A stretch of 40,774 nt of DNA from an uncultured Prevotellaceae bacterium (lineage in GTDB: Bacteria > Bacteroidota > Bacteroidia > Bacteroidales > Muribaculaceae). The position numbers and the translations under genes are program-made. The notes below the pieces were generated by a model. It made no database searches and had not been told where the DNA came from. It saw nothing but the letters and a program-made list of their open reading frames with translations. The stretch lies in assembly GCA_900318345.1 (NCBI GenBank), contig ONKD01000044.1, forward strand, positions 1 to 40,774. The letters are read 5' to 3'. Numbering within the stretch: the stretch's first letter is position 1; every line of letters begins with the position of its first letter. Positions 1 through 40,774 of the stretch are shown here, one piece after another.

Positions 1-251
1 AGGTTGCTTCGCGTCACGCTTTTCCCCATGCCGAGGTGGTAAAGCTTGCCTTGATGAGCCTCAAGGGCAACGACCAAATCACGTAATCCCTCGCGGTTAC
101 ACAACTGACCGAACATCATCGAAAGTAGCTGATTCCAACAACTGAAGCTCTTTATGTATCTGTCTCCGTTGTACTTAGCTACGATACGATTGAACTTACT
201 GCGGTCAAGAAAATCGGATAAAACGCTAAAAACGTATTTGTCATTATTCAT
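1..251 (-). CDS. IS4-family transposase, N-terminal part (cut by window edge)
   Basis: The minus strand reads an open frame from ATG at 251 to the window edge, 83 codons beginning MNNDKYVFSVLSDFLDRS. It continues through SCWNQLLSMMFGQLCNREGL and LEAHQGKLYHLGMGKSVTRS. This matches, from memory, the DUF4372 N-terminal domain that precedes the DDE domain in Bacteroidales IS4-type transposases. The catalytic DDE residues lie outside the window, so activity cannot be judged. A consensus promoter sits just upstream (271-300), inside the presumed element. I could not define the terminal inverted repeat between 252 and 415. Confidence 0.8.
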   Translation of the reverse strand, partial: MNNDKYVFSVLSDFLDRSKFNRIVAKYNGDRYIKSFSCWNQLLSMMFGQLCNREGLRDLVVALEAHQGKLYHLGMGKSVTRSN

Positions 252-270
252 AACTGTCTGATTATGACCG

Positions 271-300
271 CAAAGATAATTTCAAATCCGTTCGCGCCAA
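271..300 (-). promoter_or_regulatory. Promoter of the IS4-type transposase
   Basis: On the minus strand TTG (298-300) is followed after 19 bases by TATCTTTG (271-278), a full match to the Bacteroidota -33/-7 consensus. It lies 20 bases upstream of the transposase ATG. Confidence 0.65.
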
Positions 301-415
301 AAACCGACTTAACTAACTGAATTTCAATAATTTCAAAGAACTTTTATGATTTTTTAGTGGACACTAATGATATGGAGTAATCATTTAATTAATCAGTTTA
401 ATACCATTATTTACT

Positions 416-2191
416 ATGAAGAAAAAGTATTTTATTCTGTCTGTATTGTTCTGCTGTGCTATTGTGGCTGCCGCTGTTCCAGCTAAGCCCGGCTGGCACA
501 CAATCACCCAGAGTGATGGCACTACCCTCAAGGTTCAGGCTGTGGGTAACGCCTTCAACAATGCTGTCTTGACCGCCGACGGCTTGACTGTTGCCCGCGG
601 TAGTGACGGGGATTATTACTACACCTCGTCGCTGACGGGATTGACTGCCGTTCGCGCCCATGAAGCCAACAAGCGCACGGCTGCCGAGAATGCATTTGTT
701 AAGGCACAGCTTGGCTCCTTGAAGATGCAGTTCCAGCCCTATAGGCTGCCAGCCACTAATGGCAGGCTCAATGCCGTGGGCAGCAATGCCGCTGCCGATG
801 TGCCGGCCCAGGGCGAGCGCCGCATTCCCATCATCCTGGTGGAGTTCCAGGATAAAAAGTTCAATAACACACGCGAGGCGATTATCGAGTCGATGCTCAC
901 GGGTGGGGAGAGCGTTGGCCAGTATTTCCACGACCAGTCCAATGGTTTGTACCACCCGGTGTTTGATGTGTATGGCATTTATTGCCTCTCCCAGGACCGC
1001 GAGTATTACGGTGGTCACAATGGCACCACCAAGGATAAAGGCATCGGTTGGATGGTGACCGAGGCCTGTGAACTCGCTGCTGCCGACGGCGTCTCATTCC
1101 AGCCCTATGACACCAACAATGACTACTATTGTGATGTGGTCATCGTCATCTTTGCCGGGGTGGGTGAGGCTCAAGCCAAGGTTTACCACCCCGAGGCCAT
1201 CTGGCCCTGTAACTGGACCCTGGATGCCGCCAAGTATTATTCCCGTGGCGGCAATGGTGCCTTCAGTCCCAGTGAAGGTGACCCCTACGTCAATCATTTT
1301 GCGGTCTTCAACGAGTTATATGGCAGTAATGATAACGGCAGGACAATCGATGGCATCGGCACATTCGTCCATGAGTTTGGGCACTGCTTGGGTTTGCCCG
1401 ATATGTATGATACGGGCAATAACGACAACTATGGCATGGGCAACTGGGACATCATGTGCCTGGGCTGCTATTGCAACGACGGCTACACGCCTGTGGGTTA
1501 TTCGGCCTACGAGAAGGTGTTTATGGGATGGGTCGATTACATCAAGCCGGAGCCTAACACCTATTATACCCTGCCCGTGTGGAACCAGAAGAGCAAGGAC
1601 ACCGACAAGGCCGTGTGCATCACGAGCGACTTGAACAAGAACGAGTATTTCATCTTTGAGAACCGCGCTCGCACGGGGTGGGACCGCTATCTGCCCGGAG
1701 TGGGCATCCTGGTGACCCACATTACTTATAGTGCCAGCTACTGGACCAACAACAAGCCCAACAACGACAAAATCCAGCTGGTGACCATCATGCCCGCCGA
1801 CAACAAGTTGAGTCAATATAGCGAGAGTGCCGACACATGGCCCAATGGCAACAAGCATAGCCTGACCGATGAGACCGTGCCAGCCACCGTGCTCAATATG
1901 ACTCCCTATGGTGATATTACCGGCCATGCCGGCTATCTGGGCAAACCCGTGACCGAGATGGTCATCAACCGTGATGGCACAGCCAGTTTCTGGTACATGA
2001 AGGAAACCCACAACTTTAAATTGGGAGACGTGGATCACAGCGGTGACATTTCTATCAAGGATGTGACAGGTCTGATTAGCTACTTGTTGGACAATCGCTA
2101 TCTGAACTGTTGCCACATTTGTGCCGACGTGAATGGCGATGGCAGCATCACGATCGTTGACGTGACATCACTGATCAACCTGCTCTTGTAA
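416..2191 (+). CDS. Secreted M6-family metalloprotease with C-terminal dockerin
   Basis: The 591-residue protein starts with a clear signal peptide (MKKKYFILSVLFCCAIVAAA). The zinc-protease signature FVHEFGHCLGLPDMYD places HExxH at residues 319-323, with a downstream G and D as in immune-inhibitor-A-type (M6) peptidases. The last 60 or so residues form two dockerin type I half-repeats, one around GDVDHSGDISIKDVTGLISYLL and one around ADVNGDGSITIVDVTSLINL, with Asp/Asn calcium-binding positions. It should be exported and cleave proteins outside the cell; the dockerin may anchor it to a partner that is not in this window. It stands alone, ahead of a strong hairpin at 2265-2298. No good TAnnTTTG element was found upstream, and the IS4 element lies close by. 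Confidence 0.88.
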   Translation: MKKKYFILSVLFCCAIVAAAVPAKPGWHTITQSDGTTLKVQAVGNAFNNAVLTADGLTVARGSDGDYYYTSSLTGLTAVRAHEANKRTAAENAFVKAQLGSLKMQFQPYRLPATNGRLNAVGSNAAADVPAQGERRIPIILVEFQDKKFNNTREAIIESMLTGGESVGQYFHDQSNGLYHPVFDVYGIYCLSQDREYYGGHNGTTKDKGIGWMVTEACELAAADGVSFQPYDTNNDYYCDVVIVIFAGVGEAQAKVYHPEAIWPCNWTLDAAKYYSRGGNGAFSPSEGDPYVNHFAVFNELYGSNDNGRTIDGIGTFVHEFGHCLGLPDMYDTGNNDNYGMGNWDIMCLGCYCNDGYTPVGYSAYEKVFMGWVDYIKPEPNTYYTLPVWNQKSKDTDKAVCITSDLNKNEYFIFENRARTGWDRYLPGVGILVTHITYSASYWTNNKPNNDKIQLVTIMPADNKLSQYSESADTWPNGNKHSLTDETVPATVLNMTPYGDITGHAGYLGKPVTEMVINRDGTASFWYMKETHNFKLGDVDHSGDISIKDVTGLISYLLDNRYLNCCHICADVNGDGSITIVDVTSLINLLL

Positions 2192-2264
2192 TGATGGTTT
2201 TCTCTACTCTCCTTTAATGATGTGCTCTTAAGCTATTATTATGCTATCATTTGCTATAGATGGT

Positions 2265-2298
2265 AAGAAGGACAATGCCCACGGGCATTGTCCTTCTT
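2265..2298. terminator. Bidirectional hairpin terminator between M6 protease and glnA
   Basis: A perfect 16-bp inverted repeat (arms 2265-2280 and 2283-2298, AAGAAGGACAATGCCC and its complement) lies between two convergent genes. A/T-rich arms on both sides suit termination from either direction. Confidence 0.75.
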
Positions 2299-2326
2299 TA
2301 TTTGTGATTATTTGCTTAACGGTGGC

Positions 2327-3779
2327 TTAGCCGCACTGGAAGTACTCGTTGACGAGTTGTGAGGTGCGCTTGGGATCGTGCTCGATGTCGTGGCGCAGGG
2401 TGCGGTCGTTGAACGAGCGCAGCTGTGCAATGATGCCATCAATCATGTGGGCGCTGAAGACACCCTTCTTCTCAAATGCTCCACGCAGCTTCTCCAGGCA
2501 GTCGGCACTGGCGACGCAGCTGTCGGGCAGACAGTCGAGCTCGTTGAGGCGGGCAGCGTTGGCTGCGTCGTGGATGTTGACGTCGACATAGGTCTTGGCG
2601 GCCAGTTCGAGGGCATTCTCCATCTCGAAGCCGTGACGGCATGCTACACACAGGCCAGCGAGCAGCTGGTAGATGTCGGCTGAGCCATCAGGCGAGCGCA
2701 TCTCAACGGTCTGCTTCTGGGTGGTGTCAAAGTTGCTGGCGGGCTCCAGCGGGTTGGCTATGCGGCACATGTCTGCTCCGGCAGTCCAGCCCAGCGGCAC
2801 GCGCACGAGGACTGAGCGGTTGCGGTCGCCCCAGCACACGTTGGTGGGAGCCTCCTGGTGAGGCACCAGACGGAAGTAGGACATCGGGTTCTTGTTGCCG
2901 AAGGCGGTGATAGCGGGAGCCAGATCCATCATACCGGCGATGGCCTTGCGGGCCTCGTCGCTCAGGACGCCCTTGTCGTTGAGCCTTACCGGTGGTGATC
3001 TTGGGGGCAAAGGTGACGTTCAAGTCCTCGCGGAAGGCAAGGTTGCGGATCACCCACTTGGCGACCATCAGCTGGTCGGCGGCATCCAGCACGGGCACGG
3101 GCAGGAACTCAATTTCGTTCTGCTCATATACCACGCCGTCCTGCTCAAAGTTACCCACCTCGCTGTGGCCGTACTTGATTTGGCCACCAGCCTTGGCGAT
3201 GTAGTCCATGCAGCGCTGGCGGAAACCATTGGTCTTGGCATAGGGCATCGATTCGTGATAGCCGTGCTGGTCACGAGCGGGATAATAAGCGACCGAGGGA
3301 CGGATAACGTAGTATTCCAGCTCGCCCATGGCCTCATATTCCATGCCAGTCACCTCGCGGAAGGCCTGAGCGGCCTTGCGCAGCGTCTGCTCGGGAGAGC
3401 TCTCCAGCGGATTGCCGTCCTTGTCAAAGAACGAGCACAGCAGGCACAGCGTGGGAAGATCGGCAAACGGGTCAAGGAACGCGGTGCTGAAGCGCGGCAG
3501 CACATACAGGTCACTCGAGCTGGCCTCGATGAAACTGAACAGGCTGGAACCGTCAACACGCTCACCACACGAGAGGATGGTGCGCAGGTATTCCTTGCTG
3601 CTGATGACAAAATTCAGGGTTTTTAACTTGCCGTCACCGCCAGGGTACATGAAATTGACCATGCGGATGTTGTTCTCCTCAATGAAGCGGATGATGTCGG
3701 CCTTGGTGAACTCGCGCGGTTCTTTCTGCAGGTAGGCTACTACCTGATTGGCGTTAAGTGCCAGGATTTCGTTTTCCAA
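2327..3779 (-). pseudogene. glnA: Glutamine synthetase (type I), broken by internal deletion and frameshift
   Basis: Two frames together give one glutamine synthetase. The N-terminal part (from a TTG at 3779, with an in-frame TAA just upstream) runs from MENEILALNANQVVAYLQK to LNVTFAPKITTGKA. The C-terminal part resumes in another frame at LNDKGVLSDEARKAIAG and continues through FRLVPHQEAPTNVCWGDRNR to the stop at 2327. Compared with the family, about 19 residues are missing at the junction (about 2978-2987), including the GSGLHxH motif whose histidine takes part in catalysis, and the frame changes. The GCT at the junction fits a deletion at a short repeat. If real, the product is inactive; an assembly error is the alternative. 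It would otherwise make glutamine from glutamate, ammonia and ATP. Duplicated promoters lie upstream. Confidence 0.85.
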
Positions 3780-3895
3780 TTTGTTTTAAGATGTTAGCGG
3801 AGACGAATTGACTTATTTAACAATCGTTCAATGATTTACAGGCTAAATCGGTCAATGGGTCTCACAGGTTAATGAATGGTTTTAGTTCTTTGGTA

Positions 3896-3926
3896 CAAAG
3901 GTAGTGCAAGTCGAGCACAATGGCAA
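3896..3926 (-). promoter_or_regulatory. Proximal glnA promoter (copy 1 of a 31-bp repeat)
   Basis: On the minus strand TTG (3924-3926), 20 bases, then TACCTTTG (3896-3903). The whole 31-bp block recurs at 3980-4010 with one base changed. Confidence 0.65.
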
Positions 3927-3947
3927 GAAAAATCACTTTTTTCTTGC
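3923..3947. other. Hairpin between the two glnA promoter copies
   Basis: GCAAGAAAAA (3923-3932) pairs with TTTTTCTTGC (3938-3947) around a 5-base loop. It overlaps the -33 region of the proximal promoter and lies in the leader of any transcript from the distal one. It could be an operator or an attenuating structure; which cannot be told from sequence alone. Confidence 0.4.
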
Positions 3948-3979
3948 ATTGTCGAGACGCAGCCTACCTTCGCCGCGGG

Positions 3980-4010
3980 CAAAGGTAGTGCAAGTCGAGC
4001 ACGATGGCAA
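3980..4010 (-). promoter_or_regulatory. Distal glnA promoter (copy 2 of a 31-bp repeat)
   Basis: On the minus strand TTG (4008-4010), 20 bases, then TACCTTTG (3980-3987). It is the same block as at 3896-3926 with a single A/G difference, so glnA appears to have tandem duplicated promoters. Confidence 0.55.
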
Positions 4011-4085
4011 ATATAAAATAACATATTTCGGCTACTTAATTTCAGAAAAACACAATTTTCTATAGGTCAGTTGCAAAGAATCATG

Positions 4086-4093
4086 TAAATTTG
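4086..4093 (+). promoter_or_regulatory. -7 element for the dockerin protein at 4119
   Basis: TAAATTTG matches TAnnTTTG and lies 25 bases before the ATG at 4119. No TTG is seen at the expected -33 spacing. Confidence 0.4.
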
Positions 4094-4118
4094 CTCATCT
4101 TATTCTAACTACCTCGAT

Positions 4119-4826
4119 ATGATGAGAAAAATGATTACAATGCTTGCCGCAATCCTGGCAACGACAGTGTTGTCGGCGCAGCAATTACCTCAGTTCTCCA
4201 GTTCCAGTTTTGACGATTGGACCTATAATGGCGTCACGCTCAGCACGACTAACATTGTCAATGGCAAAATTACCTTGTATATCACAAGGCAAGGTAAGGT
4301 CCTGAATTTGATCTCTCCTGTTTTCCAGTGCCAGGGCATGGACAGCATTGCCGCCGAGGTGATCTGGTACACCCAGAACTTCTATGACAGCGACTTCGTG
4401 CTCTCAAAGACCGCCTTGACCATGGCCATTGATGATGTGGAGGGCACTCCCATCGATTCGGTGACCTGTGTGCCCACTAAGACTGGCGTGAGCAATCAGA
4501 CCCTTAGGCTGACGCTCGCTGTGCCGCATGGACTCTTGAACGGGCAGTTGCGATTTGTGTCGTGGCAGGCCGATGTGACCAGTTGTGGCGCTGTCAAGTC
4601 GGTGGTACTCACGTCAGTGAGCGCATCGCCACAGCCTGGTGTGATACCAGGGGATGTAGACAATAACGGCACCGTAAGCATCACCGATGTGACTGAATTG
4701 ATTGATTACCTGTTGTCGGGAGACAGCGCGGCAATCAATGCCGCGGCAGCCGACGTTGACCGTGACGGCAACATCAATATTGCTGACGTCACCTCACTCA
4801 TCGACAAACTGCTGTCAGGAGGGTAA
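4119..4826 (+). CDS. Secreted dockerin-tailed protein of unknown function
   Basis: The 235-residue protein has a short signal peptide (MMRKMITMLAAILATTVLSA) followed by about 150 residues of Ser/Thr-rich beta-strand-like sequence that I do not recognise. A paired dockerin follows (about 178-235): GDVDNNGTVSITDVTELIDY, a short linker, then ADVDRDGNINIADVTSLIDK. A small beta-sandwich plus dockerin resembles carbohydrate-binding or accessory proteins, but that is inference from architecture only. A second Met at residue 2 is an equally good start. It stands alone, converging on the sugar operon that ends at 4833. Confidence 0.8.
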   Translation: MMRKMITMLAAILATTVLSAQQLPQFSSSSFDDWTYNGVTLSTTNIVNGKITLYITRQGKVLNLISPVFQCQGMDSIAAEVIWYTQNFYDSDFVLSKTALTMAIDDVEGTPIDSVTCVPTKTGVSNQTLRLTLAVPHGLLNGQLRFVSWQADVTSCGAVKSVVLTSVSASPQPGVIPGDVDNNGTVSITDVTELIDYLLSGDSAAINAAAADVDRDGNINIADVTSLIDKLLSGG

Positions 4827-4832
4827 AGCGCT

Positions 4833-6155
4833 CTATTGGCGGGAATGTTTCAAGCCATAGAGCGTCACCACCACGAAGCAAACAGCGGGTACCACAAACG
4901 AGACATTGACGGCAGGCAACAACTGAATATCGCTATCAATAATCATCGCCTGGAGCGCGGGCAGCAGGCTACCGCCCAAGATGGCCATAATCAGTCCCGC
5001 CGAGCCCACCTCGGTGTCTTGACGCACACCGCTCAGGGCAATGCCATAGATGGTGGGGAACATCAGGCTCATGCAGGCCGACACGGCCACCAGGCAGCAC
5101 ATGCCCGCGCGACCACCCACAAAGATGACACCGCACAGCAACAGCAGCGCCAATGTGGCAAAGAATGTCATCAACCGTCCAGGCTTGATGTATTTCATCA
5201 GATAGATGTTGACAAATCGCATGATGCAGAAGAGCACCATCGCCACGATGTTGTAGCGTTGAGACAGAACCTCGGCGGCCTGCTCGCTCATCCCCTCGGC
5301 CATAAAGACACGAGTCCCGTACTGGATGATGAAGGTCCAGCAGGTAATCTGAGCGCCGACATAGAAGAACTGCGCCACCACGCCCCAGCGATAAGGTTTG
5401 TTGGCCGCCAATCGCTTGACCGTGGGCCAGAGCGGCTCATGGCGCTCACGCGCCGACTGGCGCACGGCAGGGATGGGCATAAACAGCATGGCCACCAACA
5501 GCAACACGAGCACAACCCCTAGCAGGGCATAAGGTTGGATGAGCACACCCAAGTCGCTCTGCTTCAACGCCTCGAACTGCCCATCATCGAGCACAGCACG
5601 CTGGGCGGTGTCGAGCGGCGAGAGCCGTGCCTGGATGAAATTCATGGCCACAAACATGCCCGCCAGCGAACCGATGGGATTGAACGATTGGGCCAGATTC
5701 AGGCGACGCGTGGCGGTCTCGGCATCACCCATGAGCAGGATGTAAGGGTTGGCTGTCGTCTCAAGGAACGACAGGCCGCAGGTGAGGATGAAATAGGCGA
5801 TAAGGAACGGGGCGAAACTGCCTATCGACCGAGCAGGAATGAACAGCAGCACACCCAACGCATACAGCGCCAGCCCCATCACGATGCCGCTCTTGAACGA
5901 GTGGCGGCGAATGAACATCGCCGCTGGCAGCGCCATACAGAAGTAGCCACCGTAGAAGGCCACCTGCACCAGCGTGCCGTCGGTCACGCTCATGCGGAAT
6001 ATCTTGGAAAAGGCCTTCACCATCGGGTTGGTGATGTCATTGGCAAAGCCCCACAGGGCAAAGCAGCAGGTCACCACGATAAAGGGCAGCACATAGCTCA
6101 CGCCCTCACGTGTAACCAGCAGCCTGGATTTATTGTGATTGTCTGTCTCTCTCAT
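4833..6155 (-). CDS. fucP: Fucose-type MFS sugar:H+ symporter
   Basis: The 440-residue hydrophobic protein has the usual 12-helix MFS length. It carries family-typical stretches of L-fucose permease: LWGFANDITNPMVKAFSKIF in helix 1, QVAFYGGYFCMALPAAMF in helix 2, and FLETTANPYILLMGD followed by LNLAQSFNPIGS in helices 4-5. It should import L-fucose or a related sugar with protons across the inner membrane. It is the last gene of a three-gene operon, 27 bases after the mutarotase. FucP-like transporters also take other hexoses, so the substrate is inferred from the mutarotase and from the FucI-like gene at 17.9 kb. No canonical fucI, fucK or fucA is present in the window. Confidence 0.88.
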   Translation of the reverse strand: MRETDNHNKSRLLVTREGVSYVLPFIVVTCCFALWGFANDITNPMVKAFSKIFRMSVTDGTLVQVAFYGGYFCMALPAAMFIRRHSFKSGIVMGLALYALGVLLFIPARSIGSFAPFLIAYFILTCGLSFLETTANPYILLMGDAETATRRLNLAQSFNPIGSLAGMFVAMNFIQARLSPLDTAQRAVLDDGQFEALKQSDLGVLIQPYALLGVVLVLLLVAMLFMPIPAVRQSARERHEPLWPTVKRLAANKPYRWGVVAQFFYVGAQITCWTFIIQYGTRVFMAEGMSEQAAEVLSQRYNIVAMVLFCIMRFVNIYLMKYIKPGRLMTFFATLALLLLCGVIFVGGRAGMCCLVAVSACMSLMFPTIYGIALSGVRQDTEVGSAGLIMAILGGSLLPALQAMIIDSDIQLLPAVNVSFVVPAVCFVVVTLYGLKHSRQ

Positions 6156-6182
6156 TCCTCATTAATCTTTAAACTCTAAACC

Positions 6183-6536
6183 CTAAACTTCAAGCTTCAG
6201 GCCCTCTTGAAGCTTGAATATCCTCTCCATCAGTTGCCACTTGGCGGTGGAGGGGGCATTGGGGTCACAGCCCTGGAACTGGGCGACATAGGCTTCCCAC
6301 TCGGCTTGACGCGGCAGCGTCGCCAGGCGGGCATTGTCGACCTCCCAGTCAAAGTCATCGACCGTGTCACAGATCATGAACAGGCGGTTGCCCAGGATGT
6401 ATATCTGCATGTCCAGGATGCCCACACTGCGGATGCCTGCTTGGATCTCGGGCCACACGTGGGCGTGGGCCTCTACATATTTTTCAATCAGCTCGCGGTC
6501 GTCGCGCAGTTCTAAGGTTTGGCAATAGCGTTTCAT
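6183..6536 (-). CDS. L-rhamnose/L-fucose mutarotase family protein (RhaM-like)
   Basis: The 117-residue protein matches the RhaM (DUF718) mutarotase family in length and motifs: an N-terminal strand ending YCQTLEL, the helix motif AHAHVWPEIQAGIRSVGI, the strand MQIYILGNRLFMI, and a DDFDWEVDNARL segment. These enzymes interconvert the alpha and beta anomers of 6-deoxy-hexoses so that the right anomer reaches the isomerase. It lies between the fusion protein (42 bases upstream) and fucP (27 bases downstream), supporting a fucose or rhamnose pathway role. Which sugar it prefers cannot be told from sequence. Confidence 0.85.
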   Translation of the reverse strand: MKRYCQTLELRDDRELIEKYVEAHAHVWPEIQAGIRSVGILDMQIYILGNRLFMICDTVDDFDWEVDNARLATLPRQAEWEAYVAQFQGCDPNAPSTAKWQLMERIFKLQEGLKLEV

Positions 6537-6578
6537 GATTTGATGGATTTAACGGATATTATGGATATTACTGAGGGG

Positions 6579-7754
6579 TTACATGCCGCTGCGGCGGATG
6601 GTGAGCGTGATGGCCCCCTGAGGGAAATGCTCGCGGTCGCGGCACACGAGTGCCAAATAACCGCCTCCACCGGCTCCCGGCATCTTCCACGCCAGCACAC
6701 CGTCCATGGCGCTGTAGCGGTCGATGTAGTCCTGCACGCCTGGCTGAATCATCGCGGGGAACATCGCTACCTGGGCGGCAAACGATGCACGATAGGCCGC
6801 GGCAAAGCCGTCGATGTCCCGCTGCTGGATGGCGTTCCAGCAGTCGTTGGCGGCGGCAGCAAGCGCCTTGACTTTCTCGGTGGTGATGTCCTTGCCCTCG
6901 ACCACACTGCAGCCAGGTCGGCGCGGAAACATGGGAATCATGCACAGGTGATCCTCGAGCCAGCCCAGCAGGTCGGGATCTTGGGTATATTCTATCTTCT
7001 CGGGCCAAAAAGCGCCGTTATAGTAGTGCCTCGCAAGGCCTGGCACACAGATGCCAATGGCATCTTGGGCACCGCTCACGATGCCGTCGCTGCGCTCGGG
7101 ATCATTCTCGAGGCAAAAGACCAGGCGTGCCAGCATCTCGGGGTCCATGTTGGGCAGCTGTATGGGCCACACGCGCTTGATGGTGTTGCGCGTGCTGGTG
7201 GACAGGCCGCATCGCTCCCTGACCTCAAAAGTGGGCTCCAGCGAGATGGTCAACGCCCACCCGGGGGCATAGCATGACACATAGGGCTGGTCAATCCATG
7301 TCCCCGCCAGGTCCAGGCGCGTGGGCAACTGGCTGGGCATCTGTTTCAGGTTGGTGCTGCTGCGGGCGGCAAGGCCGTCGCTCGGAATCCGCTTGAGCAC
7401 AATGTACTCCATGCCGCGCTCGCGGCACAAGGCGCGTTTCTCCTCGCGGTCGCCGTCCTCGTTGACCACCAGGCAGTCGGGCCTCACGAGGTCCAATGTG
7501 GGCAGGAAATCGAGGTAGCCGTCACCCTGGTTGATGTAGGCTTCCTTGACGTAGCGAATGGCACGCACCATGAACAGGCGCTCCTGCTCGCTGTACATCG
7601 TCTTGTGCCCTTTCAGGGCCGCGATGGTCTTGTCACTGCCTATGCCCACATACAGGTCACCAAACTGTGCCGCCTGCTTGAAAAACTCCACATGGCCCGA
7701 GTGCAGCAGGTCATAGCACCCCGACACAAACACTTTCTTTTTCGTTTCAGCCAC
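6579..7754 (-). CDS. Cytidylyltransferase-like / GHMP-kinase-like fusion protein
   Basis: The 391-residue protein has two parts. Residues 5-140 are a nucleotidyltransferase fold: FVSGCYDLLHSGHVEFF with HSGH at 18-21, and a LAARSST segment at 128-134 in place of the usual ISST motif. Residues 144-391 resemble a GHMP sugar kinase: PTRLDLAGTWIDQP at 144-157, SGAQDAIG at 227-234 (compare GxQDxxG in heptose and fuco-kinases) and PGAGGGGYLALV at 359-370. The GHMP phosphate loop (GLGSSxA type) that should lie between 160 and 227 is not seen and this region is short, so kinase activity is doubtful. It heads an operon with a mutarotase and FucP, which suggests activation or sensing of a deoxy-sugar. 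The function is inferred, not known. Confidence 0.7.
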   Translation of the reverse strand: MAETKKKVFVSGCYDLLHSGHVEFFKQAAQFGDLYVGIGSDKTIAALKGHKTMYSEQERLFMVRAIRYVKEAYINQGDGYLDFLPTLDLVRPDCLVVNEDGDREEKRALCRERGMEYIVLKRIPSDGLAARSSTNLKQMPSQLPTRLDLAGTWIDQPYVSCYAPGWALTISLEPTFEVRERCGLSTSTRNTIKRVWPIQLPNMDPEMLARLVFCLENDPERSDGIVSGAQDAIGICVPGLARHYYNGAFWPEKIEYTQDPDLLGWLEDHLCMIPMFPRRPGCSVVEGKDITTEKVKALAAAANDCWNAIQQRDIDGFAAAYRASFAAQVAMFPAMIQPGVQDYIDRYSAMDGVLAWKMPGAGGGGYLALVCRDREHFPQGAITLTIRRSGM

Positions 7755-7783
7755 TTCGTGTTTTCAATTAGTTTCTAGTGCCG

Positions 7784-7791
7784 CAAAGGTA
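7784..7791 (-). promoter_or_regulatory. -7 element of the fucP operon
   Basis: TACCTTTG on the minus strand, 29 bases before the ATG at 7754. No TTG is seen at the expected spacing. Confidence 0.5.
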
Positions 7792-7820
7792 CAACATCCC
7801 GTCCACAGGAGCATCATGAA

Positions 7821-7843
7821 GGGCGGAAAAATACTTTCCGCCC
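7821..7843. terminator. Hairpin after trpB2
   Basis: GGGCGGAAA (7821-7829) pairs perfectly with TTTCCGCCC (7835-7843) around 5 bases, 44 bases after the trpB2 stop. The following bases on the minus strand are only weakly T-rich, so termination is likely but not certain. Confidence 0.5.
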
Positions 7844-7886
7844 CACAAAATCAACTTACTTCATTGTTTAACTAATAATCACGTGC

Positions 7887-9242
7887 TTATTTTGGTACAC
7901 TCTTAAGGGTCTGTGCGATATCTTCATCCGAAATCTGGTAGTTCATCAGGTCGCCATTCAGGTATTGCTCATAAGCGCTCATGTCAATCAGGCCATGCCC
8001 CGAGAGGTTGAACAAGATGACCTTTTGCTCTCCGGTCTGTTTGCACTTCTCGGCCTCACGGATGACAGCGGCAATGGCATGGCCCGATTCGGGGGCGGGG
8101 ATGATGCCCTCGGTGCGGGCAAACAGCATCGCGGCATCGAAGGATTCCAGCTGCGGAATATCCTCACCACGCATCAATCCGTCCTTCAACAACTGCGAGA
8201 TGATCATGCCGGCCCCGTGATAGCGCAGGCCGCCCGCGTGGATGTTGGCAGGCTTGAAACTATGGCCCAGCGTGAACATCGGCAGCAGGGGGGTGTAACC
8301 GGCCTCGTCACCGAAGTCATAGCGGAATTCGCCCCTTGTCAATTTGGGACAACTCTCGGGCTCGGCAGCAATGAACTCGGTCGTCCTGCCGTCCTTCAGG
8401 TTGTGTCGCATGAACGGGAAGGCGATGCCGCCGAAGTTTGACCCGCCGCCAAAGCAGGCAATCACCATATCAGGATACTCCCCGGCCATGGCCATCTGCT
8501 TCTCGGCCTCCAGGCCAATGATGGTTTGATGCAGGCCCACGTGGTTAAGCACCGATCCCAGGGTATACTTGCAGTTGGGCGTCGTCATCGCCAGTTCCAC
8601 AGCCTCTGAAATTGCTGTTCCCAGCGAACCGGGGTGCTGCGGGTCACGGGTGATGATGTCCTTGCCGGCACGGGTGGACATCGAGGGCGAGCCCGTCACC
8701 GCCGCGCCGAAGGTGCGCATGATGGACGAGCGGTAAGGCTTCTGCTGCATCGAGATTTTCACCTGATAGACTGCCGATTCCAACCCGAAGACTGAGGCGG
8801 CATAGGCTAGGGCGGCGCCCCATTGCCCGGCACCGGTCTCGGTGGTGACGTTGGTGGTGCCTTCTTGCTTGGCATAGTAGCACTGGGCCAGGGCGGAATT
8901 GACTTTGTGTGAGCCCAGCGGGTTGACCGACTCATTCTTGAAATAGATGTGAGCAGGCGTCTGCAAGGCCTCTTCGAGAGCATAGGCGCGAACGAGGGGC
9001 GTCGAACGATAAGCCTTGTATTTGTCCATGACCTCGTCGGGAATAGGGATGAAGTCGTGCTCGGTGTCCAGTTCCTGAACACAACACTCCCGAGGGAAGA
9101 TGTGGGCCAAATCGTCTACACCTAGGGGTTGCTTGGTAGCGGGATGGATGGGCGGCATGGGTTTGTTGGGCATGTCGGCCTGGATATTATACCATGCTGT
9201 AGGCAACTCGTTCTCTTGCAGAATAAATCTCTTTTGTTTCAT
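7887..9242 (-). CDS. trpB2: TrpB2-type tryptophan synthase beta chain
   Basis: The 451-residue PLP enzyme is longer than classical TrpB (about 400) and matches the TrpB2 (TIGR01415-like) branch: the extended N-terminus with LPTAWYNIQAD, ESVNPLGSHKVNSALAQCYY with the PLP lysine at K113, TETGAGQWGAALAYAAS, and the glycine loop CFGGGSNFGGIAFPF. It joins indole and serine (or phosphoserine) to make tryptophan. No trpA or other trp genes are near, so it may salvage free indole, for example indole released by other gut bacteria. It is monocistronic behind a leader (9274-9463) that looks like a Trp attenuator. Confidence 0.92.
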   Translation of the reverse strand: MKQKRFILQENELPTAWYNIQADMPNKPMPPIHPATKQPLGVDDLAHIFPRECCVQELDTEHDFIPIPDEVMDKYKAYRSTPLVRAYALEEALQTPAHIYFKNESVNPLGSHKVNSALAQCYYAKQEGTTNVTTETGAGQWGAALAYAASVFGLESAVYQVKISMQQKPYRSSIMRTFGAAVTGSPSMSTRAGKDIITRDPQHPGSLGTAISEAVELAMTTPNCKYTLGSVLNHVGLHQTIIGLEAEKQMAMAGEYPDMVIACFGGGSNFGGIAFPFMRHNLKDGRTTEFIAAEPESCPKLTRGEFRYDFGDEAGYTPLLPMFTLGHSFKPANIHAGGLRYHGAGMIISQLLKDGLMRGEDIPQLESFDAAMLFARTEGIIPAPESGHAIAAVIREAEKCKQTGEQKVILFNLSGHGLIDMSAYEQYLNGDLMNYQISDEDIAQTLKSVPK

Positions 9243-9273
9243 CTTTCTTAATGTATTATTATTAATAATGTTT

Positions 9274-9305
9274 AAAAGGCCTGTCGCGAGAACGACAGAC
9301 CTTTT
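9274..9305 (-). terminator. Attenuator terminator in the trpB2 leader
   Basis: On the minus-strand RNA a 13-bp stem (AAAAGGUCUGUCG with CGACAGGCCUUUU) closes a 6-base loop and ends in UUUU, 31 bases before the trpB2 ATG. One pair is G-U on this strand but would be a C-A mismatch on the other, so the hairpin belongs to the trpB2 transcript. Confidence 0.75.
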
Positions 9306-9332
9306 ATTCTATTTTGCAATCTTAATGATTTC

Positions 9333-9340
9333 AAATGGTC
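9333..9340 (-). promoter_or_regulatory. Candidate antiterminator segment
   Basis: GACCATTT on the minus strand, 7 bases after the leader stop codon, can pair with AAAAGGTC (9298-9305), the 5' arm of the terminator, in 7 of 8 positions. A ribosome finishing the leader would cover it; one stalled at the Trp codons would leave it free. Confidence 0.5.
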
Positions 9341-9347
9341 AAGCGAC

Positions 9348-9404
9348 TCACGACTTTTTCAATCTTGAGTTGCGCCACCACCAAAATGCTGAAATCATTG
9401 CCAT
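9348..9404 (-). CDS. Trp leader peptide (18 residues, three consecutive Trp codons)
   Basis: The minus-strand reading frame MAMISAFWWWRNSRLKKS ends with TGA at 9348-9350. Three TGG codons in a row (9375-9383) are very unlikely by chance in such a short frame placed between a consensus promoter and an intrinsic terminator. It starts 28 bases downstream of the -7 element. A second Met at residue 3 could also start. The product is presumably not a functional protein: its translation would sense charged tRNA-Trp and control whether RNA polymerase reads on into trpB2. Confidence 0.75.
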   Translation of the reverse strand: MAMISAFWWWRNSRLKKS

Positions 9405-9431
9405 TATTATCTCATATTTATGTTATCGATG

Positions 9432-9463
9432 CAAATATATAACCACTTTTTGATTCGGGCCAA
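9432..9463 (-). promoter_or_regulatory. trpB2 promoter
   Basis: On the minus strand TTG (9461-9463), 21 bases, then TATATTTG (9432-9439). Transcription would start about 20 bases before the leader peptide ATG. Confidence 0.7.
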
Positions 9464-9546
9464 GAAAAATCGGGAAAAAATGACCCATTGACCCGAACAA
9501 CTACAAGAATCGGTTACTGAAATTTTTCTTAGGGGGCAAAATGAAA

Positions 9547-9579
9547 AACCGTAGGTGGCCAATTAGCGCACCTACGGTT
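9547..9579 (-). terminator. Terminator of the pepD operon
   Basis: AACCGTAGGTG (9547-9557) and CACCTACGGTT (9569-9579) form a perfect 11-bp stem. The minus strand then reads TTTCATTTT. It follows the 59-residue gene by 20 bases. Confidence 0.75.
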
Positions 9580-9599
9580 CGATCACGAAAAAAATTTTT

Positions 9600-9779
9600 T
9601 TATTTAGCGGGTTCCCATTTGCAACGCACGGGCGATACAATGGCACCCTCTTTCTTCAACGCGGTAAAGGCTTTGTCAACGACCTTGCGGTCGAGGCCGG
9701 TCAGTTCGGCTACTTTTCCAGCATTGAGGGGTTCGCCAGCTTTACGCATGGCTTCCAGAATTTGCTCTTTCTCGTTCAT
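9600..9779 (-). CDS. Small winged-helix DNA-binding-like protein (59 residues)
   Basis: The frame starts at ATG 9779 (MNEKEQILEAMRKAGEPLNA) and ends at 9600. The sequence reads as a compact winged helix: helix 1 EQILEAMRKAG, then AGKVAELTGLDRKVVDKAFTALKKEG as the helix-turn-helix, and the wing AIVSPVRCKWEP. I recognise this as a conserved short Bacteroidales protein often annotated as MarR-like or HTH; no target is known to me. It follows pepD by 23 bases and shares its terminator, so the two are probably co-transcribed. Confidence 0.8.
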   Translation of the reverse strand: MNEKEQILEAMRKAGEPLNAGKVAELTGLDRKVVDKAFTALKKEGAIVSPVRCKWEPAK

Positions 9780-9802
9780 AATCTTATAGTTAATTAAGTG
9801 AA

Positions 9803-11221
9803 TTACTTCTTCACGGGAGCCTCCTCGAGGGCCTTAACCAGCAGTTTCCAGAAGGGCTCGGCTGCGGGGATGTAGGCGCGCTCGATAGTGGTGTGCGGGC
9901 TGCGCAGTGTGGGACCGAAGCTCACCACGTCCATGTGAGGATACTTGCCCAGGATGATCGAGCACTCCAGGCCGGCGTGGTCAACTTGCACGATGCCGTC
10001 CTCGTTGAATAGCTGCTTGTACAGGTCGAGCAGCATGTGCAGGGCCTCGCTGTCGGGATTGGGATCCCAGCCGATGTAGTCACCGCCGGTCTCTACCTTA
10101 AAGTCGGCGAGGTGGAAGCAGGTCATCAACATCTTGACGATGTAGTCCTTCATGTCCTCGCGGGCCGAGCGGGCCAGGATCTTAACCGAAGCCTTGCCGT
10201 CCTCGATGTCGATGATGGCGAGGTTGCTCGAGGTCTCTACCACGTTGGGATAAGCGGGGATGAAGCGCACAACGCCGTCGTGGCAGGCATACAGGGCGCG
10301 CAGGATGGTCGTCTGGTCGTCGAGCGCCATCTTCATCTTGGGACGGTCGATAGCCTTCATGGTCAGGTCAACGTTGTCCTCGATGAACTTGAACTCGCTC
10401 TCAAACTGGGCCTTCATCGTCTTGACGAGCTTCTTCAGGCCCTTCAGGTTATCCTCGGGCACAACCACTACGGTCTCGGCCTTGAATGGGATAGCGTTGC
10501 GCATGTTGCCGCCATGCCAGCTCACCAGGCGGGCCTTGTGGTCCACGATGGCCAGTTGCAGCAGGCGTGCCATCAGCTTGTTGGCGTTGGCACGGCCCTC
10601 ATGGATCTCGAGGCCGCTGTGGCCGCCCTTCAGGCCCTTGAGGGTGATGCGCACGGCAGTGTCGCCGCTGGCGGTCTTCACCTCATTATACTTGCGCGTG
10701 CAGGTAACGTCGATACCACCGGCGCTACCGATGACGAACTTGCCCCACGTCTCGCTGTCGAGGTTGAACAGGATGTCGCCCTTCATCTGACCCTTGGGCA
10801 GGTCGTTAGCGCCATACATGCCAGTTTCCTCGTCCTTGGTGATCAGGCCCTCGATGGGACCATGCTTGAGGGTGTTGTCCTCCATGACTGCCATGATGGC
10901 TGCCACGCCCAGACCGTCATCAGCGCCCAGCGTGGTGCCGCGGGCCTTGATCCACTCGCCGTCGATATAGGGCTCGATGGGATCCTTCTCGAAGTTGTGC
11001 TTCGACTCGGGCGTCTTCTGGGGCACCATGTCCATGTGGGCCTGCATGGTGATGCACTTGCGGTTCTCCATGCCCGGAGTCGCGGGCTTGCGCATCACGA
11101 TGTTGCCAGCAGGATCCTGGAAGGCCTCCACGCCCACCTTCTTGGCGAAGTCGAGCAGGAATTGCTGGATTTTCTCAACATGTCCCGAGGGACGGGGAAT
11201 CTGCGTCAGCGCAAGATGCAC
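9803..11221 (-). CDS. pepD: Aminoacyl-histidine dipeptidase (M20), 5' end frameshifted
   Basis: The frame gives 472 residues of an M20C dipeptidase: LTQIPRPSGHVEKIQQFLLDF, the metal motif TMQAHMDMVPQK, GTTLGADDGLGVAA, and the catalytic ITKDEETGMYGA. It should cleave X-His and other dipeptides in the cytoplasm with zinc. The open frame begins only at a GTG (11221). The likely true start is ATG 11250 (MNEIEKLQPT), but that frame stops at 11206-11208, and the VWxxF segment that normally precedes LTxIPRPSG is missing. A short deletion with frameshift has therefore hit the first 15 or so codons. If real, translation from GTG 11221 might still give a truncated protein. Confidence 0.85.
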   Translation of the reverse strand: MHLALTQIPRPSGHVEKIQQFLLDFAKKVGVEAFQDPAGNIVMRKPATPGMENRKCITMQAHMDMVPQKTPESKHNFEKDPIEPYIDGEWIKARGTTLGADDGLGVAAIMAVMEDNTLKHGPIEGLITKDEETGMYGANDLPKGQMKGDILFNLDSETWGKFVIGSAGGIDVTCTRKYNEVKTASGDTAVRITLKGLKGGHSGLEIHEGRANANKLMARLLQLAIVDHKARLVSWHGGNMRNAIPFKAETVVVVPEDNLKGLKKLVKTMKAQFESEFKFIEDNVDLTMKAIDRPKMKMALDDQTTILRALYACHDGVVRFIPAYPNVVETSSNLAIIDIEDGKASVKILARSAREDMKDYIVKMLMTCFHLADFKVETGGDYIGWDPNPDSEALHMLLDLYKQLFNEDGIVQVDHAGLECSIILGKYPHMDVVSFGPTLRSPHTTIERAYIPAAEPFWKLLVKALEEAPVKK

Positions 11222-11308
11222 GTCGGTTGCAGTTTTTCAATTTCGTTCATTTCCTTGATTCTGTTAATGTCTTATAGGTTTAAAAATGAATGGATTTGTA
11301 TTCGGCTG

Positions 11309-11316
11309 CAAATATA
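11309..11316 (-). promoter_or_regulatory. -7 element of pepD
   Basis: TATATTTG on the minus strand, 58 bases before ATG 11250. No exact TTG at the -33 spacing. Confidence 0.45.
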
Positions 11317-11446
11317 ATGAAAAAGTTTCTAGTTACTAATCCTTTGCCCTTAGTTTTTTGTTCTTTTTCAGACAACTTTATGCTCGCTGTGCGAGCAGTT
11401 TAAAGTTTAGAGGTTAGAGTTTAGAGAGGCATCCGCTTCCTTGCCT

Positions 11447-11547
11447 CACGCAAAGGCGCGAAGACGCAAAGAGTTTAGGCATCCGCACACTCTTAACTGT
11501 CCGCGAATTAGACGAATTGAACTAATTTGGCATCCGCACTCTTTATT
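11447..11547. repeat. 101-bp direct repeat, copy 1
   Basis: Identical over all 101 bases to 11816-11916. It starts CACGCAAAGGCGCGAAGACG and ends CCGCACTCTTTATT. Flanks upstream (GGCATCCGC...TTGCC) are also similar, so the unit is longer but diverged. Confidence 0.9.
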
Positions 11548-11815
11548 CTGAGGGTTGGCGGGCACTTGCCCTGTTTCAAAACGGCAAAAAGCAATGGGTG
11601 GTTTTTGGCTTCATTTTTCTAATTAGCTGGTTTTCAGTCATGTGTTTGTTTGCTGCAAATGTAGGAGGGTGGTGCGGGATTGTTAACGAATTGTTAAAAG
11701 CAGGCTTTGCCACCTCCAGCACAAAAGTACCATCCACCTCCTCTAAGGGTCAATGCCAAAAAGAAACTAACGCATTAATGCTCGCAGTTTAGAGGGGCAT
11801 CCGCTATCGTTGCCC

Positions 11816-11916
11816 CACGCAAAGGCGCGAAGACGCAAAGAGTTTAGGCATCCGCACACTCTTAACTGTCCGCGAATTAGACGAATTGAACTAATTTGGC
11901 ATCCGCACTCTTTATT
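11816..11916. repeat. 101-bp direct repeat, copy 2
   Basis: Identical to 11447-11547, lying 369 bases downstream in the same orientation. A shortened relative (GACGCAAAGGCGCGAAG) occurs at 13240-13256. Confidence 0.9.
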
Positions 11917-12021
11917 AAAAAACTACGGATTTTTCTGAATATTCTGAACGCATTCGCACGATTGATTAATTGAAGACAAGAAATACAATGAGAACTATTT
12001 TTTAAGTCGTTGTTTTTTGGC

Positions 12022-12051
12022 TTGTTTTTATCGGGATTATTCTTATATTTG
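12022..12051 (+). promoter_or_regulatory. Promoter of the DUF285/dockerin gene
   Basis: TTG (12022-12024), 19 bases, TATATTTG (12044-12051). It lies inside the longest open frame, which supports the later start at 12083. Confidence 0.65.
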
Positions 12052-12082
12052 CGGTAATTATTTACTTGTACTCAAAATCGCT

Positions 12083-12997
12083 ATGAAAAAGAATAATCTA
12101 CTCCTTCGTTTTGCTGTCCTAGTGACGGCCCTGATGTGCACCCTTGGCGCCAGCGCCCAGGAGGCCTATGCTTGCTACACGTCATCGAACACGACACTCA
12201 CGTTCTACTACGACAACGATCGTAGCTCCCGCTCGGGCACGACCTACGATCTGAACACTGGCTATAACTATCCCGACTGGTACACTGATGGCACCAATTT
12301 CAATGTGACCAAGGTGGTCTTTGACCCGTCGTTTGCTGGTGCCCGCCCGACGTCCACCATCTATTGGTTCTTTGGTTTGTCTAATCTTCAATCCATCACG
12401 GGCCTGGAGTACTTGAACACCAGCGAGGTTACCGATATGGCTTGGATGTTCTTTTACTGTACAAATCTGACGAGCCTTGAATTGAGCCACTTTAACACGT
12501 CCAAGGTAAACTCAACGTATAACATGTTGGGTTACTGCCAAAGCCTAACAAGCCTTGACCTGAGCAGTTTCAACACATCCCAGGTGATCAGTATGAGTAG
12601 CATGTTCGATCATTGCGTCAATCTGCGGACCATCTATGTGGGCGATGGCTGGAATACTGCTGCCGTGACGTATTCCGATAGAATGTTCGCTGAGTGCACC
12701 AGCCTGGTGGGCGGCCAGGGCACAACCTACGATGCCAACCATGTGGATGCAGCTTATGCCCACATCGACGGTGGCCTCAGCAACTCCGGCTACTTCACCG
12801 CGAAGAACGCTGGCCTGCGTGGCGACGTGAACGGCGATAACGATGTGAACATCAGCGACGTGACAGCATTGATTGACCTGCTACTGGGCGGCGGCACCAT
12901 TAGCAATTCTGCTGCCGATTGCAACCAAGACGGACAGGTAAGCATCAGCGATGTGACCGTCCTCATCGACTACCTGCTGAGTGGCAACTGGCCTTGA
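12083..12997 (+). CDS. Secreted BspA/DUF285 repeat protein with dockerin tail
   Basis: I chose ATG 12083 because it opens a signal peptide (MKKNNLLLRFAVLVTALMCT, then LGASAQ) and sits 31 bases after a consensus promoter; the frame is open further upstream. The 304-residue protein has about three BspA-type (DUF285) units of the pattern LNTSEVTDMAWMFFYCTNLT, FNTSKVNSTYNMLGYCQSLT and FNTSQVISMSSMFDHCVNLR. The last 60 residues are a paired dockerin (GDVNGDNDVNISDVTALIDL and DCNQDGQVSISDVTVLIDYL). DUF285 repeats are found on surface proteins and may mediate adhesion or protein contacts. No catalytic domain is visible. Confidence 0.85.
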   Translation: MKKNNLLLRFAVLVTALMCTLGASAQEAYACYTSSNTTLTFYYDNDRSSRSGTTYDLNTGYNYPDWYTDGTNFNVTKVVFDPSFAGARPTSTIYWFFGLSNLQSITGLEYLNTSEVTDMAWMFFYCTNLTSLELSHFNTSKVNSTYNMLGYCQSLTSLDLSSFNTSQVISMSSMFDHCVNLRTIYVGDGWNTAAVTYSDRMFAECTSLVGGQGTTYDANHVDAAYAHIDGGLSNSGYFTAKNAGLRGDVNGDNDVNISDVTALIDLLLGGGTISNSAADCNQDGQVSISDVTVLIDYLLSGNWP

Positions 12998-13040
12998 TGC
13001 CCACGTTGCGAGCAAGCTCGCAAGATATAGCTTAAAGTGG

Positions 13041-13168
13041 GGGTGTGTCATAATTCATTTGCTGGAATATTAACCGCCCTGCGGGCGGGAAATTAAGACA
13101 AATTTTGTATTAAAATTATAATAATTAAAATTTTTATTATGTAACGACATTGCAATTATGACACAGCC
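13041..13168. mobile_element. MITE-like element, copy A (complete)
   Basis: About 128 bp bounded by the inverted repeats TGTGTCATAATT (13044-13055) and AATTATGACACA (13154-13165). The interior is very AT-rich with one GC palindrome near 13073-13089. Partial copies occur at 21318-21447 (opposite orientation) and 33669-33812. It has no coding capacity and would depend on a transposase elsewhere. Confidence 0.65.
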
Positions 13169-13354
13169 TCATTCACTTCGATTGATTTGAAGACGGTAGT
13201 CGAGCATACACGTATGCACTAACGAAAACCCCACGCTAAGACGCAAAGGCGCGAAGTATTTAGGTTTTGCTCACAAGGGGCTTGCATAATAGTTAAACCT
13301 AACGACTAAAACCTTTTATGCTTTTGTCATTATACGGTTCTTTCGTTTTTTTTG

Positions 13355-13362
13355 TATCTTTG
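13355..13362 (+). promoter_or_regulatory. -7 element of the amylase gene
   Basis: TATCTTTG, 50 bases before ATG 13413. No TTG at the normal spacing. Confidence 0.45.
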
Positions 13363-13412
13363 CGCAATCGCAAGTGTGAGTGTTTGAGTTTAATCACAAG
13401 ATTTTAGTATAT

Positions 13413-14819
13413 ATGAAGAAGATTTTTTCTATCGTTTTGATTGCCCTCATGGGTTTGATGGCTGGCGGCGCGTCGGCTGCCGAGGCTCCTCAAGGCAATA
13501 ATGAGATTATTCTGCACGCGTGGTCGTGGTCGTTTAACACCATCAAGGAGCATCTGCCCGAGATCAAGGCCGCTGGCTACACAATCGTGCAGACGTCGCC
13601 CATCAACGAGTGCGTCGTGGGCGAGGGCGGCGGCCGCCAATTGTTCGGCCACGGCAAGTGGTATTACCACTATCAGCCGACCGACTGGACCATCGGCAAC
13701 TACCAGCTGGGCACGCGCGACGAGTTCAAGGCGATGTGTGCCGAGGCTACCCGCCTGGGGCTGCGCGTCATTGTGGATGTGCTGCCCAACCACACGGTGA
13801 TTGACCGCACACAAATCAACGCGCGCCTCGATAGCGCTGTGCATGGCCGCGAGAACCTGTTCCACGCCAATGGTCTGTGGCCCATCAAGGACTACAGTGA
13901 CCGCTACCAGTGCACGACGGGCGAGATGGGTACGCTGCCCGACGTGAATACCGAGAACCCTGACTTCCAGTACTACTACATGCAGTTTGTCAACGACGTA
14001 CTGGCCTGCGGTGCCAGCGGTTTCCGTTACGACACGGCCAAGCACATCGGCCTGCCCGGCGAGATGTGCGACCCCAAGTCGCCCGAGAACGACTTCTGGG
14101 AGGTGGCCATGGGCCGCAAGGCTGTCAAGGGCCTCAGGTTGGCTGTGCCACGCGAGCAACTGTTCATCTATGGCGAGGTGTTGCAGGACCGCAATGTGCC
14201 CGAGCAGGGCTATGCCGAGTATATGGACCTGACTGCCAGCAATTATGGCTGGGTGCTGCGCAACGTGCTCAACAAGCATGATGCCCGTGCTGACAACCTG
14301 TTGACCTGGCACCACTCGGTGGATCCCGCCCACCTGGTGACCTGGGTGGAGTCGCACGACACCTATTGCAACGAGCATGCCTCGGCCGGCATGAGCGATG
14401 AGCTCATCCGCCTGGGATGGGTCTTCCTGACCGCACGCCAGTATGGCACGCCGCTGTTCTACTCCCGTCCTCACGGCAGCACTCGCGACAACTATTGGGG
14501 TGACAACGAGATTGGCAAGGTGGGCAATGACGAGTTCAAGCACCCCGTGGTGAAGGCTGTCAACGAGTTCCGCCATCGCAATGTCAATCAGCCCGAGAAT
14601 ATCGTCTATAGCGAGAACGGCAAGCAGATCATCGTCGAGCGCGGCAATAAGGCCGCTGTGGTCATCAACCTCGACGAGCAGCAGGCCCAAGTTGCGATCC
14701 CCGTCACCCTGAGCAACGGCAAGTACCGCGACGTGGTGACCAAGCAGCGCCTGCAAGTGAAGAAGGGCGTCCTCAAGGGCACCCTCGCGCCGATGACGGC
14801 CTACGTTATCTACAAATAA
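13413..14819 (+). CDS. Secreted GH13 alpha-amylase
   Basis: ATG 13413 opens a signal peptide (MKKIFSIVLIALMGLMAGGA), so I prefer it to the upstream open frame. The 468-residue protein has the four GH13 regions: VIVDVLPNHT (region I), GFRYDTAKHIG with the nucleophile D207 (II), FIYGEVL with the acid/base E255 (III) and WVESHDTYCN with D316 (IV). It should hydrolyse alpha-1,4-glucans outside the cytoplasm. It ends without a starch-binding or dockerin module and has no lipobox. It stands alone; the SusCDE locus at 35 kb is the nearest glucan-uptake candidate. A hairpin at 14844-14868 follows. Confidence 0.92.
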   Translation: MKKIFSIVLIALMGLMAGGASAAEAPQGNNEIILHAWSWSFNTIKEHLPEIKAAGYTIVQTSPINECVVGEGGGRQLFGHGKWYYHYQPTDWTIGNYQLGTRDEFKAMCAEATRLGLRVIVDVLPNHTVIDRTQINARLDSAVHGRENLFHANGLWPIKDYSDRYQCTTGEMGTLPDVNTENPDFQYYYMQFVNDVLACGASGFRYDTAKHIGLPGEMCDPKSPENDFWEVAMGRKAVKGLRLAVPREQLFIYGEVLQDRNVPEQGYAEYMDLTASNYGWVLRNVLNKHDARADNLLTWHHSVDPAHLVTWVESHDTYCNEHASAGMSDELIRLGWVFLTARQYGTPLFYSRPHGSTRDNYWGDNEIGKVGNDEFKHPVVKAVNEFRHRNVNQPENIVYSENGKQIIVERGNKAAVVINLDEQQAQVAIPVTLSNGKYRDVVTKQRLQVKKGVLKGTLAPMTAYVIYK

Positions 14820-14843
14820 CGGCTAGCGCCGTATTATGCAGGA

Positions 14844-14868
14844 GAAAAATGAATCCGATTCATTTTTC
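14844..14868. terminator. Bidirectional terminator between amylase and kinase gene
   Basis: GAAAAATGAAT (14844-14854) pairs with ATTCATTTTTC (14858-14868) around CCG. A-run and T-run arms suit both convergent genes. Confidence 0.65.
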
Positions 14869-14871
14869 GAC

Positions 14872-15621
14872 TTAAAGTTCGAGGGGGAAGGGTGGTTGCG
14901 CGTGGCGGCGCTGGTAACGGGTCCAAAATGCGGTGCGGGCCTCCATCGTGAGACGGACGGCCTCGTCCTCGTCAAAGCCGCGGCCCTGGGCGTAGCTGCG
15001 CGCGATGAGTTCGATGAAGCGCTTGGGACCCCATAGGCGGCGCATGGCGGCACACCCGTCCTTGATGCTGACCAGGCCAAAGTGCATGCGGTTGATGTCC
15101 ACCACGGCGAAATGGTATCCGTCAGCATCCTTGTCCCACAGGATATTGCCAGGGGAGAAGTCGAGGTGGAGCACCTCTCGATCGTGCATCATGGCAGTGA
15201 AGCGGCCCAGTTCACGCGCCATTTCCTCGTAGGAGCCCTCGCGGGCATCGCCGAACTCATAGAGCGTGTGCCGCAAGGGCGACTGGACACTCACAAAATA
15301 GCATTCTTCAAGCAGGCCGAGGCGGTTGCGCTGCTCAATATAGGCGATGGGCTCGGGGGTGGCAATGCCGCGCTCCAGCAGGCGGGTGGGGTAGGTGAAG
15401 GCGCGCAGACCCTTGGGTTGACGGATGCCCAGGGAATAGATCAGGCGGTTGGGTTGCCGCGGAACGCAGTAGCGCTTGGCGTTGACCAATGTGCCGTCGG
15501 GAGCCTCGATGACGCGCAACTGGTTGCGGTTGTCATAGATGACCTCGCCCAGTTGCTCGAATTGCTCTGGCAACTGTTCCAGCCACTTCTTGAGGTGCTC
15601 ATATTTCTTATTAATCATCAT
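14872..15621 (-). CDS. Lipopolysaccharide-kinase (Kdo/WaaP, InaA) family protein
   Basis: The 249-residue protein has a eukaryote-like kinase core: LVNAKRY with a probable ATP-binding lysine (K49), VLHLDFSPGNILW with catalytic D154 and metal-binding N159, and VVDINRM with D175 in the DFG position. This matches the Kdo-kinase/WaaP/InaA family, which phosphorylates lipid A-core sugars at the inner membrane. It is the last gene in a row of same-strand genes, 59 bases after the ABC ATPase, which could fit an envelope role for the group. The exact sugar target is unknown. Confidence 0.8.
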   Translation of the reverse strand: MMINKKYEHLKKWLEQLPEQFEQLGEVIYDNRNQLRVIEAPDGTLVNAKRYCVPRQPNRLIYSLGIRQPKGLRAFTYPTRLLERGIATPEPIAYIEQRNRLGLLEECYFVSVQSPLRHTLYEFGDAREGSYEEMARELGRFTAMMHDREVLHLDFSPGNILWDKDADGYHFAVVDINRMHFGLVSIKDGCAAMRRLWGPKRFIELIARSYAQGRGFDEDEAVRLTMEARTAFWTRYQRRHAQPPFPLEL

Positions 15622-15680
15622 GCTTAAAAAAGCCTAACAAGGCGGTATGTCATCATTCGCCTCAAGTGGCTGTTCCCACT

Positions 15681-16415
15681 CTATTCCTGTCCCTCGGGAG
15701 AGGTGATGGGATCCTGTTCCTGGAAGTAAGCCTTGAGAATGTCCCCTGCCATTCCCTCGCGGTTGTCCAGGTCCTTCACTACAACACCTTTCTCTAGAAG
15801 CAGGATACGGGAGGAAATGTCGGTGACGAAACTGAGGTTGTGGCTGGAAATGAGCACGGTAGAGCCCAACTCGCGGTTCTGCTGTTCGATGAGGCGTGCC
15901 ACGATAATCTGTGACGACGGATCGAGGTAGTTGAATGGCTCGTCGAGGATAAGCACCTTGGGCTGAATCATCATTGCCCCGATGATACCGACTTTCTGAC
16001 GGTTGCCCTGTGAGAAGTCCTTCAGGAATTTGCTTGTGCCCATGATTTCGCCGTGCATCAGCGGCTCAAAGGGCTTCAGACGCTGCTCCAGCGTGTCTTT
16101 GTCAATTCCGTAGATGCGTCCGATGAAGGAGAAATACTCCTCGGGCGTGAAGAAGTCAATGAGGAAATTGCCGTCGATGAACGAACCTGTATAGGTCTTC
16201 CACAGCTCGTCCTGATCGACCCGCCTACCGTCGCTCTCCACATAGCCAGAGCTAGCACCAATCACATCGAGGATAAGACGCATCAGTGTGGTCTTGCCTG
16301 CACCGTTATTTCCCACCAGGCCAATCAGTTCGCCCGAGGCCAGGGTCAGATCGGGGATGTCGAGCACCGTGACCCAATCATACACTTTCTTGAGGTTTGT
16401 TATCTTGATATCCAT
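15681..16415 (-). CDS. ABC transporter ATP-binding protein
   Basis: The 244-residue ATPase has Walker A GNNGAGKT (35-42), signature FSQGN (134-138) in place of LSGGQ, Walker B VLILDEP (154-160), and the switch histidine in LISSHNLSF. The modified signature is common in ABC-2-type exporter ATPases. It follows the permease gene by 25 bases and is surely its partner. The pair likely exports or flips a substrate across the inner membrane; the sequence does not identify it. Confidence 0.9.
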   Translation of the reverse strand: MDIKITNLKKVYDWVTVLDIPDLTLASGELIGLVGNNGAGKTTLMRLILDVIGASSGYVESDGRRVDQDELWKTYTGSFIDGNFLIDFFTPEEYFSFIGRIYGIDKDTLEQRLKPFEPLMHGEIMGTSKFLKDFSQGNRQKVGIIGAMMIQPKVLILDEPFNYLDPSSQIIVARLIEQQNRELGSTVLISSHNLSFVTDISSRILLLEKGVVVKDLDNREGMAGDILKAYFQEQDPITSPEGQE

Positions 16416-16440
16416 CTGTTCTAAATACTAAAACGTTAAA

Positions 16441-17832
16441 TTAATTCAAATATCTCTCCATATTCTCGTATCGATTATTCTTCCACTTCCGCGCCAGCAG
16501 GCGGATGCAGGGACGATGAACAGCCAGCGCGGCAAGGCCGATGGCAGCCATGATGGTGTCACCCCAGAACGGTACCAACGCGAGGCTACAAAATGCAAAA
16601 ATAGCCAACGGGATTAAAATAATGAACGAATATATGGTCACGCGCATACTTGCTCCCTGATAGTTGAAGAAGGACGACGTGAACAAGTCCAAGCGGGTGG
16701 AGAATAGGCACGTGGGCATCATCAACAGATTATGGCCGCAACCCAAGAACAGGATCATGGCCAAGAGTGTGGTGGGTCGCAGCCCCATGAGGAAAATGGC
16801 TGGGATAAGCAACACCGCCATGCTCAATGTCAGAATAATGAAGAACTTGTACTTGTTCAATAACATGTGCTCGATGGAATAAGGCTTGGTCCACAAGCCG
16901 TGGAAGTAGTTGCCCTCGATGCCAAACACCCACTGACCCAGAAACAGCGACGGCCAGCCCAAAAGGAAGTACAAAGGGATGTTCAACTGATTAACACCAT
17001 CGCTAGGAAGTGTATAGCTCTGCAGAAGAAACAGGACAGTGAAGATGAGAATCGGGACGCGAAAGCGCTTGCTGCGCAACACGCTCAGGTATTCGGTAGA
17101 GAAGAGCGTCACGTCGCCCACCGAGCGAATGTTGCTGGCGTGCTGCTCATGCTCGTCATAGGCGCGCATGCGGCAGAAATAGAGGTAGAGCACCACCGTC
17201 AATACAATGTCCAGCACGATGAACAACACCAGCTCGGTCCACGGCGAACCGGGCAAATGAAACATCATGGCCATCATAACCAGGATGATGCCCACGGTTG
17301 TCATTCCCAAGTAATAAACCACCCCTCCGATCCACAATGGCAGTGAGTGTTCGATGTCAGGAGCCTTGTGGATGTCAGCCACCAGCCACGACAACATCAG
17401 CGATTGCACCAATGCCGCCACAACGGCCAGGACCGTCACTCCGACAGGAAGCAAAAATGAGCCCACCAGGGCTGCGAACATCGGCATCACCAAGTTCCAA
17501 GGGTCGACCATGAGCGAGATGGCCATGAATCGGTTCCACGCATTGGAGGGAATGGGCTTGGTGCGCAGGAAGTCGTCCATCACTACGGCATCAGTGTTCA
17601 ACATCATTTTCAGCATGAAGTCGGGCAGGGCGAGCGTCGCTACCAGCGCAATCGCCAAACCTGCAGGCGGCAACTCGTCCAGCAAATCGGCTAATATGTC
17701 GCTACTCGCAAAGAGTATGCCCACAATCATAAACAGCATGATGCCAACGAGATAAAGCACCACTAGGAATTTCCTCCAACTGAAGTTGCGGCGCCATTGG
17801 ATATACCTTAAGGATAATAACAGTTTCAACAT
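16441..17832 (-). CDS. ABC transporter permease, DUF5687-like
   Basis: The 463-residue protein (from ATG 17832, MLKLLLSLRYIQWRRNFSWR) is highly hydrophobic, with about 10-12 predicted membrane segments. It contains FLLGWPSLFLGQWVFGIEGN and SRRYENMERYL-like C-terminal features of Bacteroidota DUF5687 permeases, as I remember them. The open frame extends upstream to 18135, but that stretch overlaps the isomerase gene and is Cys/Ser/Ala-rich shadow sequence, so I reject it. The gene is 70 bases after the FucI-like gene and 25 before its ATPase. Confidence 0.8.
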   Translation of the reverse strand: MLKLLLSLRYIQWRRNFSWRKFLVVLYLVGIMLFMIVGILFASSDILADLLDELPPAGLAIALVATLALPDFMLKMMLNTDAVVMDDFLRTKPIPSNAWNRFMAISLMVDPWNLVMPMFAALVGSFLLPVGVTVLAVVAALVQSLMLSWLVADIHKAPDIEHSLPLWIGGVVYYLGMTTVGIILVMMAMMFHLPGSPWTELVLFIVLDIVLTVVLYLYFCRMRAYDEHEQHASNIRSVGDVTLFSTEYLSVLRSKRFRVPILIFTVLFLLQSYTLPSDGVNQLNIPLYFLLGWPSLFLGQWVFGIEGNYFHGLWTKPYSIEHMLLNKYKFFIILTLSMAVLLIPAIFLMGLRPTTLLAMILFLGCGHNLLMMPTCLFSTRLDLFTSSFFNYQGASMRVTIYSFIILIPLAIFAFCSLALVPFWGDTIMAAIGLAALAVHRPCIRLLARKWKNNRYENMERYLN

Positions 17833-17902
17833 GGCTTCAATGATATATAGACAAATCGAAGGGTGAAAAATGATTCTTAAAATCCGTGAGAAATTGGCGA
17901 TG

Positions 17903-19144
17903 TCAAGTCGTGGCGTTGGCGCCGAGCATGCGCAAGACGGTTTCCAGGCATTGCTTGTGGTCGCCGCGCACGATGACGTGGTGGTTGCCGATGCTGCGTT
18001 CCAGGAAGTAATCCAGTGGCTCGTCGAGGCGCAGGTGCAGCTGGGTGCGGCACATGTTGGGGTTAGTGGTGCACTGCAACAGGCTCGCGCGGCTGATGAA
18101 GTAGAGTTCCATGCCCCTGCCGCCGCACTTGACAACGGTCACGTCCATGGGGTCAAAAATGCCCTCGACGGCGACACCGCTCAGCGACTCGTAGTGGTCG
18201 CGCACGATGTAGCGGTCGGTCATCGCTGGGGCGATGGTGCAGTGGGCAAACACCATCTCGTGGGTAGCGTTGTCGAGTATCTTTGACGGATTTGCCATGA
18301 AGGTCATCTCGCCCGTGGCCGCTTGCACGGCAAGCATGGTGAGCAGCGTTTGCTCGTCACCCTCGCAGCCGGCGGGAATGCCCTCCTGGTTAAGCAGTGC
18401 CAGGGCCACGCAGCCAGTGGTGTGGGTGGTGGGGATGAGATCAAAGCAGTTGAGAGTGAAGGCATTGAGGCGGTAACGCTCCACAATAGCCTTGATCGAG
18501 CGGTAGAGGCGCATGGCCTTGACCACCTCGTCGCGCGACGGTTCCTTGACGTCCACGGCCTTGCTGATGAACTCGTCGGTAATGTTCTGCACCTCATCAT
18601 CGCCGATGGCCTCATAGCCCGTGACCACTTCGTCGAGGGGCACGTCAACCATCTCGATGCCCCAGCGTTCATGCATCGTGGCGTAGTCCACATTGCTGGC
18701 GATGAGCCACCCTGACGGCTTGCCGATAACGCCCACGCGCTTGCCCTGCAACTGGCTGATGGCGTCATGGGCAGCAGCACAGTCGTCGATGCCCTGCATG
18801 ATGAAACTTGTGGGACCGTGCAGTACACGTCCGTGGCGGTCGTTTTGCCGCATCCACGACAGAATCTCGAGCGAGGCGGCGAGCGAGTTCTTCAGCCCGT
18901 CGGCAATGAGCACCACGTAGGGGGGCAACCGGTCGATATTGGCCTTGACCATCTCCTCGACGCCACCGCTACCCACGAGCACCATCGTGGCACCGTCGGC
19001 CATTGTCCCATCCAGTTCCTCGGGGAAGATGTAACGCACCTCATATTTCTCGTTGATTGCATCGAGCAGCTCGTGATGGTCGGTGAAAATCGACTCACGT
19101 GATGCCAGTGAGGACGCAAATGTAATCAAGTTCAGTTTCATCAT
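17903..19144 (-). CDS. L-fucose isomerase-like sugar isomerase
   Basis: The 413-residue protein resembles the FucI/AraA-like isomerase fold. It has an N-terminal Rossmann-like half with MVLVGSGGVEEMVKANI and GKRVGVIGKPSGWLIAS, a middle AFTLNCFDLIPTTHTTGCVA followed by LLNQEGIPAGCEGD with likely metal-binding E/D, and a C-terminal beta domain. True FucI is about 590 residues, so this is one of the shorter, mostly uncharacterised relatives. It may isomerise an aldose to a ketose after import by the FucP operon at 4.8-7.8 kb, but the genes are 10 kb apart and the link is inference. A consensus promoter precedes it. Confidence 0.75.
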   Translation of the reverse strand: MMKLNLITFASSLASRESIFTDHHELLDAINEKYEVRYIFPEELDGTMADGATMVLVGSGGVEEMVKANIDRLPPYVVLIADGLKNSLAASLEILSWMRQNDRHGRVLHGPTSFIMQGIDDCAAAHDAISQLQGKRVGVIGKPSGWLIASNVDYATMHERWGIEMVDVPLDEVVTGYEAIGDDEVQNITDEFISKAVDVKEPSRDEVVKAMRLYRSIKAIVERYRLNAFTLNCFDLIPTTHTTGCVALALLNQEGIPAGCEGDEQTLLTMLAVQAATGEMTFMANPSKILDNATHEMVFAHCTIAPAMTDRYIVRDHYESLSGVAVEGIFDPMDVTVVKCGGRGMELYFISRASLLQCTTNPNMCRTQLHLRLDEPLDYFLERSIGNHHVIVRGDHKQCLETVLRMLGANATT

Positions 19145-19181
19145 GATGTTGTGTGGTTAAGTATAGGTTGTTATTGTAGCG

Positions 19182-19212
19182 CAAAGTTAAAGAAGTTCTG
19201 TGAGATTTACAA
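19182..19212 (-). promoter_or_regulatory. Promoter of the FucI-like gene
   Basis: On the minus strand TTG (19210-19212), 20 bases, TAACTTTG (19182-19189), 37 bases before the ATG. The -33 box touches the terminator of the upstream barrel gene. Confidence 0.65.
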
Positions 19213-19249
19213 AAAAAGCGGCCAGAGACTAATCACTGGTCGCCTTTTT
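19211..19249 (-). terminator. Terminator of the outer-membrane barrel gene
   Basis: A stem of about 9 bp (GGCGACCAG with CTGGCCGCT on the minus strand, one mismatch and one G-U) is followed by TTTTTTT, 18 bases past the stop at 19268. Confidence 0.65.
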
Positions 19250-19267
19250 ATAGTGAATTGGATGATG

Positions 19268-19876
19268 TTAGAACTTGTAGCGCAAACCGGCCAAGGCAAT
19301 ACCTTGCTCACCAATACCAAACTCGGCAAAACCGCGAACATGCTGATTGCCGGCCTCAATACCAATGAGCGAAACCTGGAAGTTGAAGAACAGGTCGTTG
19401 GCCGTTTCCTTCTCACCGGTTTTCCTGTCGTTTTCATAGTCCTCGAAGCAGAAATGGGTGTATGTGGCACCTGCTGCCAATTTGGAGTACATGCCCCAGT
19501 TGTTCTTGCGGAGCCAATTGAATTTCACCGAGGGCATGAATGATAAGTAAGATTTGGTGTGATGCGCAATCTTTGCATTCTCATAAAAAGCATCCTCATT
19601 GTTGGTGGTAAACACGCCAACAGCACCCACGCCAATCAGCGGGCTGGTGTGATAGTAGTATTCAAGTCCGATAGGGCCATAAAATTTGATGTTATCTTGG
19701 GTCTCACCAAACATGGAACCAATCACATCGGTGAAAATGTCAACCCATACTGAGTTGGGCACGGTACCATAAGTGATGCCAATCTCATGACGGGTCTCCA
19801 TCTCGTCCTGTGCTTGCACGGGGATACTCATTACTGTGCTGATGGCCAATGCAGCCATTAAAAACTTAATTTTCAT
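19268..19876 (-). CDS. Small outer-membrane beta-barrel protein
   Basis: The 202-residue protein has a signal peptide (MKIKFLMAALAISTVMSIPV, then QAQ). It then shows alternating strands with aromatic ends (IKFYGPIGLEYYYHTSPLIG, TKSYLSFMPSVKFNWL, NNWGMYSKLAAGATYTHFCF) and the C-terminal strand GIALAGLRYKF ending in Phe, the BAM recognition pattern. It looks like an 8-stranded barrel; no function can be assigned. Its 5' end lies 8 bases from an IS982 remnant, so the original promoter may have been displaced. Confidence 0.75.
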   Translation of the reverse strand: MKIKFLMAALAISTVMSIPVQAQDEMETRHEIGITYGTVPNSVWVDIFTDVIGSMFGETQDNIKFYGPIGLEYYYHTSPLIGVGAVGVFTTNNEDAFYENAKIAHHTKSYLSFMPSVKFNWLRKNNWGMYSKLAAGATYTHFCFEDYENDRKTGEKETANDLFFNFQVSLIGIEAGNQHVRGFAEFGIGEQGIALAGLRYKF

Positions 19877-19887
19877 ATACTTAAACC

Positions 19888-20124
19888 CGTTGGCGGAATT
19901 AAGCGAGCCATACTTGATCCTGCCGATGGGTCTGTTATTGATTGTGTTGAGATAATGTGAGTCGATGATGAAGAAGCCTCTCCGCCGTTAGATTTAAGAG
20001 CAATCACTTCCAGGTCGCTGAATTTGGGAACCACACATGGCCGAGGCATATTGCCGAGTTCATTCACAAGATTTGCTGAAAATATCTTGCATACATCAAG
20101 AATTTTGACGAAATTTGCGTACAA
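19888..20124 (-). pseudogene. IS982-family transposase remnant
   Basis: The N-terminal stretch reads LYANFVKILDVCKIFSANLV and NELGNMPRPCVVPKFSDLEV, typical of IS982 transposases. After a short damaged section a different frame reads YLNTINNRPIGRIKYGSLNS, the known C-terminal end (NxRPIGRIKYxLN). About 200 central residues, including the DDE catalytic residues, are deleted. It cannot be active, but its termini could in principle be mobilised by a full IS982 enzyme. Confidence 0.75.
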
Positions 20125-20167
20125 ATTGTGCCTAGGGTGATTTGAATTTAATTGTTTAATCACCACT

Positions 20168-20236
20168 AAATTACTAAAAATCAGCGATGTGCGCAACTTT
20201 TGAACATTTTTTATCTTTAAAATCCCGCCAACGGGT
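20168..20236. repeat. IS982 right-end repeat, copy 1
   Basis: Roughly 70 bp (AAATTACTAAAAATCAGCGA onward to CCAACGGGT) recur at 21106-21179 in the same orientation with small differences, so a second IS982 end lies beyond the membrane gene. Confidence 0.75.
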
Positions 20237-20250
20237 AAAACTTTGTTATT

Positions 20251-20817
20251 ATGAAAGAGAAACAATTAGAACAAATCAACAATCTGAGCAAGGATGAACT
20301 CGTTGAACACATCAATAGTTACTTTAATAAACAGGCAAAGTACAGTTTTGTAATTGCTATTCTTTGGGGCATAATTGCCATTTTGTCATTATTTCCGGGT
20401 CCCTATACATCAGAATATGGAATACTATTGCCATGTTTATGGTTTCTATTAATTGTATTATACTCCTTTCGGTTTTTGGAATACAGAAAATTGAGCAAGG
20501 AAGACAGCGCCAAAGGATTGTTAACCCGCTATGATAAATATAAAAAAAGAGACCTGTCGTTAATCCCTATCTGTATCATATTATTATGTATCCCCATATA
20601 TACAATATTTGCCGAAAAACATTTCGCTCCTAATGTTGGAGAGTGGATTATCTGCATCTTATTTGGCTTTTTTATTTTGTACTTAGCATGGTATTTCTTT
20701 TCTCCAAAATTTCGCACTAAGATGGAGAATTATGGTCGTGGCAACATTAATCAGTACGTTGAGCGCTTGAGAGAACTTGTCGAGCAAGAAGAAGGGAAAA
20801 GTGAGGAAAACGTATAG
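20251..20817 (+). CDS. AT-rich four-helix membrane protein of unknown function
   Basis: The 188-residue protein starts with a charged helical segment (MKEKQLEQINNLSKDELVEH), then four hydrophobic segments at roughly 32-50, 57-75, 103-120 and 130-150. It ends in a charged tail (QYVERLRELVEQEEGKSEEN). I do not recognise the family. Its A/T content is clearly higher than that of the neighbouring genes, and it lies between two IS982 right ends in direct orientation, which suggests acquisition. The ATG is 14 bases past the IS982 end. Confidence 0.7.
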   Translation: MKEKQLEQINNLSKDELVEHINSYFNKQAKYSFVIAILWGIIAILSLFPGPYTSEYGILLPCLWFLLIVLYSFRFLEYRKLSKEDSAKGLLTRYDKYKKRDLSLIPICIILLCIPIYTIFAEKHFAPNVGEWIICILFGFFILYLAWYFFSPKFRTKMENYGRGNINQYVERLRELVEQEEGKSEENV

Positions 20818-20829
20818 TTAATTACCTGA

Positions 20830-21090
20830 ATATACCAGCCCTCTCAATCTGGCCTCCGCTCCCTCCTGGTCTCAATAGAAGAAGTCCAGTCCATAATCCT
20901 GCGAACTATTGGTCCATCAAAAATCTCACTCAAAGGTTGGGCAGCGGATCTTGAACCTCTTAAAGTACCCATATATTTCTTTTGGGAGCGGCTGGGCTAT
21001 GGTACGATTACTAGGAGTCGCAGCATCGGATATTGGATGTCGAGCTTTTACACTTCACCCATCGTATATCTGGGCGAATGCATCCGGTAG
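20830..21090 (+). pseudogene. Possible gene remnant without a start codon
   Basis: An 86-codon open frame runs from the stop at 20827 to TAG at 21088-21090 with no ATG until near the end. It reads in parts as plausible protein (SIEEVQSIILRTIGPSKISL, KGWAADLEPLKVPIYFFWER, LGYGTITRSRSIGYWMSSFY). I do not recognise it. It may be the tail of a gene lost during IS insertion, or chance. Confidence 0.3.
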
Positions 21091-21105
21091 CTTAAGGATG
21101 AGATG

Positions 21106-21179
21106 AAATTACTAAAAATCAGCGATATGCGCAACTTTTTGAACATCTTTTTATTAACTTTTTAATCCTGCCAACGGGT
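21106..21179. repeat. IS982 right-end repeat, copy 2
   Basis: This matches 20168-20236 and ends in AATCCTGCCAACGGGT (21164-21179), a one-base variant of the IS982 terminal repeat. No transposase remains next to it. Confidence 0.7.
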
Positions 21180-21317
21180 ATACTTAATTATTTATTACTG
21201 GATTTAGTTCATAAAAAAACGGCTGCAAAATTAATAAATACTTTGCAATTGGCACCCTCCAATCCCGATTTTTGTAGAATAGTTGTCCACCATGGACGCT
21301 GTCATAGTCCCAAAAGA

Positions 21318-21447
21318 GGCTGTGTCATAATTGCAATGTCGCTACATATATCGGCCTACGGCCGAGAAATTTAAACAAATTATTTAATAAATTAAATAAA
21401 AATTTTAATTATTGTAATTTTAATACAAAATTTGTCTTAATTTCCCG
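21318..21447. mobile_element. MITE-like element, copy B (partial, inverted)
   Basis: It starts GGCTGTGTCATAATTGCAAT, the complement of the end of copy A, and follows copy A through TTTCCCG, then diverges. It carries an extra segment with the palindrome TCGGCCTACGGCCGA that is shared with copy C, so B and C form one subtype. Confidence 0.6.
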
Positions 21448-21513
21448 AAACTTGGCGGCATTTCAGCCATTGAAGTAAACTTCATGGCCTTCGATTTGCT
21501 CAAGTTTTCCCGC

Positions 21514-21619
21514 AAACTGTCCACAACTCAATTTTTTTTCGACTTATGGACACTTTTAGTGAATTTAAACTGTCCACAACTCAATTTTTTTTCGACTTGT
21601 GGACACTTTTAGTGAATTT
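21514..21619. repeat. Two tandem 53-bp units
   Basis: Units 21514-21566 and 21567-21619 differ at a single base. Each contains TGTCCACAA and a TGGACA further on; in the second unit these form a perfect 9-bp inverted repeat around an oligo-T stretch. Role unknown. Confidence 0.85.
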
Positions 21620-21639
21620 TGCCTCAACATGGGGACGGG

Positions 21640-22602
21640 TTACTGATCCTTGTCTTCTTCGGGTTGGGGGTTGAGGGCGTTCTCGACGTCGGCGAGGGCA
21701 GCGGCCGCCGCGTTCTCATATTGTTCCAGGGTACGCGACTTGCGGATGGCCTTGAACAGCTTGTGCTCTGTTCCAGGTAGGAAGGTTTGCCAAATGTCCT
21801 GCAGGTGGCGCACGAGTTGGGCTTCGCCTCCATTGAGTTGCTCGGTGTAGCCATCTACCAGCATATCGTGGAAACGGCGGTAGTCGTCGGGCTTGGCGTC
21901 AAGGGCGAAAATGCCTGGGTTGGCGGCCAGTCCGCTGCCCACCATCACGGCGGCAAGGGTGGGGTAGCGCTGGGTAATATTTTCAATGTCCTCGACTGAA
22001 TGCAGGCTGCCGTTATAGACAATGGGCCACGACGAAGCGGCTAGCAATGCCTCAAACTGCTCCATATCCAGCTCGCCCTTGTATTGCTGCTTGCCCGTGC
22101 GAGGATGTACGGCGATGTGGCAGGGTTTGATGATGTCCATTAATGGCAGGATATCGCGCCACTGGTCGTTGCGGTTCCAACCGATGCGCATTTTCACTGA
22201 ATACTCCACACCCTCGACGGTAGCGAGTGCCTTGAATAACGCTTCGACAAGGTCGGGATAGGCCAGCATGCCCGAGCCCTTACGGTGAAGGGCGATAGGA
22301 GGGAATGGGCAGCCCAGGTTGATGTCGATGCGGCTGTAACCCATCTGCTTGAGGGCATCGACCATCATCAGGGCATGGTCGGGCTGGCAGGCAAGAATCT
22401 GGGGAATGAGCGTGATGCCAGCGTTGCGCTCTGGGTCCACGTCGCGCAGGTCCTTGCGCCTAACCTCGCCACGCTCCACGCGCATGAAGGGGGCATAGTA
22501 GGCATCCACTCCGCCAAACACCTCATGCTGTGCCATGCGCCACACATTATCGGTCACACCCTGCAACGGTGCAGCCAGCACTTGTATCTTGTTGTCTTTC
22601 AT
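21640..22602 (-). CDS. dus: tRNA-dihydrouridine synthase
   Basis: The 320-residue flavoprotein has the Dus TIM-barrel pattern: APLQGVTDNVWR at the N-terminus, RIDINLGCPFPPIALHRKGSG with the catalytic cysteine C98, YSVKMRIGW, the tRNA/FMN motif IAVHPRTGKQQYKG, and MVGSGLAANPGIF. It reduces uridine to dihydrouridine in the D-loop of tRNAs using FMN and NADPH. It starts 2 bases after the sialidase stop codon, so the two are almost certainly co-transcribed despite unrelated roles. It is shorter than DusB and may belong to another subgroup. Confidence 0.9.
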   Translation of the reverse strand: MKDNKIQVLAAPLQGVTDNVWRMAQHEVFGGVDAYYAPFMRVERGEVRRKDLRDVDPERNAGITLIPQILACQPDHALMMVDALKQMGYSRIDINLGCPFPPIALHRKGSGMLAYPDLVEALFKALATVEGVEYSVKMRIGWNRNDQWRDILPLMDIIKPCHIAVHPRTGKQQYKGELDMEQFEALLAASSWPIVYNGSLHSVEDIENITQRYPTLAAVMVGSGLAANPGIFALDAKPDDYRRFHDMLVDGYTEQLNGGEAQLVRHLQDIWQTFLPGTEHKLFKAIRKSRTLEQYENAAAAALADVENALNPQPEEDKDQ

Positions 22603-22603
22603 T

Positions 22604-23977
22604 TCAATTATTATTTAGGGGGAGGTATCTCCCGTCGGTTATCGTTTGGATGGTTAATTGTTTGTACACGATATCATAGGCGCTCGTGCTGCCATCGTTG
22701 TCATTGCAGTCCTCGAGCAAGAACGCGATGTCGCCATCGGTGGTGGAAATCATGGTAGAGTAGGCTGAGTAATTCTCAGTCACTTGATAGCTTTGCCAGC
22801 CCCACGTGAAGTCGAGTGGCTCGTCATAGTCCTCGGCGTTAAGCAACGCCTTGTAGTAGATGGTCACTCGCTGGCGACCGGGACCTCGAGGTACCGATTG
22901 CAAAGCCAGATGCATGGGGCGCTGGTCGCTGGTGCGGATTACCGGCACGATGAGCAGTTCGCCGTTGCAGGAGCAGTTCTCGCTATAGGTGCCCGATTGG
23001 GAATCGTTGCTCACGGCCATCTCGCCCCATGAGCTGGTGGCGTAGTCATAGATGTTGAACAGCCTGCCGCTGGTGGCTGTCTGCTTGGAACGGCAGCTGA
23101 GCAGGACATTGCCGTCAGGCAGTTCCTCAACCTTGGCCTCGTCGCCAAATGGGGTTATCGTCGGCCTTGCGTCGGGGTCGCCCAGGGCCTGCCATGTATT
23201 GCCAAAGTCATCACTGTAGAGCACCATGCAACCCACGCCCATTGGACCGTCAACAGCCGAGTAGATGCGGTAATAATCGCCCTGCTTGATGCGGCTGCTC
23301 TGGCAGATGCGCCCGCTCGAGAAGAACAGTGCGTTCACCTCGGGGCAGCTGGCAAAGATGCCATAGATGTCGCTGGTCACCTCGCAGCCAGTCCATGTCG
23401 CGCCATTGTCATCACTCGTGTAGCGCCCCACGAGCAACGGATTGGCCAGCGTTGAGGCTAGGAATCCCTGCTTGCCCGAAGCACACATAATGAGCAGTTT
23501 TCCTGTCTCGCGGTCCACAACCGCAGCCGCATCACCATGGCTGTTGTCAAAGCCCTGGCGCCGTTGGTTACCGTCGGCAATCATCATGGCGGTGCCCCAT
23601 GTCTTGCCGTTATCCTCGCTAATCTTGCCCACAATGTCGATTCCCTGGTTACTGCCGATGTCATAGTCGCTGTTGTGCCTGTCGTCGGCAATGGCGAGCA
23701 GCCTGCCGTCAGCCAGTTGCACGATGGCGGGGATGCGGTAGTAGTGGCGGGTAGCGACGTTGGTGTCAAACACCGTCGCAACGATGGTATCATTGGTGGG
23801 GTCAACGGGTGGAGGTGTGGGCGTTGTTCCATCCAAAATGACATTGACGACCTCGTTCACGTCAGCGATGTTCACCTCGCCGTCACCGTTCACGTCGGCA
23901 TAGACGCCTTGTCCGCTTGCAGCCTGTGCTAACAATACTGTCAGCATTAATGCGGTCAAATGTAGTAACTTCTTCAT
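22604..23977 (-). CDS. Secreted GH33 sialidase with N-terminal dockerin-like module
   Basis: From ATG 23977 (signal peptide MKKLLHLTALMLTVLLAQAA) the protein has 457 residues. Residues 25-50 are a single dockerin half (YADVNGDGEVNIADVNEVVN), followed by a Thr/Pro linker. The sialidase domain begins near 65 with HYYRIPAIV (arginine R81 of the RIP motif) and carries Asp boxes SEDNGKTWG, SDDNGATWTG and SDDFGNTWQ. It should remove terminal sialic acid from host glycans outside the cell. A longer frame from a TTG at 23986 is less likely. The single dockerin half at the N-terminus is unusual compared with the paired C-terminal dockerins elsewhere in the window. Confidence 0.92.
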   Translation of the reverse strand: MKKLLHLTALMLTVLLAQAASGQGVYADVNGDGEVNIADVNEVVNVILDGTTPTPPPVDPTNDTIVATVFDTNVATRHYYRIPAIVQLADGRLLAIADDRHNSDYDIGSNQGIDIVGKISEDNGKTWGTAMMIADGNQRRQGFDNSHGDAAAVVDRETGKLLIMCASGKQGFLASTLANPLLVGRYTSDDNGATWTGCEVTSDIYGIFASCPEVNALFFSSGRICQSSRIKQGDYYRIYSAVDGPMGVGCMVLYSDDFGNTWQALGDPDARPTITPFGDEAKVEELPDGNVLLSCRSKQTATSGRLFNIYDYATSSWGEMAVSNDSQSGTYSENCSCNGELLIVPVIRTSDQRPMHLALQSVPRGPGRQRVTIYYKALLNAEDYDEPLDFTWGWQSYQVTENYSAYSTMISTTDGDIAFLLEDCNDNDGSTSAYDIVYKQLTIQTITDGRYLPLNNN

Positions 23978-24091
23978 GTTGCTCAAGTCAGTTGAAACGT
24001 TATTTTTGGGTAACTCTTATCCGTTGACTTGTTGGTCGCTGATAGGAACTTTACAAGTCTAACGCCTTGGAAAAGCCTGTGTCGTGTTGTG

Positions 24092-24099
24092 CAAAGATA
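24092..24099 (-). promoter_or_regulatory. -7 element of the sialidase-dus operon
   Basis: TATCTTTG on the minus strand, 114 bases before ATG 23977, leaving an untranslated leader of about 100 bases. No TTG at the expected spacing. Confidence 0.45.
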
Positions 24100-24187
24100 C
24101 ATTTTTTCCTTGAGATGACGTACATTTCCTGGCAATAATCATAAAATAGTAAAAAAGTGCGTTTTTAACAATAATTCATTCAGATAT

Positions 24188-24219
24188 TTGCCTATATAGG
24201 GAATGTGTCAGTATATTTG
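24188..24219 (+). promoter_or_regulatory. trkAH promoter
   Basis: TTG (24188-24190), 21 bases, TATATTTG (24212-24219), 26 bases before the trkA ATG. Confidence 0.65.
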
Positions 24220-24245
24220 CGCCAAAACTAACCCGAATAGTCTAT

Positions 24246-25592
24246 ATGAAAGTCATTATAGTAGGTGCTGATGCAATAGGTGCTCATCTGGCTGAACTGT
24301 TCTCCAAGATTAAGCAGAGTATCGTCATCATTGATGAGGATGAGTCGAAATTGGAACGCATCTCGTCCCAGTGTGATTTGTTGACAATCAAGTCGTCGTC
24401 CAACACGCCCATCCAGTCGTTCAGGGATGCTGGGGTTAAAAATGCCGACCTGTTTATCTCGGTGACAAAGGATGAGAACTTGAACCTGAGCTTGTGTGTG
24501 CTGGCTAAATCGATGGGTGCCAAACAGACTGTCGCCCGGGTTGAGAACGACGAGTTTACTGATGCTTTTATCATCGAGGCCTTCAAGCGGGCCGGCGTGA
24601 CATCCATCATCTATCCCGATGACCTTGCGGCTCGTGACATCATTGCTGGCCTTGACGTGTCGTGGGTGAGCCAATGCTGGGATGTCCATGGAGGCGCGCT
24701 CACGATGCTGGGTCTGAAGGTGGATGACGGGTGTGAGATCCTCAACAGGCCGTTTAAGGAAGTGTGTGGGCCAGACGCCCCCTATCATGTACTGGCTATC
24801 AAGCGAGGCGGCACAACGATTATACCCACAGGAAATGACATGCTGCTCGACAAGGACTATGTTTACTTCATGACAACCCGCGATTTCATCCCTGCCATGA
24901 AGTCAATTGTAGGCAAGGAAGACCACCCTGAGGTGAAACATGTCATTATTGTCGGTGGAGGAAAAACAGCTGCTCGTGTGGTGAACAGGTTGCCGCATGG
25001 GATGAAAGCCAAAATTTTTGAGACCAGTACAGCACGATGTGAGGAACTGAACGCGATCATCGACACCAGCCGCGTGATGGTCATCAATGCCGATGGGCGC
25101 TCGGTTGCCAACCTGCTCGAGGAGAACATCAAGAAAGCGCAGGCGTTTGTTGCGCTGACGGGCAATGCCGAGGCCAACATCCTGGCCTGTATGACAGCAC
25201 AAGAGCTAGGCGTGAGCAAGACCATCGCGATGATTGAGAACATGGATTACATGAACATTGCCGGCAATGCCGACATCGGCACGGTCATCAACAAGCAAGC
25301 CTTGACGGCAAGCTACATATATCAGTTGTTGCTAAATGGTGACGTGCGCAATATCCGCAACCTGCTTGTGGTGAATGCCGATGTTGCCGAGTTTCACGCC
25401 CATGAAGGCTCGCGCATCACCTCCAAGCGGGTGCGGGAACTCGCCCTGCCGTCAACCGTCGAGTTGGGTGGACTGGTGCGCAATGGAAAGGGCATGCTGG
25501 TCAGTGGTAACACTCAAATCATGCCTGGCGACAATGTCGTGGTCTTTTGCCAGGATACCAACATCAGCCAGATTGAGAAGTACTTCATTTGA
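24246..25592 (+). CDS. trkA: Trk potassium uptake regulatory subunit TrkA
   Basis: The 448-residue protein has two RCK modules: MKVIIVGADAIGAHLAELFS with IVIIDEDESKLE for the first, and VKHVIIVGGGKTAARVVNRL for the second (from about 232), each followed by a TrkA_C domain (the second ends NVVVFCQDTNISQIEKYFI). It binds nucleotides at the inner face of the membrane and gates TrkH. In the first module the usual GxGxxG reads GADAIG, with Asp in place of the middle glycine, which may weaken or alter NAD(H) binding. The stop is 3 bases before trkH. Confidence 0.93.
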   Translation: MKVIIVGADAIGAHLAELFSKIKQSIVIIDEDESKLERISSQCDLLTIKSSSNTPIQSFRDAGVKNADLFISVTKDENLNLSLCVLAKSMGAKQTVARVENDEFTDAFIIEAFKRAGVTSIIYPDDLAARDIIAGLDVSWVSQCWDVHGGALTMLGLKVDDGCEILNRPFKEVCGPDAPYHVLAIKRGGTTIIPTGNDMLLDKDYVYFMTTRDFIPAMKSIVGKEDHPEVKHVIIVGGGKTAARVVNRLPHGMKAKIFETSTARCEELNAIIDTSRVMVINADGRSVANLLEENIKKAQAFVALTGNAEANILACMTAQELGVSKTIAMIENMDYMNIAGNADIGTVINKQALTASYIYQLLLNGDVRNIRNLLVVNADVAEFHAHEGSRITSKRVRELALPSTVELGGLVRNGKGMLVSGNTQIMPGDNVVVFCQDTNISQIEKYFI

Positions 25593-25595
25593 GCC

Positions 25596-27053
25596 ATGAT
25601 TAATACCAAGCTTATATCTAAGATATTAGGTGCCTTGTTAAATATCGAGGCAGCATTCATGGCGGTGTGCCTGGTTGTGTCGTTGTGCTATCGCGAGGAC
25701 GACATGGGGCCACTAGCGGCCACACTAGGGGTGACGCTGGTTGTGGCATTGTCATTGTGGCTGTTGGGGCGCGGAGCCTCCAATTCCTTGAGCCGAAGGG
25801 ATGCCTACCTGCTCGTGACGCTTGTCTGGATTGCCTTTGCCGCTTTTGGCTCGTTGCCGTTCCTTTTTGGGGGCTATATCCCTCATGTGGCGGACGCCTT
25901 CTTTGAAGCGATGTCAGGGTTGACAACGACAGGAGCCACGACCATCGACCACGTGGAGGGCATGCCGCATGGCGTGTTGCTATGGCGCTCGTTAACTCAG
26001 TGGATAGGCGGCCTGGGTATCGTGTTTTTCACCATCGCCATCCTGCCGTCCTTTGTAGGCGGGTCAATCAAGATTTTTGCCGCCGAGGCCACCGGGCCTG
26101 TTCAGTCCAAGCTGCAGCCGCGCCTCACGATGAGTGCCAAGGCGCTGTGGGGTGTCTATATCCTGCTCACGGCGGTTTGTGCGCTTTGCTTTTTCCTGTT
26201 TGGCATGGATGGGTTTGATGCCGTCAATTATGCGATGACCATTACTGCGACAGGTGGTTTTGCGACACATGACGCCAGTACCGGATACTTCAATAATGCC
26301 GCCATCGATTACACGGCCATCGTGTTCATGTTCGTGTCGGGCGTGAGCTTCGCCATGCTCTATGCCGCGATGTTCAAGGGCCGCATCAAGCATCTGTTCA
26401 AGAACGCCGAGTTTCGTTTCTATTCGTTGCTCACATTGGTTTCAACAGTCATCATTGCGGTATTCCTGTTGCGCTATAACGACTATAGCGTGAGCGACGC
26501 GATCAGGTACTCCTTGTTCCAGGTCGTGTCTTTTCTTACAACGACAGGCATGTTTAACGAGGATGCCGCCCAGTGGCATCACATCACTTGGGTGGTGCTA
26601 TGCGTGTGTATGTTCTTTGGTGGCTGTGCTGGCAGCACGGCAGGCGGTTTCAAGTGTGCCCGTGGTGTCATCGCCCTGAAAATCCTGCGCAACGAGCTGC
26701 TTCATCGCCTTCATCCTAAAGCCATCTTACCGGTAAAGGTCAATGACACATCCATTAACGCGTCGGGCCAGATAACCCTGATTGCGTTTCTCATGGCTTA
26801 CTTCGTGTTGTGTTTTATAGCCTATTTCATCATGATTCTTGTGGGAGTTGACAGCACCAACTCGTTTACCATCGCCTTGAGTTGCGCCAGCAATGTGGGC
26901 CCGACGTTGGGTTTGGAGATCGGGCCGACGATGTCGTGGAGCATTTTGCCTGCATTTATCAAGTGGATCCTATCGGCGCTCATGCTCATGGGAAGGCTTG
27001 AGATTTTCACCGTGTTGGTGATTTTTACCTCGGCATTTTGGAAGAATAATTGA
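25596..27053 (+). CDS. trkH: Trk potassium transporter membrane subunit TrkH
   Basis: The 485-residue membrane protein has four pore-loop repeats of the potassium-channel type: MSGLTTTGATTIDHVEGMPH, TITATGGFATHDASTGYF, VSFLTTTGMFNED and ALSCASNVGPTLGLEIG. These line the selectivity filter; around ten membrane helices surround them. With TrkA it takes up K+ using membrane potential. It ends shortly before the tRNA promoter; I see no strong terminator between them. Confidence 0.95.
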   Translation: MINTKLISKILGALLNIEAAFMAVCLVVSLCYREDDMGPLAATLGVTLVVALSLWLLGRGASNSLSRRDAYLLVTLVWIAFAAFGSLPFLFGGYIPHVADAFFEAMSGLTTTGATTIDHVEGMPHGVLLWRSLTQWIGGLGIVFFTIAILPSFVGGSIKIFAAEATGPVQSKLQPRLTMSAKALWGVYILLTAVCALCFFLFGMDGFDAVNYAMTITATGGFATHDASTGYFNNAAIDYTAIVFMFVSGVSFAMLYAAMFKGRIKHLFKNAEFRFYSLLTLVSTVIIAVFLLRYNDYSVSDAIRYSLFQVVSFLTTTGMFNEDAAQWHHITWVVLCVCMFFGGCAGSTAGGFKCARGVIALKILRNELLHRLHPKAILPVKVNDTSINASGQITLIAFLMAYFVLCFIAYFIMILVGVDSTNSFTIALSCASNVGPTLGLEIGPTMSWSILPAFIKWILSALMLMGRLEIFTVLVIFTSAFWKNN

Positions 27054-27081
27054 GGTATAGAAAACTTTTTTGCCAAAAAAT

Positions 27082-27112
27082 TTGGTGGGTTGGGGAAATG
27101 GCTGTACCTTTG
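27082..27112 (+). promoter_or_regulatory. tRNA-Met promoter
   Basis: TTG (27082-27084), 20 bases, TACCTTTG (27105-27112), 20 bases before the tRNA. Confidence 0.65.
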
Positions 27113-27131
27113 CAGTCGCTTTTCAAAAGAT

Positions 27132-27208
27132 GGCGGGATAGCTCAGTCGGTTAGAGCGTCGGATTCATAACCCGGAGGTCCTGAGTTCAATTCTCAGTCC
27201 CGCTACCA
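27132..27208 (+). tRNA. tRNA-Met (anticodon CAT)
   Basis: The sequence folds as a standard tRNA: acceptor GGCGGGA with TCCCGCT, D-arm GCTC/GAGC, anticodon loop TTCATAA with CAT, T-arm CTGAG/CTCAG around TTCAATT, and an encoded CCA (27206-27208). The first pair is G-U, and the anticodon stem has a U-G and an A-C pair. It lacks the three G-C pairs next to the anticodon loop typical of initiators, so it is an elongator Met tRNA or, less likely, a lysidine-modified Ile tRNA. Confidence 0.95.
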
Positions 27209-27245
27209 TCAAGGGGTCGCACGATGTGCGGCCCCTTGATGGTAG
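27203..27245 (+). terminator. Long hairpin terminator overlapping the tRNA 3' end
   Basis: A 20-bp stem (27203-27222 with 27226-27245, one T-G mismatch/wobble) closes a 3-base loop. Its 5' arm contains the CTACCA end of the tRNA itself. T-rich sequence follows. Confidence 0.75.
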
Positions 27246-27290
27246 TTTATAGCTTTATGTTTTCGATTGCTCTTCATTTATCACACTGCA

Positions 27291-27683
27291 TTACGCATAT
27301 ATGATAATAAAAACGATCAATGAAAAGAAAGATAAAACACAGTAAGCGAAAACCAACCATCCTTTAATGACTCGATGCTTTTCTCCCTTATATCTCTGAT
27401 CCAACGATTCATAAGTTTTATCATCAGGCCATATTCTCCATGCCAAAATCATACATATGATAAAAATGACAACGAGATTACTACTATAAAAAACATATGA
27501 ATCATGGATAGAAATATTAAAAACCCAATTACAAATGAGCATGATTAGAAGAGCTATGTTGGACACAATGCATAATGACAAATATATCATAGCATGAACA
27601 TCATAGTAACCCTTTTCCCATTGATTGAGATTTAACAAAGCATGGGCTATCCGATAATATACATATTTGATTAATTGTGTCAT
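27291..27683 (-). CDS. Small membrane protein of unknown function (paralog 1)
   Basis: The 130-residue protein begins MTQLIKYVYYRIAHALLNLN and has three hydrophobic segments at about 33-52, 66-82 and 108-129, with a charged loop (DDKTYESLDQRYKGEKHRVI) before the last. I do not recognise the family. The next gene is a broken relative with the same start (MTKIIQYIYYRIA) and the same last helix, so this is a tandem duplication. The A/T-rich composition differs from the flanking genes and the pair sits beside a tRNA, a common insertion site. Confidence 0.7.
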   Translation of the reverse strand: MTQLIKYVYYRIAHALLNLNQWEKGYYDVHAMIYLSLCIVSNIALLIMLICNWVFNISIHDSYVFYSSNLVVIFIICMILAWRIWPDDKTYESLDQRYKGEKHRVIKGWLVFAYCVLSFFSLIVFIIIYA

Positions 27684-27698
27684 GATACTGACTATCAG

Positions 27699-27970
27699 TT
27701 ACCAAATACACGATACAATGACAACAGAAAAAAATGACAGAATGCAATATATGGCAATCAGCCAGCCTTTAAGTTCTCTATACTGGTCGTTTTTATATTT
27801 AGCCTCGTAATTGCATAACGTAATATTGAAAGAATCAGCAAAGCATTGAATGTAATGCATGTGCCTAAAACAGCATATGCAAAGCCATCATAGACGCTTT
27901 TACCCCAAGAACTTGCGTTCCATGCTACACTCGCAATTCTATAATAAATATACTGAATGATTTTCGTCAT
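27699..27970 (-). pseudogene. Broken paralog of the small membrane protein
   Basis: From ATG 27970 the frame reads MTKIIQYIYYRIASVAWNAS to LLILSILRYAI, then goes out of frame (RLNIKTTSIENLKAG, stop at 27758). In another frame the sequence continues EAKYKNDQYRELKGWLIAIY, CILSFFSVVIVSCIW, with stop at 27699. That second part matches the C-terminal loop and last helix of the intact neighbour (DQRYKGEKHRVIKGWLVFAY). The middle helix of the family is deleted and the frame changed near 27805-27815. The -7 element TATCTTTG (27992-27999) supports this start. Confidence 0.7.
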
Positions 27971-27991
27971 ATGGATTTCCTTTTGAATATG

Positions 27992-27999
27992 CAAAGATA
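27992..27999 (-). promoter_or_regulatory. -7 element of the paralogous membrane genes
   Basis: TATCTTTG on the minus strand, 21 bases before ATG 27970. An open frame reaching 27994 would start inside it, so that longer start is unlikely. Confidence 0.45.
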
Positions 28000-28009
28000 C
28001 ATCTTTTAT

Positions 28010-28050
28010 TACCTAAAATCCGCATTACTATTAGTTGCGGATTTTAGGTA
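28010..28050. terminator. Perfect 15-bp hairpin upstream of the membrane genes
   Basis: TACCTAAAATCCGCA (28010-28024) pairs with TGCGGATTTTAGGTA (28036-28050) around 11 bases. It may be a second terminator after DUF4954 or an operator; flanking T-runs are weak. Confidence 0.4.
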
Positions 28051-28058
28051 CTTTAAAC

Positions 28059-28090
28059 TGTAATATTGTGCCTACAGGCACAATATTACA
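28059..28090 (-). terminator. Terminator at the end of the DUF4954 gene
   Basis: A perfect 14-bp stem with a 4-base loop (TGTAATATTGTGCC, complement GGCACAATATTACA) overlaps the DUF4954 stop codon (28086-28088). Confidence 0.6.
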
Positions 28091-29942
28091 TGTACAATTT
28101 TTGGTTTTCAAAGTCTACCTCGCGGTCGAGGAGGGTGACGAAGTCGTCGAGCACCTCGCGGTCGATGTCGCCCAGGGTGTACTCGTTCTCGGCGTCCTCG
28201 CGGATGAGGGCGATCCACTCGCGGCGTGCTGTGACATAGTCCTTGTGGATGCGCTCTACTGCCTCATCGGTCAATTCGTCGATGCCATAGTAGTCGAGGA
28301 TGATGCGGTAGCTCCATGACCAGCGCAGCTCGTTGTAGTTGGCATCGATGGCCTTGAAGCGGGCGTTGACAGCCTCGATAGAGTCGAGTTTTCCGTTGAT
28401 GATGTCGTCGATGATTTGGTCCTCAGTACTTTGAGGCATGAGCAGGCCCATCAGGTCAATCCAGTTGCCCTCGCCCAAAGTGGTGACAGGAGGCACGGGT
28501 TTGTGGCGTTTGAGGACGGCTCCCATGTAGATGCGCAACGCCATGTCATAGTACTTGATGCCCTTGTGCAACAAGGGAGCCTTGATGACATACTCGTGGT
28601 AGTTATAGGTGCTCACTTTGTCGCCACTGGCCTCACGCAGTTTCTCCAGGATTTTCTTGCCCCTGAGCACCTCGCTGATGGTAAACGGGCTGAGCCAGTC
28701 AAAGTTGACCACGCTGCGGCGTTCGCCCTTATAGCGCTTGTCGCGTTTGGGCCACTTGCGAATGTCGCGGTACAGTCCCACGGTGGCAAAGTTACGTCCC
28801 GGTTTCAGGTACATCGTGTCGCCATAGGCGATGAGGTAGGAGAATGGCAGGTCGCGTGTGTCGGGGTGGTACATCAGCTTGCCGAACAGCACGCTGAATG
28901 AGCCGATGTTGGCGGGCAGCAACAGATAGGCACCGCTGGCGGTCTTACAGCCGCGTTCCAGTGCGCCATAGTGCATGGGTCCCATTTTGTAGGCATGGTT
29001 GCTGAAGTTGGTTGCCGATCCAGCATTGTAGAACGAGAACATCGCGCCAATGAGCAGTGAGCTCTTGTGATGGCTCACCGTGAACGGACCGCAGAAGGCT
29101 GCACAGGCCTCGCCATTGGACATGAAACTGTTGGCGAAAAAGACGCTGCTAGCCGCCGTGAAGCCGTTCTCGAGTTGGCATGACTCACCCACAAAGCAGT
29201 CGGTGAGTTTGACACTGCCACTCAGGTGTGAACCGCCGCTGATGATGGTATTCTCGCAAATCACGCCTGTGCGGATGATGATGGGGTTCTCCATCGTGCT
29301 GCAGATGGTGCAGTTGCTCAGTCTAGAAACGCCGCAAATCTGGCAGCCATCATCAATAATGGTGTTGATGATGACCCCGGTGTTCACCACGCGCACGTGG
29401 TTGCCGATGGTGCTGCATGACGGGCGTGAATCCTGCACAGATTTAGCCACCATGCGTTTGATGGCAGCCATCAGGGGCTTGTTCTCGCCATGTTTGACCA
29501 TGAGCGCCGCCAGCTGGCTGTTGAGTTCGTTGAGCAGCAGCAGATTGCCGTCGCCCACCTCGTTGAGCACGGCGATGGTGTGGCCTTGTCCGTAGTTGGG
29601 CTCGCCCATGGTGTCGATAGTGCTCACGTTAGAGATATAGCATCCGTCGCCAACACTTACATTATTCATGTAGTTGCCGATGTTCTCAACCAGGCAGTTG
29701 TCGCCGATTTTCACATTGCGTAAAGTGGCGTTGTAGATGCCACAGTTCTTGACAAAGCCCTCGGTGATTTCCACTGTGCCGTCGCCGCTTCCCAGCTTGG
29801 CCCAGCCATAAAACTGCACGCGATGGCAGCGAGATGTATCAAATTGGTCAGTGATTAGGATATCGTTCCAGTCTTGTGCCCAACAGTCGTTGGCTTTCAA
29901 GGACTTGATTTGTTGGTCAGTTAGGTGATGGTATTCTTTCAT
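28086..29942 (-). CDS. DUF4954 family protein with left-handed beta-helix repeats
   Basis: The 618-residue cytoplasmic protein matches, from memory, the Bacteroidota DUF4954 family. It has many hexapeptide-type turns (VKIGDNCLVENIGNYMNNVS, VSVGDGCYISNVST, IIDDGCQICGVSRLSNCTIC, TIISGGSHLSGSVKLTDCFV), which build a left-handed beta helix as in nucleotidyltransferases and acyltransferases. A C-terminal helical domain (about 400-618) follows. No catalytic motif is clear. It is monocistronic, with a promoter embedded in an inverted repeat and its own terminator. Function unknown. Confidence 0.8.
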   Translation of the reverse strand: MKEYHHLTDQQIKSLKANDCWAQDWNDILITDQFDTSRCHRVQFYGWAKLGSGDGTVEITEGFVKNCGIYNATLRNVKIGDNCLVENIGNYMNNVSVGDGCYISNVSTIDTMGEPNYGQGHTIAVLNEVGDGNLLLLNELNSQLAALMVKHGENKPLMAAIKRMVAKSVQDSRPSCSTIGNHVRVVNTGVIINTIIDDGCQICGVSRLSNCTICSTMENPIIIRTGVICENTIISGGSHLSGSVKLTDCFVGESCQLENGFTAASSVFFANSFMSNGEACAAFCGPFTVSHHKSSLLIGAMFSFYNAGSATNFSNHAYKMGPMHYGALERGCKTASGAYLLLPANIGSFSVLFGKLMYHPDTRDLPFSYLIAYGDTMYLKPGRNFATVGLYRDIRKWPKRDKRYKGERRSVVNFDWLSPFTISEVLRGKKILEKLREASGDKVSTYNYHEYVIKAPLLHKGIKYYDMALRIYMGAVLKRHKPVPPVTTLGEGNWIDLMGLLMPQSTEDQIIDDIINGKLDSIEAVNARFKAIDANYNELRWSWSYRIILDYYGIDELTDEAVERIHKDYVTARREWIALIREDAENEYTLGDIDREVLDDFVTLLDREVDFENQKLYM

Positions 29943-29967
29943 CTTATTAAAATGGAAACTTAAAAAA

Positions 29968-29998
29968 TTGCCCGCAAAGGTAATGCTTTTGCGGGCAA
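29968..29998. promoter_or_regulatory. Inverted repeat covering the DUF4954 -7 element
   Basis: TTGCCCGCAAA (29968-29978) and TTTGCGGGCAA (29988-29998) form a perfect 11-bp inverted repeat. The minus-strand TACCTTTG (29975-29982) begins in one arm, so a protein bound here would block or expose the promoter. Confidence 0.5.
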
Positions 29999-30067
29999 CA
30001 AATCATATCTCGTGGTATTTTAATATTTGATAAGAATTGTAAAAATATTTTTCGAAAGAACATTCAA

Positions 30068-31531
30068 TTAGTCCAGGCAGTGCACCAGCAGGTCGGTTTT
30101 GCCGTTCTCGACCAGGTGGATGACCAGTTCGCCGAAGAGGGTGTTTTGCCAGGCAAACCAAGCGCGGGTGTATTTGGTCGCGTCATTCCTGTTGAACGAC
30201 TCATGCATGAACCCCGTGCCAGCGTCGGTTGTGAGCAGCTGGCGCATGCAGGCCGTGATTTCCTCGTCGTCCTGGGCCGTGAAGGCTTTCATCATGATGC
30301 TCATGGGCCAAATGAGGTTATAGGCCGTGTGGGCACCGCCGATTCCCTCACCAGCTGCCCCCTTGAAGAAGCAGGGGTTGTCCTCGCTCCACACAAAGCG
30401 GCGCGTGTTGAGGTAGATGGGGTCATCCATGGGCACGTCGCCCAAGTAGCCCATCGCGAGCAGGCTGGGCACGTTAGCATCGTCGGCGAGCACGCGGCCG
30501 CCCCAACCATCGACCTCATAGGCGTAGATCTTGCCATACTTGGGATGGTCAACGATGGCATACTTGTGCAGGGCATCCTCCACCTCCTGGGCCAGGTCAG
30601 TGCACTGGGTGGCGAGAGCGGTGTTGTGGTTTACCGTGTTGAGGACTTTAGCAGCCTTGCGCAGCGAGGAGACCGCCATGAAATTGCTGGGCACCAGGAA
30701 GGGCAGCACCGTGGCGTCGTCGCTGGGACGGAAACACGACACAATCAGGCCCACCGGGTTGACGGGAGGTCCCCAGCCATACCAGGTGAGTGACGACTTG
30801 GCATCGATGTCGCGGCGCATGAACTTGTAGGGGCCCTTGTCGCCGTTCTTGCGCTGTTGCTCCTTGAAGGTGCGTAGCACCGCCTGCATCGCCTCGACCC
30901 ACAGGTCGCCAAAGATGCTGTCATCGCCCGTCACCTGCCAGTACTCATAGGCCAGGCGGATGGGGTAACACAGCGAGTCGATTTCATACTTGCGCTCATG
31001 CAGCTCGGGCTTCATGTCGGTCAAGTCACTTTCCCACTGGCTGCCCGTGGGGCCGTCGTTGAAGGCGTTGGCATAGGGGTCCAGGATGATGCACTTGAGC
31101 TGGCGCAGAATCACGCCGCGCAGCATGTGGCGCAGTTTCTCATCCTTGTTGGCATACTTGACGTAGGGCCACACCTGGGCACCGCTGTCGCGCAGCCACA
31201 TGGCATGGATGTCGCCGGTATAGACAAACGTGTCGTCCTCGCCGTTGTCGGTCAGGCGGTAGTGCACCGTGCTGTCGAGCGTGTTAGGGAAACAATTCTC
31301 AAACATCCAGGCCAATTTGGGGTTGCCCTTGATGAGTTTGAGCACTTCTTGGATGCGCTTCTCGATGATCTTGCTGGTGAACAGGCGTTCCTCGGCTGGT
31401 GGCCGCTTGGTGACATAGGTAGTGGTCGCGTCGCTCACCATGGTGGTGTAGCGGGAATGCACGTCGGCTGTGGCCGGCAAAACCGCCAGTACCATGGCCA
31501 TGGCAAGAAGCAAATGTTTAATTTTCATCAT
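30068..31531 (-). CDS. GH125 exo-alpha-1,6-mannosidase, exported
   Basis: The 487-residue protein has a signal peptide (MMKIKHLLLAMAMVLAVLPA) and the GH125 (formerly DUF1237) hallmark segments: FVYTGDIHAMWLRDSGAQVW, DPYANAFNDGPTGSQWESDL, YEIDSLCYPIRLAYEYWQVT, SSLTWYGWGPPVNPVGLIV, and GEGIGGAHTAYNLIWPMS. The family removes alpha-1,6-linked mannose without a metal cofactor and is used on N-glycans. It lies 48 bases after the RluD-type gene on the same strand, so it may be read from the same transcript. With the sialidase it fits host glycan use. Confidence 0.92.
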   Translation of the reverse strand: MMKIKHLLLAMAMVLAVLPATADVHSRYTTMVSDATTTYVTKRPPAEERLFTSKIIEKRIQEVLKLIKGNPKLAWMFENCFPNTLDSTVHYRLTDNGEDDTFVYTGDIHAMWLRDSGAQVWPYVKYANKDEKLRHMLRGVILRQLKCIILDPYANAFNDGPTGSQWESDLTDMKPELHERKYEIDSLCYPIRLAYEYWQVTGDDSIFGDLWVEAMQAVLRTFKEQQRKNGDKGPYKFMRRDIDAKSSLTWYGWGPPVNPVGLIVSCFRPSDDATVLPFLVPSNFMAVSSLRKAAKVLNTVNHNTALATQCTDLAQEVEDALHKYAIVDHPKYGKIYAYEVDGWGGRVLADDANVPSLLAMGYLGDVPMDDPIYLNTRRFVWSEDNPCFFKGAAGEGIGGAHTAYNLIWPMSIMMKAFTAQDDEEITACMRQLLTTDAGTGFMHESFNRNDATKYTRAWFAWQNTLFGELVIHLVENGKTDLLVHCLD

Positions 31532-31579
31532 GTTAGTTATTTTATATAGGATAGAATTATTGGGAATATGGCTTTATCT

Positions 31580-32689
31580 TCAATTGGCCTTAATTGCCAG
31601 GTTGTGGGCATAGTCTTCCCACTTGTTGATAAGGGCGGCCATGTCATCGGGCAGGGGACTGTCAAAATCCATCTGTTCACCAGTCTCGGGGTGGACAAAG
31701 CCCAGCGTCTTGGCATGCAAGGCCTGGCGGGGGCACAGCTCGAAACAGTTGTGGATGAACTGGGCATAGCTCGACGAGCGATTGCCGCGCAGGATTTGGT
31801 CGCCGCCATAGCGGGCGTCGTTGAACAGCGGATGTCCGATGTGCTTCATGTGGACGCGTATCTGGTGGGTGCGTCCCGTCTCGAGCTGGCAGCGCACGAC
31901 GGCCACATGAGCCAGGTTCTCGACAGTGTGCCAGTGGGTTACCGCATGCTTGCCCTGGTCGCCGTCGGGGAATACCTTCATGAGCACGCGGTCACGCGGG
32001 TCGCGCCCGATGTTGCCAGTCACGGTGCCGTCATCCTGCTTCATCTCACCCCACACCACAGCGATGTATTGGCGCTTGGTGGTCTTCTTGAAAAATTGTC
32101 CGCCCAATGAGGTCTTGGCATTGGGGGTTTTGGCGATGACCAGTAGGCCGCTGGTATCCTTGTCGATGCGGTGCACTAGTCCCAGGCGGGGGTCGGTCAC
32201 GTCATAGTCAGGGTTGTCCTTGAAGTGCCAGGCCAGGGCGTTGACCAGGGTGCCGTCAAAGTTGCCATGACCGGGGTGAACCACCATGCCGGCAGGCTTG
32301 TTGACCACCATCAGGCTGGCGTCCTCATAGACGATGTCGAGGGGGATGTCCTGAGCGACAATCTCGCACTCATAGCGCGGGCGGTCCATCACCACGCTGA
32401 TGACGTCGCCTGGATGCACACGGTAGTTGCTCTTGACAGATCGACCATTGACGCGGATGCACCCAGCCTCGGCCGCGTTCTGGACGCGGTTGCGACTGGT
32501 GCCCTTGATGCGCTCGACCAGGTATTTGTCGATGCGCAACAACACCTGTCCAGGCTCTACCACATAATGGTAGTGCTCCCAATAGTCGCGCCCGTCCTCG
32601 GTAAAGTCAGGCTCGCTGTAGTCAAACTGTATCTCGTCCTTGCCGCCCGCTTCCAGTTCGTCCTCGAGCAGCTCGTCATCCAGCGCCAT
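31580..32689 (-). CDS. rluD: RluA/RluD-family 23S rRNA pseudouridine synthase
   Basis: The 369-residue protein has an acidic N-terminal tail (MALDDELLEDELEAGGKDEI), an S4 RNA-binding domain (about 48-110, LRIDKYLVERIKGTSRNRVQ) and the RluA catalytic domain. The motif RLGLVHRIDKDTSGLLV carries the catalytic D176, and CQLETGRTHQIRVHMKHIGH follows. It converts uridines in 23S rRNA to pseudouridine. The PASTA gene ends 9 bases upstream, so they are co-transcribed. RluD is the likely subgroup, but RluC or RluA specificity cannot be excluded. Confidence 0.9.
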   Translation of the reverse strand: MALDDELLEDELEAGGKDEIQFDYSEPDFTEDGRDYWEHYHYVVEPGQVLLRIDKYLVERIKGTSRNRVQNAAEAGCIRVNGRSVKSNYRVHPGDVISVVMDRPRYECEIVAQDIPLDIVYEDASLMVVNKPAGMVVHPGHGNFDGTLVNALAWHFKDNPDYDVTDPRLGLVHRIDKDTSGLLVIAKTPNAKTSLGGQFFKKTTKRQYIAVVWGEMKQDDGTVTGNIGRDPRDRVLMKVFPDGDQGKHAVTHWHTVENLAHVAVVRCQLETGRTHQIRVHMKHIGHPLFNDARYGGDQILRGNRSSSYAQFIHNCFELCPRQALHAKTLGFVHPETGEQMDFDSPLPDDMAALINKWEDYAHNLAIKAN

Positions 32690-32698
32690 GATAGGTGG

Positions 32699-33547
32699 TT
32701 AGTTCTTCTTGTCTTTTTTGGACTGGTCTTTATTCTTGTCTTTGTTCTTATCTTTCTCCTTATTCTTGTCCTGGTCTTTGGACTTGTCCTTGTCAGACTT
32801 CTTGTTCTGGTCCTTCTTCTCTTGTGAGGCTTGGTTGCGGGCCTCCTGCTCGGCGCGGGCTTGAGCTGCCTTCATCTCCTCCTCATAGTTCTTCTGGGCC
32901 TCCTGGTAGAGTTCCTCGTCAATCGAGTCCATGATCTCGGGATCAATCACCTGCTCGGGGTTAAGGTCGACGATAGAGCCGTCGCCCACGGTGATCTTGA
33001 TTTGGCTGTTCACGCTCACAGGCTTGCCGGGAGCTACGTTATGCCCGTCGACGGTGACTTGCAGGATGAGGCCGCCCATCTCGCTGGGAATGCTGTCCAT
33101 TGTCACATGCTTGAAGCCCATGGCGCGCAGTGTCGCCATTCCCTGTCGGCCTGGCAGGTCAACCAGCTTGGGCAACGGGATGATGGGTGCATGCATCGCG
33201 TTCACGCTCAGGTAGATGATACGTATTTTCTTGATGTAAGATTTAGCCTTGGGATCCTGGTCAATGATCGTGCCCGGCGGGTAGTTCTCATAGAAGGTAG
33301 TGGAGTCGCTGATTTCCCAACGCAGCCCCACCTCGTCGAGGATGCTGATGGCTTTCTCCAGCGGCAGGTTGCGCACGTCGGGCACCTGGACCTGCTGGCC
33401 ATGGGAAGTGAATACATCGATAAACAAAAGGGCGATATAGCCCAATGCGACCAGTGCAACAGCCATCAGTGCCGAATTCAGCAGGATGGGGTGACGGTCA
33501 CGAAAACGGTCAAATCCGCTCATATTCTTGTCGTTATTCTTGCTCAT
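32699..33547 (-). CDS. Membrane-anchored PASTA protein with charged repetitive tail
   Basis: From ATG 33547 (MSKNNDKNMSGFDRFRDRHP) the protein has 282 residues: one membrane helix (about 20-40), three PASTA-like domains (VQVPDVRNLPLEKAISILDE, IPLPKLVDLPGRQGMATLRA, and a third ending VNSQIKITVGDGS), then a tail after about residue 215. The tail turns helical (YQEAQKNYEEEMKAAQARAE) and ends in about 45 residues made almost only of Lys, Asp, Asn, Glu, Gln and Ser (KDKSKDQDKNKEKDKNKDKN). PASTA domains bind peptidoglycan or muropeptides. The longer GTG frame (33559) is less likely. The tail could vary in length by slippage. Confidence 0.85.
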   Translation of the reverse strand: MSKNNDKNMSGFDRFRDRHPILLNSALMAVALVALGYIALLFIDVFTSHGQQVQVPDVRNLPLEKAISILDEVGLRWEISDSTTFYENYPPGTIIDQDPKAKSYIKKIRIIYLSVNAMHAPIIPLPKLVDLPGRQGMATLRAMGFKHVTMDSIPSEMGGLILQVTVDGHNVAPGKPVSVNSQIKITVGDGSIVDLNPEQVIDPEIMDSIDEELYQEAQKNYEEEMKAAQARAEQEARNQASQEKKDQNKKSDKDKSKDQDKNKEKDKNKDKNKDQSKKDKKN

Positions 33548-33575
33548 GGTGGTTCCCACTATTGATTACAATCGA

Positions 33576-33583
33576 CAAAGATA
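33576..33583 (-). promoter_or_regulatory. -7 element of the PASTA-rluD operon
   Basis: TATCTTTG on the minus strand, 28 bases before ATG 33547. No TTG at normal spacing. Confidence 0.45.
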
Positions 33584-33668
33584 CGGCAAAAAATCCGATA
33601 AACTGAAATCCAACCCATTTTATTTGTCGTGAATCCCGAAAATAATGGGTCGGGCATGGCAGGAAGTG

Positions 33669-33812
33669 GGGTGTGTCAAAATTCATCTGCTGGAATTATA
33701 ACCGCCCTGACGGGCGGGAAATTAAAACAAATTTTGCATTGAAATTAAATAAATATTAATGATATATCAATTTATTGATAATTCTTGTTTGATTTCTCGG
33801 CCGTAGGTCGAT
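33669..33812. mobile_element. MITE-like element, copy C (partial)
   Basis: It starts GGGTGTGTCAAAATTCATCT like copy A, keeps the GC palindrome (CCGCCCTGACGGGCGGG), and shares the second palindrome (CTCGGCCGTAGGTCGA) with copy B. The far terminal repeat is not recognisable. It fills most of the 349-base gap between the PASTA gene and the LacI gene; nothing else is seen there. Confidence 0.55.
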
Positions 33813-33896
33813 TAATCATTGAGTCATTCAAGTTACGCAACAACTTGTATGAGTGAAATTTTTGGTAGGACTGTATAGGATTGGGTTTCAGGTGGT

Positions 33897-34928
33897 TTAC
33901 ATGTGTCGGGTGGTACCGCGGACAACGAGGCGGGTCTTGACGATGCGTTTCTCGGCATGGTCGTGGGGGAGGGTACCCTCAACAAGGCCGATGAGGATAT
34001 CGGCCGCCTCTTTACCGACCTGTGTGCCACGTTGCTCTACTGTCGTGAGCATGGGGTCGCAGACGGTGGCGCGGAAGCCGTTGGTGAAACCACAGATGCT
34101 TACCTCATCGGGGACGGTATAGCCCAACCGTTTCACCACCGAGAGGATGCCGATGGCCGTCTCGTCGTTGACCGCAAAGAAGGCGTCAGGCCGATTGGTC
34201 ATGCTCATCATTGCTGGTGTAATGCGCTCGGCGTCAGCGCGGTTGTCACAGATGCGCACCAACGACTCGTCGAGCGTGAGGCCATGCTTGTACAGGGCAT
34301 CACGGTAGCCGTTGAAGCGGTTTTTGCCGATTTGCAGGTTCATGGATGTGCCATAGAAGGCGATGCGCTTGCAACCCGTGGTGATGAGGTGTGAGACCGC
34401 GTTGAGCGTCCCCATGTAGTCATCGACGACGACACGGCTGGCGTTGAGCGCAGGGCAGATGCGGTCATAGAAGACCAGCGGCACACCCGAAGCCGTGAGG
34501 TGCTCAAAGTGGTCATAGCGCTCGGTGTCCTTAGCCTGGGAGACGATGATGCCGCAAACCTTGTTCTTGAGCATCGCTTCACAGATTTGGACCTCGCGCT
34601 CGTAGCTCTCGTTGCTTTTTGCCACGATGATGTGGTAGCCGCGCGACGAGGCCTCGGCCTCGATGCCGTCGAGGATTGACGAGAAATAGTAGTGTACCAA
34701 CTCAGGCACAATCACACCGATGGCGCGTGATGGATTACGGCGGCTGTGGCGCAACTGCTCGGCAATGACGTTGGGGAAATAATTGTGCTCACGGGCGAAC
34801 TGCTGGATGGCCTGCCTGCGTTTCTTGGAGATGCTGGGACTGTCACTCAGAGCCCTCGACACCGTGGCCACCGAAACGCCCAATTCGCGGGCGATATCCT
34901 TCATCGTCATGTGTTGGTTATCGTTCAT
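33897..34928 (-). CDS. LacI-family transcriptional regulator
   Basis: The 343-residue protein has the LacI helix-turn-helix at residues 7-35 (MTMKDIARELGVSVATVSRA), the hinge region (FPNVIAEQLRHSRRNPSRAI) and a periplasmic-binding-like effector domain (IGVIVPELVHYYFSSILDGI to LIGLVEGTLPHDHAEKRIV). It lies back to back with susC, with a LacI-type palindrome (34997-35008) between them, so it very likely controls the SusCDE genes and perhaps itself. The effector would be a sugar released from the glycan the locus handles. Confidence 0.92.
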   Translation of the reverse strand: MNDNQHMTMKDIARELGVSVATVSRALSDSPSISKKRRQAIQQFAREHNYFPNVIAEQLRHSRRNPSRAIGVIVPELVHYYFSSILDGIEAEASSRGYHIIVAKSNESYEREVQICEAMLKNKVCGIIVSQAKDTERYDHFEHLTASGVPLVFYDRICPALNASRVVVDDYMGTLNAVSHLITTGCKRIAFYGTSMNLQIGKNRFNGYRDALYKHGLTLDESLVRICDNRADAERITPAMMSMTNRPDAFFAVNDETAIGILSVVKRLGYTVPDEVSICGFTNGFRATVCDPMLTTVEQRGTQVGKEAADILIGLVEGTLPHDHAEKRIVKTRLVVRGTTRHM

Positions 34929-34996
34929 GTTCAGTTTTTACTTGATATGGTTATTGTTAGAAACACGGGCGAAATTATAACAAAAAAACGGATTGC

Positions 34997-35008
34997 GCAA
35001 ACGATTGC
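34997..35008. promoter_or_regulatory. Candidate LacI-family operator
   Basis: GCAAACGATTGC is a near-perfect palindrome around a central CG, the shape bound by LacI/CcpA-type regulators (compare GCAAACGTTTGC). It lies 69 bases upstream of the LacI ATG and 57 bases before the susC -7 element. Confidence 0.55.
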
Positions 35009-35064
35009 ATATAATTAATTAGAAAATTAACATTATAAAAAAAGAAAAAATTACTAAAAATACT

Positions 35065-35072
35065 TATTTTTG
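35065..35072 (+). promoter_or_regulatory. -7 element of susC
   Basis: TATTTTTG matches TAnnTTTG. The leader to ATG 35201 is about 120 bases, usual for susC genes. No TTG at the standard spacing. Confidence 0.45.
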
Positions 35073-35200
35073 CCCTGTTTTAATTGCCTTAAAACGGCCA
35101 TTTAAAACCATGCGGCTGAGCACAGCCCATAAGCAGATGAATAAAAAGATGGATATAAATATTTAATTATCAACATAATATTAACTTTAAAAATTTAAAG

Positions 35201-38200
35201 ATGAAGCAGGTAAACATCAGAATTCCTTCTAGGATTCTTACCCTTGTGATGGGACTGTTCCTGTCACTGGGAGCCTATGCACAGATTACTGTGAATGGCA
35301 TAGTGAAGGATGCTACCGGCGAGCCTGTCATCGGCGCGAGTGTTCGTGTCGTTGGCACCCAGTTGGGTACAGCTACCGACTTTGACGGTCTGTTCACCCT
35401 CGACGGTGTGCCCCAGGGCGCCAAGCTCCAAATCACTTCTGTAGGCTACGAGGACCACGAGGTCACCGCAGCTAGTGACTTAGTTATTACCATGGCTGAG
35501 AGCACCAAGATGCTTGAAAATCTGGTGGTCATCGGTTATGGTGTAGTAAAGAAAAACGACTTGACCGGTTCGGTGTCGGCTCTCAAGCCCGATGCCAAGA
35601 ACAAGGGTGTCGTTGTCAGTGCTCAGGACATGCTCGGCGGTAAGATTGCCGGTGTGAGTGTGACCAGCAACAGTGGTGAGCCTGGTGGCGGTGCAACCAT
35701 CCGCATCCGTGGCGGTTCGTCACTGAACGCCAGCAACGACCCCCTGATTGTGATCGATGGTATTATCATGGATGGCAACGGTGTGAGCGGTCTGTCCAAC
35801 CCCCTGTCACTGGTTAACCCCCAGGACATCGAGAGCTTCAACGTGTTGAAGGACGCTTCGGCCACCGCCATCTTTGGTAGCCGTGGTTCTAACGGTGTCA
35901 TCATCATCACCACCAAGAAGGGTCGCCGTGGCCAGAGCCCCAGCGTGTCCTACAATGGTAGTGTGACTTGGAGTATGAAGAATAAGACCATCGACGTGAT
36001 GGACGGTGACGAGTATCGCGCATTTGTGAAGGAGATCTTCGCCGGTAACACCCGTGAGGAGAACGCCCTGTCGCTGCTGGGAAACGCTAACACCGACTGG
36101 CAGAACGAGATCTACCGCACGGCCCTGAGTCATGACCACAACTTGACCGTGGCTGGTTCGGTGGGCACGCTCCTGCCCTATCGCGTATCGTTGGGCTACA
36201 CCGACCAGGAAGGTATCTTAAAGACTTCAGACTTCAAGCGCTACACCGTGGCCTTGAACCTGAACCCCTCGTTGTTTGACGATCACTTGACCTTCAACCT
36301 CAACGGTAAGCTGGCTTGGACCGATTCGCGCTGGGCCGATTCAGGTGCTGTGGGTAATGCCGTTCGCATGGACCCGACCCAGCCCATCTACAGCAACGAC
36401 CCGAAGTATGCTGGCGTGGGTGGCTACTTTGAGTGGATGCAGGTGAATGGTTCTGATTCCGCTTGGCCCTACACCAAGAACACCAACGCTCCTTACAACC
36501 CCGTGGCTATGCTTGACAACCATGACAACAATGGTAAGACTCACTCATTCATCGGTAGCGCTGACATTGAGTATAAGATCCACGGTTTTGAGGACTTGAG
36601 GCTCCACCTCACCCTGGGTGGTGACTTCACCAGCGGTCATGGCCACAACATCAGTGCCAATATCTCCAATACCTCGAACTACTGGGGCAACACCAGCTAC
36701 TATCGTCAGACTAAGGAGAACCTGCAGCTGAGTACCTATGCTCAGTATTTCAAGGACTTCAACGATAAGCATCACTTTGACATCATGGCAGGTTACGAGT
36801 GGGCACACTACTGGCGCAAGGAGTACAACGAGTCGTGGGGTACTTATCCCGCCAATTCGGCCCTGTTCTTCACCGACGATGATGTCGAGAAGGGCGCACT
36901 GGTTGTAGCACCCGGTATCTGGATTCCCGCTGCAACCTACAATGTGGGTGGCAGCAAGGCCGGCGCTATCCGTGCCGAAGGCGTTTACCGCCAGAATAAC
37001 GGTCTGGGTTTCCGCACTGAACATTATTTGATATCGTTCTTTGGCCGTATGAACTACTCCTATGCTAACCGCTACATGTTCACCTTCACCCTTCGTGATG
37101 ACGGTTCATCACGCTTCAAGAATCACTGGGCATTGTTCCCCTCTGCAGCATTTGCATGGAAGATTAAGGAAGAGGCTTTCATGAACGAGAGCGTCTTCAG
37201 CGACCTCAAGCTGCGTCTCGGTTGGGGTAAGACCGGTCAGCAGGATGGCATCAACGACTACAACTACTTTGCCACCTATGTGATGAGCAATGGCAGCCAG
37301 GGTTCTTTCTATGATATTACTGGTAACGGCACCAAGGCTAAGCCCCAAGTTTTCAACGGCGATCTCTCTTGGGAGGCCACCACAACGACCAACATCGGTC
37401 TTGACTGGGGTATCATGAACCAGCGTCTGAACGGTAGCATCGACTGGTATTATCGCAAGGCTACCGCTCTGATCAACTGGGCCCCCTTAGCGGCAATGAC
37501 CGCCCCCGGCAACGCTTACTACAAGAACATCGGTTCGCTGCGCAACACTGGTATTGAGTTCGCATTGAACTGGAAGGCCATCTCGACGACCGACCTGTTG
37601 TGGACCATCGACTATAACTTGACCTATAACAACAACAAGATCATTGCGCTCATCAACGACGATCCTAATTATATGGTGCCCACTGGCGGCATCGGCATCA
37701 ACGGTAATGCCGAGGCTCACGTTGTGAGTTACCCTGCCAGCAGTTTCTATGTATACCAGCAGGTTTATGACCAGGCCGGTAAGCCCATTGAGGGCCAGGT
37801 GGTTGACCGCAACGGTGACGGTGTGATTAATGAAGCTGACAAGTACTTCTACAAGGCACCGTGGGCTCCTGTGACCATGGGTCTGGCTTCGCGCCTCGAT
37901 TGGAAGAACTGGGACTTTGGCTTCAGCCTGCGTGCCAGCTTTGGCAACTACCTGTTCAATAACGTGATGCAGGGCTATCACAACGTGAGCCCCGCTGCAG
38001 TGTTTGAGGAGGTTTCCGGTTTCTACCTGAACAACCGTCCCAAGGCATTGGTTGATTTGGGTTGGCAGACCTATGACAACGAGACCGTCTTCAGTGACTA
38101 CTGGGTACAGAACGCTTCGTTCCTCAAGTGTGACAACATCACCCTGGGTTACAGCTTCAACAACCTGTTCAAGCATGGTAGCTACCACGGTGTTGGTGGC

Positions 38201-38338
38201 CGTCTCTATGGTACGGTGAGCAACGTGTTCTGCATTACCAAGTATGATGGTATCGACCCCGAGGTCTTCGGTGGTATCGGCGGTGATTTCTACCCGCGTC
38301 CCATCTCGTTCATCCTGGGTCTTAGCCTGAACTTCTAA
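35201..38338 (+). CDS. susC: SusC-type TonB-dependent outer-membrane transporter
   Basis: The 1045-residue protein has a signal peptide ending SLGAYAQ, a carboxypeptidase-regulatory-like domain (about 28-105, ITVNGIVKDATGEPVIGASV), a plug (about 110-240, including QDMLGGKIAGVSVTSNSGEP and ATIRIRGGSSLNASNDPLIV, and ATAIFGSRGSNGVIIITTKK) and a 22-strand barrel ending FILGLSLNF. It imports oligosaccharides with TonB energy and pairs with the SusD lipoprotein 31 bases downstream. The ligand is not readable from sequence. Confidence 0.96.
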   Translation: MKQVNIRIPSRILTLVMGLFLSLGAYAQITVNGIVKDATGEPVIGASVRVVGTQLGTATDFDGLFTLDGVPQGAKLQITSVGYEDHEVTAASDLVITMAESTKMLENLVVIGYGVVKKNDLTGSVSALKPDAKNKGVVVSAQDMLGGKIAGVSVTSNSGEPGGGATIRIRGGSSLNASNDPLIVIDGIIMDGNGVSGLSNPLSLVNPQDIESFNVLKDASATAIFGSRGSNGVIIITTKKGRRGQSPSVSYNGSVTWSMKNKTIDVMDGDEYRAFVKEIFAGNTREENALSLLGNANTDWQNEIYRTALSHDHNLTVAGSVGTLLPYRVSLGYTDQEGILKTSDFKRYTVALNLNPSLFDDHLTFNLNGKLAWTDSRWADSGAVGNAVRMDPTQPIYSNDPKYAGVGGYFEWMQVNGSDSAWPYTKNTNAPYNPVAMLDNHDNNGKTHSFIGSADIEYKIHGFEDLRLHLTLGGDFTSGHGHNISANISNTSNYWGNTSYYRQTKENLQLSTYAQYFKDFNDKHHFDIMAGYEWAHYWRKEYNESWGTYPANSALFFTDDDVEKGALVVAPGIWIPAATYNVGGSKAGAIRAEGVYRQNNGLGFRTEHYLISFFGRMNYSYANRYMFTFTLRDDGSSRFKNHWALFPSAAFAWKIKEEAFMNESVFSDLKLRLGWGKTGQQDGINDYNYFATYVMSNGSQGSFYDITGNGTKAKPQVFNGDLSWEATTTTNIGLDWGIMNQRLNGSIDWYYRKATALINWAPLAAMTAPGNAYYKNIGSLRNTGIEFALNWKAISTTDLLWTIDYNLTYNNNKIIALINDDPNYMVPTGGIGINGNAEAHVVSYPASSFYVYQQVYDQAGKPIEGQVVDRNGDGVINEADKYFYKAPWAPVTMGLASRLDWKNWDFGFSLRASFGNYLFNNVMQGYHNVSPAAVFEEVSGFYLNNRPKALVDLGWQTYDNETVFSDYWVQNASFLKCDNITLGYSFNNLFKHGSYHGVGGRLYGTVSNVFCITKYDGIDPEVFGGIGGDFYPRPISFILGLSLNF

Positions 38339-38369
38339 TTATCGACACATTAAATTCTATATTGGAACT

Positions 38370-40040
38370 ATGAATAAGTTTTTCAAATATATACAATTTG
38401 CTGCTGTGGCTCTGTTGATTGCAGGAGGATTCACGTCATGTATCAACGACCTGGATGTGGAGCCTATCGATCCCGCGTTGCAGAGCGATGTCACTCCCGA
38501 GCAGCTGTTCAACAAGTGCTATTCGGTGTTTGCCACCTCGGGTAACAACGGTGGTGACGACAATGTTGACGTTGACGGTCTGGACGGCGGTTTCCAGCAC
38601 AAATTCCGCCAGATGTGGAACTCCAACGAGCTGACTACCGACGAGGCCATCTGCGGTTGGGGTGATGAGGGTATTCCTACCTACTGCCACAACAGTTATG
38701 ACGCCAGCCACCCGATGCTGCGCGGTTACTACTATGGCCTGTGCATCGGCATCACCTTCTGCAACCAGTATTTGGCTGAGTTTGCCGACTATGATGCAAC
38801 GATGACTGCCGAGATTCGCTTCCTGCGCGCCTTCCAGTTCTACTTGTTGACCGATGCCTTTGGCAACGTCCCCTTCTCCACCACCGTCTCGTCCGAGAAC
38901 CCCGAGCAGTACAGCCGTGCTCAGGTGTGTGAGTTTATCGAGAGCGAGCTTAAGGCCATCGTGGGCGAGAATGACGCTGACAATGCCAATATCTTGAATG
39001 ATCCTAAGCCCAAGAAATATGGTGAGACCGGTTATGGCCGCATCGACAAGGCTGCTGCCTGGATGCTGCTGTCCCGCCTGTACCTGAACAGCGAGGTTTA
39101 CACTGGTACTCCCCGCTGGCAAGAGGCTGCCGAGTATGCCAAGAAGGTGATGGATTCAGGTTACAAGCTGCATACCCAGGGCTATGCTGCCGAGGGCAAG
39201 GACGGCGTTTACCGCGAGTTCACCGCTTACCAGATGCTGTTCATGGGTGACAACGGAATTACCGACGCCGCCTATGAGGCAGTCTTCCCCGTCATCCAAG
39301 ACGGCCTGCGCACCACCTCGTGGGGTGGCACCAACTTCCTGATCTGCTCGACCGTTGACGCCGACGTTCATCCTTATCCCTATGACGAGACTGAGGTGAA
39401 TGGTCTGTACAACAACAGCACCTGGGGTGGCAACCGTGCTCGTCCCGAGTTGATCCGTCTGTTCTTCCCCAACGATGACGCTCCGTCAGAGCACGCTTAT
39501 GCCGTGGCTATGGCCGCTGGTGACGATCGTGCCCTGTTCGAGACCGAGGGCCGCTTCTTGAACGTTGAGGATGAGTCCAACTTCAAGTATGGCTATGCTA
39601 TTGCCAAGTTCAACAACTTCAAGTGTGATGGTTCTAAGGGCAGTGACATCACGTTTGCTGACTCACACCTGTTCTACATGCGTGTGGCTGAGGCTTACCT
39701 GAACTATGCAGAGGCACTCACCCGCATGAACGGTGGTACCGCACCTGCTGATGCCGTTGCAGCAATCAACGCCATCCGTGGCCGTGCCCATGCTACCCAA
39801 CGCACTTCTTACACCCTCAACCAGATTCTGGACGAGTGGGGCCGTGAGTTCTACTTCGAAGGTCGTCGCCGCGTCGACCTGATTCGCTTTGGCAAGTTTG
39901 GTGGTCCCACCGACTACCAGTGGCAATGGAAGGGCGGCTCCTATGCTGGCCGTGACTTTGAGGCCTTCCGCAATGTATTCGCCATCCCCACCAGTGACTT
40001 AATCACGAACACCAAGCTGCAACAGAATCCCGGTTATTGA
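38370..40040 (+). CDS. susD: SusD/RagB-type glycan-binding lipoprotein
   Basis: The 556-residue lipoprotein has a lipobox (GGFTSC, acylated C24) followed by acidic residues (INDLDVEP), consistent with export to the outer face. Family segments include MTAEIRFLRAFQFYLLTDAF and GNVPFSTT in the TPR-like N-terminal half. The C-terminal half has FYMRVAEAYLNYAEALTRMN, AINAIRGRAHAT and ILDEWGREFYFEGRRRVDLI. It caps the SusC barrel and captures glycan. The next gene starts 41 bases after its stop. Confidence 0.96.
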   Translation: MNKFFKYIQFAAVALLIAGGFTSCINDLDVEPIDPALQSDVTPEQLFNKCYSVFATSGNNGGDDNVDVDGLDGGFQHKFRQMWNSNELTTDEAICGWGDEGIPTYCHNSYDASHPMLRGYYYGLCIGITFCNQYLAEFADYDATMTAEIRFLRAFQFYLLTDAFGNVPFSTTVSSENPEQYSRAQVCEFIESELKAIVGENDADNANILNDPKPKKYGETGYGRIDKAAAWMLLSRLYLNSEVYTGTPRWQEAAEYAKKVMDSGYKLHTQGYAAEGKDGVYREFTAYQMLFMGDNGITDAAYEAVFPVIQDGLRTTSWGGTNFLICSTVDADVHPYPYDETEVNGLYNNSTWGGNRARPELIRLFFPNDDAPSEHAYAVAMAAGDDRALFETEGRFLNVEDESNFKYGYAIAKFNNFKCDGSKGSDITFADSHLFYMRVAEAYLNYAEALTRMNGGTAPADAVAAINAIRGRAHATQRTSYTLNQILDEWGREFYFEGRRRVDLIRFGKFGGPTDYQWQWKGGSYAGRDFEAFRNVFAIPTSDLITNTKLQQNPGY

Positions 40041-40081
40041 TGCTACAGTAATGTCTAACATTTAATATTGACAATAAGAAA

Positions 40082-40774
40082 ATGAAAAAGATATTTTTAT
40101 CATCACTGATGCTGCTGAGCATGGCACTCGTGTTCACGGCATGCGAGGATGACCGCGATTCTAACCCCACGCTGGTACAGCCCACCACGTTCACGCTCAA
40201 CAACCCCGTGAACACGCTGGTTGACCTGGCTGAGTCTGTTGGTATCCCCTTCGCTTGGTCACAGCCTGATTATGGTGGCTGGCCCGCAGCGGTAGAGTAT
40301 CAGCTTGAGGTTTCTCCCACCAATAGCTGGACTGTTTCGACCGATGAGGCCGCTCTCGACGAGACTGGCGCCACTATTGCCGACTATGCTATCCTGCCCA
40401 CGGTGTACGCATCGTGCACGGGTAATATGTCGGCCGTTGAATTGGATAAGGCCCTGATCGGCATTTGCCATTGGGGCGAGGGTGAAGTTCCCGAGAAACA
40501 GACTGTCTATGTCCGTTGTAAGGCTTCCACCGCTGGTGCCGAGACCATCATGTCTAATGTGGTTTCCCTGGAGGTTAATCCTTACTATATTGAGCTCGCC
40601 GATGCTCCCATCGAGATCTGGTACCTCGTGGGTAACGAGATCGGTTCTAAGAGCTGGGACAACAGCGCAGGTGGTGTTGCTACCGGTGGCTTGATCCCGA
40701 TGTATCCCATCATGGGCAATGAGTATGACGCACGCACCGGCCAGGGTGAGATCCAGTACATTGGCTACTTCCAC
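40082..40774 (+). CDS. SusE/SusF-like surface lipoprotein (N-terminal part)
   Basis: The open frame starts at ATG 40082 and runs 231 codons off the window. The signal peptide (MKKIFLSSLMLLSMALVFTA) ends in a lipobox with C21 and the acidic EDDRDS that acts as a surface-export signal in Bacteroidota. A SusE-type domain follows (PTTFTLNNPVNTLVDLAESV, IPFAWSQPDYGGW, EYQLEVSPTNSW). Such proteins bind starch or other glucans on the cell surface. Its order after susC and susD matches the Sus-like layout and favours an alpha-glucan target, as does the alpha-amylase at 13.4 kb. Confidence 0.88.
   Translation, partial: MKKIFLSSLMLLSMALVFTACEDDRDSNPTLVQPTTFTLNNPVNTLVDLAESVGIPFAWSQPDYGGWPAAVEYQLEVSPTNSWTVSTDEAALDETGATIADYAILPTVYASCTGNMSAVELDKALIGICHWGEGEVPEKQTVYVRCKASTAGAETIMSNVVSLEVNPYYIELADAPIEIWYLVGNEIGSKSWDNSAGGVATGGLIPMYPIMGNEYDARTGQGEIQYIGYFH

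Follow-up and report, generated by a model that had tools for sequence, protein, structure and literature searches.

The window analysed here, a stretch of 40,774 nucleotides of contig ONKD01000044.1 from an uncultured Prevotellaceae bacterium, contains a gene for a TrpB-like enzyme, trpB2, which stands alone and is preceded by a short reading frame with three consecutive Trp codons. The question raised by this locus is how the expression of a standalone trpB2 might be coupled to tryptophan, and which RNA pairings would bring such a coupling about. In an earlier note, the region was read as a case of ribosome-mediated attenuation. The comparison with related genomes supports this reading for the standalone trpB2, with the Trp run, the terminator and the alternative pairings being kept in nearly all of the genus genomes that share the window's type of TrpB2. 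Very probably, the leader controls trpB2 as a ribosome-mediated transcription attenuator that responds to Trp. Control codons, an alternative antiterminator and an intrinsic terminator are all present before the gene, and equilibrium folding revealed no switch.

The trpB2 Gene and its Leader Region

The features of the window that are given with coordinates here are located on the minus strand. The trpB2 gene (7887..9242, start at 9242) was assigned with NCBIfam and codes for a TrpB-like PLP enzyme of 451 aa. The product scored 685.9 bits against NF009057 (cut-off 366) and 589 bits against TIGR01415 (cut-off 518.85); against canonical TrpB, TIGR00263, it reached 149 bits, under the cut-off of 392. 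In the window sequence, a Bacteroidota promoter is followed by an 18-codon leader frame, a protector hairpin, a terminator and then trpB2.

For the sigma-ABfr consensus of Bacteroidetes, PMC7366714 quotes TAnnTTTG at -7 and TTTG at about -33. From the sequence and this consensus, a -33 element TTG was assigned at 9461..9463, and the -7 element TATATTTG at 9432..9439 is based on the sequence and on the recurrence of TAnnTTTG in the leaders. This motif was identified 110-20 nt 5' of the first Trp codon in 24/24 genus leaders and in 53 of 66 leaders overall, compared to 6% of shuffled stretches. The consensus promoter described earlier is present; it matches the Bacteroidota TAnnTTTG type better than a sigma-70 consensus. 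A scan for promoters and terminators with simple consensus patterns was uninformative, giving sigma-70-like sites and a terminator hairpin on the plus strand only. Between a dipeptidase gene and the trpB2 leader, a frame of 59 codons (9600-9779) resembles a small winged-helix protein by eye; the 52 codons submitted gave no NCBIfam match.

The leader frame MAMISAFWWWRNSRLKKS (9348..9404) consists of 18 codons, terminated by TGA at 9350-9348, and codes for MAMISAF-WWW-RNSRLKKS*. Codons 8-10, TGGTGGTGG at 9375..9383, are the three Trp control codons, so that the 18-residue frame with three consecutive Trp codons was described correctly (9404-9348). When the 300 nt upstream of the window's gene were shuffled by dinucleotides, a frame with at least three Trp in seven codons was obtained in 5/2000 cases and one with at least two in 132/2000. 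Over 162 trpB2 upstreams, frames with at least three Trp were found 54 times in sense, never in antisense and in 0/810 shuffles, where 54/162 is not a frequency because the set includes loci picked for a visible leader; with at least two Trp, the numbers were 71 in sense, 5 in antisense and 37 in 810 shuffles.

The window leader has an MFE of -52.2 kcal/mol, compared to -30.8 (sd 3.4) for 200 shuffles (z = -6.3). A structure of this strength could also belong to a leader working without ribosome stalling, either a metabolite-binding riboswitch or a protein-bound leader (Trp, indole, TRAP-like, T-box). However, comparison of the window to Rfam at gathering score identified one tRNA only and no riboswitch or T-box. 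Conservation centres on a translated run of Trp codons, after which come the stop-codon segment and the terminator. This explanation is extremely improbable.

Terminator and Protector Hairpin

The intrinsic terminator, AAAAGGUCUGUCG-UUCUCG-CGACAGGCCUUUU (9274..9305), was identified by genus covariation and MFE. In the genus alignment, 98.1% of its cells are paired and four pairs have changes on both sides; its covariation score was attained by 0/500 shuffles. The strand-specific G-U pair reported earlier in the stem was recovered as U-G in 16/24 rows, with U-A in the other 8/24. The U-tract is short, with 4 U in the window and 3-6 in the genus, which counts against the attenuator reading.

The protector (1:2) hairpin (9324..9399) was revealed by MFE and by the genus alignment. 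It contains the 10-bp complementary pair which had been noticed to span the Trp codons, AATGATTTCA (9399-9390) with TGAAATCATT (9333-9324), and an inner helix GGTGGCG../GAGTCGCTTGACC. Paired cells in the genus alignment amount to 98.9% for the inner and 82.1% for the outer helix, and this paired-cell share was attained by 5/500 shuffles; three pairs changed on both sides, a number also attained by 204/500 shuffles. The protector is the hairpin drawn by the Rfam family RF01692.

Conservation within the Genus

TrpB2 was searched in 101 genomes of the genus. The near group consists of the 29 genomes, that of the window included, which contain the window's type of TrpB2. The other 28 proteins are 91-97% identical to that of the window, two of them being partial matches; more distant TrpB2 were found in 39 genomes at roughly 60-77% and in five at 52-54%. 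A Trp run precedes the window-type trpB2 in 28/29 genomes, namely in 26/27 upstreams on the same contig and at two contig ends. The latter are G020 and G238, in which the leader with its Trp run lies at the end of one contig and trpB2 starts another, probably as a result of assembly breaks; the hairpin that follows the leader in G020 is unlike the usual one. In one further relative, L012 (G017:C101), trpB2 itself is interrupted, with a stop codon and a change of frame.

The exception is L043 (G237:C61), in which the Trp codons and the antiterminator segment are lost, and promoter and terminator are kept. Unless its sequence results from an assembly error, this leader is a natural variant for which constitutive termination is predicted. 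The earlier note had named relatives without Trp codons or terminator as evidence against attenuation; the Trp run is kept in 28/29 near-group genomes, and G237 is the one case in which the terminator stands without Trp codons.

Alignment A1 consists of 25 rows of genus leaders matching TGGTGGTGG or TGGTGGTGC, so that its Trp columns are conserved by the selection of the rows. Outside A1 are L043, without a Trp run, and L004, which has a Trp run and was missed by the start-site pattern. A covariance model, R1, derived from the 25 leaders matched 30/101 genus genomes under strict filters and 0 of the other 71. These 30 comprise the 29 near-group genomes and G185, where the leader precedes trpB1. 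Twenty-five of the 29 supplied rows of the model, so that their match follows from its construction; the exceptions are G009, G020, G238 and G237, the last being truncated. The window's own genome gave a single sense match. The comparison of related trpB2 upstreams, proposed earlier as a check, revealed a kept Trp run, a covarying terminator and a layout which recurs beyond the genus. Covariation had been expected for the antiterminator as well as for the terminator, and within the genus it was found for the terminator, whereas the antiterminator pairs have no two-sided change there. In genus members with trpB1, a Trp-rich frame was also identified before trpB1 in 6/6 regions (L266-L271, L270 being at a contig end), and in other genomes of the order before 4/14 trpB1 genes (L281-L284).

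The Proposed Antiterminator

The main helix of the antiterminator appears to be formed by the leader stop-codon segment GUCGUGAG and by the terminator loop together with the 3' arm, CUCGCGAC, a pairing which is new. Its 5' strand GTCGTGAG (9347..9354) contains the leader stop codon, and its 3' strand CTCGCGAC (9283..9290) comprises the terminator loop and the start of the 3' arm; both were located by own-versus-swapped tests and by pairing in the genus. From pairing in the genus, an inner helix was assigned between GACC (9337..9340) and GGTC (9301-9298). An apical hairpin ATTTGAAATC/GATTGCAAAAT (9311..9336) was obtained from the MFE of the stalled state and is mutually exclusive with the outer helix of the protector. 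It was left out of the column-by-column pair counts, with alignment gaps being badly placed there; a compensated version is readable by eye in L006.

In the earlier note, a segment GACCATTT was described as able to pair with the terminator 5' arm, in an arrangement like that of enteric trp operons. The GACC:GGUC part of this pairing is firm, with 99.0% of the cells of this second helix paired in the genus, but its extension fails: over 24 rows, the next position pairs in 0/24 and the following one in 24/24, and the last two fail in 15/24 and 8/24. The assignment to the attenuation class holds, and the GACC segment is one part of an antiterminator whose main helix involves the stop-codon segment with the terminator loop and 3' arm. 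The stop-segment helix is likewise paired in 99.0% of cells in the genus; no two-sided change occurs, so there is no covariation. Within the genus, antiterminator pairs never changed on both sides, and 485/500 shuffles equalled the observed values. Because these pairs hardly vary in the genus, pair counts are no test, and an own-versus-swapped test across lineages was used.

In this test, 30 nt around the leader stop were paired with the locus's own terminator hairpin and with the terminators of other loci. Both for this and for the comparison of helix lengths, the 24 genus rows were reduced to three, giving 45 loci. For -15..+15 around the stop, own pairing amounted to -16.66 kcal/mol and swapped pairing to -11.85 kcal/mol (0/2000 permutations). 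The signal was also present in overlapping segments from -35 to +25 around the stop, and was not significant for -75..-45 (1979/2000), -50..-20 (1363/2000) and +5..+35 (346/2000). Outside the genus, 0/5000 permutations reached the own pairing both with 42 loci and with 35 thinned loci; here, the best duplexes include the terminator loop in 37/42 cases, and reversal of the own terminators reduced the pairing to -11.14. The longest helix was at least 8 bp in 39/45 own pairs compared to 193/450 swapped ones, and was centred at most 15 nt from the stop in 34/45 compared to 198/450. In the sequences compared, the stop segment and the terminator have thus coevolved across lineages. Counting against this, the terminator of the same locus ranks first among all partners in just 6/45 loci, with a median rank of 4. 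In L124, L219 and L225, the helix is found some 20-25 nt 5' of the stop, a poorer fit to the stop-segment model.

The data can be set against a simpler, enteric-type attenuator, in which GACC:GGUC is the whole antiterminator and the stop-codon helix a by-product of conservation. GACC:GGUC is nearly always paired and, as in E. coli trp, a stalled ribosome would free it. However, it offers four base pairs only, its extension fails, and the own-versus-swapped signal peaks at the stop codon and is not significant for +5..+35, where a GACC-like segment would be expected. In addition, a GUCGUGAG-type motif adjoins the stop also in leaders whose frame does not include it (L162, L165, L187, L190, L281, L283, L316); being kept beside the stop though untranslated, it argues for a role in the RNA. 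The enteric-type version is therefore considered rather unlikely, and the stop-codon segment is retained as part of the proposed antiterminator.

Folding and Proposed Mechanism

In equilibrium folding with the ribosome as a 5' boundary, the terminator was favoured in every state of the window (0.96-0.99) and in all 24 genus leaders; of 41 other leaders, just 7 fell below 0.5 when the ribosome was placed at the last Trp codon. A terminator that wins in all states would be in line with a constitutive terminator or an RNA-processing site that does not sense Trp, in which case the small peptide would be coincidental or have another function, and G237, with a terminator and no Trp codons, could be read in the same way. 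This is very unlikely, however, since Trp runs are a recurring feature upstream of trpB2, trpB1 and trpE in many families, and frames with at least three Trp in seven codons were absent from all 810 shuffled upstreams. For an attenuator, the dominance of the terminator at equilibrium implies that the switch must be kinetic, with the choice made during transcription, or that the energies mislead.

When nascent window RNA was folded with half of the terminator made and a ribosome stalled at the last of the Trp codons, the full antiterminator was the best fold; it did not form when the ribosome had moved on to the stop. More upstream pairing was obtained in the stalled than in the stop state for 24/24 genus and 40/42 other leaders, a comparison which is partly built in, since the stop state has less upstream RNA.

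From these parts, we infer the following sequence of events. The ribosome would translate the 18-codon leader close behind the RNA polymerase. With ample charged tRNA-Trp, it would get to the stop and cover GUCGUGAG, so that the antiterminator is blocked and the terminator can form. With scarce charged tRNA-Trp, it would stall on UGG-UGG-UGG and open the protector hairpin; the freed stretch from GUCGUGAG to GACC could then pair with the emerging terminator loop, 3' arm and GGUC, resulting in read-through into trpB2. In the absence of a ribosome, the protector hairpin would hide the stop segment, with termination as the default.

Distribution beyond the Genus

A Trp-rich leader with a terminator was identified before trpB2 in 20/53 regions of the order, belonging to 17 families; the other 33/53 are without such a leader. 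These regions represent one per genome, omitting those already in the set and the partial TrpB2 hits G124, G146 and G182. Among 80 named trpB2 loci, not all of them from Bacteroidota and two without upstream sequence, 17 have leader and terminator, and 9/12 loci titled Prevotella have no leader. By judgement, none of 42 regions of the family or of divergent genus members (L060-L101) has a leader, nine of which were flagged by a looser frame search. The trait is patchy, being widespread in Bacteroidales and missing from many of its members.

The rule of leader plus terminator, which by itself has a background of a few per fifty, passes mechanically in 2/42 (L090, L095) and 3/14 (L021, L023, L030) of the regions judged leaderless. 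These five were rejected by judgement: the frames start far upstream, resemble pieces or ends of coding genes and in most cases have no ATG start, and the hairpins are weak or unrelated. The count was made over 163 upstreams, 15 of them picked because a leader was already visible. From the 68 with leader and terminator, L198 (frame far from the gene) and L141 (poor terminator) were left out; L004 fails the 4-T rule of the terminator search.

Relation to Known Leaders

The Bacteroid-trp RNA (Rfam RF01692) is known from Bacteroidetes through computational work (Weinberg et al. 2010, PMC2864571, Table 1). According to PMC6414381, it precedes the trp operon of Flavobacterium psychrophilum, and for the same organism PMC9723704 reports indications that amino-acid operons are attenuated by means of leader peptides. 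The earlier statement that a characterised case in Bacteroidales was not known has to be revised in part, in that this kind of leader is known in silico as RF01692, and trpB2 as its target and the variant found here are new. No earlier case of a trpB2 leader in Bacteroidota was found in the open literature, leaving aside the supplement of PMC2864571. Since the kind is already known, the novelty lies in target and variant only.

With RF01692, the window shares the Trp-run leader peptide, the protector hairpin, a GUCGUGAG-type stop segment and a terminator of the GGUCUGUCG..CGACAGGCC type. The full model (1-131) was aligned to the window with several non-standard pairs, and the hairpin enclosing the Trp codons is present. 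The score of 37.0 bits is below the gathering cut-off of 49, and the own genome (G000) was not matched in the order-wide RF01692 search. Of 20 other genus leaders, six scored 38-43 bits and 14 gave no match at E 0.5; 20 leaders of trpB2 genes in other genera likewise gave none. On the basis of sequence, the window element is regarded as a divergent relative of Bacteroid-trp, under the curated membership score.

RF01692 itself matched 11/149 genomes of the order and 17/198 of the phylum. The first gene 3' of 28 such loci looked like trpB1 in 8 cases, like trpE in 19 and like neither in one, and never like trpB2, as judged by eye on the N-terminus, with 10/28 checked by Pfam. RF01692 thus precedes trpB1 or trpE in 27/28 sampled loci, whereas the window element precedes trpB2 in a genome in which no de novo pathway was found. 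In addition, the RF01692 model stops in the terminator 5' arm and is without the pairing of stop and loop, in contrast to the window. In 25/28 RF01692 loci, the best helix that the stop region can form reaches the terminator loop, typically as GUCGUGA:UCACGAC; in L035, L037 and L039, it does not. R1, built on leaders of the window's genus only, matched 11/11 RF01692 loci of the order in sense with 31.6-68.4 bits, of which the weaker matches are not decisive alone, as antisense terminator matches reach up to 47.5 bits.

The E. coli trp attenuator (Trp_leader, RF00513) consists of a leader peptide with tandem Trp codons and of protector, antiterminator and terminator hairpins. The tandem Trp codons and the three kinds of hairpin are also found in the window, which gave no Rfam match to RF00513. 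In contrast to E. coli trp, the stop codon of the window lies inside the antiterminator strand that reaches the terminator loop, and the target is a lone trpB2.

For actinobacteria, PMC1262725 describes classical trp attenuators with double or triple UGG and a conserved triple gGCC-rGCy-GGCC, the latter unlike the window. Here, also an attenuator is predicted before trpB2A of Corynebacterium diphtheriae, which is a precedent for a second trpB under attenuation. However, that organism is not a member of the Bacteroidota, its trpB2 heads a trpB2A operon and it also contains trpB1EDGC, whereas the trpB2 of the window is standalone.

Origin and Physiological Role

In a TrpB2 tree (quick method, LG+G4, with 34/116 inner branches open and used for placement only), the window-type TrpB2 groups with L212 from Prevotella sp. 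with a support of 98, and L212 has the same kind of leader. Both are nested in a mostly Prevotella set including four other-genus members of the family, L286-L289; the other TrpB2 of the window's genus are placed apart, mostly with Muribaculaceae records. This placement suggests a joint acquisition of trpB2 and its leader.

No match for TrpB1, trpA, trpE or trpD was found in the own genome, which is 90.56% complete, and the other 28 near-group genomes gave no trpA, trpD, full-length trpE or TrpB1 match and some short partial trpE-like matches. Single absences are weak, since the genomes are drafts. A trpA above cut-off, a full-length trpE and a trpD were each identified in the same 5/101 genus genomes, none of them from the near group. 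The own genome contains a tryptophanase, TnaA (G000:C56:23241-24593, L323), with 908 bits against NF053783 (cut-off 750); TIGR02617 tryptophanase matches were obtained in 27/29 near-group genomes, all under the model cut-off and some being fragments.

From other organisms, the salvage of indole by a TrpB is known (PMC11085991, citing Thermococcus TrpB1 and TrpB2). The gut bacterium studied here appears to be incapable of de novo Trp synthesis, with trpB2 as the one gene left for making Trp. Since a de novo Trp pathway was not found and tryptophanase is present, TrpB2 is probably an indole-salvage enzyme which, with no TrpA found in the genome, would make Trp from scavenged indole and serine. 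Gating of trpB2 by Trp would avoid a futile cycle with tryptophanase.

A wider proposal is put forward tentatively and is held to be possible, not yet probable. Bacteroidota Trp attenuators may share an antiterminator formed by the stop segment on the terminator loop, with the terminating ribosome as the lid; the cassette may have moved from biosynthetic trp genes onto trpB2, travelled with trpB2 from a Prevotella-like source, and may now gate indole salvage against tryptophanase where there is no de novo pathway. If the attenuator reading is right, Trp-sensing attenuation would govern the scavenging of indole, an abundant gut signal, and not biosynthesis, in apparent tryptophanase carriers. 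The comparison points to a group of trpB2 attenuators which escapes the public RNA model, and provides a little-studied RNA family with a concrete candidate for its antiterminator.
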